The translations under genes and the position numbers were made by a program. Positions 1 to 64,000 of a DNA stretch of 64,000 bases are shown piece by piece; the first letter of the stretch is position 1; every line of letters starts with the position of its first letter. The notes under the pieces are model-generated. The model saw only the letters and a program-made list of their open reading frames with translations, was not told the origin of the DNA and searched no databases. Source of the DNA: an uncultured Eubacteriales bacterium (GTDB lineage: Bacteria > Bacillota > Clostridia > Peptostreptococcales > Anaerovoracaceae); assembly GCA_902763505.1 (NCBI GenBank), contig CACWSO010000001.1, forward strand, positions 1 to 64,000, read 5' to 3'.

Positions 1-92
1 ACACCTGTTCCCATACCGAACACAGAAGTTAAGCTCCTTAGCGCTGATGATACTTGGAGGGCGACCTCCTGGGAAAGCAAGACGTTGCCGCT
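1..92 (+). rRNA. rrf: 5S ribosomal RNA, 3' part
   Basis: The first bases match the conserved bacterial 5S rRNA core (CACCTGTTCCCATACCGAAC, then AAGTTAAGCTC and TGGGAAAGCAAGACG). The 5' end lies before the window, so the gene is cut. The 3' end is placed near 92, where the conserved sequence gives way to a T-rich stretch (about 92-115) that probably ends rRNA operon transcription. No 23S or 16S sequence is present. The exact 3' base is an estimate. Confidence 0.93.
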
Positions 93-113
93 TATTTCTT
101 TTTTTGCGTTTTT

Positions 114-142
114 TTGCACTTGATTTGTGATATAATTATTAT
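114..142 (+). promoter_or_regulatory. Probable promoter of the tmk operon
   Basis: TATAAT at 131-136 is preceded by TGA, giving an extended -10 (TGATATAAT, 128-136). TTGCAC at 114-119 is only 11 bases upstream of it. TTGCAC could instead pair with TATTAT at 137-142 at a 17-base spacing. The same arrangement recurs before ackA. It precedes the first gene after the rRNA operon. Confidence 0.5.
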
Positions 143-206
143 GTATTTTTGCGAGAAAACGACGGGCTGTATGCAGAGCTTTTACAGCCGTATGCGAGGG
201 ATATAG

Positions 207-497
207 ATGACATTACTAAAGATATTGTTTTTGCTTTTAATAATCGTTCCATTTGTGCTGTTCCTGCTGTTCATCATCGATAGGGTGATGGATGATATGC
301 CTTCCCGTGAAGAGATGGAGGCGGAGATGACACGCAGCGAGAGACGGCGCGCAGACAGGCGCAGAAGGCGTCCTCCTGCTGAGCAGGCCGCCGTATCCAG
401 AAGAAAGGAAATCAATTACGCCACCAAGCGCAAGAGGCGCAAAGAGAGAAAGCAGCAGAGAAAACAGAGAAATTCACAAACAGACCATCAATCATGA
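207..497 (+). CDS. Small membrane-anchored protein with highly basic tail
   Basis: A 96-residue protein of unknown function. Residues 4-26 form one hydrophobic membrane segment rich in Leu, Ile and Phe. The rest is very polar, with Arg-rich (about 45-56) and Lys/Arg-rich (about 73-87) clusters, so the tail is probably cytoplasmic and could contact nucleic acid or acidic lipids. GAGGG lies just before the ATG. The stop overlaps the tmk start (ATGA), so it is translationally coupled to tmk. I do not recognise a family; composition and coupling are the support for its being real. Confidence 0.6.
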   Translation: MTLLKILFLLLIIVPFVLFLLFIIDRVMDDMPSREEMEAEMTRSERRRADRRRRRPPAEQAAVSRRKEINYATKRKRRKERKQQRKQRNSQTDHQS

Positions 498-1117
498 AAC
501 AAGGATATTTTATTACATTTGAAGGGGGAGACGGCGCAGGCAAGTCCACCCAGATCAACATACTGAAGGAAGAACTGACTGCTGCAGGCTACGACGTTAT
601 CCTGACCAGAGAGCCCGGCGGAACGCAGATCAGTGAGAAGATCAGAGAACTCATCCTGGATCCCGCCAACAGCGAGATGGATGATATGACGGAAGCGTTT
701 CTGTATGCAGCGGCGAGGGCACAGATCGTCAGTGAGCTGATCAAACCGGCTCTGGAGGACGGAAAAATCGTCATATGCGACAGATTCGTCGACTCCAGTA
801 TCGCTTATCAGGGCTTCGGGAGAGGACTCGGTGACGCAATCGGCGTCATCAACACCTATGCGGTCGATGGATGCATGCCGGATATGACCATTTTACTGAG
901 GCTTGATCCTGCAAAAGGAAGCAGCAGAATCGCGGACAGGGAGCATGACCGCATTGAGCAGGCTTCCGATGCATTCCACAGGAAAGTGTACGAAGGGTAT
1001 CTGAAACTTGAGGAGATGTATCCGGACAGAATCGTTGGAATCGATGCCTCAGGAACGATCAATGAGATTGCCGAAGAAATCTCCGGCAGGGTCAAAGAGA
1101 TGATGAACAGGGGTTAA
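494..1117 (+). CDS. tmk: Thymidylate kinase
   Basis: Phosphorylates dTMP to dTDP with ATP, an essential step in dTTP synthesis in the cytoplasm. The 207-residue length is typical. The P-loop FEGGDGAGKST is at residues 9-19, followed by the TREPGGT substrate motif (about 38-44) and DRFVDSSIAYQG (about 96-107). It starts a Bacillus/Clostridium-type block, tmk-holB-ricT-trmN6, and overlaps the upstream small membrane gene by 4 bases. The start at the ATGA overlap places the P-loop at its usual distance from the N terminus. Confidence 0.97.
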   Translation: MKQGYFITFEGGDGAGKSTQINILKEELTAAGYDVILTREPGGTQISEKIRELILDPANSEMDDMTEAFLYAAARAQIVSELIKPALEDGKIVICDRFVDSSIAYQGFGRGLGDAIGVINTYAVDGCMPDMTILLRLDPAKGSSRIADREHDRIEQASDAFHRKVYEGYLKLEEMYPDRIVGIDASGTINEIAEEISGRVKEMMNRG

Positions 1118-1128
1118 CGTTAGGTGCA

Positions 1129-1929
1129 ATGATACTTGATACGGGAAGAGATAATATAAGACTGAAAGACAGACTGGAGAGGCTCGTGCGGGAGAAGAGA
1201 ATCTCCCACGCATACATATTCGAAGGTCCATCTGATATCGATAAGGAAGCTTTTGCACGGGGCTTCATAAAAGGCGTGCTGTGTCCCAAAGGTTTGGGCG
1301 AGAACTGCGGCCAGTGCAATATCTGCAGCAAGATCGATCATGGAAATCATGAGGACATCACCTACTTCAGAAAAGACGGATTGTCCATCAAGGATGCTTC
1401 GGTTCTGGCGCTGCAGGAGAAGATCAAGGTCAAACCCGTGGGAGAGCGCAATGTCATGGTCATAAGCGACTGTGATACGCTTACTGCAAAGGCGCAGAAC
1501 AGTCTTCTGAAGACTCTGGAAGAACCTCCGGGTGATGCGCTCATCATACTGCTTTCAGAGAATATGGAGAATCTGGCGCCGACGATTCTGTCCAGATGCG
1601 TGAAATTCAGAATCGACGCCCAGACAGAGAGTCTTGAGGATGAGAAAGCAGGAAAGATCATTGAAATGGCCATTTCAGGATGCCGCTTTCATGAACTGGC
1701 TCATGAGGCTGGCGATTATCTGAGGGACAGAACAAAAGCATGGATGCTGCTGGATTCCATGGAACGGGTGTACCGGGATATGGCGATTGACGGCAGTGAT
1801 GCGCGCAGATACAAATTCGAAGATATCTGCAGGTATGTAAACAGCATAGAAGAAGCCAGAATCAGGCTGAAACAGAAGATGTCAGCAGAGTACGCCATGA
1901 AGGAACTGCTGCTTGAGATGACAGAATAA
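1129..1929 (+). CDS. holB: DNA polymerase III delta-prime subunit
   Basis: Clamp-loader subunit that helps place the sliding clamp on primed DNA. The 266-residue protein has the zinc-type cysteines of the family (CPKG..NCGQCNIC, about residues 49-64) and the AQNSLLKTLEEPP motif shared by clamp-loader AAA+ proteins (about 121-133). The Walker A lysine-threonine motif is replaced by FEGPSDIDKE, as expected for a delta-prime subunit that does not hydrolyse ATP. It lies 11 bases after tmk and just before ricT, the order also found in Bacillus. It is somewhat short for the family because the C-terminal collar domain is compact. Confidence 0.93.
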   Translation: MILDTGRDNIRLKDRLERLVREKRISHAYIFEGPSDIDKEAFARGFIKGVLCPKGLGENCGQCNICSKIDHGNHEDITYFRKDGLSIKDASVLALQEKIKVKPVGERNVMVISDCDTLTAKAQNSLLKTLEEPPGDALIILLSENMENLAPTILSRCVKFRIDAQTESLEDEKAGKIIEMAISGCRFHELAHEAGDYLRDRTKAWMLLDSMERVYRDMAIDGSDARRYKFEDICRYVNSIEEARIRLKQKMSAEYAMKELLLEMTE

Positions 1930-1951
1930 CAAAGGAATAGAAAGGAACGAA

Positions 1952-2896
1952 ATGACAGACGTTGTAGGCGTTAAATTTAAAGAAGTAGGTAAAATGTACT
2001 ATTTTTCTCCCGGGGAAGAGGAAGTCGTACTCGGGGATGAAGTAATCGTAGAAACGGCAAGAGGCCTGGAGTTCGGAATGATATGCAAAGAGCGCACAAG
2101 CGTCGATGAATCGGAGCTCGTAGCACCGCTCAAAAGCATCATCAGGAAGGCGACAGATGCAGACCGAAAGAAACACGAAGAGAATCTTGCGAAGAAGGAC
2201 GAAGCACTGAGAATCTGCCAGGAAAAGATAGACGCCCATGGGCTGGAGATGAAACTCATCGATGTTGAGTACACCTTTGACAACAGCAAGGTCGTATTCT
2301 ACTTTACAGCAGATGGAAGAGTGGACTTCAGAGAACTCGTCAAGGATCTGGCTTCCGTATTCCGCATGAGAATAGAACTTCGTCAGATCGGCGTAAGAGA
2401 TGAGGCTAAGATGATCGGCGGCGTCGGAAGCTGCGGAAGAGGTCTCTGCTGCAGCACATGGCTCAGAGATTTTGAACCGGTATCCATCAAAATGGCCAAG
2501 GTGCAGAATCTTTCCCTGAACCCTACGAAGATCTCCGGTATCTGCGGCAGACTGATGTGCTGTCTGAAGTATGAGAATGAGATCTATACGGAGCTCAAGA
2601 AGGGCATGCCGAATGTAGGGGAGAGAGTCAGGACTCCTGACGGAACAGGCGTCGTTACAGACGTCAATATCCTTGAAAATCTGGTCAAGACCAGATTGGT
2701 TCTGGAAGAAGCCTCAAAGGAAAACGATAATGAGGAGAAACTGAGTACCGAATTCTATACCTACGGCAAAGAGGAAATCAGGAGATTCAGCAAAAAGAAC
2801 CGCAAAGGCGGAAAAGGCAGAGATAAGAAAGACGACAGCCTGAACGGACTTGATCCGGAGCAGATCAAGGAAATCGAAAAGCTGCTGAAGGACTGA
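1952..2896 (+). CDS. ricT: PSP1-domain protein RicT (YaaT-like)
   Basis: In Bacillus, RicT (YaaT) forms the Ric complex with RicA and RicF, binds iron-sulfur clusters, and influences RNase Y-dependent mRNA processing and the Spo0A phosphorelay. The 314-residue protein shows the family's cysteine sets: GSCGRGLCCSTWL (about residues 155-167) and GICGRLMCCLKYE (about 196-208). The tail is Lys-rich and low in complexity. AAAGGA precedes the ATG. The setting between holB and a trmN6-like gene matches Bacillus holB-yaaT-yabA-yabB with yabA missing. Function is transferred from the family. Confidence 0.92.
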   Translation: MTDVVGVKFKEVGKMYYFSPGEEEVVLGDEVIVETARGLEFGMICKERTSVDESELVAPLKSIIRKATDADRKKHEENLAKKDEALRICQEKIDAHGLEMKLIDVEYTFDNSKVVFYFTADGRVDFRELVKDLASVFRMRIELRQIGVRDEAKMIGGVGSCGRGLCCSTWLRDFEPVSIKMAKVQNLSLNPTKISGICGRLMCCLKYENEIYTELKKGMPNVGERVRTPDGTGVVTDVNILENLVKTRLVLEEASKENDNEEKLSTEFYTYGKEEIRRFSKKNRKGGKGRDKKDDSLNGLDPEQIKEIEKLLKD

Positions 2897-2905
2897 TACT
2901 GACGG

Positions 2906-3649
2906 ATGATGTGTAAGGAAACCATTGAAGACATTGGGTTCGGGGGACTGAAACTCGTGCAGAGTGAAGAAGGATTCCGATTCGGTATTGACGCAGTGCT
3001 GCTTGCTGATTTTGCATCCGGCTTTTGTACAGGTGCGGAGCACGTCGTGGATCTGGGCACAGGAAACGGCGTGATTCCTCTGATTATGAGCCATAAGATG
3101 CCGGGATGCAGCTTCACGGGAATCGATCTTCAGGCTAAGGCAATCGAGCTGGCGCGGAGAAGCTGCACGCTGAATGGACTGGAGGACAGAATCCGGTTTC
3201 TGGAATGCGATGTGGCTGATCTGGCAGGGCAGATGCCTCAGCTGCGGGGCAGTGCGGACGCCGTCGTTTCCAATCCGCCTTATGTCGCCAGAGGCGCCGG
3301 TATCATCAATACAGAAGACAGCAAGTTTCTGTCCAGACAGGAGTCAACGGCAGGGATTGATGAGTTTGCAGCGGCGGCAGGATTCCTGTTGAAGGAAAGA
3401 GGCCATTTCGTTCTGGTTCACAGACCATCCAGACTGGTGGATATCTTTTGCAGCTGCAGGAAATACGCCCTGGAACCGAAGGATATCCAATTCGTTTCAC
3501 CGCGCAGAGATGCCAAACCAAACATCGTACTCGTCCACTGCACCAAAGGCGGGGGACGGGAACTTGACTATCGGGAGCATCTTTTTGTCTACGGTGCAGA
3601 CGGGAATTACAGCCCTGAAATCATGGAAATTTACGAAAAAACTCGTTGA
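2906..3649 (+). CDS. TrmN6/YabB-type adenine-N6 methyltransferase
   Basis: SAM-dependent methyltransferase of the tRNA1(Val) adenine-37 N6 type. The 247-residue Rossmann fold shows the SAM loop VDLGTGNGVIPLI (about residues 48-60) and the catalytic NPPY motif of amino-group methylases (about 120-123). Two ATGs stand side by side at 2906 and 2909 and neither has a strong ribosome site, so the start is uncertain by one codon. It lies 10 bases after ricT. The RNA substrate is inferred from family and neighbourhood, not from sequence. Confidence 0.88.
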   Translation: MMCKETIEDIGFGGLKLVQSEEGFRFGIDAVLLADFASGFCTGAEHVVDLGTGNGVIPLIMSHKMPGCSFTGIDLQAKAIELARRSCTLNGLEDRIRFLECDVADLAGQMPQLRGSADAVVSNPPYVARGAGIINTEDSKFLSRQESTAGIDEFAAAAGFLLKERGHFVLVHRPSRLVDIFCSCRKYALEPKDIQFVSPRRDAKPNIVLVHCTKGGGRELDYREHLFVYGADGNYSPEIMEIYEKTR

Positions 3650-3674
3650 AAATATTTCCAAATTGTGCAATAAT
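3646..3674 (+). promoter_or_regulatory. Probable promoter before 3701 gene and abrB
   Basis: TTGAAA at 3646-3651, a 17-base spacer and AATAAT at 3669-3674, with TG one base before the -10. It overlaps the end of the methyltransferase gene. Confidence 0.5.
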
Positions 3675-3700
3675 ATCATATACGGGAGGCGGGGAAAATT

Positions 3701-4024
3701 ATGAGTGTAACATTAGATCTAAAAACACTGCTTATAGCATTAGTTCTCATTGCACTTATCATTCTGATCATCTATGCAATTCTGGCGGTCAGGAAACTTC
3801 TGGTAACACTGGATCACACGAACAAGGTGCTAGAGGATGTTGAAGTCGTTTCAGCAATTGCTTCAGCACGCAGTCAGGATGTAGACGGCATCATCACGAA
3901 TGTTTCCAGCACCGTTGCTGATCTTTCGGATGCAGTCAAAGGAAATCAGGGCACAATGTCCGCTGTCGCAAGCATCGTTAAGTCTGCGGCGTCCATCAAA
4001 GGCATGATGTCAGACAATAAATAG
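3701..4024 (+). CDS. DUF948-like small membrane protein
   Basis: A 107-residue protein with one N-terminal membrane segment (about residues 8-30, very rich in Leu/Ile/Ala), then an amphipathic helical tail with heptad-like spacing that is low in aromatic residues. This resembles the DUF948 general-stress-type membrane proteins, whose biochemical role is unknown. A GGGAGGCGGGG tract precedes the ATG. It is followed 26 bases later by abrB and probably shares a promoter with it. Confidence 0.75.
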   Translation: MSVTLDLKTLLIALVLIALIILIIYAILAVRKLLVTLDHTNKVLEDVEVVSAIASARSQDVDGIITNVSSTVADLSDAVKGNQGTMSAVASIVKSAASIKGMMSDNK

Positions 4025-4050
4025 GAAATAATACCGAAAGGAGTTTTCAT

Positions 4051-4293
4051 ATGAAGGCAACGGGAATAGTAAGAAAAGTAGATGAGCTCGGAAGAATCGT
4101 ATTACCTATCGAGCTGAGAAGAACACTGAACATCGATATCAGAGATCCATTGGAAATCTATGTTGACGGAGAATCCATCATGCTGAAGAAATATCAGCCG
4201 GCATGCATCTTCTGCGGCAGCTCAGATGGTGTTAAGCAGATTCACGGCAAGAACGTCTGCGCGAAGTGCGTCAAGGAGCTTCAGGAGTTATAG
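4051..4293 (+). CDS. abrB: AbrB-family transition-state regulator with zinc-ribbon tail
   Basis: DNA-binding regulator of the AbrB/SpoVT swapped-hairpin family. Residues 1-50 carry the hallmark pattern KATGIVRKVDELGRIVLP. The 80-residue protein ends in a compact CxxC...CxxC segment (CIFC about 52-55, CAKC about 70-73) that may bind a metal. An ideal AAAGGAG ribosome site precedes the ATG. Targets cannot be read from the window. Confidence 0.92.
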   Translation: MKATGIVRKVDELGRIVLPIELRRTLNIDIRDPLEIYVDGESIMLKKYQPACIFCGSSDGVKQIHGKNVCAKCVKELQEL

Positions 4294-4313
4294 AAGGCAG
4301 AATAATAGAGAAG

Positions 4314-4342
4314 AAAAGGTGCAATTCATTTGCCCTTTTTTT
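4314..4342 (+). terminator. Rho-independent terminator after abrB
   Basis: AAAAGG-TGCAA pairs imperfectly with TTTGC-CCTTTT around a small loop and is followed by a T tract. It lies only 18 bases before the murA start and separates murA from abrB. Confidence 0.65.
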
Positions 4343-4359
4343 ACGTAAGGAGATATGAC

Positions 4360-5631
4360 GTGGCTAAATTAGTAGTAAGAAAAAGCGAGCCTCTTCACGG
4401 CGAAGTCAAAATCAGTGGTTCCAAGAATGCTGTTTTGCCGATTCTGGCAGCAACACTTCTGACAGAGGAGGAATGCATCATCAAAGATGCGCCTGCCCTC
4501 AGGGATGTAGATGTTATGTGCGACCTGCTCAGAAGTCTTGGTGCTGCCGTTGAGAGCAATCTTGAACATAATGAAGTAAAAGTCAGAGCGGAAGGTGAAA
4601 TCAAGTGCGAAGCACCGTTCGAACTGGTCAAGATGATGAGAGCATCCATTCTTGTGCTCGGAGCACTGCTTCTCAGAAGCGGCAGAGCGTTGATTCACCT
4701 GCCAGGCGGATGTGCGATAGGAGAAAGACCAATCGAACTTCATCTGAAGGGCCTGAGAGCTCTTGGTGCGGAGATCGACGAGCAGTCACTCTCCAAGGGA
4801 ATCGTTGATGCGAAGGCAGGAAAGCTCAAAGGCAGCACGATTTACCTCGATTTCCCAAGTGTAGGCGCAACGGAAGTCATCATCATGGCTGCCTCTCTGG
4901 CGGAAGGCACTACGATCCTCGAAAATGCTGCCCAGGAGCCTGAAATCGTCGATCTGGCCAACTATCTCAATAAGATGGGGGCGAGGATCAAGGGCGCAGG
5001 AACTGACACGATTAAGATAGAAGGCGTTGAGAAACTCCACGGTGTTTCCCATCATGTCATCCCTGACAGAATCGAAGCCGGAACATTTATGGTCAGCGCT
5101 GCAATCACAAAGGGACGCATTCTCGTCAAGAACATGCTCCCGGATCACCTCAAGGCCGTTATCGCCAAGCTCAGAGAGTGCGGTGTCGTCATCGAGATGA
5201 CAGATGAAGGCGTCATTGTAGACGGAAGCCGGAACACCATTGTGTCTACAGATATCAAAACACTTCCGTATCCAGGTTTCCCGACAGACATGCAGTCACC
5301 GTTCATGGCTCTGCTGACAGTGGCCAAGGGACCTAGCGTGGTTATGGAGACTGTATTTGAGAACAGATTCATGCATGTTGCAGAGTTCAACCGCATGGGT
5401 GCCAATATAAGAACAGAAGGGAAGTGCGCTATCATACCTGGCGGCAGAACCCTGCAGGGAGCTCCTGTCATTGCGACCGACCTGAGAGCAGGGGCAGCTG
5501 TTGTCCTGACAGGCCTCGTAGCAGAAGGCAAGACAGAAGTTTCCCAAATCTATCACATCGACAGAGGATATGAGCATTTTGTAGACAAACTCAAAGCGTT
5601 GGGAGCAGATATCGAGCGTATCGAGGACTAA
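4360..5631 (+). CDS. murA: UDP-N-acetylglucosamine 1-carboxyvinyltransferase
   Basis: Transfers enolpyruvate from PEP to UDP-GlcNAc, the first committed step of peptidoglycan synthesis. The chosen start is GTG at 4360, because AGGAG at 4348-4352 is ideally placed and the protein then begins MAKLVVRK. An upstream in-frame TTG at 4330 falls in the terminator. The 423 residues match the family. Early KNAVLPILAATLL and the flexible loop PGGCAIGERP, with the catalytic (fosfomycin-target) cysteine, are both present. It is the last gene before a strong terminator. Confidence 0.96.
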   Translation: MAKLVVRKSEPLHGEVKISGSKNAVLPILAATLLTEEECIIKDAPALRDVDVMCDLLRSLGAAVESNLEHNEVKVRAEGEIKCEAPFELVKMMRASILVLGALLLRSGRALIHLPGGCAIGERPIELHLKGLRALGAEIDEQSLSKGIVDAKAGKLKGSTIYLDFPSVGATEVIIMAASLAEGTTILENAAQEPEIVDLANYLNKMGARIKGAGTDTIKIEGVEKLHGVSHHVIPDRIEAGTFMVSAAITKGRILVKNMLPDHLKAVIAKLRECGVVIEMTDEGVIVDGSRNTIVSTDIKTLPYPGFPTDMQSPFMALLTVAKGPSVVMETVFENRFMHVAEFNRMGANIRTEGKCAIIPGGRTLQGAPVIATDLRAGAAVVLTGLVAEGKTEVSQIYHIDRGYEHFVDKLKALGADIERIED

Positions 5632-5663
5632 ATAGCGAATCGAAGACTACATTAAGCAAAATC

Positions 5664-5688
5664 AAAAAGCGGCCATGGGCCGCTTTTT
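5664..5688. terminator. Bidirectional terminator between murA and the lipoprotein gene
   Basis: AAAAAGCGGCC-ATG-GGCCGCTTTTT is an 11-bp perfect stem with A and T tracts on both sides, so it can end transcription from either direction. It lies between the convergent murA and the minus-strand lipoprotein gene. Confidence 0.9.
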
Positions 5689-5713
5689 CTGTATCGTTTA
5701 AGATCTCGTTTTA

Positions 5714-7105
5714 CTACTTCTGAACGGAAGGGTCCAGGAAGTTGATGAGGTTCTCCAGAACCGTCTTTCTGTCACCTTTTTCGAAGGTATAGATGATCAT
5801 ATTCTGTTCCGGCATGTCCTTGGCGATGATATCGTTCTCATACTGTCTGAGGCTCGTTGCGGTTTCGATTTGCCCCTGTAGTGGAACAGCGCTTGTAAAG
5901 AAACTTACGAGATTGCTTTTGGCATCGGAATTCCAGAGACGCCCTGTTTTCTTACATTCATATGTAGTGCTGCAAAGACCGGCAGTCGTTTCGTATTCCA
6001 TCGAGAGACTGTCAAGATAGCTTTCGCCGCGTGCTCTCATGTTTATGACCAGATCCAAATTGCCCTTGGAAGCATTGACAGATTCTATATAGGAAGCAGC
6101 ATAAATCAGACCGGAGTCTTCATCCTGCTGGCATACGCCGGTGTTGAGGGTGTACATGAGGCTGACGAGATTTCCTGCAACATCCTCGCTTAAGACTTTA
6201 TCCGGCATATCCGTCTCTTCCATGGTGTATTCAAACTCAGCTTCCAGTTTTTCGAACTTGTCAGCCATATTTTCATAAGACTTATCAAATCTGGACTTAA
6301 AGCTTTCGATGTGGTTGGAATCCACTACGACGACAGCATCAGCATAATATGGTGTGTAGCCTTTGTTGCTTTTGCTTGTGAAGGAAGCAATGTCAAAGAG
6401 TTTTCCTGAACTTTTGCCGGAAGCCAGGAAGCTGCCGATGGTATTGATTGGATTCGGATAACTGTTGCCTTTGACGAAATCAAAAGGATCCGTATACTCA
6501 GGCATGGACATCTTGATTTCGAATGCCTGCGCATAAGTGGATTCCGTATCTTTGCTGGAATTGTGGAACGTGCTCACTGCTGCAACAGGACCGGAAGTCA
6601 GAATGGTGTTGTTGTTTCCGGTGTTGAGGTTGATGAGGTTATCACACTTGATGAATTCTGCAGGCACCTCGTCAATTCCCACGAACTGACCGCCGGCACG
6701 CTCTGTGATGACGAGGGAAATATCACCATGTTCGACAGGGCCGAGAAGGGCAGTCTGTCCGGTGGCGATCAGATCCTTGTTGGACTGAGTGTTTTCAGTA
6801 TTGAAACTGCAGAGGAGAACGCAGTCAGGCTCACCTTCATAGCCTTTCACAGCGCTGTTCTTCAGCACCATGGAGTGTTCTCCTGCAAAAGCAACATTGA
6901 TGCTGTTTGCCGCAGCCCAGTTGTTCATATAATCGGTAAATGCTGAGAATTCACAGCTTTCTTCTGTAAACACTTCGCTGAACGCATCTTCGTTCGCGCT
7001 GAGAAATTCGCGGAGCTCGCCGCTTCGGTCCACTTCACCGCATCCTGAAAGGGAGAGTGATATTACAAAGATGATAGATATAATAAAAGGAAGTAACCGT
7101 TTCAT
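5714..7105 (-). CDS. Lipoprotein of unknown function
   Basis: A 463-residue exported protein. Starting at the ATG at 7105, which has AGGAGA 8 bases upstream, it begins MKRLLPF and has a classic lipoprotein signal: charged N terminus, hydrophobic core and lipobox LSGC with the cysteine near residue 22. The longer reading frame upstream lacks a ribosome site. The mature part is acidic and mixed alpha/beta, with repeated FESFKSRFDK-like helical segments. I recognise no enzyme motif. It stands alone, convergent with murA and divergent from the acetyltransferase gene. Confidence 0.82.
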   Translation of the reverse strand: MKRLLPFIISIIFVISLSLSGCGEVDRSGELREFLSANEDAFSEVFTEESCEFSAFTDYMNNWAAANSINVAFAGEHSMVLKNSAVKGYEGEPDCVLLCSFNTENTQSNKDLIATGQTALLGPVEHGDISLVITERAGGQFVGIDEVPAEFIKCDNLINLNTGNNNTILTSGPVAAVSTFHNSSKDTESTYAQAFEIKMSMPEYTDPFDFVKGNSYPNPINTIGSFLASGKSSGKLFDIASFTSKSNKGYTPYYADAVVVVDSNHIESFKSRFDKSYENMADKFEKLEAEFEYTMEETDMPDKVLSEDVAGNLVSLMYTLNTGVCQQDEDSGLIYAASYIESVNASKGNLDLVINMRARGESYLDSLSMEYETTAGLCSTTYECKKTGRLWNSDAKSNLVSFFTSAVPLQGQIETATSLRQYENDIIAKDMPEQNMIIYTFEKGDRKTVLENLINFLDPSVQK

Positions 7106-7207
7106 TGTAGATTTCTCCTTGTGCATGCCTGAAACTGTAATTATAATAACATTATACATCACATCTACTTTATTGGTGTTAAAAATACATTAAGGCAGGT
7201 CATAAAA

Positions 7208-7756
7208 ATGAGCACGAGAATAGAAACCGAAAACCTTATCATCCGGGATGTCTGCTTCAGTGATTACGAGCAATTTGCCCAGTGGGAGGTGGATCCGGAT
7301 ATGACAAAGTACTTTTCGCTGGACGCGGACAGGACTTACGAGGATGTGGTCACAGAGGGCTTCGCATTCAAGGAGGATAAGAGCATTCTGGACCTGACAA
7401 TCACACGAAAAGAGGACGGACAGCCCCTTGGAAGGATCATCATCACCAGAATCGATACGCATTCCAAGTCTCTTGATGTCACGAAGATCTATGTCGGCGG
7501 CGACAGAAGGGGATCCGGCATCGGAAGCGAGGCTCTCTTAGGGCTGATGAAGTATCTGTTTGAAGAGCGCGGCCTGCAGAGAGTGACGCTCGATTACTAC
7601 ACAGGTAATACCAGAGCAGCGGATTTATATCGGAAACTGGGATTTGTAGACGAGGGTGTGGCACGAAACGCCACCTGCAAGGATGGAAATTATTATGATC
7701 TGAACCTGATGTCCATCCTTAGAGACGAATATTTTGATAAATACGGACAGGCTTAA
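7208..7756 (+). CDS. GNAT-family N-acetyltransferase (RimJ/RimL-like)
   Basis: A 182-residue acetyl-CoA-dependent acyltransferase. The N terminus (TENLIIRDVCFSDYEQFAQW) is typical of the RimJ/RimL subgroup. The acetyl-CoA pyrophosphate loop is seen as GGDRRGSGIGSEAL (about residues 97-110), followed by GNTRAADLYRKLGF (about 138-151). The substrate, which might be a protein N terminus, small molecule or antibiotic, cannot be told from sequence. It is transcribed divergently from the lipoprotein gene and followed by a terminator. Confidence 0.9.
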   Translation: MSTRIETENLIIRDVCFSDYEQFAQWEVDPDMTKYFSLDADRTYEDVVTEGFAFKEDKSILDLTITRKEDGQPLGRIIITRIDTHSKSLDVTKIYVGGDRRGSGIGSEALLGLMKYLFEERGLQRVTLDYYTGNTRAADLYRKLGFVDEGVARNATCKDGNYYDLNLMSILRDEYFDKYGQA

Positions 7757-7829
7757 GAGTATAGGAAAGAAATACCAGTCCTATGGTATAAAAGGGTTCA
7801 CGCTTCATTGACATAAATATTTATATAGT

Positions 7830-7855
7830 AAACTCCGATTTTTTCGGAGTTTTTG
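7830..7855 (+). terminator. Rho-independent terminator after the GNAT gene
   Basis: AAACTCCGA and TCGGAGTTT form a 9-bp stem around a T-rich loop, with further T residues downstream. Confidence 0.82.
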
Positions 7856-7877
7856 TGTATTTTTGATGAATTTCTTA

Positions 7878-7905
7878 TTGACGGGTAGTCTATTTTGTGT
7901 ATAAT
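7878..7905 (+). promoter_or_regulatory. Promoter of nrdDG
   Basis: TTGACG at 7878-7883, a 16-base spacer and consensus TATAAT at 7900-7905. Transcription should begin near 7912, which excludes an in-frame GTG at 7911 as the nrdD start. No clear NrdR box was seen. Confidence 0.8.
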
Positions 7906-7952
7906 CATTCGTGAACGTCAAAATGACCACAAGATATAGTGAGGAAGTAAAA

Positions 7953-10316
7953 ATGAGTGAAATCAAAGAAATCATCAAACGAGACGGTAGAACCGTGGAG
8001 TTCGACATATCAAAAATATCGGATGCCATCTATAAGGCAGCAGAAGTCCTGGGAGGACAGGATAGAGATACATCAAACTATCTTGCGAGACAGGTCGAGC
8101 TCTATCTTACAGAGGTTCAGCACAATGAAATTCCTACAGTAGAGCAGATTCAGGACACTGTTGAGAAGGTTCTCATCGAAAACGGTCACGCCAGAACTGC
8201 CAAGGAGTTCATACTCTACAGAGCGGAACGTACCAGAGTTAGAGATATGAACACCAGACTGATGAAGACCTATGAAGATCTTACATTTAAGGATGCCAAG
8301 GACAACGATACAAAGCGTGAAAACGCCAATATCGACGGCGATACCGCTATGGGCACCATGCTCAAGTACGGTTCCGAGGGTGCGAAACAGTTCTATGAGA
8401 TGTTCGTGCTCAAGCCAGAGCACGCGAAGGCCCATAGAGAAGGAGACATCCATATCCACGATATGGACTTCCTGACTCTGACAACAACATGCTGCCAGAT
8501 CGATATCGAAAAGCTCTTCAAGGGCGGATTCTCAACCGGACACGGTCATCTGAGAGAGCCGAACGATATCCAGAGCTATTCCGCGCTCGCCTGCATCGCG
8601 ATCCAGTCAAACCAGAACGACCAGCACGGCGGACAGAGTATCCCTGACTTCGATTACGGCATGGCGCACGGCGTCGTCAAGACATACAGGAAGCTGTACT
8701 GGACGAATGTCGGCAAGATGCTTAACCTGCTCTTTGACATCGAGGAAGGTGTCGAGAAGGTCAAGGCCATCGGCAAGGAGATCATGGAAGAGTACAACCT
8801 CTGGCCGATCATTGCAGACGACAACGGATACAAGGAAATCGAGCAGCAGTATCTTGAGAAACTCATCGATGCCAAGTACATCCCTACGATTCAGAAGAAG
8901 GCTACAAAGTATGCCAATGAAGAAGTAGACAGAGCGACATATCAGGCAATGGAAGCATTCGTGCACAATCTCAACACGATGCACTCCAGAGCAGGCGCGC
9001 AGGTTCCGTTCTCATCCATCAACTTTGGTACGGACACATCTCCGGAAGGAAGACTTGTCATCAAGAACATCCTTCTGTCCATCGAAGCAGGACTGGGCAA
9101 CGGTGAAACGGCGATCTTCCCGGTCAGCATTTTCAAGGTCAAGGAAGGCATCAACTACAATCCGGAAGATCCGAACTACGACCTGTTCAAGCTGGCAATG
9201 AAAGTATCTGCTAAGAGACTCTTCCCGAACTTCGCATTCATCGATGCGCCGTTCAACCTCGCATACTACAAAGAGGGAGATCCGAATACGGAGATCGCTT
9301 ACATGGGATGCAGAACAAGAGTCATCGGAAATGTCCACGATCCTTCCAGACAGGTTGTCGGAGGAAGAGGAAACCTCAGTTTCACCTCAATCAATCTGCC
9401 TAGAATCGCAATCAAGGCTCATGGTGATATCGACTTCTTCTTTGAAGAACTGAACCGTAAGCTGAATCTGGCCATTGACCAGCTCATGGAGAGATACAAG
9501 ATCCAGGCGAGCAAGAAGGTCAGAAACTATCCGTTCCTCATGGGACAGGGCGTATGGATGGATTCCGACAAGTTGAAGGAAGACGACACAGTAGGCGAAG
9601 TCCTCAAGCACGGAACGCTGAGCGTAGGCTTCATCGGTCTTGCTGAAACACTGAAGGCGCTGATGGGAGTTCACCACGGCGAAAGTCCGGAAGCCCAGAG
9701 CCTGGGACTGGAAATCATCGGTTTCATGAGAAAGAGACTGGATGAAGAGTCCAAGAAGACAGGATTCAACTACACGTTGTTGGCAACACCGGCAGAAGGT
9801 CTGTCAGGAAGATTTGTAAGAATCGACAGAGCCAAGTACGGCGTGATCGAAGGAGTAACAGACAGAGAGTACTATACGAACTCATTCCACATTCCTGTAT
9901 ACTTCAACATCAATGCCTTTGAGAAGATCAAACTGGAAGCGCCTTATCACGCGCTCACAAACGCAGGCCATATCAGCTATATCGAGCTGGACGGAGACCC
10001 AACCAAGAACCTGGATGCCTTTGAACAGGTTGTAAGATGCATGAAAGAGAGCGGCGTAGGATACGGCAGCATCAACCATCCTGTAGACAGAGACCCTGTA
10101 TGCGGATACACCGGAATCATTGATAATGAATGCCCATGCTGCGGCAGAACAGAAGATGACGGCGATACAGGATTCGAGAGAATCAGACGTATCACAGGAT
10201 ATCTTGTAGGAACCATGGACAAGTGGAACGACGCCAAGACAGCAGAAGAAAAGGACAGAGTCAAGCACTCACTTGGCAATGAGACCATGGAGCAGCTGGA
10301 TGAAGCTGCAGAGTAA
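7953..10316 (+). CDS. nrdD: Anaerobic ribonucleoside-triphosphate reductase
   Basis: Class III reductase that makes dNTPs from NTPs using a glycyl radical, so growth is anaerobic. The start at ATG 7953 (MSEIKEIIKRDGR) is chosen for its GAGGAAG site; 787 residues. An ATP-cone regulatory domain occupies about residues 1-90. The C terminus has the zinc cysteines (CGYTG...CPCC, near 720-740) and the glycyl-radical motif RRITGYLVG (near 755). nrdG, its activase, follows 27 bases later. Confidence 0.97.
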   Translation: MSEIKEIIKRDGRTVEFDISKISDAIYKAAEVLGGQDRDTSNYLARQVELYLTEVQHNEIPTVEQIQDTVEKVLIENGHARTAKEFILYRAERTRVRDMNTRLMKTYEDLTFKDAKDNDTKRENANIDGDTAMGTMLKYGSEGAKQFYEMFVLKPEHAKAHREGDIHIHDMDFLTLTTTCCQIDIEKLFKGGFSTGHGHLREPNDIQSYSALACIAIQSNQNDQHGGQSIPDFDYGMAHGVVKTYRKLYWTNVGKMLNLLFDIEEGVEKVKAIGKEIMEEYNLWPIIADDNGYKEIEQQYLEKLIDAKYIPTIQKKATKYANEEVDRATYQAMEAFVHNLNTMHSRAGAQVPFSSINFGTDTSPEGRLVIKNILLSIEAGLGNGETAIFPVSIFKVKEGINYNPEDPNYDLFKLAMKVSAKRLFPNFAFIDAPFNLAYYKEGDPNTEIAYMGCRTRVIGNVHDPSRQVVGGRGNLSFTSINLPRIAIKAHGDIDFFFEELNRKLNLAIDQLMERYKIQASKKVRNYPFLMGQGVWMDSDKLKEDDTVGEVLKHGTLSVGFIGLAETLKALMGVHHGESPEAQSLGLEIIGFMRKRLDEESKKTGFNYTLLATPAEGLSGRFVRIDRAKYGVIEGVTDREYYTNSFHIPVYFNINAFEKIKLEAPYHALTNAGHISYIELDGDPTKNLDAFEQVVRCMKESGVGYGSINHPVDRDPVCGYTGIIDNECPCCGRTEDDGDTGFERIRRITGYLVGTMDKWNDAKTAEEKDRVKHSLGNETMEQLDEAAE

Positions 10317-10343
10317 ACTCTGACAATAGAGAGGACGATAACA

Positions 10344-10853
10344 ATGGCAGATTCAATCAGAATCGCCGGAATAATGAGAGAATCGATCGTTGACGGCCCG
10401 GGTATAAGATTTGCAGTCTTTTGCCAGGGCTGTCCTCACGATTGCCCGGGATGCCACAATCCTGAAACTCATGATTTTGCCGGCGGAACAGAAGTATCAG
10501 TCGAACGACTGCTGCAGGAATTCGATAAGGACCCACTTCTGGCAGGCGCGACGTTTTCCGGCGGCGAGCCCATGTGCCAGGCGGAAGGGTTCGCGGCCCT
10601 CGGCAGAGGAATCAAAGAGAGAGGCAAGACCATCACCATATACAGTGGCTACACTCTTGAACAGCTTCTCTCAAAGGCAAGAGAAGACAAGTATGTGAAG
10701 GAACTGCTGCAGATGTGCGACCTTCTCATCGACGGACCGTTCGTCAAGGCGAAGCGTGATTTGACCCTCAAATTCCGCGGAAGCTCGAATCAGAGGCTCA
10801 TCGATATGCAGAGGACCTGGAAGGAAGGACGACTTGTTCTCTGGGAGGAATAA
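10344..10853 (+). CDS. nrdG: Anaerobic reductase-activating protein (radical SAM)
   Basis: Radical-SAM activase that generates the glycyl radical on NrdD. The 169-residue protein has the cluster motif CQGCPHDCPGC (about residues 29-39, CxxxCxxC spacing within it) and the SAM-binding TFSGGEP (about 71-77). A GAGAGG site precedes the ATG. It forms an operon with nrdD. Confidence 0.96.
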   Translation: MADSIRIAGIMRESIVDGPGIRFAVFCQGCPHDCPGCHNPETHDFAGGTEVSVERLLQEFDKDPLLAGATFSGGEPMCQAEGFAALGRGIKERGKTITIYSGYTLEQLLSKAREDKYVKELLQMCDLLIDGPFVKAKRDLTLKFRGSSNQRLIDMQRTWKEGRLVLWEE

Positions 10854-10860
10854 AAATTCC

Positions 10861-10889
10861 TTGCATAGGTCATTGCCATGTGCTATAAT
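10861..10889 (+). promoter_or_regulatory. Promoter of rpmB
   Basis: TTGCAT at 10861-10866, a 17-base spacer and TATAAT at 10884-10889 preceded by TGC (extended -10). It starts immediately after the nrdG stop. Confidence 0.8.
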
Positions 10890-10954
10890 CTCAAATGTTC
10901 GAGCTGAAATTATGCGAATGCATTAATATACTAGAAAACAAGGAGGTGCGCCAG

Positions 10955-11146
10955 ATGTCAAACAAGTGCGAAATATGCGGAAAAGGTCAGGTTTCCGGTA
11001 ATAACGTATCCCACTCAAACAGACACACTAAGAGAAAGTGGAATGCTAATATTCAGACAGTCAGAATCAATGACAACGGAACAGTCAGAAGAGCCAAGGT
11101 ATGCACAAGATGCCTCAGATCAGGCAAAGTTGAGCGTGCCCTGTAA
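10955..11146 (+). CDS. rpmB: 50S ribosomal protein L28
   Basis: A 63-residue ribosomal protein. It begins [11 protein letters not shown] and carries the L28 pattern [18 protein letters not shown] and a closing [10 protein letters not shown], so both zinc-type CxxC pairs are kept. The ATG at 10955 follows a perfect AGGAGGTG site; a longer upstream frame has no such support. It is monocistronic, with its own promoter and terminator. Confidence 0.96.
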
Positions 11147-11158
11147 ACCAGACCATTT

Positions 11159-11186
11159 ACACCTGCCTTGGGCAGGTGTTTTTTTT
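11159..11186 (+). terminator. Rho-independent terminator after rpmB
   Basis: ACACCTGCC-TTGG-GCAGGTGT stem followed by an eight-base T run. Confidence 0.92.
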
Positions 11187-11211
11187 ATCCCTTTTATGGT
11201 ACAATTCAGCT

Positions 11212-11580
11212 ATGTTCGATAAAGAAACCGATTTAGGAAAAATACACTTTCCCGCAAGTGTCATAGAGAGAATCGTAAAAGACGCCGTAAACACCTGCGA
11301 CGAAAAGGTCTTCCTCAACAAGTACAAAGGGAAATATATGAATATTGTTCCCGGCGGCGACCATACAGCAGAGGAAAAGGACGCAGGAATCAACATCACG
11401 GTTTATGTTATCATGTCATTCGGCGCCAGCATCGGCAAGTACTCCAAGCGGATGCTCACGTACATCTATGAAAATGTGGAGAAGGTGATGGGCAGAAGAC
11501 CGAGCAGTGTGACCATCGTGGTGACAGGTCTGAAGTCAAAGGACAATATCGCAAAAAGACATATAGAAATTACAGAGTAG
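11212..11580 (+). CDS. Asp23/Gls24 family protein
   Basis: A 122-residue protein starting MFDKETDLGKIHFPASVIE. The Asp23/Gls24 fold shows in the conserved GINITVYVIMSFGASIGKYS region (about residues 60-79). Family members such as Asp23 and AmaP partners sit at the envelope and affect cell-wall stress responses. Here it precedes recG rather than fatty-acid genes. No ribosome site is visible, and TACAAT at 11200-11205 (extended by TGG) would start transcription at or next to the ATG, so the mRNA may be leaderless. Confidence 0.85.
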   Translation: MFDKETDLGKIHFPASVIERIVKDAVNTCDEKVFLNKYKGKYMNIVPGGDHTAEEKDAGINITVYVIMSFGASIGKYSKRMLTYIYENVEKVMGRRPSSVTIVVTGLKSKDNIAKRHIEITE

Positions 11581-11583
11581 CAC

Positions 11584-13623
11584 ATGGAGCTTGCAGATAA
11601 GATCACAACATTAAAAGGTGTAGGCCCGAAGAAGGCGGAGGCTTTCGCGCGGCTCGGCATAGAAACTGTAGAGGATCTTGTATTCGCATTTCCGAGAATC
11701 TATGAGGACAGAAAGAACATTGTTCCGATTGAGAAACTCAAGAAAGGCGAAACGGCGCTCTTCATCGGTGAAGTCGATGTGATCAGACCGGGAGGGTATT
11801 ACAGAGGAAGAGGTTCCAGAGTGCTGCGGATGCTCGCAACAGATGATACAGGCTCAATTGAGGTTGTATTTTTTAATGCGGCATATCTGGCCAAAACCAT
11901 ACACAAAGGCGACAGGCTCGCCTTCTACGGAAAGCCGGTGTACAACAGAGACCGCCTGCAGGTCGTCCATCCACAGTTCGAAAAGGCGGACAATGCTGAA
12001 ACCGGAATCCTTCCCGTATATCCGCTCACAAGCGGCATCACACAGAGGGAGATGCGGCGGCTGCAGAAGCTCGTTCGTCCGCTCTACAGTCAGGTGGAGG
12101 ACATTCTGAGTTCTGAGACGATCCGCAGAAACAATCTGTGCGGAATCGAGTATGCCATTAAAAATGTCCACTTCCCGGATGACAGACAGAACTATCTGGA
12201 GGCAAAGTACCGGCTGATATTTGATGAGTTCATGGTCTTGGAAACAGGGCTCATGGCATCGAAGATCAGCGAGCAGGAGTATGAGAGGGGAAGCCGATTC
12301 CTTGACGATAGCTCAGAAACAGAGTTCATAAAGTCTCTGCCGTATCCACTGACAGGGGCGCAGCAGCGCTGCGTCACTGAAATCATGGGGGATCTCACAT
12401 CGGACAAACCGATGAACAGACTGATCCAGGGAGATGTTGGGTCCGGAAAGACTGCCGTTGCGCAGATTGCGATGTTCAAGGCTGTCAGAAGCGGATATCA
12501 GGCTGTCATGATGGCACCGACAGAAATCCTCGCCAGGCAGCATTACGAAGGAATCAGCAGGGACTTTGAGGCCTTTGGAATCAAAACCGGATTTCTCTCC
12601 GGCAATATGAAAGCGGCAGAGAAGAGACAGGTGCTGGAGGGGCTGTCCGATGGTTCCATCCAGGTGCTCATCGGCACTCATGCCGTGATCCAGCCTGATG
12701 TTGTATTCCACAATCTCGGACTTGTCATTACCGACGAGCAGCACAGATTCGGTGTCAGTCAGAGAATCAAGCTCAAAGATAAGGGTGATCGGGCCAACGT
12801 GCTCGTCATGACGGCAACGCCGATTCCGAGGACGCTGGCGGTCGTTCTGTATGGTGATATGGATGTCTCCGTCATCGATGAGATGCCGCCTGGACGCATG
12901 CCGGTCGTCACGAGGTGTCTTACGGGATTCGATGCGAGAGAGAAATGCTACGACTTCGTTGAACGGCAGATTCGGGAAGGGCATCAGATCTACGTCGTTA
13001 CGCCGCTCATCGATGAGTCCGAGGCCATGGACGCCAGATCAGCCGCCCAGGTCTATGAGGAGCTTGCCGCGCGTTTCGCCAGAACAGAAATGATCCACGG
13101 CAGCATGAAACAGGCGGAGAAGGATGATATCATGGCGCGTTTCAGCGCAGGAGAAATCGATGTTCTTGTTGCGACAGTGGTGATTGAAGTCGGCATCAAT
13201 GTGCCGAATGCCACTGTCATGGTGGTCGAGAACGCTGAACGTTTCGGTCTCGCCCAGCTCCACCAGCTGAGAGGCCGCGTAGGCAGAGGCAAGTGGCAGT
13301 CGTACTGTTTCCTGATCACGGAAGGGCAGTCCGAGCTGGCTTTGAAGAGAGGCGAAATCATGGAAGCGTCTTCTGACGGGTTTTATATCGCGGAAGAGGA
13401 TCTGAAGCTGAGGGGACCGGGCGAGATCTTCGGCACCCGGCAGCACGGTCTTCCGGATATGAGACTGGCGGATATGGCGAAGCACATGAATGTCCTGAAT
13501 GACGCCAGAGATGAAGCAAAAGCAATCCTGGAAGATGACCCGAAACTGCAGAAACCGCAGAATCAGCCGCTGAAGCATAGAGTTGTGAAATTAATGGGAA
13601 AGGATATGGCACTGAACTTATGA
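11584..13623 (+). CDS. recG: ATP-dependent DNA helicase RecG
   Basis: Remodels stalled forks and branched DNA. The 679-residue protein has an N-terminal helix-hairpin-helix-like start (TTLKGVGPKKAEAF), an OB-fold wedge (about residues 60-150), Walker A GDVGSGKT (about 285), the RecG-type motif II DEQHRFG (about 386) and the motif VI region QLRGRVGRG (about 563). It starts 3 bases after the Asp23 gene stop and overlaps rsmD by 4 bases (ATGA). Confidence 0.97.
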   Translation: MELADKITTLKGVGPKKAEAFARLGIETVEDLVFAFPRIYEDRKNIVPIEKLKKGETALFIGEVDVIRPGGYYRGRGSRVLRMLATDDTGSIEVVFFNAAYLAKTIHKGDRLAFYGKPVYNRDRLQVVHPQFEKADNAETGILPVYPLTSGITQREMRRLQKLVRPLYSQVEDILSSETIRRNNLCGIEYAIKNVHFPDDRQNYLEAKYRLIFDEFMVLETGLMASKISEQEYERGSRFLDDSSETEFIKSLPYPLTGAQQRCVTEIMGDLTSDKPMNRLIQGDVGSGKTAVAQIAMFKAVRSGYQAVMMAPTEILARQHYEGISRDFEAFGIKTGFLSGNMKAAEKRQVLEGLSDGSIQVLIGTHAVIQPDVVFHNLGLVITDEQHRFGVSQRIKLKDKGDRANVLVMTATPIPRTLAVVLYGDMDVSVIDEMPPGRMPVVTRCLTGFDAREKCYDFVERQIREGHQIYVVTPLIDESEAMDARSAAQVYEELAARFARTEMIHGSMKQAEKDDIMARFSAGEIDVLVATVVIEVGINVPNATVMVVENAERFGLAQLHQLRGRVGRGKWQSYCFLITEGQSELALKRGEIMEASSDGFYIAEEDLKLRGPGEIFGTRQHGLPDMRLADMAKHMNVLNDARDEAKAILEDDPKLQKPQNQPLKHRVVKLMGKDMALNL

Positions 13624-14186
13624 GAGTCATAGCAGGAAAATACAAAGGCAGAAAACTGAATTCCCCGGACGATTACAGCGTGAGGCCGACTACGGACAAG
13701 GTGAAAGAGGCTATGTTCAGCATCCTGACGAATGAGCTGTACGGAGCACGCGTACTGGATCTGTTCGCAGGCACAGGGGGACTCGGCATTGAGGCGCTCA
13801 GCCGCGGGGCGGAGTACTGTCTGTTTGCGGATTCCTCCAGAAGGAGCCTGGAAATCCTCAGATCGAACCTGGAACACTGTAAGATCGAAGAGGAAGTCAG
13901 AATCAAGGCGGGAGATTACCGGAAGGTGCTCAAAAACCTGACGGGCAGAATCGAGGATGGGCTGGAAGAACCCTTTGATATCATTCTTCTGGACCCGCCA
14001 TATGACGGTGGATACATGGATGAGATCTTTACGCTGATCTCAGAGGGAGGCCTTCTGGCCGGCGATGGAACGATTGTCGCAGAGCACAGAAAAGAGGAAG
14101 ATCTTCCGGAGGAATTCCACGGCTTCGTCAAAGTGAAAGAAAGACGATATGGTGTGGTGAAGCTTTCGATTTACAACAATATGTAG
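13620..14186 (+). CDS. rsmD: 16S rRNA (guanine-966-N2)-methyltransferase
   Basis: Methylates G966 of 16S rRNA. The 188-residue SAM methyltransferase shows the SAM loop LDLFAGTGGLGIEALSRGA (about residues 43-61) and the catalytic LLDPPYDGG (about 122-130). It is translationally coupled to recG and followed by coaD, a common order in Gram-positive genomes. Confidence 0.95.
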   Translation: MRVIAGKYKGRKLNSPDDYSVRPTTDKVKEAMFSILTNELYGARVLDLFAGTGGLGIEALSRGAEYCLFADSSRRSLEILRSNLEHCKIEEEVRIKAGDYRKVLKNLTGRIEDGLEEPFDIILLDPPYDGGYMDEIFTLISEGGLLAGDGTIVAEHRKEEDLPEEFHGFVKVKERRYGVVKLSIYNNM

Positions 14187-14215
14187 TTGCTTTATAAAAT
14201 GAACTATGATAAAAT
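14187..14215 (+). promoter_or_regulatory. Promoter of coaD
   Basis: TTGCTT at 14187-14192, a 17-base spacer and TAAAAT at 14210-14215 with TGA directly before it. Confidence 0.7.
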
Positions 14216-14244
14216 TTTTTAGAAGCCGCAGGAGGTAATCTACG

Positions 14245-14715
14245 ATGACAAAAGCACTCTATTCAGGCTCATTTGATCCTTTGACGATGGGACATATGGA
14301 CATCATCAAACGGGCGGCGAAGCTGTATGATGAGCTGACGATAGGCATAATAGTCAATCCTTCGAAAAAAGCGATGTTCACTCTTGAAGAGAGAGAGGAA
14401 ATGCTCAAAGAAGTCCTGAAGGATTACGACAATGTTAAAGTGGATCATTTTTCGGGGCTTTTGGCTGATTACGTTAACAGGAACGGATTCGATGTCGTCG
14501 TGAGAGGTCTCAGAAACACGACAGATTTCGATTATGAGATGCAGATGGCACAGGTGAATGACAGGCTGTTCCATCATGCTGCGGAAACAGTATTCCTGAT
14601 GGCGGATCCGCGATACTCGTTTATCAGTTCAAGTGTGGTCAGGGAAGTGAGCTCACTTGGCGGAAGCATAGAAGGACTCGTTCCGGAAGAAATACTAAAA
14701 AGAATGGTCAAATAA
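14245..14715 (+). CDS. coaD: Phosphopantetheine adenylyltransferase
   Basis: Fourth step of coenzyme A synthesis: 4'-phosphopantetheine plus ATP gives dephospho-CoA. The 156-residue protein has the nucleotidyltransferase motif SGSFDPLTMGH (about residues 6-16) and the second motif ISSSVVRE (about 126-133). The AGGAGG ribosome site is strong. CoA demand is high here given the acyl-CoA enzymes nearby. Confidence 0.97.
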   Translation: MTKALYSGSFDPLTMGHMDIIKRAAKLYDELTIGIIVNPSKKAMFTLEEREEMLKEVLKDYDNVKVDHFSGLLADYVNRNGFDVVVRGLRNTTDFDYEMQMAQVNDRLFHHAAETVFLMADPRYSFISSSVVREVSSLGGSIEGLVPEEILKRMVK

Positions 14716-14739
14716 ACATTTATTGTCAGGAGGACACGA

Positions 14740-15342
14740 ATGAGAGTTTTGGAATTACTTGAAGAAATCGAAGAGATAGTGGATACTGCGGCGGGATTTC
14801 CGCTCACAGGAAAGATCATGATCGACTCAGAGGAGCTCCTTGAGATCGTAAGAGAGATCCGTTCCGAGCTTCCGGATGAGATCCAGCAGGCGCAGTGGAT
14901 CAAGAATGAACGTGAGAGAATCATTGCTGAGGCGAAGAACCAGTACGAGTCAGTTATCGAAGATGCGCAGAAACAGGCGGACGCTCTTGTTGAGAACAAC
15001 GACATCACAGTCAGATCCAAGATGAGAGCAGACGAGCTGATGAGTGTTACAGAAGAGACAGCAAAACAGCTCAAAGTCAGCACATATGAGTATCTCGACG
15101 GTATCCTCTACAATTTCCAGGGTAAGATGGAACACCTGAACTCCATATACTTCGGCGAGATGTTCGGAAGCATCGAAAAAGCCTTTGAAGAAATCAATAC
15201 GGCTTTGGCAGCCAACAGAGGCGAACTCCAGGATATGGCGTACAAAGCTCAGATCAGCGCTGAGAGCAGACCTGAATTCTCAAAACCTCTGCCTGATATG
15301 AATATGGAACCAGTCATGGACGAAGAGGCGCCGGAAGAATAA
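14740..15342 (+). CDS. Coiled-coil protein (ATPase-subunit-H-like / DivIVA-like)
   Basis: A 200-residue, mostly helical acidic protein. Residues 60-130 (PDEIQQAQWIKNERERIIAE onward) have the heptad spacing of a long coiled coil. Relatives are often labelled V-type ATPase subunit H-like, but no ATPase genes are near, so that label is probably wrong. Its place between coaD and tmcAL is common in clostridia. Function is unknown. Confidence 0.8.
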   Translation: MRVLELLEEIEEIVDTAAGFPLTGKIMIDSEELLEIVREIRSELPDEIQQAQWIKNERERIIAEAKNQYESVIEDAQKQADALVENNDITVRSKMRADELMSVTEETAKQLKVSTYEYLDGILYNFQGKMEHLNSIYFGEMFGSIEKAFEEINTALAANRGELQDMAYKAQISAESRPEFSKPLPDMNMEPVMDEEAPEE

Positions 15343-15363
15343 AACGAGAACAGAAAGTACGAA

Positions 15364-15400
15364 TGTGTCAGGGGTATCCGCTCTGACACATTTTATTTTA
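15364..15400 (+). terminator. Hairpin and T-rich tract, probable terminator
   Basis: TGTGTCAG (15364-15371) pairs perfectly with CTGACACA (15383-15390) across an 11-base loop and is followed by TTTTATTTTA. It lies 14 bases before the tmcAL start, so tmcAL may be expressed by read-through. Confidence 0.75.
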
Positions 15401-15414
15401 GTGAGTTTTTCAGT

Positions 15415-16614
15415 ATGACAACAGTAGGTATTACAGCTGAATACAATCCTCTCCACAATGGGCACGCATATCATGTGGCCCGGGCCAGGGAACTGTCGGG
15501 CGCTGATTGCGTCATCGCCGTCATGAGCGGAAACTTCACCCAACGCGGGGAACCTGCCGTGAGCGATAAGTGGGAGAGAGCAAAAGCAGCCGCTATCTCT
15601 GCAGAAGTGGATCTGGTGGCCGAGCTTCCGTTTGCCTTTGCATGCAGCAAGGCGTCTATTTTCGCGTCGGGAGCGGTGGATATTCTTGTTGGACTCGGCG
15701 TCGACTGCATTTCCTTCGGATGTGAAGCAGAAGAACCGTCGCAGCTGCGAAACCTCGCAGAGGTGCTCGTGTCCGATGCAGCGGCAATCGAGGATAGCCG
15801 GTTGGACTGCATGAAGAAAGGAATCTCCAGCGCAAAAGCATACGAGCTGGCTGTGACAGAGGCGGCCGGTGAGCAGGCTGCGATGCTTTTGCATGAGCCA
15901 AACAACATTCTGGCAATCGAGTATCTGAAGCGGATCCTGTATTGGCGCGGCAAGGGAAGAACGGTAACGGATCTCCCTGTCAGACGATTCGGCAGCGGTT
16001 ACAAGGATGCAGCAGGGGAGAATGCAGGATTTGCCGGAGCAGGCGCGCTGCGGAAGATGATGGAAGCGGGAGAAGATATCAGCAGGTACATCCCTTGCGC
16101 GCAGCAGTTCGAGGATACAGCGCTGATGCAGTCCAGATATCTGCAGCAACTGAAGGGAATTGCTCTGCGAAGCGATGCGGATCAGTTAAGCCGTATCTAC
16201 GGTGTAGGAGAAGGCATGGAGAACGCCATCATCAGAGAACTGAGAAAGGCCGAAGACCTTGAACAATTGATTGCGGCGCTCACATCAAAGAGATACACCC
16301 AGGCTACAGTGCGGCGTGCGCTGACACATCTGCTCGTGGGCGCAAGCTGGGACGAAGTGGATCGATTGGCAGCAGAAAGTCCATCTGCGGTCAGACTTCT
16401 GGCTGCCCGTGACGCCGGCAGAAGGTTTATGCGGGAGCGTGATGATGAGACCATCAGAATCGTCACGAACAGAAATAAAGAGGATGATCAGCTTTCACCT
16501 TCTGATAGAGAGCTCCTCGATCTGGACGAGAGGGCAGCAGATCTCTACAATCTTCTCAGAGGAAGAGACATCAGGACATCATCCGACAGGGTGATGCGAC
16601 CGTACATAGAATAA
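15415..16614 (+). CDS. tmcAL: tRNA(Met) cytidine acetate ligase
   Basis: Activates acetate with ATP and acetylates the wobble cytidine of elongator tRNA(Met) (family also known as YlbM). The 399-residue protein begins TVGITAEYNPLHNGHAYH, with the HxGH nucleotidyltransferase signature, followed by MSGNFTQRGEPAV (about residues 37-49) and ELPFAFACSKASIFASGAV (about 67-85). The use of acetate fits the neighbouring ackA. The ribosome site is weak. Confidence 0.93.
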   Translation: MTTVGITAEYNPLHNGHAYHVARARELSGADCVIAVMSGNFTQRGEPAVSDKWERAKAAAISAEVDLVAELPFAFACSKASIFASGAVDILVGLGVDCISFGCEAEEPSQLRNLAEVLVSDAAAIEDSRLDCMKKGISSAKAYELAVTEAAGEQAAMLLHEPNNILAIEYLKRILYWRGKGRTVTDLPVRRFGSGYKDAAGENAGFAGAGALRKMMEAGEDISRYIPCAQQFEDTALMQSRYLQQLKGIALRSDADQLSRIYGVGEGMENAIIRELRKAEDLEQLIAALTSKRYTQATVRRALTHLLVGASWDEVDRLAAESPSAVRLLAARDAGRRFMRERDDETIRIVTNRNKEDDQLSPSDRELLDLDERAADLYNLLRGRDIRTSSDRVMRPYIE

Positions 16615-16667
16615 AACCAATTCATATTTGCATAAATTGCATAAAAAAATCATGCGCAGAGGACATA

Positions 16668-16690
16668 TTGCACACTATTTGTGATATAAT
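16668..16690 (+). promoter_or_regulatory. Promoter of ackA
   Basis: Extended -10 TGATATAAT at 16682-16690, with TTGCAC at 16668-16673. This 23-base segment is 20/23 identical to 114-136. Two TTGCATAAA repeats lie just upstream (16628-16643). Confidence 0.6.
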
Positions 16691-16752
16691 GCTATATGTG
16701 CCTTTGCGCACTTTAATTACAGAAAATAATTGATCACAGGAGGAAAACTACA

Positions 16753-17958
16753 ATGAAAGTATTGGTTATCAACTGCGGAAGTTCTTCACTGAAGTATCAG
16801 GTGCTCGACATGCAGAACGAAACGCTTGAGTGCAAAGGTCTCGTTGAGAGAATCGGCATGGACGGATCACAGATCACACATGAGAAGACAGGAATGGATA
16901 AGTTCAAGCTGGTAGTACCGATGGAGAACCACAAGGACGCAATCGGTCACGTGCTCGCAGCAATTCAGGACGAGGAACACGGCGTAGTAAAAGATATGAG
17001 TGAAATCGGCGCTGTAGGACACAGAGTAGTACACGCAGGCGAAAAGTTCGCCAAGTCAGTTCTTATCACAGATGAAGTCATCAAGGCTCTTGAAGAGTGT
17101 ACTCCGCTGGCACCGCTCCACAACCCACCGAACCTTCTCGGTATCGCAGCTTGTCAGGAACTTATGCCGGGAACTCCTATGGTTGGTGTTTTCGACACAG
17201 CATTCCATCAGACAATGCCTCCTGAATCATATATATACGCAATCCCTTATGAGTTCTATACAAAGCATGGCATCAGAAGATACGGATTCCACGGAACTTC
17301 ACACAAGTATGTTGCTGAGAGAGCTGCGGACATCCTCAATGTCAATCTCGACGATCTGAAGCTGATCACATGCCATCTGGGCAACGGTGCATCCGTATCA
17401 GCCATCAAGAGAGGTAAGTGCATCGACACTTCCATGGGATTCACGCCGCTGGAAGGTCTCGTAATGGGAACAAGATCAGGCGATATCGACCCTGCCATCG
17501 TAACTTACATGAGACAGTGCGAAAACCTGGATCAGGGTGTTGCAAATGAAATCCTGAACAAGAAGTCAGGCGTACTGGGCATCTCCGGCGTATCAAGCGA
17601 CTTCAGAGACCTGGAAGCAGCAGCGGAAGAAGGAAACGAAAGAGCACTGCTCGCACTGAAGGTATTCGCGCACAAAGTAAGATTCTACATCGGAGCATAC
17701 ATTGCTGAGATGAACGGATGCGATGCAATCGTATTCACAGCAGGCGTTGGTGAAAATGATATCGGCATGAGAGACATCATCTGCAACGATCTTGGAAATC
17801 TGGGAATCAAGCTGGATGTCGTTAAGAACAGAATCAGAGGTAAGGAAACAATCATCTCAAGAGATGATTCAAGAGTTAAGCTCATCCTCATCCCTACCAA
17901 TGAGGAACTGATGATTGCAAGAGATACTGTAGCAATCGTTACTGGAAAAATGCACTAA
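16753..17958 (+). CDS. ackA: Acetate kinase
   Basis: Interconverts acetyl phosphate and ADP with acetate and ATP, a main ATP-yielding step of fermentation. The 401-residue ASKHA protein shows [12 protein letters not shown] (about residues 6-17), [11 protein letters not shown] (about 88-98), [10 protein letters not shown] (about 146), [10 protein letters not shown] (about 175) and [11 protein letters not shown] (about 204). AGGAGG precedes the ATG. No pta gene is adjacent. Confidence 0.98.
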
Positions 17959-17999
17959 AAACAATCAATAAGTTAAGTCAAAAGAGAGGTCAGAAGATT

Positions 18000-19007
18000 A
18001 TGAAGAGAAAACCAAACATCGCAGTAGTCGGAGCAACGGGAGTCGTAGGTTCGACGTTCCTGAAGGTCCTTGAAGAAAGAGATTTTCCATTTGAGAACAT
18101 CTATATGATGGCATCCGCCAAATCAGCAGGAAAGAAGCTGACATTCAAGGGAAAGGAATACACCGTTGAAGAGCTGACCGAGCACTCTTTTGACAAACCA
18201 ATCGATATTGCTCTGTTTTCAGCCGGCGGTAGCACGAGTGCCAAGTTTGCTCCAATCGCTGCCTCAAAGGGCGTTGTTGTTGTAGACAACAGCAGCCAGT
18301 GGAGAATGTACGATGACGTTCCTCTGGTTGTTCCTGAAGTCAATCCTGAGGATATTTCCTGGAACAAAGGCATCATCGCAAATCCGAACTGCTCCACGAT
18401 TCAGGCTATGGTTGCACTGAAGCCGCTGCAGGACAAATACGGCATCAAGAGAGTTGTATACTCAACCTATCAGGCAGTATCAGGATCCGGGGTCAAAGGC
18501 ATCAACGATCTGAAGAACGGACTCGAGGGAAATGACGAAGAACTGCAGGCTTACGCTCATCCGATCGCAGGAAACTGCCTTCCGCACATTGATGTATTCA
18601 TGGACAATGGATACACCAAGGAAGAGATGAAGATGATCAATGAGACCCACAAGATTCTTCACGATGATGATATCAAGGTAACAGCGACGACAGTTCGTGT
18701 TCCTGTCTTTGATTCCCACAGTGAGTCAATCAACATTGAACTCGAAAAACCATTTGAACTGGAAGATGTTGTTGAGTGCTTCAGAAACTTCCCGGGTCTT
18801 ATCGTTCAGGATGATGTGGCCAACAACGTTTATCCGCTTGCATTGGATGCAGCTGGAACGGACGAAGTTTATGTGGGCAGAATCAGGAGAGACTACTCCG
18901 TAGAAAACGGCATCAACATCTGGGTCGTTGCGGACAACATCCGCAAAGGCGCTGCAACGAACGCCGTTCAGATCGCAGAGAAGCTTCTGGAGGAAATGCC
19001 GGACTAA
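18000..19007 (+). CDS. asd: Aspartate-semialdehyde dehydrogenase
   Basis: NADPH-dependent reduction of aspartyl phosphate to aspartate semialdehyde, the branch point to lysine/diaminopimelate, threonine and methionine. The 335-residue protein has VVGATGVVGS (about residues 7-16), the catalytic cysteine in NPNCSTIQ (about 129-136) and SGSGVKG (about 160). It lies 41 bases after ackA. Its product feeds homoserine and so metA/metY in this window. Confidence 0.96.
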   Translation: MKRKPNIAVVGATGVVGSTFLKVLEERDFPFENIYMMASAKSAGKKLTFKGKEYTVEELTEHSFDKPIDIALFSAGGSTSAKFAPIAASKGVVVVDNSSQWRMYDDVPLVVPEVNPEDISWNKGIIANPNCSTIQAMVALKPLQDKYGIKRVVYSTYQAVSGSGVKGINDLKNGLEGNDEELQAYAHPIAGNCLPHIDVFMDNGYTKEEMKMINETHKILHDDDIKVTATTVRVPVFDSHSESINIELEKPFELEDVVECFRNFPGLIVQDDVANNVYPLALDAAGTDEVYVGRIRRDYSVENGINIWVVADNIRKGAATNAVQIAEKLLEEMPD

Positions 19008-19026
19008 ACGGATGAACAGAAACACT

Positions 19027-19056
19027 AAAAAACGGACCATACGGTCCGTTTTTTTT
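19027..19056. terminator. Bidirectional terminator between asd and rpmF
   Basis: AAAAAACGGACC-ATAC-GGTCCGTTTTTTTT is a perfect stem with A and T tracts, serving the convergent asd and rpmF. Confidence 0.93.
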
Positions 19057-19070
19057 AGCTTGTTAACTGA

Positions 19071-19250
19071 TTATTCAGCAGCCATGATGTCCTTGCCATC
19101 ATAGTAGTTGCAGTTAGGGCATACTCTGTGAGGAAGCTTTGGTTCGTGGCACTGTGGACAAATTGAAATGCCAGGGGCCTTCTTCTTCATGTTTGCTGCC
19201 TTTCTCTGATGAGTTACTGCTTTTGAAGTTTTTCTCTTAGGTACTGCCAT
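19071..19250 (-). CDS. rpmF: 50S ribosomal protein L32
   Basis: A 59-residue ribosomal protein beginning [18 protein letters not shown], with the zinc site CPQC...CPNC (about residues 31-48). The ATG at 19250 follows a strong AGGAGGTG site; a longer frame upstream lies in the structured leader. The usual neighbours yceD and plsX are absent and the gene faces asd on the opposite strand. Confidence 0.96.
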
Positions 19251-19285
19251 GTTTACACCTCCTTCGTGCCGGTTATAGCACGCCT

Positions 19286-19347
19286 CCGCCGAACTGGCAT
19301 CGGCGACTGATTTCAATATTTCTTGACATACGAAAAACCCGTATGTC
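19286..19347 (-). promoter_or_regulatory. Structured 5' leader of rpmF
   Basis: Two hairpins lie between the rpmF promoter and its ribosome site. One is GACATACG/CGTATGTC (19325-19332 with 19340-19347), the other CGCCGA/TCGGCG (19287-19292 with 19300-19305). Such leaders on ribosomal protein genes can serve feedback control; here that is inference from position only. Confidence 0.45.
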
Positions 19348-19358
19348 GCAACATTGAA

Positions 19359-19388
19359 AGTATACACGCGTCAGGGTTCGTTTGTCAA
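19359..19388 (-). promoter_or_regulatory. Promoter of rpmF
   Basis: On the minus strand, TTGACA (19383-19388), an 18-base spacer and TATACT (19359-19364). This predicts an RNA leader of about 100 bases before rpmF. Confidence 0.8.
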
Positions 19389-19429
19389 CAACAAAATGTG
19401 AATCTTATGTGAAACCGATGGCAGTTCCC

Positions 19430-19459
19430 TTGAAAGGGCATGGGACCCTATGTTATCAT
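19430..19459 (+). promoter_or_regulatory. Promoter of the YkvI-like gene
   Basis: TTGAAA at 19430-19435, an 18-base spacer and TATCAT at 19454-19459 preceded by TGT. The predicted start of transcription near 19466 falls beside the ATG at 19468. Confidence 0.55.
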
Positions 19460-19467
19460 CAATTTGT

Positions 19468-20532
19468 ATGTGCAGAAAAGGAACAGTAATAAAAATCGCA
19501 GGAGCGTATGTTGCATGGGTTATGGGCTCAGGTTTTGCCACGGGGCAGGAAATTCTGCAGTTTTTCACAAGCTTCGGGTACGACAGTCTGCTGCTCATTG
19601 GAATGAACCTGATTGGATTTTTGCTCATCGGACCGATGATTCTGGAATCGGGGTTCAAAAATGGTGAGCAGAGCCATTTCCAATACTTCTGCGGCAGATA
19701 TGTAGGGACATTCTATGACTGGTTCCTGCCGGTGAGCATGTTCGCGGGTATGGTCATACTGATTTCCGGCTCCGGCGCCACACTGCAGGAGTATTACGGA
19801 CTCAATCACTATGTGGGCGCGCTCATCATGGCAGCAGCGGCTCTGATTGCGTATATCGCGGGATTTCAGAGGTTCGTGAAGGTCGTCTCCTTCATCGGAC
19901 CGGCCATCATCGCTTTTACGGTTTTTGTCGGTGTGGTAACGCTGCTACGAGACTGGGATGGCCTTGCTATGGTGAACAACTTCCCGGATGAGATGGAGGC
20001 CAAGCAGCCTGTCGCATTCCCATGGCTGTCCGGACTTCTATACATCTCATATAACCTAAGCGGAGGATCCAAATACTACACCGCATTGGGGAAATCTGCT
20101 AATACAGTAAAAGAGGCTTTCTGGGGAGCCGTGATCGGGACAATCGCTCTGATGGCTGCCATTCTCCTCATGAACTGCGCGATGCTGACGGATATCGGGC
20201 AGACGGCAGTACAGGAAGTGCCGACCCTCTATCTCACGAGAAAGATATCATACTCACTGGGCGCAGTGTTCAGCATTATTCTCATCATGGGAATCTTCTC
20301 CTCTTGCAGCGCAATGCTGTGGACGGTAAGCGAGAAGTTTGTGAAGCAGGGAACAGCAAAGAGCCGCATTTTTGCAGGATGCCTTTGCATTGCAGCGTTC
20401 CTCCTGGGGCTGCTGCCTTTCGCTGAATTAGTTGGAAAAGTCTACACAGTGCTTGGATATGCGGGACTTGTTTTCGCGGCCTGTGTTATCTATAAACGCA
20501 TTCATACAATCATTGGGAGAAAAGGACAATGA
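19468..20532 (+). CDS. YkvI-like membrane transporter (APC/LeuT-like fold)
   Basis: An integral membrane protein with about ten hydrophobic segments. The N-terminal segment KIAGAYVAWVMGSGFATGQE matches YkvI-family proteins and the unwound first helix of LeuT-fold carriers. The substrate is unknown. An earlier in-frame ATG at 19450 lies upstream of the likely -10 box, so 19468 (354 residues) is preferred. No ribosome site is visible, so the start is uncertain. It overlaps the DUF554 gene by 4 bases. Confidence 0.82.
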   Translation: MCRKGTVIKIAGAYVAWVMGSGFATGQEILQFFTSFGYDSLLLIGMNLIGFLLIGPMILESGFKNGEQSHFQYFCGRYVGTFYDWFLPVSMFAGMVILISGSGATLQEYYGLNHYVGALIMAAAALIAYIAGFQRFVKVVSFIGPAIIAFTVFVGVVTLLRDWDGLAMVNNFPDEMEAKQPVAFPWLSGLLYISYNLSGGSKYYTALGKSANTVKEAFWGAVIGTIALMAAILLMNCAMLTDIGQTAVQEVPTLYLTRKISYSLGAVFSIILIMGIFSSCSAMLWTVSEKFVKQGTAKSRIFAGCLCIAAFLLGLLPFAELVGKVYTVLGYAGLVFAACVIYKRIHTIIGRKGQ

Positions 20533-21212
20533 TCGGAACATTTGTAAATGTCGGAACCATTATTGTGGGAAGCCTCATAGGCGGGCTCTTCAAAAAAATC
20601 ATGAGCGACAGGGTCAATGACGCGCTCTTCATTGCGATGGGCATGGCCGCCTTCGGACTCGGCATCAATGCCGTGGTGCAGAACATGCCGAACACACAAT
20701 ATCCGGTTCTGTTCATCTTCAGTCTGGCCTTTGGAGGAGCCATAGGAACCATCCTCAGGCTTCAGGACAGAGTGGATCATATCACAAAGAGGAAGGGCGG
20801 AGACGGAAGGCTTGGCGAAGGCATCGTCACAGGATGTCTCCTGTTCTGCGTCGGCACGCTCTCTATTCTGGGACCGGTGCAGAGCGCTCTGTACCAGGAT
20901 CACACCTTTCTGTTCACCAATGCTACGCTTGATCTTGTAACGGCTATGGTGCTTGCGAGCACCTACGGAATCGGGATGTGTCTTGCCGCTGCCGTTCTCT
21001 TCTGCTGGCAGGGCGGCATTTACGGACTTACATTGCTCTTGGGCAATTTCATCACAGATACCATGATGTGTGAACTCAGCATCGTCGGAGGATTTCTGAT
21101 CGCCATGTCCGGTATCGGAATCCTCGGGCTGAAAGACTGCAGGACGGTCAACTTCCTTCCTGCGCTGATCGTTCCACCAATCTGGTGTGTCATAGCAGCT
21201 CATTTATTATAA
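20529..21212 (+). CDS. DUF554 family membrane protein
   Basis: A 227-residue membrane protein of the DUF554 (YdfK/YqgA-like) family, with about six hydrophobic segments and the typical start MIGTFVNVGTIIVGSLIGG. A transport role is suspected for the family but no substrate is established. It is coupled to the upstream carrier gene through an ATGA overlap and has its own AAAGGA site. Confidence 0.88.
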   Translation: MIGTFVNVGTIIVGSLIGGLFKKIMSDRVNDALFIAMGMAAFGLGINAVVQNMPNTQYPVLFIFSLAFGGAIGTILRLQDRVDHITKRKGGDGRLGEGIVTGCLLFCVGTLSILGPVQSALYQDHTFLFTNATLDLVTAMVLASTYGIGMCLAAAVLFCWQGGIYGLTLLLGNFITDTMMCELSIVGGFLIAMSGIGILGLKDCRTVNFLPALIVPPIWCVIAAHLL

Positions 21213-21224
21213 GGAGGAACCGGA

Positions 21225-21317
21225 ATGGCAGGAATGAACTTCTTTGCAATCGTTATCATCATAGCGATCATCGTAATATATATCATCGACAAGAGAAAAA
21301 GGGATAAAGACAAGTAG
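21225..21317 (+). CDS. 30-residue single-span membrane peptide
   Basis: A short frame with a near-perfect AAGGAGG site (21211-21217) 7 bases before its ATG. The product starts MAGMNFFAIVIIIAIIVIYI and ends in a charged KRKRDKDK tail: one membrane helix with a positive cytoplasmic end. It lies 12 bases after the DUF554 gene and 22 bases before the beta-propeller gene, all on one strand. The translation signal, not homology, is the main support. Confidence 0.6.
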   Translation: MAGMNFFAIVIIIAIIVIYIIDKRKRDKDK

Positions 21318-21339
21318 TAAGTCATAAGGGGGTATCATA

Positions 21340-23037
21340 ATGAAACTGAGAGTAATCGCGGGCGTTGCCTTTGCAATCGCTGCCGCAGCGGTCCTGTGCC
21401 TTTTTGGAAGCGGCGTCTGGGACGGCGATGAAGAGAACACAGACGGTATCAGGACGTTCAAAAGCTATCAGCAGATTGAAAAGGTCCTGCGGGACATCGA
21501 GGAAGCGGAACCCATTGTCTATGCGACAGGAGTCGTAGAGGATGCAGAGATCGCCGCGGAAAACGGAAGCGACGCTTCTGTCAAAGAGGCGGAGCACTCC
21601 GACACCTATTTGCAGGTGGAGAATGTTGATGAAGCAGATATCATCAAGACGGACGGTCATTATATCTACTACACATCCAGACTGGGCTATGACGTCATCG
21701 TTGCAAAGGCATCAGAGGGGAAGACGCAAGAGGTGGCTGTATTAAGCGAGGAAGAAACCGGTGTATCAGCGAGTGAACTGTATCTCACAGATGGAAGACT
21801 GATCATCGTTGGAACGGAATATAATCCTTCAGAGCTTCCGTATGATTATATGAGGCCTTTGAATACATCGGTTTGCATTTACGATGTTTCCAAACCGGAA
21901 GATCCGGAACTTATTCAAAAATACACACAGAGCGGCAGTTGTATTTCCTCCCGCATCAGCAGCGGGTATCTCTATCTGATCACAAGAGATTACCTGGGAG
22001 GAGCAGAGGACCGAATCGTACCGATGGCAGGATGCGGAGATGAGTTCGCAAAACTGCAGCCTGAGCAGATCTGCAGCTTCCCGAACCCTTCAACCCGTTC
22101 CTATGTTGTAGCGGGTTCCATCAGCGTCAAACAGCCTGCCGGAAAGATAAAAACCCAGACCATAGCTCTTCTGGGCGCGTCTGAGGACATCTACTGCAAT
22201 GGTAATGCAATCTACTTCATGGATTACCAGTTCCACTATGATGAAAACATGTCAGATGAGCGGACCTCCATCATCCGTGCGGACATCGGCAAAGGCAATA
22301 TTGCCTTTGCAGAAAAAGGATCCATCAGAGGCCGCGTTCTGAACCAGTTCTCAATGGATGAAAAGGACGGATATCTCAGGGTTGCCGCCACTGCAAACAT
22401 CAATGGAAAAGATGTGAACTACCTGTACGTTCTGGATGATCATCTGAAGACTGTTGGTAAATTAAGAGGATTTGCGGCAGGAGAAGAAATCAAAGCAGTC
22501 AGATTCCTGGGAGAAACCGCATATGTGATCACCTATGAGCAGACAGACCCGCTGTTCGTCATTGATCTGAGCAATCCTAAAGAACCGGAGATGCTTGGCA
22601 GTGTCGAAATCACAGGTTTTTCTTCGCTGCTTGTTCCGACCGGTGACGGGAAACTGATCGGTATCGGAATGTCTACTTCTGAAGGAGAGTTCGGGGAGAT
22701 GGAAGATGGTCTGAAGATAGCGCTCTTTGACATCAGCGATCCGATGGAGCCGAAGGTGCTGGACAGCAAGGAGTACAAAGACAGATCCAGCGATGTACAG
22801 TATGATCACAAAGCACTTGTCGTGAATAACAAGGAAGGATGGTATGCTTTGCCGTACATGTCCTGGAATGACGAAACGGGCGGCGTGCTTCAGATTCAGG
22901 TTTCAGGAGACAAGCTGGAAGAGACAGCCGATTTCACCGGTGAAACGGGAATCGATCGGTGTCTTTATATAGACGAGTATCTTTATGGCCTTGAATGTGA
23001 TGAAGACAAGATAATTTCGTGGAAGAGGACGGAATAA
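21340..23037 (+). CDS. Secreted or membrane-anchored beta-propeller protein
   Basis: A 565-residue protein with an N-terminal membrane or signal segment (about residues 4-26), a short acidic linker and a large beta-propeller. The motif QVENVDEADIIKTDGHYIYY (about 89-108) is diagnostic of the bacterial Beta_propel (pfam09826) family, and repeated YLYVLDD- and VIDLSNPKEPE-like blades follow. No catalytic motif is apparent, so it probably binds something outside the membrane. AAGGGGG precedes the ATG. Confidence 0.88.
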   Translation: MKLRVIAGVAFAIAAAAVLCLFGSGVWDGDEENTDGIRTFKSYQQIEKVLRDIEEAEPIVYATGVVEDAEIAAENGSDASVKEAEHSDTYLQVENVDEADIIKTDGHYIYYTSRLGYDVIVAKASEGKTQEVAVLSEEETGVSASELYLTDGRLIIVGTEYNPSELPYDYMRPLNTSVCIYDVSKPEDPELIQKYTQSGSCISSRISSGYLYLITRDYLGGAEDRIVPMAGCGDEFAKLQPEQICSFPNPSTRSYVVAGSISVKQPAGKIKTQTIALLGASEDIYCNGNAIYFMDYQFHYDENMSDERTSIIRADIGKGNIAFAEKGSIRGRVLNQFSMDEKDGYLRVAATANINGKDVNYLYVLDDHLKTVGKLRGFAAGEEIKAVRFLGETAYVITYEQTDPLFVIDLSNPKEPEMLGSVEITGFSSLLVPTGDGKLIGIGMSTSEGEFGEMEDGLKIALFDISDPMEPKVLDSKEYKDRSSDVQYDHKALVVNNKEGWYALPYMSWNDETGGVLQIQVSGDKLEETADFTGETGIDRCLYIDEYLYGLECDEDKIISWKRTE

Positions 23038-23102
23038 TCCTATTACGAGGGGCATGTTTTGTTGTATAATGAAGCATATGGCAAAAGGGAGGAAATGAAG
23101 TC

Positions 23103-23579
23103 ATGACGAACAAAAACGTTAATCTGGATTTCGAGCAGAGAGTCAAAGATATTATTGGAGAAATCAAAGGCTACGGCTTTGGTATGCTCAACGATATGAT
23201 TGACCCGCAGTTCGTGGAATGTGATCCGGAACATATGACGTGTAAAGTTAGATACAGAAAGTTCAAATGGGAAGACAACGGGCGCGGTGAGGTGCACGGC
23301 GGTGTCATCTCAGCGATGATGGATACGACCATGGGAATCAACGCAATCGCGTTGACAGACGGCAGCGTCTCCACATCGGACATGACGATCAGCTTTCTGA
23401 GACCATTCAGAGGCAAATCATTTATCGTTGAGTCAGAGGCAGTGCAGGTCGGAAGCCGTGTCATCAGACTGATGGCCAAAGCCTTTGACGAAGACACAGG
23501 TAAATGTCTTGCCATGTCAACCGGCAGTTTCATGCATGTTGACTATGAACAGGCGGCAGAGAAGAAGCTCGGAGTTTAA
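23103..23579 (+). CDS. PaaI-type hotdog thioesterase
   Basis: A 158-residue hotdog-fold protein, likely an acyl-CoA thioesterase. The signature HGGVISAMMDTTMGINAI (about residues 63-80) holds the helix and the catalytic acidic residue typical of the 4HBT/PaaI group, and MTISFLRPFRGKSFIVE (about 96-112) fits the central sheet. GGGAGG precedes the ATG, and TATAAT at 23065-23070 may be its promoter. The substrate is unknown. Confidence 0.88.
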   Translation: MTNKNVNLDFEQRVKDIIGEIKGYGFGMLNDMIDPQFVECDPEHMTCKVRYRKFKWEDNGRGEVHGGVISAMMDTTMGINAIALTDGSVSTSDMTISFLRPFRGKSFIVESEAVQVGSRVIRLMAKAFDEDTGKCLAMSTGSFMHVDYEQAAEKKLGV

Positions 23580-23599
23580 GGAATACAAGGAGAGTTAGA

Positions 23600-24895
23600 A
23601 TGAAAGATAAGAAATTTGAGACAAAATGTGTCCACGGTGCATATAAAGCAGAAAGCGCACAGCCGCAGAATATGCCGATCATCCAGAGTACGACTTACAG
23701 ATACTACAACGCACATGATGTTGCGGAACTCTTCGATCTGGACAGTCCGAATCACATGTATGCCAGACTGGGCAGCCCAACAGTAGATTATCTGGAACAG
23801 AAGATGGCTCTCCTGGAATCCGGAACAGGCGGAATGGCAGCTTCTTCCGGTCAGTCTGCGAACCTGATTGCGTTGCTCAACATTTGCAAAGCAGGGGATC
23901 ATGTGCTCAGCGGTACGAATATATATGGCGGAACATATAATCTGTTCAATGTAACACTCAGAAGACTCGGAATCGATGTAGAGTTCTTTGATCAGGATAT
24001 GGAAGTGGAGGAAATCGTCAAGCTGCAGCGGCCGAATACAAAGGCACTCTTCGGAGAAACGCTTGGCAACCCAGCTCTCAGCGTTCTGGATATCGAAAAG
24101 TTCGCCAAAGCAGCAAATGAAATGAAGGTTCCGCTCATTGTGGACAATACACTTGCTACCCCGGCACTTTGCAGACCGATCGAATTCGGAGCACATATCG
24201 TAACTCATTCGACGACTAAATTTGCGGACGGACATGGAACCAGCATCGGCGGATGTGTTGTAGAAGGCGGAAACTTCGACTGGACGGTAAAAGATGAAAA
24301 TGGAAATCTCAAGTTCCCGGAGATGGCTGCTCCGGATGAAAGTTACCATGGATTGAATTTCTACGAAAAGTTTGGTCAGGCGGCATTCTGCACAAGACTG
24401 AAAGCTGTTATGGTCAGAGACCTGGGCTGCACCATGTCGCCGATGAACGCGTATCTGACACATCAGGGACTGCAGACACTGGATGTCAGAATGGAACGCC
24501 ATGTTAAGAATGCGGAAGTAGTAGCGAAATTCCTGAAAGATCACCCTATGGTCGATTGGATCATCTATCCTGGGTTGGAAGGGGACAAGTACTACGAATT
24601 GGCTAAGAAGTACATGCCTAAGGGCGCAAGCGCTGTTATGAGTTTCGGTGTAAAGGGCGGAAGAGAAGCAGGAGAGAAGTTCCTGGAGAATCTTGACCTC
24701 TGCAGTGTCGTAGTCCACGTAGGAGACATCCATACAAGCGTGCTGCATCCTGCAAGCACGACCCACAGACAGCTTTCGGAAGAAGCACAGCTGGCTGCTG
24801 GTATCGACCCGGGTCTCATCAGGCTCTCTGTTGGACTTGAAAATGTTGATGATATTGTCGCCGATCTTGATCAGGCGCTGAATAAAGTGAAATAA
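23600..24895 (+). CDS. metY: O-acetylhomoserine sulfhydrylase (Cys/Met PLP enzyme)
   Basis: PLP enzyme of the Cys/Met metabolism family, converting O-acetylhomoserine and sulfide to homocysteine. The 431-residue length fits MetY rather than the shorter cystathionine enzymes. The PLP lysine is in THSTTKFADGHG (about residues 203-214), and YARLGSPTVDYLEQKMALLE (about 53-72) is a family hallmark. The next gene is a MetA with acetyl specificity, which supports this substrate. Methionine gamma-lyase is a less likely alternative. Confidence 0.88.
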   Translation: MKDKKFETKCVHGAYKAESAQPQNMPIIQSTTYRYYNAHDVAELFDLDSPNHMYARLGSPTVDYLEQKMALLESGTGGMAASSGQSANLIALLNICKAGDHVLSGTNIYGGTYNLFNVTLRRLGIDVEFFDQDMEVEEIVKLQRPNTKALFGETLGNPALSVLDIEKFAKAANEMKVPLIVDNTLATPALCRPIEFGAHIVTHSTTKFADGHGTSIGGCVVEGGNFDWTVKDENGNLKFPEMAAPDESYHGLNFYEKFGQAAFCTRLKAVMVRDLGCTMSPMNAYLTHQGLQTLDVRMERHVKNAEVVAKFLKDHPMVDWIIYPGLEGDKYYELAKKYMPKGASAVMSFGVKGGREAGEKFLENLDLCSVVVHVGDIHTSVLHPASTTHRQLSEEAQLAAGIDPGLIRLSVGLENVDDIVADLDQALNKVK

Positions 24896-24913
24896 GCTGA
24901 ATAAAGTGAAATA
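24877..24913 (+). repeat. Tandem 18-19 bp duplication at the metY stop
   Basis: GCTGAATAAAGTGAAATA occurs at 24877-24894 and again at 24896-24913, one base apart. The first copy holds the last metY codons and part of its stop; the second lies between metY and the metA ribosome site. This is probably a recent replication-slippage duplication. Confidence 0.9.
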
Positions 24914-24922
24914 GGAGATAAC

Positions 24923-25903
24923 ATGCCATTAATAATACCTGACAAATTACCTGCAGCAGGTGCGCTGAAGGATGAAAACATATTTACCATGACTGGTGCC
25001 AGAGCGGCATCACAGGATATCCGTCCGCTCAAAGTAATCATTGTTAATTTGATGCCGACAAAGATCGCAACGGAAACACAGCTGGCGAGAGTACTGGCGA
25101 ACAGCCCGCTGCAGATCGAAATGCAGCTGGTTGGCATGGATATGCATACCTCAACGCACACTTCACAGGATCACCTGAGATCTTTCTATACAACACTGGA
25201 ACAGTTTAAGGAAGAGTACTTCGACGGCATGATCATCACGGGATCCCCGATTGAGACGCTGGAATTTGAAGAAGCGGATTATTGGCCGGAACTGTGCGAG
25301 ATCTTTGAGTTTGCAAAGACTCATGTTTACAGCAATATGTTCATTTGCTGGGGCGCGCAGGCAGCTTTGTATTATTACTATGGCATACCGAAATACGTGC
25401 AGAAGGAAAAGCTATTCGGTGTTTTTGAGCATCGCACACTGCGTCCTCACAACCCGCTTGTCAGAGGATTTGACGAGCTGTTCTATGCACCGCATTCCCG
25501 CTATGCAATCACAAAGAAGGAAGATATCCTGAAACATCCGGAGCTCAGAATTCTTGCGGAATCCGAGGAGGCAGGACCGCATATTATATCCACAGAGAAC
25601 GGAAGACAGATCTTCGTGCTGGGACACCAGGAATATGATAAGACAACTCTGGCAGATGAATATTTCAGAGACATCAACAAAGGGCTGAAAACAGATGTGC
25701 CTGCGAATTACTTCAGAAATGACGATCCGCAGCAGGAAATCATGTTCCGGTGGAGAGGGCATGCGAGCCTGCTGTTCTCCAACTGGCTGAACTACTACCT
25801 GTATCAGGCAACGCCTTACAATCTTGATGATCTTCGCAATGGAACAGAAGACGCATGGAAAGAAGCTTTCAAGGATGAAGATCCACTGGATGACAAGGAT
25901 TGA
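24923..25903 (+). CDS. metA: Homoserine O-acetyltransferase (MetA)
   Basis: Acylates homoserine for methionine synthesis. The 326-residue protein has the catalytic Cys142 in ICWGAQA and the His235/Glu237 pair in LGHQEYD. Residue 111 is Glu (GSPIET). In this family Glu111 is associated with acetyl-CoA use and Gly111, as in Escherichia coli, with succinyl-CoA, so it is predicted to be an acetyltransferase. That matches the adjacent metY. AGGAGA precedes the ATG. Confidence 0.94.
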   Translation: MPLIIPDKLPAAGALKDENIFTMTGARAASQDIRPLKVIIVNLMPTKIATETQLARVLANSPLQIEMQLVGMDMHTSTHTSQDHLRSFYTTLEQFKEEYFDGMIITGSPIETLEFEEADYWPELCEIFEFAKTHVYSNMFICWGAQAALYYYYGIPKYVQKEKLFGVFEHRTLRPHNPLVRGFDELFYAPHSRYAITKKEDILKHPELRILAESEEAGPHIISTENGRQIFVLGHQEYDKTTLADEYFRDINKGLKTDVPANYFRNDDPQQEIMFRWRGHASLLFSNWLNYYLYQATPYNLDDLRNGTEDAWKEAFKDEDPLDDKD

Positions 25904-25929
25904 GAAACGGCACATTCATCAACTTAACG

Positions 25930-25958
25930 TTGACTTAAAACCCCATATATAGTATAAA
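25930..25958 (+). promoter_or_regulatory. Promoter of the 26000 gene and possibly fbp
   Basis: TTGACT at 25930-25935, a 17-base spacer and TATAAA at 25953-25958. Confidence 0.72.
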
Positions 25959-25999
25959 GATATTTAGGAACATACTAAAGATACGGGAGGTGCAATCTG

Positions 26000-26344
26000 A
26001 TGGCATGGAACAAAAGCGGTAAGGAAAGAGATAAAGCTGCGGAGAAAGCAGTGAAGACCCGTTTGGGCAGTACACATCTTAAATCCTTTAGGATCGTTGG
26101 CTCAGAAAAAGATCCCGAGAGCGGCGTAGTAACTGTTCACATTCTCAGAATGGTTGGGAATGACAATTATCTATTTAAGGTGAAATGCACAGCAGAAGGA
26201 TCGGGTTATACAATGTCCGGTCTTGTGCCTGTTACAGATTGGCAGGAGTATGGTGAATACAGGGTTTATAATCCAAAGCCTGCATCCATCGAAGCACTTC
26301 GTCCAACACCGAAAGAGAAGAAATATACAGGATATAGCAAATAG
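26000..26344 (+). CDS. Conserved-looking hypothetical protein, 114 residues
   Basis: A basic, soluble protein with no signal peptide or membrane segment. The middle part (about residues 28-85) alternates hydrophobic and polar residues as in a small beta-barrel or sheet, between a charged N terminus and a Pro/Lys-rich tail. GGGAGGTG gives an ideal ribosome site and a good promoter precedes it. I do not recognise a family. A terminator separates it from fbp. Confidence 0.72.
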   Translation: MAWNKSGKERDKAAEKAVKTRLGSTHLKSFRIVGSEKDPESGVVTVHILRMVGNDNYLFKVKCTAEGSGYTMSGLVPVTDWQEYGEYRVYNPKPASIEALRPTPKEKKYTGYSK

Positions 26345-26352
26345 CGAAGAAG

Positions 26353-26378
26353 ACCCGCCTGATTCAGGGCGGGTTTTT
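26353..26378 (+). terminator. Terminator abutting the fbp ribosome site
   Basis: ACCCGCC-TGATTCA-GGGCGGGT stem followed by TTTTT. The T tract runs straight into GAGGAGGG, the fbp ribosome site, so fbp is either read through this terminator or controlled by it. Confidence 0.85.
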
Positions 26379-26393
26379 GAGGAGGGCAATCAA

Positions 26394-28340
26394 TTGATCA
26401 ACAAAGCGTTACTGAAGAATCTATCCAAACAGTATCCGGATATCAAAGCAGCAACGGAGGAAATCGTAAACCTCAGTGCGATTCTCAGCCTGCCGAAGGG
26501 CACAGAGTTCTTTCTAAGCGACCTTCACGGGGAGCATGATGGTTTTGTACATATGCTTAAGAGCGCATCCGGTGTTATCAGAGACAAGATTGATGACATC
26601 CTCGGTCCATCCCTCTCCATTGAGGAGAGAGACGCACTTGCAGCCCTTATTTACAATGCAAGGGCAGAGATTGAGCGTAGGAAAAAGAGCGAGGAGGATT
26701 TCGACAAATGGTGCAAGATTGTGATTGGTCAGCTCACACAGGTTCTTAAGTCTGTTACCAACAAGTACACGCAGTCGAAGGTACGTAAAAGACTCCCGAA
26801 ACAGTATGCATATATCATCGACGAACTTCTCCATGCTGACTCCAAATACAACATGGGCGATTACTACGTGAAAATCGTAGAGACCATCGTTGAATGCAGA
26901 GAAGCAGAAGACTTCATCATTGAGATGACAGAGTGCATCAGCAATCTGGCTGTTGACAGACTTCACATCATAGGCGATATTTGGGACAGAGGCGCCGCAC
27001 CGGACAAGATCATGGACTATCTGATGGATTTCCACGATGTGGATTTCCAGTGGGGTAACCACGACATCCTCTGGATGGGTGCAGCCACAGGAAGCTGGGC
27101 TTGCATTACAAATGTGCTTAGAATCAACACGAAGTACAACAACTTCGATATGCTGGAAGTCGGCTATGGAATCAATCTGAGACCACTGGCGACCATGGCG
27201 GCAGAAGTCTATGCAGATGACCCGTGCAAAGCATTCTGGCCGAAGACAATAGAACGCAATAAGTATGACCCTGTCGACGATGCACTCGCCGCGAAGATGA
27301 ACAAGGCGATTTCCATTTGCCAGTTCAAGATAGAAGGGCAGAGGATCATGGCGCACCCGGAATATCATCTTGAGCACAGACTGCTGCTTGATAAGATCGA
27401 TTATGAGAAAGGAACCATAAAACTGCCGATCGGCGAATATGAGCTGAATGATACGAACTTCCCAACCATCGATCCGGCAGATCCATATAAGCTGACACCA
27501 GAGGAGGAAGCTATGCTGGATGCTTTGGAGCCGGGCTTCACGAAGAATGACAAGCTGCAAAAGCATATCAAATTTCTCTTCACTCACGGCGCGCTGTATA
27601 CGATCGTAAACGGCAATTTGCTGTATCATGGCAGCATCCCTATGAATGAGGACGGCAGCTTCAAGGAATGCGAAATCAACGGACATGTCCTGAGCGGCAA
27701 AGCCTATATGGACTACCTTGACGAACATGTGCGCCAGGCGTACTTCCATCCGAAGGATTATGAGATGCCGGGATGGAACGGCGATATCATGTGGTATCTG
27801 TGGCTGTCCGCCAACAGTCCGCTTTTCGGCAAGGATCAGATGACGACTCTGGAGAGATGTCTGATCGATGACAAGAAGACGCACAAAGAGCATACAGTCC
27901 CTTACTACAAGCTGATTGAGCGTCAGGATATCTGTGAAAAAATACTGAAGGAGTTCGGTCTGGATCCTGATACATCCATCATCCTGAACGGCCATGTGCC
28001 AGTTAAGATCAAAGATGGAGAGAGTCCGATCAAGGGCGGCGGCAGATTGTTCATCATCGATGGAGGTATGTCGAAGGCTTACCAGAAGACAACCGGAATT
28101 GCCGGCTACACCTTCTTCATCAATTCAAGATATATGGCACTGGCGCAGCACAAACCATACAGCCCGCTGCAGGAAGACGGAACACAGGTTTTCCATGCAC
28201 CGGTGATAGAAATCGTAAGGAATATGGATAAGAGAATGCTTGTTGTCGACACAGATTTGGGCAGTGAACTTTTGAGGGAAAGAGAGGAGCTCAGAGCGCT
28301 GGTCGAGGCGTACAGAGACGGTACTCTTAAAGAGAGATAA
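26394..28340 (+). CDS. fbp: Fructose-1,6-bisphosphatase, class III
   Basis: Gluconeogenic hydrolysis of fructose 1,6-bisphosphate. The start is TTG at 26394 with GAGGAGGG 7 bases upstream; the frame stays open further upstream but lacks a start with a ribosome site. The 648 residues match the Bacillus-type class III enzyme. Metallophosphatase motifs are FFLSDLHGEHDGF (about residues 41-53), GDIWDRGA (about 190), WGNHDILW (about 217) and LNGHVPVK (about 532). Its first ribosome contact overlaps the end of a terminator. Confidence 0.95.
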   Translation: MINKALLKNLSKQYPDIKAATEEIVNLSAILSLPKGTEFFLSDLHGEHDGFVHMLKSASGVIRDKIDDILGPSLSIEERDALAALIYNARAEIERRKKSEEDFDKWCKIVIGQLTQVLKSVTNKYTQSKVRKRLPKQYAYIIDELLHADSKYNMGDYYVKIVETIVECREAEDFIIEMTECISNLAVDRLHIIGDIWDRGAAPDKIMDYLMDFHDVDFQWGNHDILWMGAATGSWACITNVLRINTKYNNFDMLEVGYGINLRPLATMAAEVYADDPCKAFWPKTIERNKYDPVDDALAAKMNKAISICQFKIEGQRIMAHPEYHLEHRLLLDKIDYEKGTIKLPIGEYELNDTNFPTIDPADPYKLTPEEEAMLDALEPGFTKNDKLQKHIKFLFTHGALYTIVNGNLLYHGSIPMNEDGSFKECEINGHVLSGKAYMDYLDEHVRQAYFHPKDYEMPGWNGDIMWYLWLSANSPLFGKDQMTTLERCLIDDKKTHKEHTVPYYKLIERQDICEKILKEFGLDPDTSIILNGHVPVKIKDGESPIKGGGRLFIIDGGMSKAYQKTTGIAGYTFFINSRYMALAQHKPYSPLQEDGTQVFHAPVIEIVRNMDKRMLVVDTDLGSELLREREELRALVEAYRDGTLKER

Positions 28341-28398
28341 AGTTATCAAGATAGTTTCTGTTCGTTCATTAAAATAATATGCAATTCTGCAATAATAA

Positions 28399-28437
28399 AC
28401 ATAAATCCCCCTTGTCAGATGGGGGGATTTATGTTTT
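28399..28437 (+). terminator. Rho-independent terminator after fbp
   Basis: CATAAATCCCCC (28400-28411) pairs with GGGGGATTTATG (28422-28433), a 12-bp stem followed by TTTT. Confidence 0.88.
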
Positions 28438-28445
28438 AATTACTA

Positions 28446-28482
28446 TGGTATGATTTGTTATAAAAATAACAAATATGATAAT
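28446..28482 (+). promoter_or_regulatory. Promoter region of the acyl-CoA dehydrogenase-etfBA operon
   Basis: Two overlapping options exist. One is an extended -10 TGGTATGAT at 28446-28454. The other is TTGTTA (28455-28460), a 16-base spacer and GATAAT (28477-28482). In either case the Rex-like palindrome at 28454-28473 lies on the promoter. Confidence 0.55.
28454..28473. promoter_or_regulatory. Rex-type redox operator
   Basis: TTTGTTAT-AAAA-ATAACAAA is a perfect 8-bp inverted repeat with a 4-base centre. It matches the clostridial Rex consensus TTGTTAAnnnnTTAACAA at all but one symmetric position per half. Rex is the NADH/NAD-sensing repressor of fermentation genes, and the site overlaps the promoter of a butyryl-CoA dehydrogenase/Etf operon, a classic Rex target. 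The rex gene itself is not in the window. Confidence 0.78.
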
Positions 28483-28501
28483 TATTTAAGGAGGCAATAG
28501 A

Positions 28502-29644
28502 ATGAACTTTTCACTGACGAAGGAACAAGAATTCGTAAGAAAAATGGTACGCGATTTTGCCGAGACCGAAGTTGAACCTCTTGCTGCAGACATCGACGCG
28601 GAACACAGATTCCCGGAAGAAACTGTAGAAAAGATGGCTAAATACGGATTGCTCGGTGTGCCATTCCCAACTGAGTATGGCGGAGCAGGCGGAGATCACA
28701 TTTCCTACGCAATTACTGTTGAAGAACTTTCAAAGAAGTGCGCATCAACAGGCGTTATCTGTTCAGCTCACACTTCACTGTGCTGCTGGCCTATTTTCAA
28801 CTGGGGAACTGAAGAGCAGAAGAGAAAGTATCTGCCGGATCTTCTCTCAGGAAAGAAGCTGGGCGCATTCGGACTGACTGAGCCAAACGCTGGTACAGAC
28901 GCATCCGGACAGCAGACAAGAGCGGTTGACGGCGGTGACTGCTGGATCCTCGATGGAGCTAAGGTATTCATCACCAACGGCGGATATGCTGACGTATTCG
29001 TAGTAATGGCTATGACTGACAAGTCAAAGGGCAACCACGGAATCAGCTCATTCATCGTAGAGAAGGGCGACCCTGGTTTCTCAATTGGTAAGACAGAGGA
29101 TAAGATGGGTATCTGCGCATCCTCAACTACAGAGCTGATTTTCCAGGATTGCAGAATTCCTAAGGACAGACTTCTGGCAGAAGTTGGCGAAGGATTCAAG
29201 GTTGCAATGTCAACACTGGACGGCGGCCGTATCGGTATCGCTTCACAGGCACTGGGTATCGCTCAGGGCGCACTCGATGTAACTGTTGAGTACATGAAGG
29301 CTAGAAAGCAGTTCGGAAAGAGCCTGTCAAAGTTCCAGGCACTTCAGTTCGTAGTAGCTGATCTGGAAACTCAGATCCAGGCTGCAAGACTTCTGGTTTA
29401 CAGAGCTGCAGACATGAAGGACAAGCATCTGCCTTATGGACCTGCTGCTGCAATGGCTAAGCTGTTTGCTGCTGAGACTGCAATGCACGTAACCACCAAG
29501 TGCGTACAGCTCCACGGTGGATATGGCTACACTAAGGATTATCCGGTAGAGAGAATGATGAGAGACGCTAAGATTACTGAGATCTATGAAGGTACTTCAG
29601 AAGTTCAGAGAATGGTAATCGCTGCATCAGTTCTTGGTAAATAA
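28502..29644 (+). CDS. Short-chain acyl-CoA dehydrogenase (butyryl-CoA dehydrogenase type)
   Basis: FAD enzyme that, with EtfBA, reduces an enoyl-CoA such as crotonyl-CoA using NADH while reducing ferredoxin (bifurcation). The 380-residue protein has FGLTEPNAGTDASG (about residues 122-135), FITNGGYAD (about 155-163) and the C-terminal catalytic glutamate in ITEIYEGTSEVQR (about 358-370). It is followed by etfB and a ferredoxin-fused etfA. The gene order also resembles the caffeyl-CoA reductase carCDE of Acetobacterium, so the acyl substrate is not certain. Confidence 0.94.
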   Translation: MNFSLTKEQEFVRKMVRDFAETEVEPLAADIDAEHRFPEETVEKMAKYGLLGVPFPTEYGGAGGDHISYAITVEELSKKCASTGVICSAHTSLCCWPIFNWGTEEQKRKYLPDLLSGKKLGAFGLTEPNAGTDASGQQTRAVDGGDCWILDGAKVFITNGGYADVFVVMAMTDKSKGNHGISSFIVEKGDPGFSIGKTEDKMGICASSTTELIFQDCRIPKDRLLAEVGEGFKVAMSTLDGGRIGIASQALGIAQGALDVTVEYMKARKQFGKSLSKFQALQFVVADLETQIQAARLLVYRAADMKDKHLPYGPAAAMAKLFAAETAMHVTTKCVQLHGGYGYTKDYPVERMMRDAKITEIYEGTSEVQRMVIAASVLGK

Positions 29645-29664
29645 GCAAATAGGAGGAATTACAA

Positions 29665-30471
29665 ATGGCATTTAATATTATTGTATGTGCAAAGCAGGTT
29701 CCTGATACTAACGTTATCAAGATCAACCCTAAGACTGGTACACTGATCAGAGACGGCGTTCCAAGTATCCTGAACAACGACGATGCCAATGCTCTCGAAG
29801 AAGCATTGAAGATAAAAGACAAGTTTGATGACGTACATATCACAGTCATCTCAATGGGACCTCCTCAGGCTAACGATCTTCTGTTCGAATGTATCGCTAA
29901 GGGCGCTGATGAAGGTATCCTCGTATCTGACAGAGCAGTAGGCGGATCAGATACATGGGCTACTTCCAACACTCTGGAAGCTGCAGTAAGAAGATGGGTC
30001 AAGGACAACGGCGACTACGACCTGATCTTTACTGGACGTCAGGCTATCGACGGAGATACTGCACAGGTTGGACCACAGCTGGCTGAGAAGCTGGGACTGC
30101 CTCAGGTATCATACGTTGAGGAATTCGAAATTGCTGACGACAGAAAGTCAGTAACAGTTAAGAGACAGCTGGAAGACGGATATGAACTGATCGAAGTTCC
30201 TCTCCCTTGCCTGCTGACTACAATCAAAGAGCTGAACACTCCGAGATATATGACGATTGCCGGTATCTATGGCGAGAAAGAAATGAAAGTTTGGAACGCT
30301 AAGGATATCGAAGTTGACCTGACTAAGGTAGGTCTTGAAGCGTCACCTACAAACGTATTCAGATCATTCACACCTGCTCCAAAAGAACCGGGCGTTAAAA
30401 TTGAAGGCGACACCGAAAATGAACAGGCTAAGAACTTACTGATCAAGCTTAAGGGTAAGCACATAATCTAA
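29665..30471 (+). CDS. etfB: Electron transfer flavoprotein beta subunit
   Basis: A 268-residue EtfB. It begins NIIVCAKQVPDTNVIKI and contains the nucleotide-site region FTGRQAIDGDTAQVGPQLAE (about residues 122-141) and the C-terminal IKELNTPRYM motif. In bifurcating Etfs this subunit binds the FAD that splits electrons from NADH. It lies between the dehydrogenase and etfA with short gaps, so the three form one operon. Confidence 0.96.
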   Translation: MAFNIIVCAKQVPDTNVIKINPKTGTLIRDGVPSILNNDDANALEEALKIKDKFDDVHITVISMGPPQANDLLFECIAKGADEGILVSDRAVGGSDTWATSNTLEAAVRRWVKDNGDYDLIFTGRQAIDGDTAQVGPQLAEKLGLPQVSYVEEFEIADDRKSVTVKRQLEDGYELIEVPLPCLLTTIKELNTPRYMTIAGIYGEKEMKVWNAKDIEVDLTKVGLEASPTNVFRSFTPAPKEPGVKIEGDTENEQAKNLLIKLKGKHII

Positions 30472-30489
30472 GAGGAGGAGGAAATTTAA

Positions 30490-31797
30490 ATGGCTATTAA
30501 CATTATAAAAGAAAAATGTATTGGATGCGGACAGTGCTTCAAGAGCTGCCCTAAGGATGCATTTTATTTCGAACCATACGATGGCAACAAGCTCGGAAAA
30601 GTTGCTGCTATCGGACCTAGCTGCGATTTCTGTAATCAGTGTCTGACTTCATGTAGGTTCGGTGCTATCGAAGAAAAGAAGATTGAAGTACAGGCTGACC
30701 TGGGCGATTACAAGCACGTTTGGGTATATGCTGAGCAGAGAGACGGCAAACTCATGAACGTAGCGCTCGAGCTGATCGGCGAAGGCCACAGACTGGCTAA
30801 GGAAATCAGCGATGATACAGAAGTATGCGCAGTTCTGATTGGATCAGAAGAAGACATCGCTCCTCTGGCTGCAGAGTGCTTCAAGTATGGTGCAGAGAAG
30901 GTTTACAAGATTGCAAGCCCTGTTCTGCAGCACTACACAACTGATGGATACACTTATGCACTGAAGGAAGCTATCGATGAGTACAAGCCTGAGATCGTTC
31001 TCTACGGCGCAACTCACATCGGTCGTGACTTCGCTCCAAGAATCGCTGCAAGATGCAACACTGGTCTGACTGCAGACTGCACAAGACTGGACGTTAAGGT
31101 ATCAAGCTACATCGAGTATGCTAAGAAGAACACAACTCTGGATACTTCCACACTGGATCCTAACGACCCATCAACTGGAATCAAGCAGACTCGTCCTGCA
31201 TTCGGTGGTAACCTGATGGCTACTATCATCTGCCCGAGAACCAGACCTCAGATGTCAACAGTTCGTCCTGGCGTAATGCAGAAGAGAGAGCCGGTTGAAG
31301 GCGCAACTGGTGAGATCATCGAAGTTAAGACTACTGTTTCAGAAGACGACATCAACATCAAGATCAAGGACGTTGTTAAGTCCGCTAAGGAAATGGTATC
31401 CCTGACTGACGCTGACATCATCTGCTCAGGCGGAAGAGGACTCGGCGATCCATCAGGATTCGAGCTCATCAAGAAGTTCGCTGACAAGGTTGGCGGAGTT
31501 GTAGGTTCATCCCGTGCAGCAGTAGATGCTGGCTGGATCGATCACTCACACCAGGTTGGACAGACTGGTACAACAGTTAAGCCTAAGATCTACTTCGCAT
31601 GTGGTATCTCCGGCGCTATCCAGCACCTGGCAGGAATGCAGACTTCAGAGTGCATCGTTGCAATCAACAAGGATTCAGATGCTCCTATCTTCGACGTTGC
31701 TGACTACGGTATCGTAGGCGACCTGTACAAGGTAGTTCCTGAAATCATTGCTGAGTGGGACAATGCAGAAGCTCTGTATGATGCTTCAACAAAATAA
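30490..31797 (+). CDS. etfA: Electron transfer flavoprotein alpha subunit with N-terminal ferredoxin domain
   Basis: A 435-residue EtfA. Residues 1-60 form a two-cluster ferredoxin: [12 protein letters not shown] and [11 protein letters not shown]. The FAD-binding C-terminal domain follows, with [11 protein letters not shown] (about 316-326), SRAAVDAGW and [20 protein letters not shown] (about 355-374). The extra clusters, also found in CarE of Acetobacterium, can pass electrons between the bifurcating flavin and soluble ferredoxin. AGGAGGAGG precedes the ATG. Confidence 0.96.
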
Positions 31798-31847
31798 ACG
31801 ATCAACAAAAGTAAACCATATAATCAGTTGAAAGTTCAATAACAATA

Positions 31848-31884
31848 CAAAGGATGCTGCAATTAGCAGCATCCTTTATTTTAT
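31848..31884 (+). terminator. Rho-independent terminator of the etf operon
   Basis: AAAGGATGCTGC (31849-31860) and GCAGCATCCTTT (31866-31877) form a perfect 12-bp stem followed by ATTTTAT. Confidence 0.92.
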
Positions 31885-31890
31885 GTATTT

Positions 31891-32085
31891 GATTGCCGGA
31901 GAGTGTCGCGGCTTAAGTCCTCGTCGCGGACAACTGCAACGACTCGTTCACATGAAACAGAACGCCAGGCAAACTCGCAGCTGAAGCTGCTCAAACATGC
32001 CTGACGTTTCGCTGTTTCATATATTCACTTCGTCCGCAGTTGCAGCCGCTCCTGCGGAAACAGCTGCGACACTCTCCGGCAAATC
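31891..32085 (+). ncRNA. Structured element A (candidate non-coding RNA)
   Basis: A 195-base rod-shaped fold. Closing helix: GCCGGAGAGTGTCGC (31895-31909) with its exact complement (32066-32080). Further helices: CAACTGC/GCAGTTG (31931-31937 with 32036-32042), ATGAAACAG/CTGTTTCAT (31952-31960 with 32012-32020), CAGGCA/TGCCTG (31966-31971 with 31998-32003) and the tip GCAGC/GCTGC (31977-31981 with 31986-31990). Internal loops carry GTCCTCGTCGCGGACAA (31917-31933) and GCTCCTGCGGA (32048-32058), both repeated in element B. I cannot assign a known RNA class. A structured DNA repeat is the alternative. Confidence 0.6.
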
Positions 32086-32146
32086 CAACAATAAAACAAA
32101 GGAATGCTGGAATTGAGTTTTTCGTGTGATTTGAGCGTGCAGGGGA

Positions 32147-32327
32147 GTGCCTAAGGCGATATCCGCAGGAGCAGGAACAATCATATGTGAAATGAACTTA
32201 GAAAACAAAAATCCCTGACACTGTTTGAGCGGTGTAACCGCGAGTTTGTCAGGGATTTTATGTTTTCTGTGAATGGAACATTTATGATTGTCTGCGACGA
32301 GGACGTAGCCGTGGTACTGTACGGCAC
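32147..32327 (-). ncRNA. Structured element B (candidate non-coding RNA, homologue of A)
   Basis: Read on the minus strand it repeats the plan of element A. It has GTCCTCGTCGCAGACAA (32288-32304, 16/17 identical), the tip CAAACTCGC-hairpin-GCTCAAACA (32222-32248) and GCTCCTGCGGA (32162-32172, identical). The stems between them differ in sequence but still pair: 32177-32185 with 32283-32291, 32200-32207 with 32261-32268, 32208-32220 with 32247-32259, and the tip 32229-32233 with 32237-32241. The closing helix is weaker than in A. It lies directly downstream of the alanine dehydrogenase gene on the same strand. Confidence 0.55.
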
Positions 32328-32357
32328 GTTCAAACATAAATGTAAAAGGCAGAATTC

Positions 32358-33530
32358 TTATTTGCTGAATTCCGGATAGAAGTTGTCGGATCTGGTGAGC
32401 GTTGGTTTTGGTGCCGGATCCAGCTTCTGATCTTCAATGCCAAGGATCTTCTCAGCAGGTACCCATGGACGGTTCTGAATGCCGCTTGTCTCTTCATGGG
32501 TGAGGTAACCGCGGTATGCCGTCAGACTTCTTCTCAGGAAGCCGTCTCTCACACATGCTTCGGCCACACCGTTCTTGATGATGTTTCTGAAGTGTGGGAG
32601 CACAGATGCTGCATAGGAAACGGATGTTGATCCTGCAATTGCACCAGGGATATTGCTGACGCAGTAGTGGACAACGCCTTCCTCGATGTAGGTTGGATTC
32701 TCATGGGTCGTTTCATGGAATGTTTCAATGCATCCATAGTCGTTACTGATGTCTACAATAACGGAACCGCGTTTCATGGAAGCGACCATCGCACGATCGA
32801 TCATGTACTCTGTCGCATTCTTTGGCCAGCGTACACAGTTGATAACCAGATCTGTGGACGGCAGGATGTTCTGCAGATTGACGTGGTTTGAGATGATGGT
32901 TGATATTTTGCCGTTGTATTTGCTGCTGATATCGCGGAGAACGCCTACATTTACGTCAGCGACAGTTACCTGACATCCTATGTTGACAAGAACTTCGATG
33001 GCAGCTTTGCCGACGATGCCGCATCCGCAGACGACTGCTCTCACACCGGGTGCACCGGCAAGCCCGGAAGCGAATTTTCCGCTTCCGCCGTTGGTGCTCA
33101 TCATTGACCACAGACCCATGAATGCGCCTGCTTTACCGGCAGCTTCACAATTCGGAGAACCGAATCTATGGGAATCTTCAGCGGTGAAAGCGATGACCTT
33201 TTTCTCTAACAGGGCATCAACTTCTTCTTTGTGAGCAGCAGGGTGGATGCAGGTGTAAATAATCTGACCTTCTCTCAGGTAATCGTATTCACTTGCCTCG
33301 ATTTCCTTTACCTTGGCAATAAAGTCGCATTCCTTCCAGATGGTTTCATTATCTGCCACGACGGTTGCTCCTGCTTTTGCGTACTCGTCATCATCGAAGC
33401 CTGCCTTGAATCCTGCGCCGCTGCAAACGAATACTTCGTTGCCGTCTGCCACGAGGATGCCGACTTCCGTAGGTGTCGCAATGACACGGAATTCACCGTT
33501 TTTGATGTCTTTCAGTATTCCGAATTTCAT
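32358..33530 (-). CDS. ald: Alanine dehydrogenase / PNT family enzyme
   Basis: NAD-dependent enzyme of the alanine dehydrogenase and pyridine nucleotide transhydrogenase family, probably interconverting alanine with pyruvate and ammonia. The 390-residue protein has the substrate-side FIAKVKEIEASEY (about residues 69-81), IHPAAHK (about 95-101), the Rossmann motif VVCGCGIVGKAAIEV (about 165-179) and a late VSNIPGAIAGSTSVSYA (about 291-307). It diverges from textbook Ald in several motifs, so another amino-acid dehydrogenase of the family is possible. GGAGGAG precedes the ATG, and TATAAT on the minus strand lies about 7 bases upstream of that site. Confidence 0.8.
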   Translation of the reverse strand: MKFGILKDIKNGEFRVIATPTEVGILVADGNEVFVCSGAGFKAGFDDDEYAKAGATVVADNETIWKECDFIAKVKEIEASEYDYLREGQIIYTCIHPAAHKEEVDALLEKKVIAFTAEDSHRFGSPNCEAAGKAGAFMGLWSMMSTNGGSGKFASGLAGAPGVRAVVCGCGIVGKAAIEVLVNIGCQVTVADVNVGVLRDISSKYNGKISTIISNHVNLQNILPSTDLVINCVRWPKNATEYMIDRAMVASMKRGSVIVDISNDYGCIETFHETTHENPTYIEEGVVHYCVSNIPGAIAGSTSVSYAASVLPHFRNIIKNGVAEACVRDGFLRRSLTAYRGYLTHEETSGIQNRPWVPAEKILGIEDQKLDPAPKPTLTRSDNFYPEFSK

Positions 33531-33554
33531 AATACTCCTCCATTATATCTATTT

Positions 33555-33580
33555 TACTGACAGTTGAAATGTTGTCAGTA
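33555..33580. repeat. Inverted repeat between maf and ald
   Basis: TACTGACA (33555-33562) and TGTCAGTA (33573-33580) form a perfect 8-bp inverted repeat with a 10-base centre. It covers the maf stop codon and lies just upstream of the ald promoter, so it could be a hairpin or an operator. No T tract follows on the minus strand. Confidence 0.5.
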
Positions 33581-34255
33581 TATGTACTTCTTGAGGTGGG
33601 TGAGTGGGAGACCGACGACATTGTCGTAATCGCCCTCAATGTGATCTATATACTTACTGAATGATTCCTGAATCGCGTATCCGCCTGCTTTATCATATGG
33701 TTCATCCGTTTTAACGTACGCTTTGAGTTCTTCGTTGGAATAGGATTTGAAGAAGACCTCCGAATCCTCATAAAAGCAGCTGGTGTGTCTTACACCATCC
33801 GTAAGCTCATACTGTCCTGCGTTTTCAAGCTTCATCTGTCCATAATAAGAGATGCGGCAAACGCAGCAACCGGTTACCACGTGATGTGATGTACCTCTGA
33901 GACGGCTCAGAATGGCGTATGCGTCGCTTTCATCCGTAGGCTTGCCAATGATGCTGCCATCCTGCACAACAACGGTGTCTGCTGCGATGATGATGATATC
34001 TTCACCGGCAGGAGGCCAGTCACGATTGACGGAAAAACGCACTGGATCACGGACTGTCACACCGTCTTCTGAAACAGGAATGATTTCGTCAGCAACTGCA
34101 AAAGCCTTCGCCATAGCCAGATACATTGTCGCAGTTTCCGGCTTCATGTCGAAGGGCAGTTTTTCTATGATTGATGCCGGCTTGACCACGGGGTCATAGC
34201 CGGCATTATGTAACATTTCTATGCGCCTCGGTGAGGCAGATGCTAATATAATCAT
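33575..34255 (-). CDS. maf: Maf-type nucleoside triphosphate pyrophosphatase
   Basis: Hydrolyses non-canonical or excess pyrimidine nucleotides; the family is also linked to septum control. The start is taken at MIILASASPRRIEML (34255), 4 bases after the penicillin-binding protein stop, as in other Maf proteins. The 226 residues include IIAADTVVV (about 85-93) and DKAGGYAIQ (about 184-192). An extra segment of about 30 residues (about 55-83) between SIIEKLPF and the catalytic AADT is unusual for a protein normally near 190 residues. Confidence 0.92.
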   Translation of the reverse strand: MIILASASPRRIEMLHNAGYDPVVKPASIIEKLPFDMKPETATMYLAMAKAFAVADEIIPVSEDGVTVRDPVRFSVNRDWPPAGEDIIIIAADTVVVQDGSIIGKPTDESDAYAILSRLRGTSHHVVTGCCVCRISYYGQMKLENAGQYELTDGVRHTSCFYEDSEVFFKSYSNEELKAYVKTDEPYDKAGGYAIQESFSKYIDHIEGDYDNVVGLPLTHLKKYIY

Positions 34256-34259
34256 AAGC

Positions 34260-37200
34260 TTATTCAGAGCCTGTATCCTGTGTTTGCGGGGTTTCACTTG
34301 ATGATGCAGGAGCAGCCGTTGTATCCGGAGGTGCTGTAGGTGCCGGAGCTGCGGTCGTTGCAGGTGGCAGTGTAACGGTTTCTGATATTGTTGTTGATTC
34401 TGTTTCTTTCTTGCTCTTCTTCGTCTTTGTCTTTCTCTTTGCTACCTTAGAGTAAGTGCCTTCCGTATAGTATTCTCCATTTACCTGAGTTACGTTGGCA
34501 GGTTTCTCTGAGAAGCTTGCTCTCGGGAGATCTGCGCAGACACGTTCCATGATGGCAGCCCAGAATCCTGCAGCTTTGTAGGAGTAGTTGGATACGGACA
34601 TGTTGATGTCGTTGCCCATCCACAGAGCCATGGAGTAGTAAGGCGTAAATCCGGAGAACCAGATATCGTACATGTTACTTGTTGTACCAGTCTTACCGCC
34701 TGCAGGCTGTGAACTGATATATGCACTGCGGCCGATACCCTTGGTAACTACTGTATGGAGAACATCTGTCATGATCCACGCTACACCCGGATCATAAACC
34801 TGTGTTTCTTCCGCCTGCTTCTCGAAGAGAATGTTGTTGTTCGAGTCGAGCACCTTTGTGTAGAAGATCGGTGTCTTATATACACCGCCGTTTACAAAGG
34901 TCTCATACGCCGCGGCTTCTTCGAGAGGGGTCAGACCGTAAGTCAGACCACCGAGGGAGATAGCAGCAGGGTTGCAGTCAGTTTCATCATTCAGTGTTGT
35001 GATACCGACTTTCTTCAGCATATCCAGACAGTAGTCTGCGCCTTCGTTGCGGTCAATCTGCTGGAATATCTTATAAGAGCATACGTTCAGGGACTGCTGG
35101 AGTGCTTCTCTGACCGTTGTAGGGCCATGGTATCCGCCGTCATCATTCTTCGGCCATACTTTGCCGTTTCCGTCTTTGGTAAGGGAATCATTGATGACGC
35201 TTCCGGCAGTTACATATTTACCCCAGTCGGAACCTTCGCTGGTATCCAGGCTAAGCTTCTTGTTTGCTTTCTGGTATTCATAGCTCATTTGAATAGCAGG
35301 TCCGTATACAGCAATCGGCTTGATGGAGGATCCAGGCTGACGAGGATTGACAGCTCTGTTGTAAAGCTGTTTGCCTGTCGCTCCGCGGCCGCCCATCATG
35401 CCTTTGACTTCACCGGTCTTGTTCTCGATGATAACTGCGGCAGCCTGAGGCTGGCGGATCTTCTGCTTGAGTGTGTAGTTGTCATCTGATACTCTCAGAC
35501 CATCCTCTGTTTTCTTGAAGAATTCAGGATAATCTGTAAAGAACTGAGCAGAAACGACGCAGTTGCCGTTGCTGTCAAAAGATTTATATTCGGCAGGAAT
35601 GGAAAGGGCACCGCTTTCGATAAAGTAGAACTTTCCGTCATCCTCCTTCTTGTACATACTCTTGAATTCAACGCTGATATCATCACCAGCAGATGAGGTT
35701 GTTTCATAGAAATTCAAACGCTTGTCCTTGAGTATCGTTATACTTCCGTCAGAATTCCGCTTGAATTCACCCGGAGCGAGGGTGAAGTTTCCATCCTTGA
35801 TGTAATTTGAGTAAGCATAAGCAAGGACAACACCGTTTTCGCTTACAAGATTATTGTCTGCATTTGTTCTGGTGTACGAAATACTTGTGAAGTTACTATC
35901 TTCCGCAAACTCTTCCTCCATGATTTTCTGAATCTTGGAGTCCATGGAAGTGTAAATCTTAAGGCCTTTGGTGTATACCATGTTCTCTGCATCATTCTCA
36001 GAGACACCATATTCCTCCATGATATCATCGATCAGCTGCTCAAGGGCATAGTCCGTAAAGTATGAAGTTTTGCTTGCGTCTGCAGCAGTACCGATTTTGA
36101 TTTCATCTTTGATATCTTTGGCCAGAGCTTCATCACGCTGTTCTTCTGTAATAGCCCCGTTGTTGCACATGTTGTTCAGGATGTATTCTCTTCTGTCCTT
36201 CGTCATCTCTCCGTTGTAGAGATAGGTTACAGCTGAAGTCTTTTTGATCTTAGGTAATGAAGTCTGCGTGTTGTAGTAATCTGAATAAACCAGAGCGTAG
36301 ACGTCAGGCGACTGCGGAAGGGCAGCCAGAGCGGCGCACTGTTCCAGATTCAGCTCGCTCGCATTCTTGTTGAAGTAGGATTCTGCAGCAGCCTCTACAC
36401 CATAAGAGTTGAACCCAAGATAGATGGTGTTGAGGTAAGCTTCCATAATCTGTTCTTTAGATAGATCTTTTTCAAGCACAATGGTACAGTACATCTCCGT
36501 AAGCTTACGCGAAAGAGAACGCTGGCTCTTGATCTCAGACAGATATACGTTTCTGGCCAGCTGCTGTGTTACGGTGGAAGTACCGCTGACTTCACCACCG
36601 CCGAAGAGACTTTCTTTCACCGCACCGATCATACGGATAAAGTTGAAGCCATTGTGAGTCCAGAACTTATGGTCTTCGATTGCAATGACGGCGTTGACCA
36701 TGTCCTCAGGAATATCTTTATACTTGATAACGGTTCTGTTGCCGTTAGAGAAGTAGAGACTCTCGATTTCATTGCCATCTGTATCATACATGATGGAACG
36801 CTGGCTGATCTGTGAATAGATATCATCCGTATTGATGGCAGGTGCTTTGAGGAAAATGAACCCAACATAGATACCAACAGCAAAAACAGCGATGAGAGCG
36901 ATTGCCACAAAGGTTTTGAGAAACGCTTTGCCAGCAGTATCTCTTTTCAGTGGTTTGCGCTTTGTCTGTCCGGATGCACTGCCTCCGAATTTTGACGATG
37001 CGGCGATACCCTTGGCTTTCGCACTGGAAAAGCTCTTTTTGGCTTTTGACGCTGCAGCCTTCTTTGGCTTCGCACTTTTCGTCTTAGTTCCATTTTTCTT
37101 ATCGCTTCTGCGCTGTTTCTTGGATGGAGCCTTATCAGAACCGGATGTTTTCTTATCAGAGCGATAGCTGGAAGCAGAACCATAGGAATATTCTGCATCA

Positions 37201-37310
37201 GCAGCATCAGCACTGTATGTATCGGTTTCAGAAATCTTGTTTTTCTTATCTGCTATTTCATCGAACTTTGCGAAGAAATCATCGTTTGTTTCATTATATT
37301 TGTCAGACAA
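34260..37310 (-). CDS. Class A penicillin-binding protein (transglycosylase/transpeptidase)
   Basis: Bifunctional cell-wall polymerase, 1016 residues. It has a Lys/Ser-rich cytoplasmic region (1-125), one membrane segment (about 130-153), a GT51 transglycosylase with IAIEDHKFWTHNGF (about 209-222), and a transpeptidase with SxxK in PGSSIKPI (about 660), SLNVCS (about 732) and KTGTT (about 857). A Thr/Pro/Ala-rich tail follows. The start is TTG at 37310, with GGAGG 8 bases upstream. An extended -10 (TGATATAAT, 37349-37357, minus strand) is its likely promoter. Confidence 0.95.
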   Translation of the reverse strand: MSDKYNETNDDFFAKFDEIADKKNKISETDTYSADAADAEYSYGSASSYRSDKKTSGSDKAPSKKQRRSDKKNGTKTKSAKPKKAAASKAKKSFSSAKAKGIAASSKFGGSASGQTKRKPLKRDTAGKAFLKTFVAIALIAVFAVGIYVGFIFLKAPAINTDDIYSQISQRSIMYDTDGNEIESLYFSNGNRTVIKYKDIPEDMVNAVIAIEDHKFWTHNGFNFIRMIGAVKESLFGGGEVSGTSTVTQQLARNVYLSEIKSQRSLSRKLTEMYCTIVLEKDLSKEQIMEAYLNTIYLGFNSYGVEAAAESYFNKNASELNLEQCAALAALPQSPDVYALVYSDYYNTQTSLPKIKKTSAVTYLYNGEMTKDRREYILNNMCNNGAITEEQRDEALAKDIKDEIKIGTAADASKTSYFTDYALEQLIDDIMEEYGVSENDAENMVYTKGLKIYTSMDSKIQKIMEEEFAEDSNFTSISYTRTNADNNLVSENGVVLAYAYSNYIKDGNFTLAPGEFKRNSDGSITILKDKRLNFYETTSSAGDDISVEFKSMYKKEDDGKFYFIESGALSIPAEYKSFDSNGNCVVSAQFFTDYPEFFKKTEDGLRVSDDNYTLKQKIRQPQAAAVIIENKTGEVKGMMGGRGATGKQLYNRAVNPRQPGSSIKPIAVYGPAIQMSYEYQKANKKLSLDTSEGSDWGKYVTAGSVINDSLTKDGNGKVWPKNDDGGYHGPTTVREALQQSLNVCSYKIFQQIDRNEGADYCLDMLKKVGITTLNDETDCNPAAISLGGLTYGLTPLEEAAAYETFVNGGVYKTPIFYTKVLDSNNNILFEKQAEETQVYDPGVAWIMTDVLHTVVTKGIGRSAYISSQPAGGKTGTTSNMYDIWFSGFTPYYSMALWMGNDINMSVSNYSYKAAGFWAAIMERVCADLPRASFSEKPANVTQVNGEYYTEGTYSKVAKRKTKTKKSKKETESTTISETVTLPPATTAAPAPTAPPDTTAAPASSSETPQTQDTGSE

Positions 37311-37348
37311 AATACTATCCTCCGAACTTAGAATTTACATACATCAAA

Positions 37349-37357
37349 ATTATATCA
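37349..37357 (-). promoter_or_regulatory. Extended -10 promoter of the penicillin-binding protein gene
   Basis: On the minus strand TGATATAAT occurs 39 bases before the TTG start. The nearest -35-like TTGTCA is spaced too widely (21 bases), so the extended -10 probably carries most of the activity. Confidence 0.55.
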
Positions 37358-37420
37358 TAGGCTGCGTGTTTTATGTGACAAAGAATCAAAAAAATATATG
37401 GAAATAAAAGGCAGCGCTTC

Positions 37421-37449
37421 TTGTAATTACCAGTCAAATATGATACATT
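37421..37449 (+). promoter_or_regulatory. Promoter of the comEC-holA-aro operon
   Basis: TTGTAA at 37421-37426, a 17-base spacer and TACATT at 37444-37449 preceded by TGA. Confidence 0.55.
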
Positions 37450-37471
37450 CAGACAAGGGGTTTATTGAGAT

Positions 37472-39868
37472 ATGATGAGAAGACCGATGTATTTCGCCGC
37501 GATGGGGTGCGCGGCGGCTGTTTTGATTTCATATTATGCAGGGATTGTAATTGCCGTATTGGTGATTTGTGTGTTTCCTGTGTATTATCTATCGCACGCA
37601 AAAACAGCAGATCCAAGATTGAAGCGCATAGCCGCAGTTATCCTTGCGGCATATTGTTTTGGCACTGCTTCTTTCTGGCATGAGGATAAGCTCCTTGAGA
37701 AACAGGAGCAGCAGCTGGAAGGAAACAGTCTGCATGGTGAAGTCAAGGATTGCGGAAGAAGAACGAATCAGCAAGGGGAATCATATCTGCAGCTTGTCAT
37801 CCAATCAGATCAGGGAAAAATCCTTGCCAAATGCTATGAATCTTGTCAGGGTGCAGAGGATGTAATTCCGGGAAGCTACGTCAATGTTACGGGGGAATTG
37901 CAGGTGCCGGAGAGCAGGCGCAATCCCGGGTGCTTTGACTATGCTCTGTATTTGAGGTCATTAGGAATCACAAGAACTGTGACATGCAGCAAAGTGATTG
38001 TGTATGAACAGAGGACATTCAGACAAGATCCTGCTGCCTTTGCGGCAGGCAGAGTGTACTGTTTTAAAGAGCAGTTCCTGGAGAAACTGGGTGACGCAGC
38101 CAATGCACAAACGGAATCCGTCATCAGAGCCATTCTATTCGGTGACAAAGGCAGTTTGGATGAGGATGTACTGGAGGTGTTTCAGAAGAACGGAACAGCC
38201 CATATTCTGGCTGTCAGCGGGCTTCACATCGGTATCATATACGGATTTATACTGAAATTGTGGCGATGGAGAAGAAAGTGGATGTTCTTCTCTTTTAATA
38301 TAAGTTTCTTCCTGCTGTATGCCATGGCGTCCGGTTTTTCACCATCTGTCATAAGGGCTGTCGTGATGGTATTGCTGCACATCCTCGCAGGGATCACAAA
38401 TAGGCGCTATGATTTGGTGAATGCCGCTTTCTTTATCTTTCTTGCTGTAATATTGAGAAATCCCTTTATGCTCTTCAATGCGGGATTCCAAATGTCTCTT
38501 CTGGCAGTGCTCAGCATTGCCTTGTTTCTGCCTTATTTCAATCGGTTTTACTCCGGCATTTTCCTGGCGAGCCTTGTGGTACAAGCAGGACTTGGACCAT
38601 TTCTCATCTATCAATTCAACTATATTTCCATACTGACTGTCATCGTCAATGCCCCGGTAGTGGCGCTTGCAGGTCTCATTGTGCCATTATCGCTGCTTGC
38701 TATGGCGGTAAGTCCAACCCCATTGATTGATCTGTCAGCAAGTCTGATTAAGCCGCTTTGCTTTGCCCTTGTCAAACTCAACGAAGTGACGCAGGTGGAC
38801 GGAATCACTTCTTTTCAGGTGCCGAGTCCCCCGTTGTGGGTCGTGGCAGCCTATTATCTGTGTCTCCTTGCTTTTGCAACCGAAGAGGGCCGGCTTCGCC
38901 TGATCAGGGCGGCACAGAAAGGCAGGTATATTCTTAAGACGCTCTGTCTGATAGTGGTTCTCAGCGTAAGCTTTCATGCCTTTGCATCAGACGGATTCGG
39001 GGATTGCGATATCACGTTTGTTGATGTGGGGCAGGGCGACTGTGTCTGTATGAAAACGGACGGCGGATTATGGGAAAGAGAAAAATATTTTCTCTTCGAT
39101 GGCGGCGGAAGTGCTGATTACAACATCGGCAAGAACACACTGCGAAATTATCTTCTAAAGAATGGCATATCTCATGTGGATGGGGCATTTGTCACGCATT
39201 TGCATATGGACCACTACAAAGGAATTTGCGAACTAGCCCGTGAAGGAATGGTAGATAAACTGTATGTCTATGAGGCAAACAAGTTGAAACAGAAACAGTT
39301 AATGGAGGAAACAGGCCTTGATGCTACGCAGTTTGTCTATCTTGGAAAAGGTGACGGCATTAGTTTACGTAAATACAATTCTGTTTATTTGGAAATTCTG
39401 CATCCGGACCGAAAAACAGAGGCTGAATATCGGAAATTGATTGCTGACGAGACCGATGAAAACCTGCTGAGCCTCGTTTTTAAGATCACTTTTTCAGGAA
39501 GCAAAGGCAACACAGCGCTCCTGATCACAGGTGATATGGGAGAAGAAGGCGAGAACGGAATGATCAGAGAATACAGCCGTCATGCATATGGATCTACATC
39601 ATCGAAATTGTCTTCTGAAATCCTCAAAGTCGGACATCACGGCAGCAAAACCAGCAGTACAGAGTTTTTTTTGGATGCAGTACAGCCGGATTTTGCTGTG
39701 ATTCAAGTGGGGAAAAAGAATATGTACGGTCATCCTGCGCCGGAAGCACTGCAGCGTCTTACCGATGCAGGGGCTGTCATTTACCGCAATGATTTGATGG
39801 GTGCAGTTGGGTTTGAGATCAAAAACGGTAAAGTTGTGGGGATCAAGACAATGATTAATGATGAATAG
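37472..39868 (+). CDS. comEC: ComEC/Rec2 DNA-uptake channel
   Basis: Membrane channel for uptake of single-stranded DNA in natural transformation. The 798-residue protein has an N-terminal soluble OB-like DUF4131 region (about 60-170), a multi-span competence domain with HILAVSGLHIGIIYGF (about 242-257) and a C-terminal metallo-beta-lactamase domain with DVGQGDC (about 519) and THLHMDHYKG (about 572-581), plus VGHHGSKTS. All three parts are present, so the protein looks intact. It heads a long operon; holA follows on directly. Confidence 0.95.
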   Translation: MMRRPMYFAAMGCAAAVLISYYAGIVIAVLVICVFPVYYLSHAKTADPRLKRIAAVILAAYCFGTASFWHEDKLLEKQEQQLEGNSLHGEVKDCGRRTNQQGESYLQLVIQSDQGKILAKCYESCQGAEDVIPGSYVNVTGELQVPESRRNPGCFDYALYLRSLGITRTVTCSKVIVYEQRTFRQDPAAFAAGRVYCFKEQFLEKLGDAANAQTESVIRAILFGDKGSLDEDVLEVFQKNGTAHILAVSGLHIGIIYGFILKLWRWRRKWMFFSFNISFFLLYAMASGFSPSVIRAVVMVLLHILAGITNRRYDLVNAAFFIFLAVILRNPFMLFNAGFQMSLLAVLSIALFLPYFNRFYSGIFLASLVVQAGLGPFLIYQFNYISILTVIVNAPVVALAGLIVPLSLLAMAVSPTPLIDLSASLIKPLCFALVKLNEVTQVDGITSFQVPSPPLWVVAAYYLCLLAFATEEGRLRLIRAAQKGRYILKTLCLIVVLSVSFHAFASDGFGDCDITFVDVGQGDCVCMKTDGGLWEREKYFLFDGGGSADYNIGKNTLRNYLLKNGISHVDGAFVTHLHMDHYKGICELAREGMVDKLYVYEANKLKQKQLMEETGLDATQFVYLGKGDGISLRKYNSVYLEILHPDRKTEAEYRKLIADETDENLLSLVFKITFSGSKGNTALLITGDMGEEGENGMIREYSRHAYGSTSSKLSSEILKVGHHGSKTSSTEFFLDAVQPDFAVIQVGKKNMYGHPAPEALQRLTDAGAVIYRNDLMGAVGFEIKNGKVVGIKTMINDE

Positions 39869-39883
39869 AGCAGATATTCATGT

Positions 39884-39889
39884 TATAAT
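39884..39889 (+). promoter_or_regulatory. Extended -10 promoter before holA
   Basis: TATAAT preceded by TGT, 16 bases before the holA ATG and just after the comEC stop. No good -35 is seen. Confidence 0.5.
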
Positions 39890-39905
39890 CACGCTGGGGG
39901 TTACT

Positions 39906-41027
39906 ATGGCTTACAACGAAGAAAAACACGCATTTGAACAGCTTACGGCGGATATGAAAGCAGGAGACATACCCGCAGTTGTCATACTCAGAGGCAGCGA
40001 GGAGTACCTGGTTGATTTTTATGCGGAAACACTGATCGATAAGTATGTAAGCAAAGAGTGCAGGATGCTGGACCTGACGACCTTTGAGAGAGACAAAGCT
40101 GACGTGCAGAACATTATCGGAAATCTGGAGACCCTCCCGTTTATGTCAGAACGAAAGGTCGTATATCTGCCGGAATTCTTCGATGACCGAGGCAGAATGC
40201 CGAAGGCGATAGAACGGGGAACAAATGATAAGAAAGAGCTGGCAGATCAACTGGAGAAGATAGATCCCGCATCAACCTTATTGATTATTACAGCTGCAAA
40301 TTCTGAGGACTACAAAGCGGAAAAGCTTGTAAAGGACTCTGAGCTGTACAAAAGAGTATCAAAACAGGGCAGGAAGGGAATCGGCAGAGTGTATGACTTC
40401 GGTCCTCTCAGCAGGAAACAGCTCAGCGGTTTTATCGAGAAGCGGTTCAGAGCCGCAGGCAAAAGCTATCGGCCCGGCATCGTCTCCATGGTCATCAAGG
40501 AAACGGGGTATGAAAATCGGGATAATGACTACGGCCTTTATGAACTGAACAATGATCTGCGTAAAATCATTGCATATTGCGGTGACGCACAGGAAATCAC
40601 GCCGCAGGATGTGTCAGAAGTCATAGGGACCAGCCCCGAAAAAAACGTCTTCCGGATGATTGACGCCATGACGATGAGCAGAAAGGACGAGGCCTTCCGC
40701 CTTTTGCATTATCTGCTTCAGGACGGTACGTCGGAGATGAGCATTCTTGCGATGATCACGGAACAGCTGGAAATCATGCTCACGGCCTGTGAGATGAAGG
40801 ACGAGGGGAAAAGCCTCAGTGAGATTCAGAAGACGCTTTCCGGCGGATATCTGGGTAAGAGAAGAATCGCGGAATACAGGACGAAGAAAGCGCTGGAGAG
40901 CGGCAGCCGCCTTGGAATGAGCAATCTCAGAAGAGCGCTCAAAACGGGATACAAGACGGAAGAAAACATCAAATCAGGGCTGATGCCGGGACGCCTGGCT
41001 TTGGAATACTTCATTGGAAATATGTAA
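39906..41027 (+). CDS. holA: DNA polymerase III delta subunit
   Basis: Clamp-loader subunit that opens the beta clamp. The 373-residue protein begins MAYNEEKHAFEQLTADMKAG after a GGGGG ribosome site; a longer frame overlapping comEC is less likely. Family signs are VILRGSEEYLVDFYAETL near the N terminus (about residues 28-45), FLPEFF-type VVYLPEFFD (about 92) and the C-terminal collar. comEC-holA adjacency is widespread in Gram-positive genomes. Confidence 0.93.
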   Translation: MAYNEEKHAFEQLTADMKAGDIPAVVILRGSEEYLVDFYAETLIDKYVSKECRMLDLTTFERDKADVQNIIGNLETLPFMSERKVVYLPEFFDDRGRMPKAIERGTNDKKELADQLEKIDPASTLLIITAANSEDYKAEKLVKDSELYKRVSKQGRKGIGRVYDFGPLSRKQLSGFIEKRFRAAGKSYRPGIVSMVIKETGYENRDNDYGLYELNNDLRKIIAYCGDAQEITPQDVSEVIGTSPEKNVFRMIDAMTMSRKDEAFRLLHYLLQDGTSEMSILAMITEQLEIMLTACEMKDEGKSLSEIQKTLSGGYLGKRRIAEYRTKKALESGSRLGMSNLRRALKTGYKTEENIKSGLMPGRLALEYFIGNM

Positions 41028-41932
41028 TGGAGAACAAAGGGACACAACTCAAAGCTGATATGATGCTCATGCTGGTGACACTGGGATGGGGCGTATCCTA
41101 TTTTATGATGGACTTATGTCTGGAGGAGATCGATCCTCTGACACTGAATGCTTTCCGGTTTTTGGGTGCGTTTGTGGTGGCTTGGCTGCTAACAGTAAAA
41201 CGGGCGATTCATGTAAACAGAATGACATTAAAGTACGCGTTCCTTGTTTCCCTTTCGCTGGTTATCGTATATATAGGTGCGACGTACGGAGTGAAATACA
41301 CCTCCCAGTCAAACGCAGGTTTTTTATGCGGGACCGCGGTGATCTTCACCCCGATACTGGCGTTCTTCTTCAAGAAGGTCGTGCCTGAAAAGAGGATCGT
41401 TTTCGTCGTTTTGCTCTGTACTGCAGGCATGGCGCTGCTGACGCTCAACGAGCATATGCGTGTGGCTTCAGGAGATATCCTGTGTCTCATGTGCGGTCTG
41501 TTTTATGCGGTGGATCTTCTGATCAATGAAGCAGGCGTGCGGCATGAGGAGGTCGATGCTTACCAGCTTGGTATCTATCAGCTGGGATTCACAGGCGTAT
41601 GGATGCTCATACTCGCATTGATCTTTGAGGATATCAGCCTTCCGCAGAGCGGCGGATGCTGGGCGTCGCTGATATTCCTGACCGTATTCTGCACGGGAAT
41701 CGCATATATTGCGCAGGTAATCGGACAGCAGTACACAACGGCGACCCATGTGGGCGTTATTTTCACACTGGAACCCGTTTTTGCGGCAATCGTGGCATAT
41801 CTGTTCGCAGGTGAAAGACTGCTGCCGCGCAGTTATGTCGGAATGGTCATGATGCTGGCGAGCATATTGATTATGGAAGTCGGATCATCGGCGGAAGAGA
41901 AAGACGAGATAGATACAGGAGAGGACAGATGA
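41027..41932 (+). CDS. EamA/DMT-family transporter
   Basis: A 301-residue membrane protein with about ten predicted spans arranged as two EamA repeats. Conserved features are [20 protein letters not shown] (about residues 36-55) in the first half and [20 protein letters not shown] (about 238-257) in the second. Such proteins export or import small metabolites, often amino acids. Its placement inside an aromatic amino-acid operon makes an aromatic substrate a reasonable guess. It overlaps holA and the DAHP synthase gene. Confidence 0.9.
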
Positions 41933-42696
41933 GTAAAGCACTTAAGATAGGCAACATCCAAATCGGCGGCGGGCAGTTCGCATTGATTGCCGGACCTTGC
42001 ACTGTGGAATCCGAATCTCAGATTCTGGAGGTGGCAAGGAGCGTCAAGCAATCGGGAGCATCTCTGCTCAGAGGCGGCGCATTCAAAGGAAGGACATCTC
42101 CATACGATTTTCAGGGCTTGGGTGAAGAAGGCATCAAGCTGCTGCTGAAAGCAAAGGAAGCTACCGGAATGCCTGTTGTTTCCGAAATTGTCAGTGAAAA
42201 TCATCTTTCATTGTTTGAAGATATCGATGTCATACAGGTCGGTGCCAGAAACATGCAGAATTTTGAACTGCTGAAGGTCCTCGGAAAGACGGACAAGGTC
42301 ATTCTCCTCAAAAGGGGCATGACGAATACGCTCAGGGAGTTTCTGATGAGCGCTGAGTACATTATTTCAGAAGGAAATGATCGTGTCATACTGTGCGAAA
42401 GAGGCATCAGGACATTTGAAACATATACCAGATACACCCTCGATCTGTCTGCTGTGGCGGCACTGAAGGAGATGACAGATCTGCCGGTCGTCGTAGATCC
42501 GAGCCACGCTGCAGGAAAGGCCTCACTCGTTCCTTCCATGGCACTTGCGGCAGCGGCGTCAGGTGCTGACGGAGTCATGATCGAAGTGCACAATGATCCG
42601 GTCAATGCTCTTTGTGATGGGGCGCAGGCGCTTACACCACAGGTGTTCGATGAAACTGCTCAAAAAATCATGAAAATCAGAGAGGCAATCAGCTGA
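41929..42696 (+). CDS. aroF: 3-deoxy-7-phosphoheptulonate (DAHP) synthase, core type
   Basis: Condenses PEP and erythrose 4-phosphate, the first step of the shikimate pathway. The 255-residue barrel has IAGPCTVES (about residues 20-28), [17 protein letters not shown] (about 47-63), LLKRGM (about 125) and [10 protein letters not shown] (about 190-199). It lacks the N-terminal ferredoxin-like or C-terminal regulatory extension used for feedback inhibition in longer relatives. It overlaps the transporter gene before it (ATGA) and the fusion gene after it by one base. Confidence 0.94.
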
Positions 42697-45281
42697 TGAC
42701 AACCGTTTTTGGGGAAAAACTAAAGATTGAATTATACGGAAAGTCCCACGGGCCAAACGTCGGAGTCAGAATAGACGGCGTTCCGGAAGGACTTTCTTTT
42801 GATGTTTCCATTCTGCAGCAGTTCCTTGACCGCAGGGCGCCCGGGACAAAGGACTGGTCCACGTCAAGGAAAGAGAAGGACAGACCGCAATTCATCTCGG
42901 GCGTAACAGAGAAAGAAGATGGCAGCTATATCACAGATGGAGGGGTGATTAAAGCGGAGATCGAAAACACCGATGCACATCCGTCGGATTACGAAGATAT
43001 GGTTGCCGTGCCAAGACCATCACATGCTGATTATCCGGCATGGGTGAAGTACGGTGAAATCGAACCTGGCGGAGGTTCGTTCAGCGGCAGATTGACCGCG
43101 CCTCTCTGTGTGGCAGGGGGTCTCTGCCTCCAGTGGCTTCAGAAGCAAGGCATTGCGGTCAAAGCCCATATTTACGCTATTGGAGATGTCAAGGATGCGG
43201 CGCTTACAGCAGAAAGCCATGTGGAAGATGACTTCCCGGTCGTAGATTCCGTTGCCGGCGAGTGGATGAAGGAGCTGATCGCGGGAGTAAAAGGGGATGA
43301 GGATTCCATAGGAGGAATCGTAGAGTGCATGATTACGGGAATCCCTGCCGGTTTGGGCGAGCCTGTATTCGGCAGTCTGGAGAGCAGAATCTGTCAAACA
43401 GTATTTGCCGTTCCGGCGGTGAAAGGAATTGAATTCGGCGCAGGATTTGCTGCGGCAAGAATGAAAGGTTCTGAGAACAATGATCCTTTTGAAATAAGAA
43501 ATGGAAAAGTCGTCACGAGGACGAACAACCACGGAGGCATACTGGGCGGGCTGGCATCTGGCATGCCCGTTGTGTTCCGGACTGCGATCAAACCGACCCC
43601 TTCGATTGGAAAAGAGCAGTACAGCGTCGATCTGGAACATATGAAACCTGTAAAAATCAAAATCATCGGCAGACATGACCCATGTATCGTGCCGAGAGCA
43701 GTCCCGTGTATTGAGGCGGCAGCTGCGATCGCTGTATTTGATATGCTTTTGGAAGAATGTACGCCGGAAGATTTGAGAGATTACAGGAATCAGATCGATA
43801 CCATTGATGAGAAGATAACAGAACTGCTGGGGAAGCGTTTCGATGTTGTGAAAGACATTGCTGATTTCAAAGAGCAAAACGGTCTTCCTGTACTGGATGC
43901 TGCCAGAGAGAAGGAGAAGACAGACAGGCTGGAAAGCCTTTGCGACGAAGAGAAGAGATCATATGTTACAGAGGTAATGAAGGAAATCATGGCGCAGAGC
44001 AGGAGATATCAGCATGACAACAGGCTCGAATACGGTCTGCTCGGAAGGAAACTTGGACACAGCTATTCTCCGCAGGTCCATAAGATCATCGGCGGTTATG
44101 AGTTCGGACTCTTTGAACGTGAGCCGGAAGAACTGGACACATTCTTCCGGGAAGGATCTTTCAGGGGAATTACTGTCACCATGCCATATAAAAAAGACGT
44201 CATGAAATACTGCAGCCGGCTGTCCGACAGGGCACAGCGCTGCGGCAGCGTGAACACCATCGTGAAATGTGACGATGGAACCTACTATGGCGACAATACA
44301 GACTACTACGGATTCCTGCGCACGGTGGAAGATTCCGGCGTGAACGTGAGCGGTGTGAAGGCAATCGTTCTCGGCAGCGGCGGCGTCTCCGGAACGGTCG
44401 TAAAGGTGCTGGAAGACTTGGGAGCAGATCCGGTCATCGTGATTTCCAGAAAAGGCAGCAATCACTATGGGAATCTGAACAAACATGCGGATGCGCGGAT
44501 CATTGTGAATACAACACCTGTTGGAATGTATCCAAATGCAGGGCAGGCGGTTATTGATATCGGGGATTTTCCTGTATGTGAGGCTGTTTTCGATCTCATC
44601 TACAATCCGCTGCGGACAAAGCTCATGCTGGATGCGCGCAAGGCAGGCGTCCAGGCGTTCGGCGGATTTCATATGCTTGCGGCGCAAGCTGCAAAAGCAA
44701 GCCAGCTCTTTTTGGGAAAGGAGCTGGATACTGCTCATGAAACACAGCGCGCCTGCAGTCAGCTGATTGGACAGATCGAGAACATCGTCCTCATTGGAAT
44801 GCCGGGATGCGGCAAGACGACAGCAGGAAGAATTCTAGCGGAACTGACAGGGAAACGTTTTGTTGACTGCGATGAAATGATCAGGGACGTCTATGGATGT
44901 GACGCAGGGGAAATCATCATGGAAACAAGCGTTGATTATTTCCGCAGCATTGAATCCGCAATCATCCGTAAGGTGATGAGAAGAGCACCGGAAGCAGAGG
45001 GCATCGCGCCCGGAATCGTATTCGCTGCAGGAGGCGGATGCGTAGAAAGAAAAGAGAATATGGTGCCTTTGCTTGAGAACAGCGTAGTAGTTTATCTGGA
45101 TAGAGACCTGGCGGAGCTGTCTGCGGAGGGACGTCCTGTATCCCAGATGGATGGGCTGCAGGCTGTGTTTGACAGAAGAAAAGACAGCTACGAACGTTGG
45201 AGCGACATCAAGGTGAACGTCAGCGGAAAGGATCCGGAAGGGACGGCTGCGGAAATCGCAGAAATGATCAGAAACAGATAG
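42696..45281 (+). CDS. Four-domain fusion: chorismate synthase, chorismate mutase, shikimate dehydrogenase, shikimate kinase
   Basis: An 861-residue protein joining four shikimate-pathway activities. Chorismate synthase spans about 1-353 (YGKSHGPNVG, NNHGGILGGLASG, GRHDPCIVPRAVP). An AroQ-type chorismate mutase spans about 357-437 (YRNQIDTIDEKITELLGKR). Shikimate dehydrogenase spans about 444-686 (LGRKLGHSYSPQVH, VTMPYKK, GDNTDYYGF, VLGSGGVSG). Shikimate kinase spans about 695-860 (IGMPGCGKTTAGR, CDEMI, AAGGGC). Key motifs are present in every part, so all four may be active. Together with aroF and aroQ beside it, only aroB and aroA are missing from a chorismate pathway. Confidence 0.95.
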   Translation: MTTVFGEKLKIELYGKSHGPNVGVRIDGVPEGLSFDVSILQQFLDRRAPGTKDWSTSRKEKDRPQFISGVTEKEDGSYITDGGVIKAEIENTDAHPSDYEDMVAVPRPSHADYPAWVKYGEIEPGGGSFSGRLTAPLCVAGGLCLQWLQKQGIAVKAHIYAIGDVKDAALTAESHVEDDFPVVDSVAGEWMKELIAGVKGDEDSIGGIVECMITGIPAGLGEPVFGSLESRICQTVFAVPAVKGIEFGAGFAAARMKGSENNDPFEIRNGKVVTRTNNHGGILGGLASGMPVVFRTAIKPTPSIGKEQYSVDLEHMKPVKIKIIGRHDPCIVPRAVPCIEAAAAIAVFDMLLEECTPEDLRDYRNQIDTIDEKITELLGKRFDVVKDIADFKEQNGLPVLDAAREKEKTDRLESLCDEEKRSYVTEVMKEIMAQSRRYQHDNRLEYGLLGRKLGHSYSPQVHKIIGGYEFGLFEREPEELDTFFREGSFRGITVTMPYKKDVMKYCSRLSDRAQRCGSVNTIVKCDDGTYYGDNTDYYGFLRTVEDSGVNVSGVKAIVLGSGGVSGTVVKVLEDLGADPVIVISRKGSNHYGNLNKHADARIIVNTTPVGMYPNAGQAVIDIGDFPVCEAVFDLIYNPLRTKLMLDARKAGVQAFGGFHMLAAQAAKASQLFLGKELDTAHETQRACSQLIGQIENIVLIGMPGCGKTTAGRILAELTGKRFVDCDEMIRDVYGCDAGEIIMETSVDYFRSIESAIIRKVMRRAPEAEGIAPGIVFAAGGGCVERKENMVPLLENSVVVYLDRDLAELSAEGRPVSQMDGLQAVFDRRKDSYERWSDIKVNVSGKDPEGTAAEIAEMIRNR

Positions 45282-45290
45282 GAAGAAGAA

Positions 45291-45734
45291 ATGAGAATCA
45301 TTGTTATCAACGGACCGAATTTGAATATGCTCGGAATCAGAGAACCTGAACTCTACGGTCGGCAGACCTATGACGATCTGGTTGCATTTATCAAGGAAGC
45401 TTTGGAAGAAGCCGGTGTGGAAGGAGACATCTATCAGTCCAATCATGAAGGGGATATCGTAGACCGGATACAGCAGGCCTATCAGAGAGCGGACGGAATC
45501 GTATTGAACGCCGGCGCCTATACTCACACGAGTATCGCAATACTGGACGCTCTGAAGGCAGTGGGTATTCCAACGGTGGAAGTCCATTTGACGGATACAG
45601 AAAACCGTGAAGCATTCAGAAAGACATCATTTGTTTCCTTTTTTGCGGAGAAAACGATCAAAGGGAAGGGGTTTGAAGGATACCGGGAAGCAATCAGATA
45701 TCTAGCACAATCCGGGCAGGACAAGGATGCCTGA
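45291..45734 (+). CDS. aroQ: 3-dehydroquinate dehydratase, type II
   Basis: Dehydrates 3-dehydroquinate to 3-dehydroshikimate. The 147-residue protein has INGPNLNMLGIREPELYG (about residues 5-22), which holds the lid tyrosine, SNHEGDIVDRI (about 46-56), LNAGAYTHTSIA (about 73-84) and EVHLTDTENREAFRKTS (about 98-114). The usual EVH-SN motif reads EVH-LTD here. It closes the aromatic operon and is followed by a terminator. Confidence 0.95.
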   Translation: MRIIVINGPNLNMLGIREPELYGRQTYDDLVAFIKEALEEAGVEGDIYQSNHEGDIVDRIQQAYQRADGIVLNAGAYTHTSIAILDALKAVGIPTVEVHLTDTENREAFRKTSFVSFFAEKTIKGKGFEGYREAIRYLAQSGQDKDA

Positions 45735-45743
45735 ACCGCATAT

Positions 45744-45757
45744 ATTGTATACATGAC
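45744..45757. promoter_or_regulatory. Upstream copy of ATTGTATACATGAC, operator-like
   Basis: Carries the near-palindrome TTGTATACA. The same 14-base motif, with one change, recurs at 45860-45873 over the -35 of the next operon. The TTGTATACAA core resembles sites bound by GntR-family (FadR-type) regulators; the regulator here is unknown. Confidence 0.4.
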
Positions 45758-45768
45758 TTTAATACATG

Positions 45769-45819
45769 GACTTTCTGTTTTAGGTTTGATACACTATCAT
45801 CAAGCAGAAAGTCTTTTTT
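45769..45819 (+). terminator. Terminator after aroQ
   Basis: GACTTTCTG (45769-45777) pairs perfectly with CAGAAAGTC (45805-45813) across a long loop that can itself fold (TTGAT with ATCA). TTTTTT follows. Confidence 0.75.
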
Positions 45820-45859
45820 ATTGTTTGGTAAAAAAGACATGTTAAGTTGCGTCTTGGAT

Positions 45860-45889
45860 ATTGTATACAAGACGTGAGTGCGTTACAAT
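45860..45889 (+). promoter_or_regulatory. Promoter of the transhydrogenase operon with overlapping palindrome
   Basis: TTGTAT at 45861-45866, a 17-base spacer and TACAAT at 45884-45889. The perfect palindrome TTGTATACAA (45861-45870) sits on the -35, so a bound protein would block polymerase. GTCTTG and CAAGAC also form an inverted repeat around this site (45851-45856 and 45868-45873). Confidence 0.6.
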
Positions 45890-45950
45890 AAGCTAGATAT
45901 GTTCCGAAATTACGGACATAAGAAGGTGGATAAACAGGAGGAATATTATC

Positions 45951-46469
45951 ATGAGCGAAAAAGCTTGCAACTGCGGCTGCGCAGGCGATAGAGCGGCTCA
46001 GTTCACAGAACTTGCCCCTACGCTTGAGCAGTATGCTAAAGTGCCTGGCAGTCTGATTACCATTCTGCAGAAAACTCAGGAAATCTACGGGTATCTTTCC
46101 CTGGATGCGATCAATTACATTTCTGAGTGCACTGGTATCAAACCTGCCAAAATCTATGGAGTAGCGACGTTCTACGCACAGTTCAGACTTCAGCCGATTG
46201 GTAAGTATCTCATCATGCTCTGCAAGGGTACTGCGTGCCACGTAAACGGGGCAGATATGATCGAAGAAGCTATCTGCGAACATCTTGAGATTCAGGACGG
46301 CGAAACGACAGAGGACGGTATCTTCACACTCAACAATGTTGCGTGCCTGGGATGCTGCTCACTGGCGCCTGTTATGATGGTCAAGAGTGCAGAAGGTGAT
46401 GAAACGTACGGAAACCTCACGAAGGACAGAGTCAAAGAAGTTCTCGATGAGATCCGTGCGAGAGCATAG
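45951..46469 (+). CDS. NuoE-like [2Fe-2S] subunit of electron-bifurcating complex
   Basis: A 172-residue thioredoxin-like subunit (NuoE/HydC/StnA type) that carries one [2Fe-2S] cluster. The ligands are in CKGTACHV (about residues 90-97) and NVACLGCCSLAP (about 128-139). IYGVATFYAQFRL (about 67-79) is a family hallmark. Three extra cysteines lie at the extreme N terminus (ACNCGCAG). A consensus AGGAGG starts translation. It is the first gene of a three-gene operon. Confidence 0.92.
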   Translation: MSEKACNCGCAGDRAAQFTELAPTLEQYAKVPGSLITILQKTQEIYGYLSLDAINYISECTGIKPAKIYGVATFYAQFRLQPIGKYLIMLCKGTACHVNGADMIEEAICEHLEIQDGETTEDGIFTLNNVACLGCCSLAPVMMVKSAEGDETYGNLTKDRVKEVLDEIRARA

Positions 46470-46480
46470 GAGGTGACAGC

Positions 46481-48229
46481 ATGAGAGTTGTAGTAGGACA
46501 GGGCAGCTGTGGTGTCGCCACTGGTGCCAGAAAGACTGCCGCTGAGCTGGAAAAACAGATAGCTGACAAGGGCCTCGACATTCCTGTATCCGTTACAGGA
46601 TGCGTCGGCACATGCTATCTGGAGCCTATCGTTGACGTATATGATGACAACGATGAGCTGACGAGATACGTCAAGGTACAGCCGGATAAGGTAGAAAGAA
46701 TCGTGGAAGAGCATCTTGCAGGCGGAAAGCCCGTTGAAGAAGATGCGATCTCAGAAGAAGACAAGCAGTTTATCGCTAAACAGCAGAGAGTCGTTCTGAG
46801 AAACTGCGGTGTCATCAACCCAGAGAACATTGATGATTACATTGCAGTGGATGGATACAAAGCCATCGAAAAAGTATTAAAGGAAATGAAACCTGAAGAT
46901 GTCATTGAAGAGATCAAGGTATCAGGACTCAGAGGAAGAGGCGGCGCAGGCTTCCCGACATGGTTTAAGTGGAACGCTGCTAAGGCAAGCCCGGGCAATG
47001 AGAAGTACATCGTCTGCAATGCCGACGAAGGCGACCCGGGTGCATTCATGGACAGATCCGTCCTGGAGGGCGACCCTCACTCACTGCTGGAAGGCATGAT
47101 CATCGGCGGATACGCTATGGGAGCATGCGAAGGCATCATCTACTGCCGTGCTGAGTATCCTCTGGCAATCAAGAGACTTGAGATCGCAATGGAACAGGCA
47201 AGAGAGAAGGGATTCCTCGGCAAGAACATCTTCGGAAGCGGATGGGATTTCGATATTAGAATCAAAGCCGGCGCAGGCGCATTCGTATGCGGTGAAGAGA
47301 CAGCTCTGATCGCTTCATTGGAAGGCGAAAGAGGTATGCCTCGTCTGAAACCGCCATTCCCTGCAGCAAAGGGTTACTGGCAGAAGCCGACAAACATCAA
47401 CAACGTAGAAACATTTGCCAATGTTCCTTGGATCGTATACAACGGCGGCGCTGCATTCGCTAACTTCGGAACAGAGAAGTCACCTGGTACGAAGGTATTC
47501 GCTCTGGCCGGAAAGATCAAGAAGGGCGGACTCGTTGAAGTTCCTATGGGAATGACGATCAAAGAAGTCATCTTCGGAATCGGCGGCGGCATCAAGAACG
47601 ACAAAGAGTTCAAGGCTGTTCAGATGGGCGGCCCATCAGGCGGATGCGTACCGGCAAGTCTGGTAGACACCCCTGTTACATATGAAGATATCACGAAGAC
47701 AGGAGCTATCGTTGGTTCCGGCGGTATGATCGTCATGGACGAAGATACCTGCATGGTAGACATGGCAAGATACTTCCTCAACTTCACACGTGATGAGTCA
47801 TGCGGTAAGTGCAACTACTGCAGAATCGGTACCAAGAGAATGCTGGAGATTCTCGAGAGAATCACAGAAGGCAAAGGTCAGGACGGCGACATCGAACTGC
47901 TCGAAGAACTTGCAAACAAGATCAAGGACGGTTCCATGTGCGGATTGGGACAGACAGCTCCGAATCCTGTATTGACAACGATCAGATACTTCAGAAACGA
48001 GTACGAAGATCATATTTACAATCACAAGTGCACTGCGAAGTCCTGCAAGGCGCTGATTACCTACAACATTACCGATGCGTGCAAAGGCTGTACACTCTGC
48101 GCGAGAAATTGCCCTGTTGACGCAATTTCCGGTAAGGTCAAGGAAGTACACGTTATCGATCATGACAAGTGCATCAAGTGCGGCAAGTGTATGGATCACT
48201 GCAAGTTTGGTGCAATCGTGAAGGAATAA
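46481..48229 (+). CDS. NuoF-like flavin/iron-sulfur subunit (HydB/StnB type)
   Basis: A 582-residue subunit that binds FMN and NAD(H). An N-terminal thioredoxin-like [2Fe-2S] domain (about 1-90, GQGSCG and GCVGTC) precedes the NuoF core with GLRGRGGAGFPTWFKW (about 148-163) and CNADEGDPGAFMDR (about 178-191). CGKCNYCRIGTKR (about 442-454) is the NuoF 4Fe-4S site, and the C-terminal ferredoxin has CKGCTLCARNCP and CIKCGKCMDHC. This architecture is that of the bifurcating core in HydABC and StnABC complexes. Confidence 0.94.
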   Translation: MRVVVGQGSCGVATGARKTAAELEKQIADKGLDIPVSVTGCVGTCYLEPIVDVYDDNDELTRYVKVQPDKVERIVEEHLAGGKPVEEDAISEEDKQFIAKQQRVVLRNCGVINPENIDDYIAVDGYKAIEKVLKEMKPEDVIEEIKVSGLRGRGGAGFPTWFKWNAAKASPGNEKYIVCNADEGDPGAFMDRSVLEGDPHSLLEGMIIGGYAMGACEGIIYCRAEYPLAIKRLEIAMEQAREKGFLGKNIFGSGWDFDIRIKAGAGAFVCGEETALIASLEGERGMPRLKPPFPAAKGYWQKPTNINNVETFANVPWIVYNGGAAFANFGTEKSPGTKVFALAGKIKKGGLVEVPMGMTIKEVIFGIGGGIKNDKEFKAVQMGGPSGGCVPASLVDTPVTYEDITKTGAIVGSGGMIVMDEDTCMVDMARYFLNFTRDESCGKCNYCRIGTKRMLEILERITEGKGQDGDIELLEELANKIKDGSMCGLGQTAPNPVLTTIRYFRNEYEDHIYNHKCTAKSCKALITYNITDACKGCTLCARNCPVDAISGKVKEVHVIDHDKCIKCGKCMDHCKFGAIVKE

Positions 48230-48247
48230 GAGAGGAGGTAAATGACA

Positions 48248-51200
48248 ATGGATAAAATCAGACTTAACATTAATGGCAAAGAAGTCACCGGCGTTCCGGG
48301 CCAGACCATTCTGGAAGTTGCCAGAGAAAATGATATATTCATTCCTACTCTCTGCTACGATGAAAGAACCAGAATCTATGGATCATGCGGTATCTGCATG
48401 TGCGAGGTAGAGGGCAACCCTAAGCTCTGCAAAGCCTGCGCAACGGTAATCGCTCCTGGCATGGTCGTAAGAACAAACACAGAAAGAGTTATCGAATCAC
48501 GTAAGACAAATCTGGAGCTCCTGCTTTCAAATCATACAGGAGACTGCAGACCGCCATGCGTACTGGCATGTCCTGCACACACTGACTGTCAGGGCTATGT
48601 AGGCCTGATTGCAAACGGCGAATATGAAGAAGCTCTGGAACTCGTAAAGGATAAGATTCCTCTTCCTGCATCACTTGGAAGAGTTTGTCCGCATCCTTGT
48701 GAAGAGGAATGCAGACGCGGACTCATCGATGAGCCTGTTTCCATTCAGTGGCTCAAGAGATTTGTTGCAGATCAGGATCTGGACGATATCGAACGCTTCA
48801 TCCCTGAGGTCGGCGAAGACACAGGCAAGAGCGTAGCGATCATCGGCGGCGGCCCTATGGGTCTGTCAGCAGCATACTTCCTCAGACAGATGGGTCATGC
48901 TGTAACTGTATTCGAATCCATGCCGAAGGCAGGCGGTATGCTCCGCTACGGCATTCCGGAGTACAGACTTCCAAAGGAAGTTCTCGATGATGAAATTGCA
49001 ACCATCGAGATGATGGGCGCTGAGATCATCACGAACACAAAAGTCGGCGTTGATATCCCGTTCGAGACAATTCATGATGAGTATGATGCAGTTCTCCTCG
49101 GAATCGGCGCATGGATCTCAACAGGAACAGGCTGCCCGGGTGAAGATGCTGACGGCGTTATCGGCGGTATTGACTTCCTGCGCAAGGTCGTAAGAAACGA
49201 ACCGATCGAACTTGGTAAGAAGGTTGCCATCGTCGGCGGCGGAAACACAGCAATGGACGCCTGCAGAACTGCAGTAAGACTTGGTGCTGATGAGGTTTAC
49301 AACATCTACAGAAGAACCAAGGATGAAATGCCTGCAGACATGGTTGAAATCGAAGAGGCTGAGGAAGAAGGCGTTATCTTCAAGAACCTGACGAACCCTC
49401 TGGAAATCGTTAAGGATGAGAACGGTCACGTTAAAGAAGTCGTTCTTCAGTGCATGGAACTGGGTGAGCCTGATGAATCAGGCAGAAGACGTCCTGTTCC
49501 TATCGAAGGAAAGACTGAGACCATCGCTCTGGATAACGTTATCCTGGCAATCGGCCAGGCAGTTGACGCCAGCATATTCGACTGTGATAAGACCAGAAAG
49601 GGCGCGATCTCATACGATAAGGAAACATTCATGACTTCCGTTCCTGGCGTATTTGCAGGCGGCGACTGCGGAAATGATAAGATTTCCATCGCAGTAGAAG
49701 CAATTGCAGATGCGAAGAAGGCAACGGACATCATTGATGCTTATCTGGCAGGTGAGACTGTGAAGTATGAACAGCCTTACTTCGTTACAAGAGATGACAT
49801 CACAGAAAAGACATTCGAAGACAGAGAGAAGATGTGCAGACCTGAGATGCCTCAGCTCAGCCCTGAACAGAGAAAGGGCAACTTCTCAGAAGTCATTCCT
49901 GATGGATATACTCCGGAAGAAGCAGAGCAGGAAGCAAACAGATGTCTGGAATGCGGATGTCACGATTACTTCGAGTGCAAGCTGATTGATCTGGCGCATC
50001 AGTACGATGTGGAGCCATCCAGATTCGCAGGTGACAAGAACACCATCGAATACGATGATGAGCATCCGTTCATCGTCAGAGATCCGAACAAGTGTATCCT
50101 GTGCGGTCTTTGCGTAAGAGTCTGTGATGAAGTAATGGGCATTGGAGCTCTCGGACTCGTTCACAGAGGTTTCGATACCGTTGTAAAACCTAACCTTGAA
50201 AAGCCACTGGCTGAGTCAGGCTGCGTATCCTGCGGACAGTGCGTAAGCGTATGTCCTACCGGCGCTCTGCAGGAGAGAACCACGATGGCCAAGGAGGTTC
50301 CGCTCGACACCGTTGAAACAGACACAACATGCTCATACTGCTCCGTAGGATGCTCCCTGAAGCTTGAGTCCTACGGCGACATCCTCGTCAAGGCAAATCC
50401 TGACAAGGAAGGTATCGTCAACGCAGGACTTGCATGCGGAAAGGGCAAATGGGGATTTGACTGCGCAGTTCTGGAAGACAAGCTGGAAGAGCCTCTTATC
50501 AAGGAAGGCGACTCCTTCAGAGAGGCTGATTATCATGAAGCGCTGACACTCATCGCGAAGAAGATGCAGTCAACAGCCGCTAAGTACAGCTTCGATCAGA
50601 TCGGCGTATCGATCTCAGACAGATACACAAACGAAGAAGCATATGCAATCAAGTCAATGGCGGAAGCAATGGGCGCTAAGATCTTCTCAGCGAACAACCG
50701 TGCAAGCGGCATCAAGGATGTCATCGGTCTGGACGCTTCCCCTAACACGATTGATGAACTTCTGTCCACAAACTTCATCCTGGCAATCGGATATAACGCA
50801 ATCGATAATCCGGTTATCCAGATCAAGATGAAGCAGGCAACCGAAAACGGCGCGAAGCTGGCACTCGTAAACCCTGGTGAATTCCCACAGCATATGAACA
50901 ACGTAAGCAAGGAAGTTTACGCAGACGATCTGGGATTCCTCAAGGAGATTGCAAAGGCAATCGTCGACGCCGGCAAGGGAACCGACCTTGAAGGATTTGA
51001 TGCTTTTGCAGCTTCACTGGAAGGTGTTGCAGTCAGCGATGACGCAAAGGAAATCGCAGACATGTATCTCGGTGCGAAGAAGGCAATGATCGTATTCAAC
51101 CAGAACCTCGTTTCTGTAGATGCAGCCCGCCTGATCGCAGATATCGCGCTCCTGTCCGGACACATCGGAACACCTCGTGATGGTATTCTCCAGGTTAAGG

Positions 51201-51751
51201 CGAAGAACAATTCACAGGGTCTCGTTGATCTGGGAATCACAGAAGGCGCTGAAGAACTGGAAGGACTCAAGGCACTCTTCGTATTCGGTGAAGAATTCGA
51301 TGTCGATAGAGACGCGCTGGAATTCCTGGCAGTATGCGATACGCATATGACAGCTCTCGCTGCAAAGGCTGACGTGGTCATCCCTGGAACTGGATTTGCT
51401 TCCACAGACGGAACCTACACCAACACAGAACGTCGTCTGCAGCCTGTATTCGCGGCAATCGATGAAGAAGTTCTGCTCTCTAACTGGGAAGTTGCAGCTG
51501 ATATTGCAGGTATCTTCGAAGTTGAATGTGGATGGGAATCCACAGATGATATTTCTGAAGAAATGGATGATCTGGTACCGACTTACAAGTATGCGGAACT
51601 GGACGAAGTGCTCGGCGGAGTACTCGCACCGGTCGATGCGAAACTGGTTGTTCCTGAAGGCAATGTATTTGGTGACAAGCTGCCTTGCACTGACTCACTG
51701 ATGAATGCGATTGCTGAAAGAATCCCAGTTATGGCTGATCCGACAGCATAA
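48248..51751 (+). CDS. Large GltD-NuoG-like subunit (StnC type) of electron-bifurcating transhydrogenase
   Basis: A multi-domain iron-sulfur flavoprotein, 1167 residues from the better-spaced ATG. It has a plant-type [2Fe-2S] domain (1-80, Cys 36, 47, 50), cysteine-rich GltD/NfnB entry motifs (about 100-155), FAD motif IIGGGPMGLSAA (about 198), NAD(P) motif AIVGGGNTAMDAC (about 326), two 4Fe-4S motifs (CILCGLCVRVC about 616, CVSCGQCVSVCP about 659), then a shortened molybdopterin-type domain starting CSYCSVGC (about 694). No hydrogenase H-cluster motif exists. The best match is the Sporomusa StnABC ferredoxin-dependent transhydrogenase; a formate-dehydrogenase role looks unlikely. Confidence 0.85.
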   Translation: MDKIRLNINGKEVTGVPGQTILEVARENDIFIPTLCYDERTRIYGSCGICMCEVEGNPKLCKACATVIAPGMVVRTNTERVIESRKTNLELLLSNHTGDCRPPCVLACPAHTDCQGYVGLIANGEYEEALELVKDKIPLPASLGRVCPHPCEEECRRGLIDEPVSIQWLKRFVADQDLDDIERFIPEVGEDTGKSVAIIGGGPMGLSAAYFLRQMGHAVTVFESMPKAGGMLRYGIPEYRLPKEVLDDEIATIEMMGAEIITNTKVGVDIPFETIHDEYDAVLLGIGAWISTGTGCPGEDADGVIGGIDFLRKVVRNEPIELGKKVAIVGGGNTAMDACRTAVRLGADEVYNIYRRTKDEMPADMVEIEEAEEEGVIFKNLTNPLEIVKDENGHVKEVVLQCMELGEPDESGRRRPVPIEGKTETIALDNVILAIGQAVDASIFDCDKTRKGAISYDKETFMTSVPGVFAGGDCGNDKISIAVEAIADAKKATDIIDAYLAGETVKYEQPYFVTRDDITEKTFEDREKMCRPEMPQLSPEQRKGNFSEVIPDGYTPEEAEQEANRCLECGCHDYFECKLIDLAHQYDVEPSRFAGDKNTIEYDDEHPFIVRDPNKCILCGLCVRVCDEVMGIGALGLVHRGFDTVVKPNLEKPLAESGCVSCGQCVSVCPTGALQERTTMAKEVPLDTVETDTTCSYCSVGCSLKLESYGDILVKANPDKEGIVNAGLACGKGKWGFDCAVLEDKLEEPLIKEGDSFREADYHEALTLIAKKMQSTAAKYSFDQIGVSISDRYTNEEAYAIKSMAEAMGAKIFSANNRASGIKDVIGLDASPNTIDELLSTNFILAIGYNAIDNPVIQIKMKQATENGAKLALVNPGEFPQHMNNVSKEVYADDLGFLKEIAKAIVDAGKGTDLEGFDAFAASLEGVAVSDDAKEIADMYLGAKKAMIVFNQNLVSVDAARLIADIALLSGHIGTPRDGILQVKAKNNSQGLVDLGITEGAEELEGLKALFVFGEEFDVDRDALEFLAVCDTHMTALAAKADVVIPGTGFASTDGTYTNTERRLQPVFAAIDEEVLLSNWEVAADIAGIFEVECGWESTDDISEEMDDLVPTYKYAELDEVLGGVLAPVDAKLVVPEGNVFGDKLPCTDSLMNAIAERIPVMADPTA

Positions 51752-51794
51752 ACGGCGCAGCATTTCAGACGCGTGTGCAACATACAAAACCAAC

Positions 51795-51823
51795 AAAAGC
51801 GGTGGGAAACCACCGCTTTTTTA
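51795..51823 (+). terminator. Rho-independent terminator after the transhydrogenase operon
   Basis: AAAGCGGTGG-GAAA-CCACCGCTTT stem followed by a T run. Confidence 0.93.
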
Positions 51824-51827
51824 TGAA

Positions 51828-51856
51828 CTGATTTCATAGAAGAATTATGGTATACT
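51828..51856 (+). promoter_or_regulatory. Probable promoter of the ACP/LuxE-LuxC locus
   Basis: TATACT at 51851-51856 with TGG before it (extended -10), and a weak -35 CTGATT at 51828-51833. It is the first promoter-like site of the locus. Confidence 0.5.
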
Positions 51857-51897
51857 TTTCCTGAGGGGCAAGCTCAATCGTAAACAGGTAAAGGTAC

Positions 51898-52776
51898 ATG
51901 GAAGGAAGAAAGAAAAAATTTGGAGATCGCAAAGACGGCAGATTACTGCGCACGCGGGAACCAATGAGCGTTGTAGAAACTTTCATACTTGTCGACAGAA
52001 CCGGAGCTACCAATTACATACAGGACAAGGTTGAAATCTCAAAAACGGAAGAGTATATCAAGAGCAAACGAAAAGAAGGTCTTCCGGGATTCGGACTGAT
52101 GCATTTCATGGTTGCGACCTATGTCAGAGTCGCATCAGAGATGCCTGCTGTAAACAGATTTGTCTCGGGACAGCGAGTATATGCCAGAGATAGGATCGAG
52201 GTGAACATCGACATCAAAAAAGAGATGACCCTGGAGGCGCCGAACACCTGCGTCAAAATCATCCTCAGTCCCGAAGATACCGCAGAAGATGTCTACCGCA
52301 AGATGAAGGAAGTCATCGATCGAGAGAAGGGCACCGATGCTGACAGCGACTTTGATTCCGTCGCAGGCGCCCTGGCGAAATACCCGAAGCTCTTTTTTAA
52401 ATTCTCTATATGGTTCCTGAAATTACTGGATTATTTTGGATGGCTTCCGAAGTCGCTGTTGGATGTGAGTCCTTTCCACGGCAGTTTCTTCATTACCTCT
52501 ATGGGATCTCTTGGGATTCCGCCGATATTCCATCACCTTTACAGTTTCGGAAACGTGCCGATATTCTGTGCAATCGGTCCGAAGCGGACGGAATATGAAA
52601 TCGACAGAAACGGAGAAGTCGTCAGGAAAAAGTATCTGGATTACACAATTTCAACGGATGAGAGGATTGTAGACGGTTACTATTACGCAACCGCATTCAG
52701 GAAGATGAAGCTGTACTTCAGCGATCCGTACAAGCTGGACGTACCGCCTGAAAAGGTCGTGGAAGATATAGACTGA
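51898..52776 (+). CDS. E2-like acyltransferase-fold protein lacking the catalytic histidine
   Basis: A 292-residue protein with the chloramphenicol-acetyltransferase/dihydrolipoyl acyltransferase (E2) fold but no lipoyl or binding domain. The C-terminal E2 active-site signature, normally DHRxxDG, reads TDERIVDG (about residues 246-253), so the catalytic His is Glu. Residues 170-186 are hydrophobic enough to contact a membrane. It may act as a non-catalytic acyl- or carrier-binding protein, or use another mechanism. It opens a seven-gene same-strand locus around an acyl carrier protein. Confidence 0.75.
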   Translation: MEGRKKKFGDRKDGRLLRTREPMSVVETFILVDRTGATNYIQDKVEISKTEEYIKSKRKEGLPGFGLMHFMVATYVRVASEMPAVNRFVSGQRVYARDRIEVNIDIKKEMTLEAPNTCVKIILSPEDTAEDVYRKMKEVIDREKGTDADSDFDSVAGALAKYPKLFFKFSIWFLKLLDYFGWLPKSLLDVSPFHGSFFITSMGSLGIPPIFHHLYSFGNVPIFCAIGPKRTEYEIDRNGEVVRKKYLDYTISTDERIVDGYYYATAFRKMKLYFSDPYKLDVPPEKVVEDID

Positions 52777-52790
52777 GAAGGGTTTTGTGG

Positions 52791-52796
52791 TATACT
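52791..52796 (+). promoter_or_regulatory. Possible internal promoter before the MaoC gene
   Basis: TATACT preceded by TGG (extended -10), the same form as at 51851. No good -35 is seen. Confidence 0.4.
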
Positions 52797-52827
52797 GATA
52801 CTTGAATAAATAACGAGGCGGAACCTT

Positions 52828-53271
52828 ATGGATAATCAGGAAAAGCACGTGCTGCATCTTCATGACAGTGCGGAGCTCACAAAGTCATTTACGGAGGATG
52901 ATATAGACGAATTTGCCAGACTGACACTGGATGATAACGGAATGCATACGAGTGCGGAGTTATCCCGCAGAGGTCTGTTCCGGCGTCCGGTCGTGCACGG
53001 CGTATTCGTGGGAAGTCTGATTTCTTCCGTCATGGGGACGAAGCTCCCGGGACATGGCACAGTGCTTCAGGAAATGGACTGCAAGTACACGAATCCTGTC
53101 TATCCGGGTGATGAAATCACTGCCAGAGTGGTTCTGGAATCTGTCGAGGAGAAAGAGAAATACTATATCGCTTCGCTGCAAGGGGTCTGCTGCAATCAGG
53201 ATGGGATCACTGTTGCAGAAGCAACCTGCAAACAGCTTCTCCTGAAACGGTTTTTTGAAGTCGTTAAATAA
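52828..53271 (+). CDS. MaoC-like (R)-specific enoyl hydratase, PhaJ type
   Basis: A 147-residue hotdog protein that probably hydrates trans-2-enoyl thioesters or dehydrates 3-hydroxyacyl ones. The catalytic Asp and His are in LTLDDNGMH (about residues 32-40), and FRRPVVHGVFVGSLISSVMG (about 51-70) matches the PhaJ pattern. Whether it acts on CoA or on the nearby carrier protein is unknown. It could instead be a 3-hydroxyacyl-ACP dehydratase of this locus. Confidence 0.88.
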   Translation: MDNQEKHVLHLHDSAELTKSFTEDDIDEFARLTLDDNGMHTSAELSRRGLFRRPVVHGVFVGSLISSVMGTKLPGHGTVLQEMDCKYTNPVYPGDEITARVVLESVEEKEKYYIASLQGVCCNQDGITVAEATCKQLLLKRFFEVVK

Positions 53272-53334
53272 AATGCAAAAGCGATAAACATAAAGCGATT
53301 CACATAAGACAATAAGCGTAGGAAAGGATTAACA

Positions 53335-53580
53335 ATGACAAATCTTGAACAGTACAAGAGAGCATTCATGCTGAATTTCAGAGTAAAAGAAGAAGACCTG
53401 CCAGGTCTTGAATACATGGGTATCATCCAGTGGGATTCCGTCGGTCATATGGACCTGATTGCTGATATCGAATCAGCGTACGGAATTCAGATGGACACGA
53501 AGGATGTGCTGGATCTTTCCACCTATGAGAAAGGCATCAAAATTCTGTCCGAAAAGTACGGTGTCAACTTCGACGAATAA
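53335..53580 (+). CDS. Acyl carrier protein, locus-specific
   Basis: An 81-residue acyl/peptidyl carrier protein. The phosphopantetheine serine is in WDSVGHMDLI (Ser about 35), with acidic helices around it. It differs from a housekeeping AcpP in having GHMDL after the serine and Tyr/Trp nearby, which suggests a carrier dedicated to this locus. AAAGGA precedes the ATG. The ligase, LuxE-LuxC fusion and hydrolase encoded next are natural partners. Confidence 0.9.
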   Translation: MTNLEQYKRAFMLNFRVKEEDLPGLEYMGIIQWDSVGHMDLIADIESAYGIQMDTKDVLDLSTYEKGIKILSEKYGVNFDE

Positions 53581-53598
53581 AAACAATATGCTTTTGAA

Positions 53599-54246
53599 AT
53601 GAATATCACCAAACTCACATCAACAAAAACCATCTGCAACAGTTATCTCATAGAAGAGGATGGCTTTGTTGTAATTATAGACCCGGGCCAGGATGGCGTT
53701 GTCGAAACAGAAATCGACAGCAAAGGCTATACACCGGAATATATTCTTCTGACGCATGAACACTTTGATCATGTGGAGGACCTGGAGACTGTCCGTGGGA
53801 AATATAACGTACCTGTAGTCGCGAGCAAATTGTGCAGTGAAAGACTGGGAGATCCCAAGACAAATCTGTCGATCATAGAGGATATTCTTTCGTACTATAA
53901 AACCGGCGTAATCACCGAAGAAAAATCTCCACGATTTGCATGTGAGGAAGCGGAGATCACTTTTGATGGCGAATACGAACTCCAATGGAGAGGTCATCAG
54001 TTTACATTTATTGAGGCACCGGGACATTCTCCGGGCGGCGTACTCATCACTTTGGACGGAGAGCATTGTTTTACGGGGGATTACATGCTCCTCAATGAAG
54101 AGACGACGCTGAGGCTTCGCGGCGGGAGTGAAGAGGATTTTGTGAATATCACGGAACCGATTATCAATGGAATCCCGGAGGGAACCATCATCCATCCGGG
54201 ACACGGAGTTACATATGTCAAAGGTCAGGAGGGTGAAACGAAATGA
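53599..54246 (+). CDS. Metallo-beta-lactamase-fold hydrolase
   Basis: A 215-residue metal hydrolase of the glyoxalase-II-like group. The metal ligands are seen in THEHFDH (about residues 52-58), APGHSPGG (about 138-145), FTGD (about 156-159) and HPGHG (about 194-198). Such enzymes cleave thioesters such as hydroxyacylglutathione, and in some natural-product pathways they release acyl chains from a carrier. The ribosome site is weak and translation is probably coupled to the ACP gene. The stop overlaps the next start (ATGA). Confidence 0.88.
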   Translation: MNITKLTSTKTICNSYLIEEDGFVVIIDPGQDGVVETEIDSKGYTPEYILLTHEHFDHVEDLETVRGKYNVPVVASKLCSERLGDPKTNLSIIEDILSYYKTGVITEEKSPRFACEEAEITFDGEYELQWRGHQFTFIEAPGHSPGGVLITLDGEHCFTGDYMLLNEETTLRLRGGSEEDFVNITEPIINGIPEGTIIHPGHGVTYVKGQEGETK

Positions 54247-56522
54247 CCCGTGAAGAATTCCTGGAGCTGGAACCCTTCAGCATCCCGCAGGATGAGAAGG
54301 AGGCCTTTTACAGGGAACAAGTGAATGAAATGACAGAGTATCATCGTACTGCTTGCAAAGCTTACGATGATATTTGCAATGGGCTGAATGAGAATGGTCC
54401 GTATCTGCCGGTGTCACTGTTCAAAGATACAGATCTCAAAAGTGTGCCGGATGAAAAAATCATAAGAAAAATCACATCCTCAGGGACGACGGGGCAGCAG
54501 GTTTCGAAGATCTATCTCGATGCGGAGACTTCCGCGCTTCAGCAGAGAGCGCTCTGCGCCATTACCGGTGATTTCATCGGTTCCAGACGCATTCCAATGC
54601 TCATCATCGATTCACCGGATGTACTCAGAGACCGAAGCAAGTTCACAGCGAGAGGCGCCGGAATTCTCGGATTTTCCATGATGGCGTCTAAACGCATCTA
54701 TGCGCTGGATGAGAACATGAATCTGGACATGGAATCCCTGGAGCTGTTTCAGGAACTTGCAAAGGAAGGTCCAACCTTCGCGTTTGGATTCACCTACATG
54801 ATCTGGCAATATCTCTATGAAGCCCTCAGAGAAAAAGGCGCGTCAATCGATCTTCCGGGATGTCATCTGATCCACGGCGGCGGCTGGAAGAAACTGCAGA
54901 ATAGAAGTGTTTCCGACGAGACCTTCCGTGCCGGGCTGAAAGAAGTCTGCGGGATAGACAGTGTCAGCGATTACTATGGCATGGCGGAGCAGACCGGCAG
55001 CATATTCATGCAGTGCAATGAAGGACACCTGCATGCCAGTGTTTTTTCGGACATTTCCATACTTGATCCGGAAGATTTCACAGAATGCGAAGCGGGGCAG
55101 TGGGGACTCATCGCGCTGGATTCGCTGATCCCGAAATCCTATCCGGGACACAAACTGCTTACGGAAGACTGGGGCAGAATACTGGGAATCGACGATTGTC
55201 CATGCGGCAGAAAAGGCAAGTACTTTGAAATCAGCGGACGAATCCAAAAGGCCGAAGTGCGCGGATGCAGTGATACCTTTGAAGGAGCGGTCGCAACAAA
55301 AATGAAGTCAACAGAAGGCGCAGGAAACGGAAGCCTGCAAGTTCTGGCCGGCTGTTATCCGATCAAGGAAACGGTTCGTCCTTCATTTGCAGAGAACACA
55401 ATTGATTTTTTGGAAGCCTTGTCCACGCTCTATATGAAAGATCCTCTGTATAGACAGTATCCGGAGATTTATGCATTGGGATTCTGGTGCCGCAGAGCTC
55501 ATATTGAGAAGATGCGAAAGAATGAAGACAGGCAAGGCAGGGGTCTTACGCTTCATATCGCACCGTCCAATATGCCGACCATGTTTGCATATTCCTGGAT
55601 TACCTCACTGCTTGCCGGAAATCCGAATATCGTCCGTATATCGGAACGGACCAATGAGATTACAGAAGCAGCATTGAAGGGAATCGAGAGTATTCTCAGT
55701 CGTCCTGGATTTCAGGAGATTTGTGAGCAGAATGCTTTCATTACATTCCCTAGAGGAGATACACTGCTCGAGGACATATCTAAGACAGCAAAGGCCAGAG
55801 TAATCTGGGGAGGGGATGAGACCGTCAGCAGCATTTGCAGTGTTCCGAAAGCAGATGACTGCATCGACATTACATTCCCAGATAAATATTCTGTCGCACT
55901 CTTCAAAGTGAGTGATTTTGAGACGCTTGAAGATCGGGAGCTCAGGCATCTTGCGCATTTATTCTATAATGATACCTATGGAGCCGATCAGAATGCATGT
56001 TCCAGCCCGCGTACTGTATTCTGGCTGCACGATAGCGAGACCGCTAATGCAGATGCCATAAGGGACAAATGGTGGAATGCAGTAGCAGAGGAAGCAGCCG
56101 TTTATGATCTGCAGCCCTGGAAGGCGACAGAAAAATACAGAATGCTCTGCAGAACCTACGCTGTCAATGAGGGCTTGGGTTCAGTCAGAAAGTGGGATAA
56201 CCGGCTGTACATTGTTCCATGCGGACATTATAAAGGCAGCCTGACAAACCTGGAGGCGCGTTTTGGGTTGTTCTATGAAAAGAAAATCGATAATCTGGAT
56301 GAGCTTATGCCGTTCATGGAAGCCAAGATCCAGACCATCGTAAGCAGTAGCAATCAGGCAGAGCTTTATGAGAAGATACGCGCGGCTGAATGCGACGGGG
56401 TAGATAGGGTCACCGCGATCGGTGAAGCCCTGGATTTCAATACAGTATGGGACCGTAAGGACCTGGTGGAGATGTTATCATGTACTTTTTCGAACGAAAT
56501 GAAGAATTCAGAGACAGAATAA
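54243..56522 (+). CDS. LuxE-LuxC fusion: acyl-protein synthetase and acyl reductase
   Basis: A 759-residue fusion of the two enzymes that make fatty aldehyde in bacterial bioluminescence. Residues about 1-350 are LuxE-like and activate an acid as acyl-AMP: ITSSGTTGQQVS (about 78-89) and the YGMAEQTG motif (about 246-253). Residues about 400-745 are LuxC-like, an acyl reductase of the aldehyde-dehydrogenase superfamily: APSNMPTMFAYSWITSLLAG (about 441-460) and the catalytic Cys586 in ACSSPR. It is therefore predicted to reduce an acyl group to an aldehyde with NAD(P)H. No luciferase gene is present. It overlaps genes on both sides. Confidence 0.9.
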   Translation: MTREEFLELEPFSIPQDEKEAFYREQVNEMTEYHRTACKAYDDICNGLNENGPYLPVSLFKDTDLKSVPDEKIIRKITSSGTTGQQVSKIYLDAETSALQQRALCAITGDFIGSRRIPMLIIDSPDVLRDRSKFTARGAGILGFSMMASKRIYALDENMNLDMESLELFQELAKEGPTFAFGFTYMIWQYLYEALREKGASIDLPGCHLIHGGGWKKLQNRSVSDETFRAGLKEVCGIDSVSDYYGMAEQTGSIFMQCNEGHLHASVFSDISILDPEDFTECEAGQWGLIALDSLIPKSYPGHKLLTEDWGRILGIDDCPCGRKGKYFEISGRIQKAEVRGCSDTFEGAVATKMKSTEGAGNGSLQVLAGCYPIKETVRPSFAENTIDFLEALSTLYMKDPLYRQYPEIYALGFWCRRAHIEKMRKNEDRQGRGLTLHIAPSNMPTMFAYSWITSLLAGNPNIVRISERTNEITEAALKGIESILSRPGFQEICEQNAFITFPRGDTLLEDISKTAKARVIWGGDETVSSICSVPKADDCIDITFPDKYSVALFKVSDFETLEDRELRHLAHLFYNDTYGADQNACSSPRTVFWLHDSETANADAIRDKWWNAVAEEAAVYDLQPWKATEKYRMLCRTYAVNEGLGSVRKWDNRLYIVPCGHYKGSLTNLEARFGLFYEKKIDNLDELMPFMEAKIQTIVSSSNQAELYEKIRAAECDGVDRVTAIGEALDFNTVWDRKDLVEMLSCTFSNEMKNSETE

Positions 56523-57754
56523 TCTGCATCGATGACGGTGGCAGAGAATATACGTACGGACAAATCTGGGATATGGGCGATGCGCTCACGGAAGATTGCA
56601 GAGGAATCACGGTTCTGGAGTGTTCCAATGATGCGGAGAGCCTTGCAAGATATCTGGCATTGCTGAGAAAAGGCTGTCCGGTGATTCTCATCGGCAAGGA
56701 CCTTGATGAAGACGCGAAGAAGGCTCTGAAAGACACTTATGAGGGAGACTATCCATACAATCCGGAATTGGGGCTTTTGCTTTCCACATCGGGGAGCACC
56801 GGAGACAGGAAACTGGTTCGCCTGAGCTATACGAACATACAGTCGAACTGCGATTCCATTGTCGAATATCTGGGGCTGACGAAAGAGGAGCGTCCGATTA
56901 CAACGCTCCCTATGGAATACACCTATGGATTATCCGTGATTCATTCCCATGTAGCTGTTGGGGCGACGATCATTCTGACAAACAGGACTTTGTTCCAAAA
57001 GGAATTCTGGGAGATGGTCGAAAAATATAAAGTCACATCCATGGCGGGTGTGCCGTATACATACGAAATGTTTGAGCGGCTGAGACTTCGGGAGATGGAT
57101 CTGCCGCATCTTAAGACGATGACCCAGGCAGGCGGACATCTGCATGAAGAACTCCATAAGAAATATGGGGAATGGGCGGCGGAGACAGGCCGCAGGCTCT
57201 TCGTCATGTATGGACAGACGGAAGCCACAGCACGGATGAGCTATATTCCGCCGGAAAAATGTATTGAAAAAATCGGCAGCATCGGCATTCCGATTCCTGG
57301 AGGCAGTTTTGCCATTGCTGAGGATGGAGAACTGATCTACTTTGGCGCAAATGTTTCCATGGGATATGCGGTGAATCGTGACGATATGGCCCTCGGCGAT
57401 GTCAACGGAGGGTGCCTGAAAACAGGTGATATGGCCCGCATGGACGAAGAGGGTTACTTCTACATCACCGGCCGAAAAAAACGCTTTGTCAAACTGCAGG
57501 GCAAGCGTTTCAGTCTGGATCAGGTTCAGGAGATCTTGCAGGAAGCCTTTGAGTGTGATGAAATCATCTGCACTGGGAATGATGATGACGGAATCAAGGT
57601 TAACACAAGCAGTCGTGAAGTGGCTGACCGAGAGGATGAAATCATCCAATTGTTTATGGATAAATGGCAGGTCCGTGCGAGACTTGTCACAGTGAAGTAT
57701 CTGGATGAGATTCCAAGGAACTCGTCAGGTAAAGTCTTGTATTCGAAGTTATAA
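56480..57754 (+). CDS. AMP-forming acyl/aryl ligase (ANL superfamily)
   Basis: A 424-residue adenylate-forming ligase, probably loading an acid onto CoA or the neighbouring carrier protein. Motifs are STSGSTGDRKLV (about residues 103-114), YGQTEATARMSY (about 244-255), TGDMARMDEEGYFYITGR (about 315-332) and the C-terminal lysine in PRNSSGKVLY (about 412-421). It is shorter than typical acyl-CoA synthetases. It overlaps the LuxE-LuxC gene by 43 bases, so the two are translationally linked. The acid substrate cannot be read from sequence. Confidence 0.9.
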   Translation: MYFFERNEEFRDRIICIDDGGREYTYGQIWDMGDALTEDCRGITVLECSNDAESLARYLALLRKGCPVILIGKDLDEDAKKALKDTYEGDYPYNPELGLLLSTSGSTGDRKLVRLSYTNIQSNCDSIVEYLGLTKEERPITTLPMEYTYGLSVIHSHVAVGATIILTNRTLFQKEFWEMVEKYKVTSMAGVPYTYEMFERLRLREMDLPHLKTMTQAGGHLHEELHKKYGEWAAETGRRLFVMYGQTEATARMSYIPPEKCIEKIGSIGIPIPGGSFAIAEDGELIYFGANVSMGYAVNRDDMALGDVNGGCLKTGDMARMDEEGYFYITGRKKRFVKLQGKRFSLDQVQEILQEAFECDEIICTGNDDDGIKVNTSSREVADREDEIIQLFMDKWQVRARLVTVKYLDEIPRNSSGKVLYSKL

Positions 57755-57777
57755 GAATATTTGAAAGGAATATGCAA

Positions 57778-58920
57778 ATGCAGTACAGAAAGTTCAAATC
57801 CGTTGATAAAGAGATATCACTTCTGGGAATGGGCGTGATGCGCCTGCCAAGGCTGGAGGACGGAAAGGCTGATGAGAAGACGGGTATCGATCTGATCAGA
57901 TATGCAGTAGATCATGGTATCAACTATATCGACACAGGCTATACCTATCACGGTGGTGACAGTGAGCGGATCATAGGAAAAGCACTGAAAGACGGATACA
58001 GGGAGAAGGTTCTGATTGCGGACAAGCTTCCGATTTGGCTTGTCGAGAAAGAAGAAGACATACAGCCAATCATCGAGGAACAATTCAAACGTTTGGATGT
58101 AGATCATATTGATATGTATCTCATACACAACATCGTTCCTGAGGTATGGGAACTCATTAAGAAATGCAATGTATTCGAACACCTTCAGAAGCTCAAGGAT
58201 GAGGGACGCATCGGTCATATCGGGTTCTCTTTCCATGGAGATTATGATCTGTTTACAGAGGTCATTGATGAATATCCGTGGGAGTATTGCCAGATCCAGC
58301 TCAATTATCTTGATAAGACCATTCAGGCAGGTCTGAAAGGCCTTGCTTACGCCAGAGAGCGTGATATCGACGTCATTATTATGGAACCGCTGAAGGGAGG
58401 AAGGCTGTCAGATAAGGTGCCGCCTTCCGTACAGGCCATCTGGGACCGCGCGGCAGCAGAAGGAATCGCTCCTCCGGAGAGGACGCCGGCACAGTGGGCG
58501 TTCAAATGGGTTGCAAGTCAGCCGGGCGTATCACTGATACTGAGCGGAATGAGTTCCTTCGCGCAGCTGGAAGAGAACATTAGAATCTTTTCAGGAGATG
58601 ACATAAATAAAATGTCGGAAACCGAATACGCAATATGCGATGAGGCAGCGGATGAATACGACAGAAAGATCAAATACCAGTGCACCAAGTGCGGATACTG
58701 CATGCCTTGTCCGCAGGAAGTTGAGATTCCGGATGTCATCCGTTATCTGAATAACTGGTATGCCTTTGACAAGATCCCAAGTACAAAACTTGAGTATATT
58801 GAATGGCTCGACGGCCATGCGTCCAAATGCATTCACTGCGGAGCATGTGAAGATAAATGTCCGCAGAGACTTGCCATTTCAGATATCATGACGGATGCAG
58901 TGGAGCAGTTCGGCAAGTAG
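57778..58920 (+). CDS. Aldo/keto reductase with C-terminal 4Fe-4S clusters
   Basis: A 380-residue oxidoreductase: an AKR barrel (about 1-280) with the family residues in YIDTGYTYHGGDSE, ADKLP and MYLIHNI, then a ferredoxin-like tail with CTKCGYCMPCP and CIHCGACEDKCP. The ATG at 57778 is 8 bases from AAAGGA and is preferred to that at 57772, which is too close. In this locus it could reduce the LuxC aldehyde to an alcohol, but iron-sulfur AKRs occur widely in clostridia and the substrate is not known. Confidence 0.88.
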   Translation: MQYRKFKSVDKEISLLGMGVMRLPRLEDGKADEKTGIDLIRYAVDHGINYIDTGYTYHGGDSERIIGKALKDGYREKVLIADKLPIWLVEKEEDIQPIIEEQFKRLDVDHIDMYLIHNIVPEVWELIKKCNVFEHLQKLKDEGRIGHIGFSFHGDYDLFTEVIDEYPWEYCQIQLNYLDKTIQAGLKGLAYARERDIDVIIMEPLKGGRLSDKVPPSVQAIWDRAAAEGIAPPERTPAQWAFKWVASQPGVSLILSGMSSFAQLEENIRIFSGDDINKMSETEYAICDEAADEYDRKIKYQCTKCGYCMPCPQEVEIPDVIRYLNNWYAFDKIPSTKLEYIEWLDGHASKCIHCGACEDKCPQRLAISDIMTDAVEQFGK

Positions 58921-58938
58921 GGACATAAGGAGGAACCC

Positions 58939-60159
58939 ATGAGACTTCCTGAGGCAGCAAGTACAATTAAATTACCTGAAATGGTGAAGATAGAGCAGAT
59001 TTTTCCGGATGAACATCTGGATGATGTTGAGCTGTCTGTTAGAAACGCAGTGCTGCCTTTTGCTGCAGACATGGAATCCGGCTGCACAGCAGCGGTGCTT
59101 GCAGGCAGCAGGGGTATTCGGCATATTGACTGCATTGTGAAGACGGTTGTGGAAACACTGTTGGCAGCAGGTGTTAGACCTTTCATTGTGCCTGCTATGG
59201 GAAGCCACGGCGGAGGAACCTCCGAGGGACAGGAGGAAATACTGCAATCTTATGGAATCTCAGAAGAAACCATGGGTGTTCCGATCCATTCCTCTATGGA
59301 AACTGAGATCATTGGAGCTACGAAGGATGGAATCGAAGTTCATTTTTCAAAGGCAGCCATGGAAGCTGATTATGTGATACCTGTATGCCGCGTAAAACCC
59401 CATACTGATTTCAACGGACCGATCGAAAGCGGTATCTGCAAGATGCTGGCTATCGGCGGCGGAAAGCACAACGGTTGTTCCAGACTGCACAGAGAAGGAT
59501 TTCCGGCGCTTGCACACGTTATTCCGGATTCTGCAAGCGTCATTATAGACAGAGTGGATGTTCCTTTTGCGCTCGCAATCGTGGAGAACGCCTTTGATAA
59601 GACGCACACCGTGGAAGCCGTTTCGGGACAGAATATCCTCAAAAGAGAGCCAGAACTTCTTACGCTTGCGAGAAGCCTTATGCCTCGCATCAAATTCGAT
59701 GATGTGGATGTACTGATTGTTGGGCAGATCGGCAAGGATATCAGCGGAACGGGAATGGATCCCAATATCATCGGTAGAGACTCCTACGGACCGATTCCAG
59801 GCGCCGTGCCCCGTATTAAACGCATTATCATAGAGGATCTGACCGAGGGCGCTCACGGGAATGCCATTGGATTCGGTATGGCAGATTTCATTCTTCGAAA
59901 TGCCTATGAAAAGGTCGATCTTGACATTACATATACGAACGGCATGGCCTCAGGCAATCCGGAAGGTGCCCGGATACCGGTCATTGCGGAAACAGAGGAG
60001 GAGGCTTTGCGCGCGGCCATCCAGACCGCTCATCAGACGGATATCAATGATCCAAAAGTCGTGAAGATCAAGGACACACTGCATCTGTCTGAAATTGAGA
60101 TTTCATCGAATATGCTTGAACTCTGTACGGATGACAAAGAGTTCAGGATTGTGTTATAA
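58939..60159 (+). CDS. LarA-like DUF2088 protein (lactate-racemase family)
   Basis: A 406-residue protein of the DUF2088/LarA superfamily, whose known members are nickel-pincer-dependent racemases or epimerases of hydroxy acids. Visible features are AGSRGIRHIDCIV (about residues 55-67), VPAMGSHGGGTSEGQ (about 82-96), CRVKPHTDFNGPIESG (about 149-164) and an internal IGGGKHNGCSRLH (about 172-184). No larB, larC or larE cofactor genes are nearby. It starts 18 bases after the AKR gene with a GGAGG site. The substrate is unknown. Confidence 0.8.
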   Translation: MRLPEAASTIKLPEMVKIEQIFPDEHLDDVELSVRNAVLPFAADMESGCTAAVLAGSRGIRHIDCIVKTVVETLLAAGVRPFIVPAMGSHGGGTSEGQEEILQSYGISEETMGVPIHSSMETEIIGATKDGIEVHFSKAAMEADYVIPVCRVKPHTDFNGPIESGICKMLAIGGGKHNGCSRLHREGFPALAHVIPDSASVIIDRVDVPFALAIVENAFDKTHTVEAVSGQNILKREPELLTLARSLMPRIKFDDVDVLIVGQIGKDISGTGMDPNIIGRDSYGPIPGAVPRIKRIIIEDLTEGAHGNAIGFGMADFILRNAYEKVDLDITYTNGMASGNPEGARIPVIAETEEEALRAAIQTAHQTDINDPKVVKIKDTLHLSEIEISSNMLELCTDDKEFRIVL

Positions 60160-60160
60160 T
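60131..60160 (+). promoter_or_regulatory. Promoter of the crotonase gene
   Basis: ATGACA at 60131-60136, an 18-base spacer and TATAAT at 60155-60160 preceded by TGT. It lies inside the 3' end of the LarA-like gene. Confidence 0.75.
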
Positions 60161-60204
60161 CCAGTCAGCAAAATGATAATCACATGAAAGGAGAATGATC
60201 AATC

Positions 60205-60981
60205 ATGTATGAAACACTAAAATATGAGGTAAAGGACGGAATTGCTTACGTTACTGTCAACAGACCGGAGGCTCTGAACGCACTGAATTCAAAAGTAATT
60301 AGCGAACTCTACGATGCTTTTGCAGCATTTGATGCTGATGCAGACGCTCAGGTTGCTATTCTGACTGGCGAAGGCAGATCCTTCGTTGCCGGCGCAGATA
60401 TCGCTGAGATGTCAAAACTCAACACAATCGAGGCAAGAGATTTTGCAAAGGCAGGACACAGAACCATGAATTTCATCGAAAATGTCAGCAAGCCTGTCAT
60501 TGCGGCAGTCAATGGGTTCGCATTGGGCGGCGGCTGCGAGCTTTCCATGGCATGTGATATCAGAATCGCGTCTGCAAAGGCAAAGTTCGGCCAGCCTGAA
60601 GTAGGTCTGGGACTGATTCCTGGATTCGGTGGTACACAGAGACTTTCAAGACTGGTCGGCAAGGGAATGGCGAAATACTTGATCTATTCAGCTGAGGTCA
60701 TCGGTGCAGAGGAAGCCGGACGCATCGGACTGGTGGAAAAGGTCGTAGAACCTGATGAACTGCTTCTGACATGCGAAGCGCTTGCAAAGACAATCATGAG
60801 CAAGGCTCCGATTGCTGTATCAATTGCAAAGCACTGCATCAATAATGGTTACGATATGGACATGAAGTCCGCTTCAGAACTGGAAGTCAACTCCTTCGGA
60901 CTGTCATTCTCATCAGAGGATATGAAAGAGGGAACTTCTGCATTTCTGGAGAAGAGACCGGCAGAATTCAAAAACAAATAA
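60205..60981 (+). CDS. crt: Enoyl-CoA hydratase (crotonase)
   Basis: Hydrates crotonyl-CoA to 3-hydroxybutyryl-CoA, or the reverse in butyrate formation. The 258-residue protein has the oxyanion segments FVAGADIAEM (about residues 59-68) and GFALGGGCELSMACD (about 104-118), and the catalytic glutamates in the second segment and in FGQPEVGLGLIPGFGGTQR (about 128-146). It has its own promoter and terminator and no thl or hbd beside it, unlike classic butyrate clusters. It would supply the dehydrogenase encoded at 28.5 kb. Confidence 0.93.
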   Translation: MYETLKYEVKDGIAYVTVNRPEALNALNSKVISELYDAFAAFDADADAQVAILTGEGRSFVAGADIAEMSKLNTIEARDFAKAGHRTMNFIENVSKPVIAAVNGFALGGGCELSMACDIRIASAKAKFGQPEVGLGLIPGFGGTQRLSRLVGKGMAKYLIYSAEVIGAEEAGRIGLVEKVVEPDELLLTCEALAKTIMSKAPIAVSIAKHCINNGYDMDMKSASELEVNSFGLSFSSEDMKEGTSAFLEKRPAEFKNK

Positions 60982-60991
60982 TAAGCATAAT

Positions 60992-61020
60992 AAAAAGGCT
61001 GCGCAGTGCAGCCTTTTTTG
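60992..61020. terminator. Bidirectional terminator between crt and mgtE
   Basis: AAAAAGGCTGC-GCAGT-GCAGCCTTTTTT stem with A and T tracts, between the convergent crt and mgtE. Confidence 0.92.
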
Positions 61021-61046
61021 TTTTTTGAATTACGGTGTGACTTGAA

Positions 61047-62561
61047 TCACAGTGCGACGCCGAGCAGAACGGATGCGATCAGCAGATAGATGCAGGAGGA
61101 TACCATATCCGTCAGGGACGAGATCATCGGCGTTGCCATGAGGGCAGGGTCGACGCCGACTTTCTTGGCCAGCATCGGGAGCATGCCGCCCAGCAGCTTG
61201 GCGAATATGATAACCAGAATCATGGACATGGCTACCGTTAGACCAATGAGTGGAGGCTGACCGTCGATAATCAGGATCTTGAGGAAGTTGAAAGCACTCA
61301 ATATCACACCCAATATGATGCTGACACGGAACTCTTTCCAAAGAATCTTAGCTGCATCTTTCAAATCGATTTCATCGACTGACAGACCACGTATGATAAG
61401 CGTCGCTGCTTGTGTCCCGGTGTTTCCTCCGGTTCCCATGAGGAGCGGCAGGTAGGCGACCAGTATGATGACCTGAGAGAGCACTTCTTCAAATTGCGCG
61501 ATCAGTGATCCTGTGATCATGAGCATGACGGTCATGAACAACAGCCATGGAAGTCTGTTCCTGACATGTCTGAACACGCCGATATCCAGATATTCATCAT
61601 CCGGTTCATTACCGACGATACCACCCATACGCTCGATATCTTCGGTGGCCTCTTCTTCGATAACCTCCATGATATCGTCGACGGTGACGATACCGACCAG
61701 TCTATTTTCATTGTCTACGACCGGGATTGCAAGAAAGCCGTACTTCTTAAATACTTCAGCAACTTCTTCCTGATCGTCGTAGACATTGACGTAGACATAA
61801 TCTTTATGCATCAGGTCGGATACAAGCACATCATCATCTGCGGTTACGAGTGCACTGAGAGATACGATTCCTTCCAGCTCTCTTCCGCCGTGTTTTACAT
61901 AACAGGTGTAGACCGTCTCACTATCCATTCCCTGCTGCTTGATGTGGGCGAGAGCCTCACCGACCGTCATGGTTTCCTGGAGACTGATGTAATCCGGTGT
62001 CATCAGGCTGCCGGCACTATCCTCCGGATAGTTGAGGAAGATGTTGATCAGTCTTCTCTCCTCACGCGGCGTCTGGTCGAGGATTTTATCTACAATATTC
62101 GCAGGAAGTTCCTCCAGTACGTCGATCTTATCGTCGAAGTCCATCTCATCCATGATGAAGGCAATTTCTTTATCGGTGATGCCATCGATGATCTTGACCT
62201 GATCGTCACCCGGAAGATAGGAGAACACCTCAACGGCAACGTTCTTCGGTAACATACGGAACGCGATAATCGCTTTCTCGATACCGACTTCGTCAAGGAT
62301 ATCCTCAAAAATCTCTGCAATATCTACTTCGTTGTATGTGAGGAGGAGGGCACGGGTATCGAAATAGTCACCGTTTCTGAGGAGCTCCAGCGCTTTCTCA
62401 GTATCTTCATCGAACTGCTGGTTTTTTGTCTCCATATCAAGCGCCAGTTGATCGGAATCCTCTACGTTCGGGTCGTCGCCTTCAGCCATTTCTTCATACA
62501 CTGTTTCATACAGTTCATCGGCTTCGCCAAAGACTTCATTTGTGTTTTTTTCTTCTGTCAT
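61047..62561 (-). CDS. mgtE: Magnesium transporter MgtE
   Basis: A magnesium-gated channel, 504 residues. The MgtE N domain of helical repeats (about 50-190) is followed by a CBS pair (about 195-320, with YVNVYDDQEEVAEVFKKYGF and VGIVTVDDIMEVIEEEATED) and a five-span membrane domain with LPLLMGTGGNTGTQAATLIIRG split over about 380-401. AAGGAGG lies 9 bases before the ATG. No magnesium riboswitch is visible in the short leader. Confidence 0.96.
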   Translation of the reverse strand: MTEEKNTNEVFGEADELYETVYEEMAEGDDPNVEDSDQLALDMETKNQQFDEDTEKALELLRNGDYFDTRALLLTYNEVDIAEIFEDILDEVGIEKAIIAFRMLPKNVAVEVFSYLPGDDQVKIIDGITDKEIAFIMDEMDFDDKIDVLEELPANIVDKILDQTPREERRLINIFLNYPEDSAGSLMTPDYISLQETMTVGEALAHIKQQGMDSETVYTCYVKHGGRELEGIVSLSALVTADDDVLVSDLMHKDYVYVNVYDDQEEVAEVFKKYGFLAIPVVDNENRLVGIVTVDDIMEVIEEEATEDIERMGGIVGNEPDDEYLDIGVFRHVRNRLPWLLFMTVMLMITGSLIAQFEEVLSQVIILVAYLPLLMGTGGNTGTQAATLIIRGLSVDEIDLKDAAKILWKEFRVSIILGVILSAFNFLKILIIDGQPPLIGLTVAMSMILVIIFAKLLGGMLPMLAKKVGVDPALMATPMISSLTDMVSSCIYLLIASVLLGVAL

Positions 62562-62609
62562 GATGCCTTATCCTCCTTTCTGTAATATTCAGTGTTCCAC
62601 ACTTATTTT

Positions 62610-62637
62610 AGTATAACAAAAGCCCTCTCAAAATCAA
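62610..62637 (-). promoter_or_regulatory. Promoter of mgtE
   Basis: On the minus strand, TTGATT (62632-62637), a 16-base spacer and TATACT (62610-62615) preceded by TGT. Confidence 0.7.
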
Positions 62638-62697
62638 AGGAAAAAAGGTATTGTTTTTTGTATGCGTTTTCGCATATTTATTCATAATCAAGTGTGT

Positions 62698-62745
62698 ATA
62701 TCACTGATGAATTACGTTGACGGAAATTTCACAAAGTGATATGAT
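62698..62745 (+). promoter_or_regulatory. Promoter of gdhA bracketed by an inverted repeat
   Basis: TTGACG at 62717-62722, a 17-base spacer and TATGAT at 62740-62745 with TGA before it. ATATCACT (62698-62705) and its exact complement AGTGATAT (62735-62742) flank and overlap the promoter, suggesting an operator pair or looping site. A second palindrome, TATGCG-TTTT-CGCATA, lies upstream at 62661-62676. Confidence 0.65.
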
Positions 62746-62803
62746 TATTGCGCAAAGGACATTAAAATACTTTAAGTTATTTTTAAAAAAGGAGAAATTG
62801 AAA

Positions 62804-64000
62804 ATGTCAAACTATGTAGAAAGAGTCATTGAGCAGTGCAAGGCTAACAACCCTGGCGAAGTAGAATTCCATCAGACTGTAGAAGAAGTACTGACTTCAC
62901 TCAAGCCTGTTGTAGAACAGCATCCTGAGTATGAAGAAGCAGCTCTTCTGGAGAGACTGGTTGAGCCTGAAAGAGGCGTTACTTTCAGAGTAGTATGGGT
63001 TGATGATGCTGGTAAAGTTCAGGTTAACAAGGGCTACAGATATCAGTTCAACAGCGCAATCGGACCTTACAAAGGCGGCCTGAGATTTGCTCCAAACGTA
63101 TATCCTGGAATCATCAAGTTCCTCGGATTCGAACAGATCTTCAAGAACTCCCTGACTGGTCTGCCAATCGGCGGCGGCAAGGGCGGTTCAGACTTCGATC
63201 CTAACGGAAAGAGCGACGCTGAAGTAATGAGATTCTGCCAGGCATTCATGACTGAGCTGTACAGACACATTGGTCCTAACACTGACGTTCCTGCTGGTGA
63301 CCTGGGTGTAGGCGGCAGAGAAATCGGTTATCTGTTCGGACAGTACAAGAGAATCGTTGACAGATATGAAGGAACTCTGACTGGTAAGGGCCTTTCATAC
63401 GGCGGACTGCTCGGAAGAGCTGAAGCAACTGGATTCGGTATCGTATGGTACGCAGAAGAAATGCTGAAGGCAAACGGCGAAGACTTCAAGGATAAGGTTG
63501 TTGGTATCTCCGGATTTGGTAACGTAGCATGGGGTGCTGCTTGGAAGCTGAAAGACCTCGGCGCTAAGTGCGTTACAATTTCAGGTCCAGACGGATACAT
63601 CTACGATCCAGATGGCATCAGCACTGACGAAAAGGTTGCATACCTCCTCGAGCTGAGATCATCCGGAAAGAACATCTGCGCACCTTACGCAGACAAGTTC
63701 CCTGGCGCTAAGTTCTATGCTGGCAAGAAGCCTTGGGGCGTACAGCAGGACGAAGGCATCAAGGTTGACATGTTCATCCCTTGCGCTATGCAGAACGACG
63801 TTCACATGGAACACGCTAAGCAGATCGTAGAAGGCGGCTGCAAGTTCTACTGTGAAGGCGCTAACATGCCTACAACTAACGACGCTCTCGAGTATCTCAT
63901 TGAGAACGAGACAGCGGTTGGTTCCGCTAAGGCTGCTAACGCTGGTGGCGTTGCATGCTCCTGCATCGAGATGGGACAGAACGCTGGCCACACTGTATAT
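62804..64000 (+). CDS. gdhA: NADP-type glutamate dehydrogenase, 3' end cut by the window
   Basis: Interconverts 2-oxoglutarate plus ammonia with glutamate. 399 codons are visible without a stop; hexameric bacterial enzymes are near 445 residues, so only the C terminus is missing. Visible motifs are GPYKGGLRF (about residues 86-94), the catalytic-lysine segment PIGGGKGGSDFDP (about 121-133), GRAEATGFG (about 205) and the Rossmann motif ISGFGNVAWGAA (about 229-240). AAAGGAG precedes the ATG. Together with the ald gene it points to amino-acid metabolism as a major energy and nitrogen route. Confidence 0.96.
   Translation, partial: MSNYVERVIEQCKANNPGEVEFHQTVEEVLTSLKPVVEQHPEYEEAALLERLVEPERGVTFRVVWVDDAGKVQVNKGYRYQFNSAIGPYKGGLRFAPNVYPGIIKFLGFEQIFKNSLTGLPIGGGKGGSDFDPNGKSDAEVMRFCQAFMTELYRHIGPNTDVPAGDLGVGGREIGYLFGQYKRIVDRYEGTLTGKGLSYGGLLGRAEATGFGIVWYAEEMLKANGEDFKDKVVGISGFGNVAWGAAWKLKDLGAKCVTISGPDGYIYDPDGISTDEKVAYLLELRSSGKNICAPYADKFPGAKFYAGKKPWGVQQDEGIKVDMFIPCAMQNDVHMEHAKQIVEGGCKFYCEGANMPTTNDALEYLIENETAVGSAKAANAGGVACSCIEMGQNAGHTVY

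Follow-up and report, generated by a model that had tools for sequence, protein, structure and literature searches.

REPs favour the 3′ ends of genes. A REP is 20-40 bp long and usually has a GTAG or CGTC tag (PMC3733652). Bacterial MITEs include RUP, NEMIS, Bcr1, ERIC and EFAR (PMC3733652). Some of the TIRs of TIRYT (TnpA-Y1 subclass 2.1) are self-complementary and many are dimeric (PMC3733652).

Here we compare with these systems a pair of structured elements, A and B, in a 64,000-nucleotide stretch of DNA (the window, meaning the whole stretch analysed). Like REP, BIME and REPIN sequences and their RAYT (TnpA-REP) partners, the elements are dispersed intergenic hairpins with no evident coding capacity, many of them in inverted pairs. 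Unlike REPs, hairpins of 20-40 bp, they have a core of 144 positions plus arms, combine a steady tip and steady boxes with variable stems, and showed no adjoining Y1 gene. One box contains CGTC; a conserved foot corresponding to the REP tag was not seen by eye in 101 arm pairs. With bacterial MITEs they share small size, non-coding sequence, a position adjoining genes and robust folds, and inverted terminal motifs mark the paired units in two other clostridial MAGs; they differ in that the stems turn over fully compensated, the tip spans many phyla and the window copies have no recognised terminal repeat. A GGGGACGG-like sequence, seen by eye in the arms of some copies of genome G183, resembles TIRYT repeats, but the same kind of inspection found no general GGGGWSAS feature and the Y1 loci examined had no convincing tip. 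Bidirectional intrinsic terminators likewise have a GC-rich helix and a T tract on both strands, but here the loop holds a conserved tip and the stem is nested within further helices. A search of the open-access literature by sequence strings and by REP and dispersed-hairpin terms found no description of the family.

The preliminary description of this DNA, made without database searches, had presented A (31891-32085, plus strand) and B (32147-32327, minus strand) as homologous structured elements in inverted orientation, with nearly identical loops and with helices that differ and still pair. Re-reading the letters confirmed sequence and coordinates. Against dinucleotide shuffles, A folds at z -9.75 and B at z -7.62, and none of 200 shuffles equalled either. 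Pairwise alignment of A with B gave near-identical loops and stems that are rewritten yet still pair, and the inverted repeats I1, I2, I4 and I5 of the window reflect the same common loops and altered stems; the homologous inverted pair is real. The window has two occurrences of the tip pattern CAAACTCGC N(2-25) GCTCAAACA, whereas 100 shuffles have none, and the exact tip has two places only in the window's genome (G000), namely A and B.

The placement of A was right and its limits were too narrow: the whole palindrome, recovered as inverted repeat I1, spans 31872-32103, with arms at 31872-31913 and 32062-32103. On its better-folding strand (minus), the core of A at 31916-32059 matches the covariance model introduced below with 146 bits; alignment places conserved boxes at both of its ends, the 3′ box CCGCGACGAGGACT at 31916-31929 and the 5′ box TTCCGCAGGAGCGG at 32046-32059. 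The tip of A, CAAACTCGC-stem-GCTCAAACA when read on the plus strand, lies at 31970-31997 (minus) and, together with the innermost long helix (AACGCCAGGC / GCCTGACGTT, 31961-32008, assigned to neither strand), makes up a terminator-like core, recognised by eye and included in the T-tract count below; this is helix 8 of the 27-copy alignment and helix 10 of the 104-match alignment. In B, the core occupies 32161-32305 on the plus strand (142 bits) and the tip 32222-32248 (plus; the pattern is read on the minus strand). The innermost helix of B with its tip (32208-32259, neither strand; inverted repeat I4) has 13 bp, AAAATCCCTGACA / TGTCAGGGATTTT, and is followed by a T tract on the minus strand.

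The inverted orientation of the two elements stands, and their plus and minus assignment probably has to be reversed. The complementary strand folds better than the strand originally named both for A (-142.1 vs -124.2 kcal/mol) and for B (-105.6 vs -81.4 kcal/mol), as it does in 34 of 44 box-defined matches, with one tie and nine opposite cases (three of the 44, L019, L032 and L056, resemble chance matches). Wobble counts by strand gave 55 A-C and 22 G-T on the originally named strand in the many-phyla tip set described below, omitting 11 loci (seven repeats of other loci and four judged non-elements), locus-end copies and weak-arm copies; they were even (17 to 17) in the core, and in the outer arms came to 85 G-T and 68 A-C on the complement. 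With moderate confidence, the element strand is probably the complement of the one first named.

A and B lie between an electron transfer flavoprotein alpha-like (etfA-like) gene upstream (30490-31797, plus strand; its best NCBIfam score, under the cut-off, is for the electron transfer subunit beta of acryloyl-CoA reductase) and a convergent alanine dehydrogenase-like gene (32358-33530, minus strand, also below its NCBIfam cut-off); the preliminary description had placed both copies downstream of redox or amino-acid genes, facing each other. The left arm of A runs into the intrinsic-terminator-like hairpin of the etfA-like gene (31849-31877, plus strand; inverted-repeat and terminator scans), the single hit of a strict terminator scan (loop 3-8) over the window. 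The region 28502-31797 holds an acryloyl-CoA-reductase-like set comprising acyl-CoA dehydrogenase, EtfB and a ferredoxin-fused EtfA, all with scores below the curated cut-offs.

At gathering score, Rfam recognised nothing in the window except a 5S ribosomal RNA at 1-93, outside A and B and cut by the window start; the 11 weak matches at E values up to 5 all fell under the gathering score. In 16 relative loci the same threshold returned one tRNA and nothing else. Since Rfam has no match for the elements, we reject a known RNA family.

A covariance model was built on 27 copies, with a core of 144 positions beyond which the arms extend for a median of 61 and 65 nt. It matched in at least 34 of 49 genus genomes and at least 24 of 148 family genomes, the window's genome being included in both counts, with at least six copies in the window's genome and a maximum of at least 35 (G163); the counts are minima because stricter filters applied in searches that covered more than 40 genomes. 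The alternative of a local duplicated palindrome, raised in the preliminary description, is excluded by the copies in these 34 genomes. In total, 104 matches from 87 loci reached E values up to 1e-5. In their alignment, which is fitted to the model and hence biased towards it, double changes occur at 40 of 41 pairs, 96.6% of cells are paired and covariation is 0.700 vs 0.224 when shuffled; the unfitted 27-copy alignment gave 35 of 41 pairs, 94.6% and 0.647 vs 0.235. Copies and pairs in these counts are not independent, because they are partly orthologous. The structure, suggested at the outset to be a selected RNA or single-stranded DNA, is supported as selected, has homologues elsewhere and matches no Rfam family; between the two molecules the evidence leans to DNA, as set out below. 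A second inner-hairpin type occurs within the same boxes at L199, L214, L222, L223, L227, L229, L230, L231, L232 (G163), L207 and L165:1219-1347, where loops like GTGGTGAGAA and TTCGAACAGG replace the standard tip in most rows.

Copies of the genus set lie at the 3′ ends of genes: of 78 placed units, 46 are convergent, 32 tandem and none divergent, and three more lie at contig edges (simple longest-ORF gene calls; 101 of 104 matches, the three cut by contig ends being omitted). All 20 two-copy units have the (-,+) inverted arrangement on the better-folding strand, as an inverted-pair REP system would have it. In 50 of 58 single copies the originally named strand is co-directional with the upstream gene, so that the gene-co-directional strand is not the better-folding one. 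Close pairs in two other clostridial MAGs are arranged as in the genus in 13 of 13 cases, with none for the reversed-pattern control; the Lachnospiraceae MAG SUG1049 contributes 40 exact tips and 11 close pairs and the Eubacteriales MAG S36M_St_18 13 tips and two close pairs. Pontibacter indicus has 24 exact tips and no close pair. Inverted pairing is not universal in the family, where three genomes (G069, G004 and G006) have same-direction neighbours 75, 244 and 72 nt apart.

At least four T within the 8 nt after the innermost helix were found in 77 of 96 copies on one strand and 73 of 96 on the other (96 of the 104 matches were kept for this count), with means of 4.67 and 4.40 vs 1.85 over all windows. 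With T tracts on both sides, the innermost helix looks like a putative bidirectional terminator, and the arms of genus copies, inspected by eye, often run into neighbouring terminator-like hairpins.

Orthologous sites reveal both presence and absence of the element. We searched for the etfA-like gene in the 49 genus genomes and examined its downstream region in 30 loci, one of which was too short. A and B are both present in G157 and G153, and G181 carries B together with a copy that has the same boxes and a different inner hairpin. The element is absent from G167, whose etfA-like protein is 98% identical, with 130 nt to the aligned part of the next gene; the covariance model found no match anywhere in that genome. 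Apparent half remnants were seen in G177 and G175, and most remaining loci have a different neighbour gene.

At an orthologous site between convergent genes, G157, G153 and G181 carry the element in spacers of 246-249 nt, G000 and G167 have a plain terminator in spacers of 71 and 70 nt, and G150 has another terminator in a spacer of 92 nt. The stem of the G000 and G167 terminator, CCCGGAG (AAACCCGGAG), equals the inner helix of G153. In G000 the element consensus is echoed in the left flank as well, and we read this site as an element that was probably reduced to a terminator. At a second site the element is present in G000, G153 and G157, and G167, G150 and G154 have a plain terminator with an unrelated stem; the corresponding spacer of G181 (L417) is 533 nt long and full of short repeats, e.g. 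ATGTACAAGA and GGAACGAGAAC.

Twelve paired units from SUG1049 and S36M_St_18 were aligned to look at unit borders. A terminal motif, GTATGTGCACC (an 18-mer, up to three mismatches allowed), stands inverted at both outer ends of 11 of the 12 units, about 160-185 nt outside the tip at either end; the twelfth is cut by a contig end. Beyond GTATGTGCACC the flanks differ among units, but a further AATTCCTGTTT recurs at several ends, so that the motif marks the unit end only approximately. At the right end of L462 the terminal motif is doubled in tandem, 31 bases apart. Over the loci spanning A and B, the genus copies do not contain the terminal motif of the two MAGs, and several genus copies are vertically inherited; for these two reasons the genus copies may be domesticated. 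The flanks at element-free sites are too different for placing the ends, and a target-site duplication was not established.

A Y1 transposase was considered as the partner and rejected. None of 44 Y1 loci (30 from 29 tip-bearing genomes, 22 of them with a Y1 match, and 14 further family regions) had a convincing tip, two weak partial matches aside, and Y1 genes are about equally common in tip-bearing family genomes (8 of 17) and in the others (53 of 131). The window's own genome has a Y1 transposase-like gene with an internal stop, split in two matches (G000:C23:14715-15073). Among ORFs lying within 3 kb of a tip at loci L001-L150, no mobility-like gene recurred, and the largest ORF groups there have eight members and look by eye like common families. 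A plasmid or phage element was likewise rejected, since collections of both gave no blastn 'distant' match. Among IMG/VR contigs, the exact tip motif turned up in a single one (L150:4126-4148), and the terminal motif of the two MAGs in none.

The tip reaches well beyond the genus. In the family, 17 of 148 genomes contain AAACTCGC..GCTCAAAC, the highest count being 18 copies; by eye, the matches fetched mostly sit at the end of a long hairpin, with few exceptions such as L013 and L022. The reversed control for this shorter pattern is uninformative, since the pattern is almost a mirror image of itself and its reversed form mostly finds the motif again (18 in G006 either way), and the reversed control for the longer pattern found none. 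Genome contigs contain at least 117 stretches of CAAACTCGC N(2-25) GCTCAAACAGTG, compared with a rough chance expectation of about 3 for 257 billion bases read on both strands, with 24 gap lengths, 21 fixed bases and an even base composition. Among the matches listed are Clostridia, Bacteroidota (e.g. Pontibacter), Gastranaerophilales, several proteobacterial groups, Nitrospirales and two candidate phyla, and at least four Watson-Crick pairs directly flank the tip in 77 of 109 distinct copies with full flanks. This many-phyla set comprises 13 convergent, 52 tandem and 8 divergent copies (8 of 73 placed) and 36 at edges, with one inverted and one same-direction neighbour pair. Its tandem copies have no strand bias (27 to 25), and T tracts are not enriched (2.23 and 2.40 vs 2.14). 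Because the set has neither T-tract enrichment nor strand bias and includes these divergent copies, terminator core and placement are features of the clade. In Pontibacter (L035, L041, L068, L091, L104, L109, L144 and others) CTTGATTTTTTTGCTTACTTTTTTCATCAAGGAAAAAAGTAA or a close form comes after the tip hairpin, by eye a possible H-type pseudoknot; tips in Rheinheimera (L070) and in a Burkholderiales MAG (L107) have a similar GGTTACTT nearby. It is conceivable, though rather doubtful, that a superfamily of mobile DNA hairpins recognised by their structure extends across the bacteria, with the tip CAAACTCGC-hairpin-GCTCAAACAGTG as its mark and a widespread, uncharacterised single-strand nuclease or transposase as its means of spread, in which stems would be free to change since the enzyme would read loops and shape, and to which clades would add modules of their own (the terminator core here, a pseudoknot-like TTACTTTTTT in Pontibacter and relatives).

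A different account, in which the element is a structured non-coding RNA or a 3′-UTR element selected as RNA and its stems are kept by ordinary compensatory mutation, draws on the strong covariation, the conserved internal loops, tandem G-A-like loops seen by eye on the better-folding strand in the alignments, and a 3′-end placement co-directional with the upstream gene. The composition of the stems points the other way: by one method, the G-T share of standard pairs is 1.6% for the 27 copies, 1.9% for the second inner type (11 copies) and 16% for 30 genus RNase P RNAs, and it is 2.2% in 97 rows kept of the 104 in the larger set. Departures from the Watson-Crick consensus are balanced in the 27 copies (17 G-T, 17 A-C), whereas RNase P has 80 and 10; in the model-fitted larger set G-T exceeds A-C (84 vs 29), which accords with an RNA. 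So does the comparison of orthologues (20 pairwise comparisons, 1364 pair cells), where 54 single G-T and 20 single A-C changes accompany 100 double Watson-Crick changes, 36 other single and 19 other double changes; recent change therefore does include wobble steps. At one site G153 agrees with G000 and G157 in outer arm and boxes and has an inner hairpin of another type, and since the flanks align throughout (91% over 2.3 kb) this exchange happened in place. Replication template switching can create and mend stems (PMC8794818), and we infer that upkeep of the arms is at least partly a DNA process. The low G-T share, the block exchange and the unit-like borders in relatives are why we lean to DNA; with the gene-co-directional strand folding less well and with copies dispersed, paired and missing at orthologous sites, selection as RNA is unlikely.

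We consider it quite unlikely, too, that the elements are elaborated bidirectional terminators alone, that is, gene-end hairpins grown by template switching without mobile ancestry. Such an origin would suit the T tracts that flank the inner helix on either side, the arms that by eye merge into adjoining terminator-like hairpins, the plain terminators of relatives at the same sites and the stem making and mending by template switching (PMC8794818), but boxes and tip that recur at numerous unrelated sites and in other genera, and the tip in other phyla, need a common source, and the paired units of the two other MAGs have borders. Membership of a classical REP/RAYT system is very unlikely, although REPs have the same gene-end placement. 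Dispersed intergenic hairpins in inverted pairs resemble REPINs (PMC6006769) and BIMEs (PMC2817692), but the element is far larger than the 20-40 bp given for REPs (PMC3733652), and the 44 Y1 loci have no convincing tip alongside, where REPs of a RAYT would flank the Y1 gene.

The explanation we favour, with restrained confidence, is that A and B, in inverted arrangement, are two copies of a mobile DNA hairpin of REPIN/MITE-like kind, dispersed and non-autonomous, with a place at gene ends and a terminator-like core. It is based on the structure, the covariation, the copy number, the one-way pairing within the genus set, the 3′-end placement, the T tracts, presence and absence at orthologous sites and the apparently sharp borders with inverted terminal motifs in the two MAGs. 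The unit would be a non-coding hairpin of 200-300 nt with conserved boxes and tip, whose innermost helix may act as a bidirectional intrinsic terminator. Copies would be spread in trans by a structure-recognising enzyme, in the manner of REPIN/BIME or MITE sequences, and would persist at the 3′ ends of genes. Stems could drift and still pair if hairpin template switching lets each arm correct the other, or recombination with other copies may exchange whole blocks between the conserved boxes, while recognition would hold the boxes and tip themselves. Loss of arms and tip, as one site suggests, may leave a plain terminator.

The family would add to the REP/MITE world an uncatalogued class of interspersed palindromes whose tip reaches many phyla. 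It offers a clean case for the open question of what keeps long stems paired as their sequence changes: with dozens of related genomes carrying orthologous as well as paralogous copies, template switching, gene conversion and selection can be told apart. Should transcription stop at the innermost helix, the element would also supply convergent genes with ready-made bidirectional terminators.
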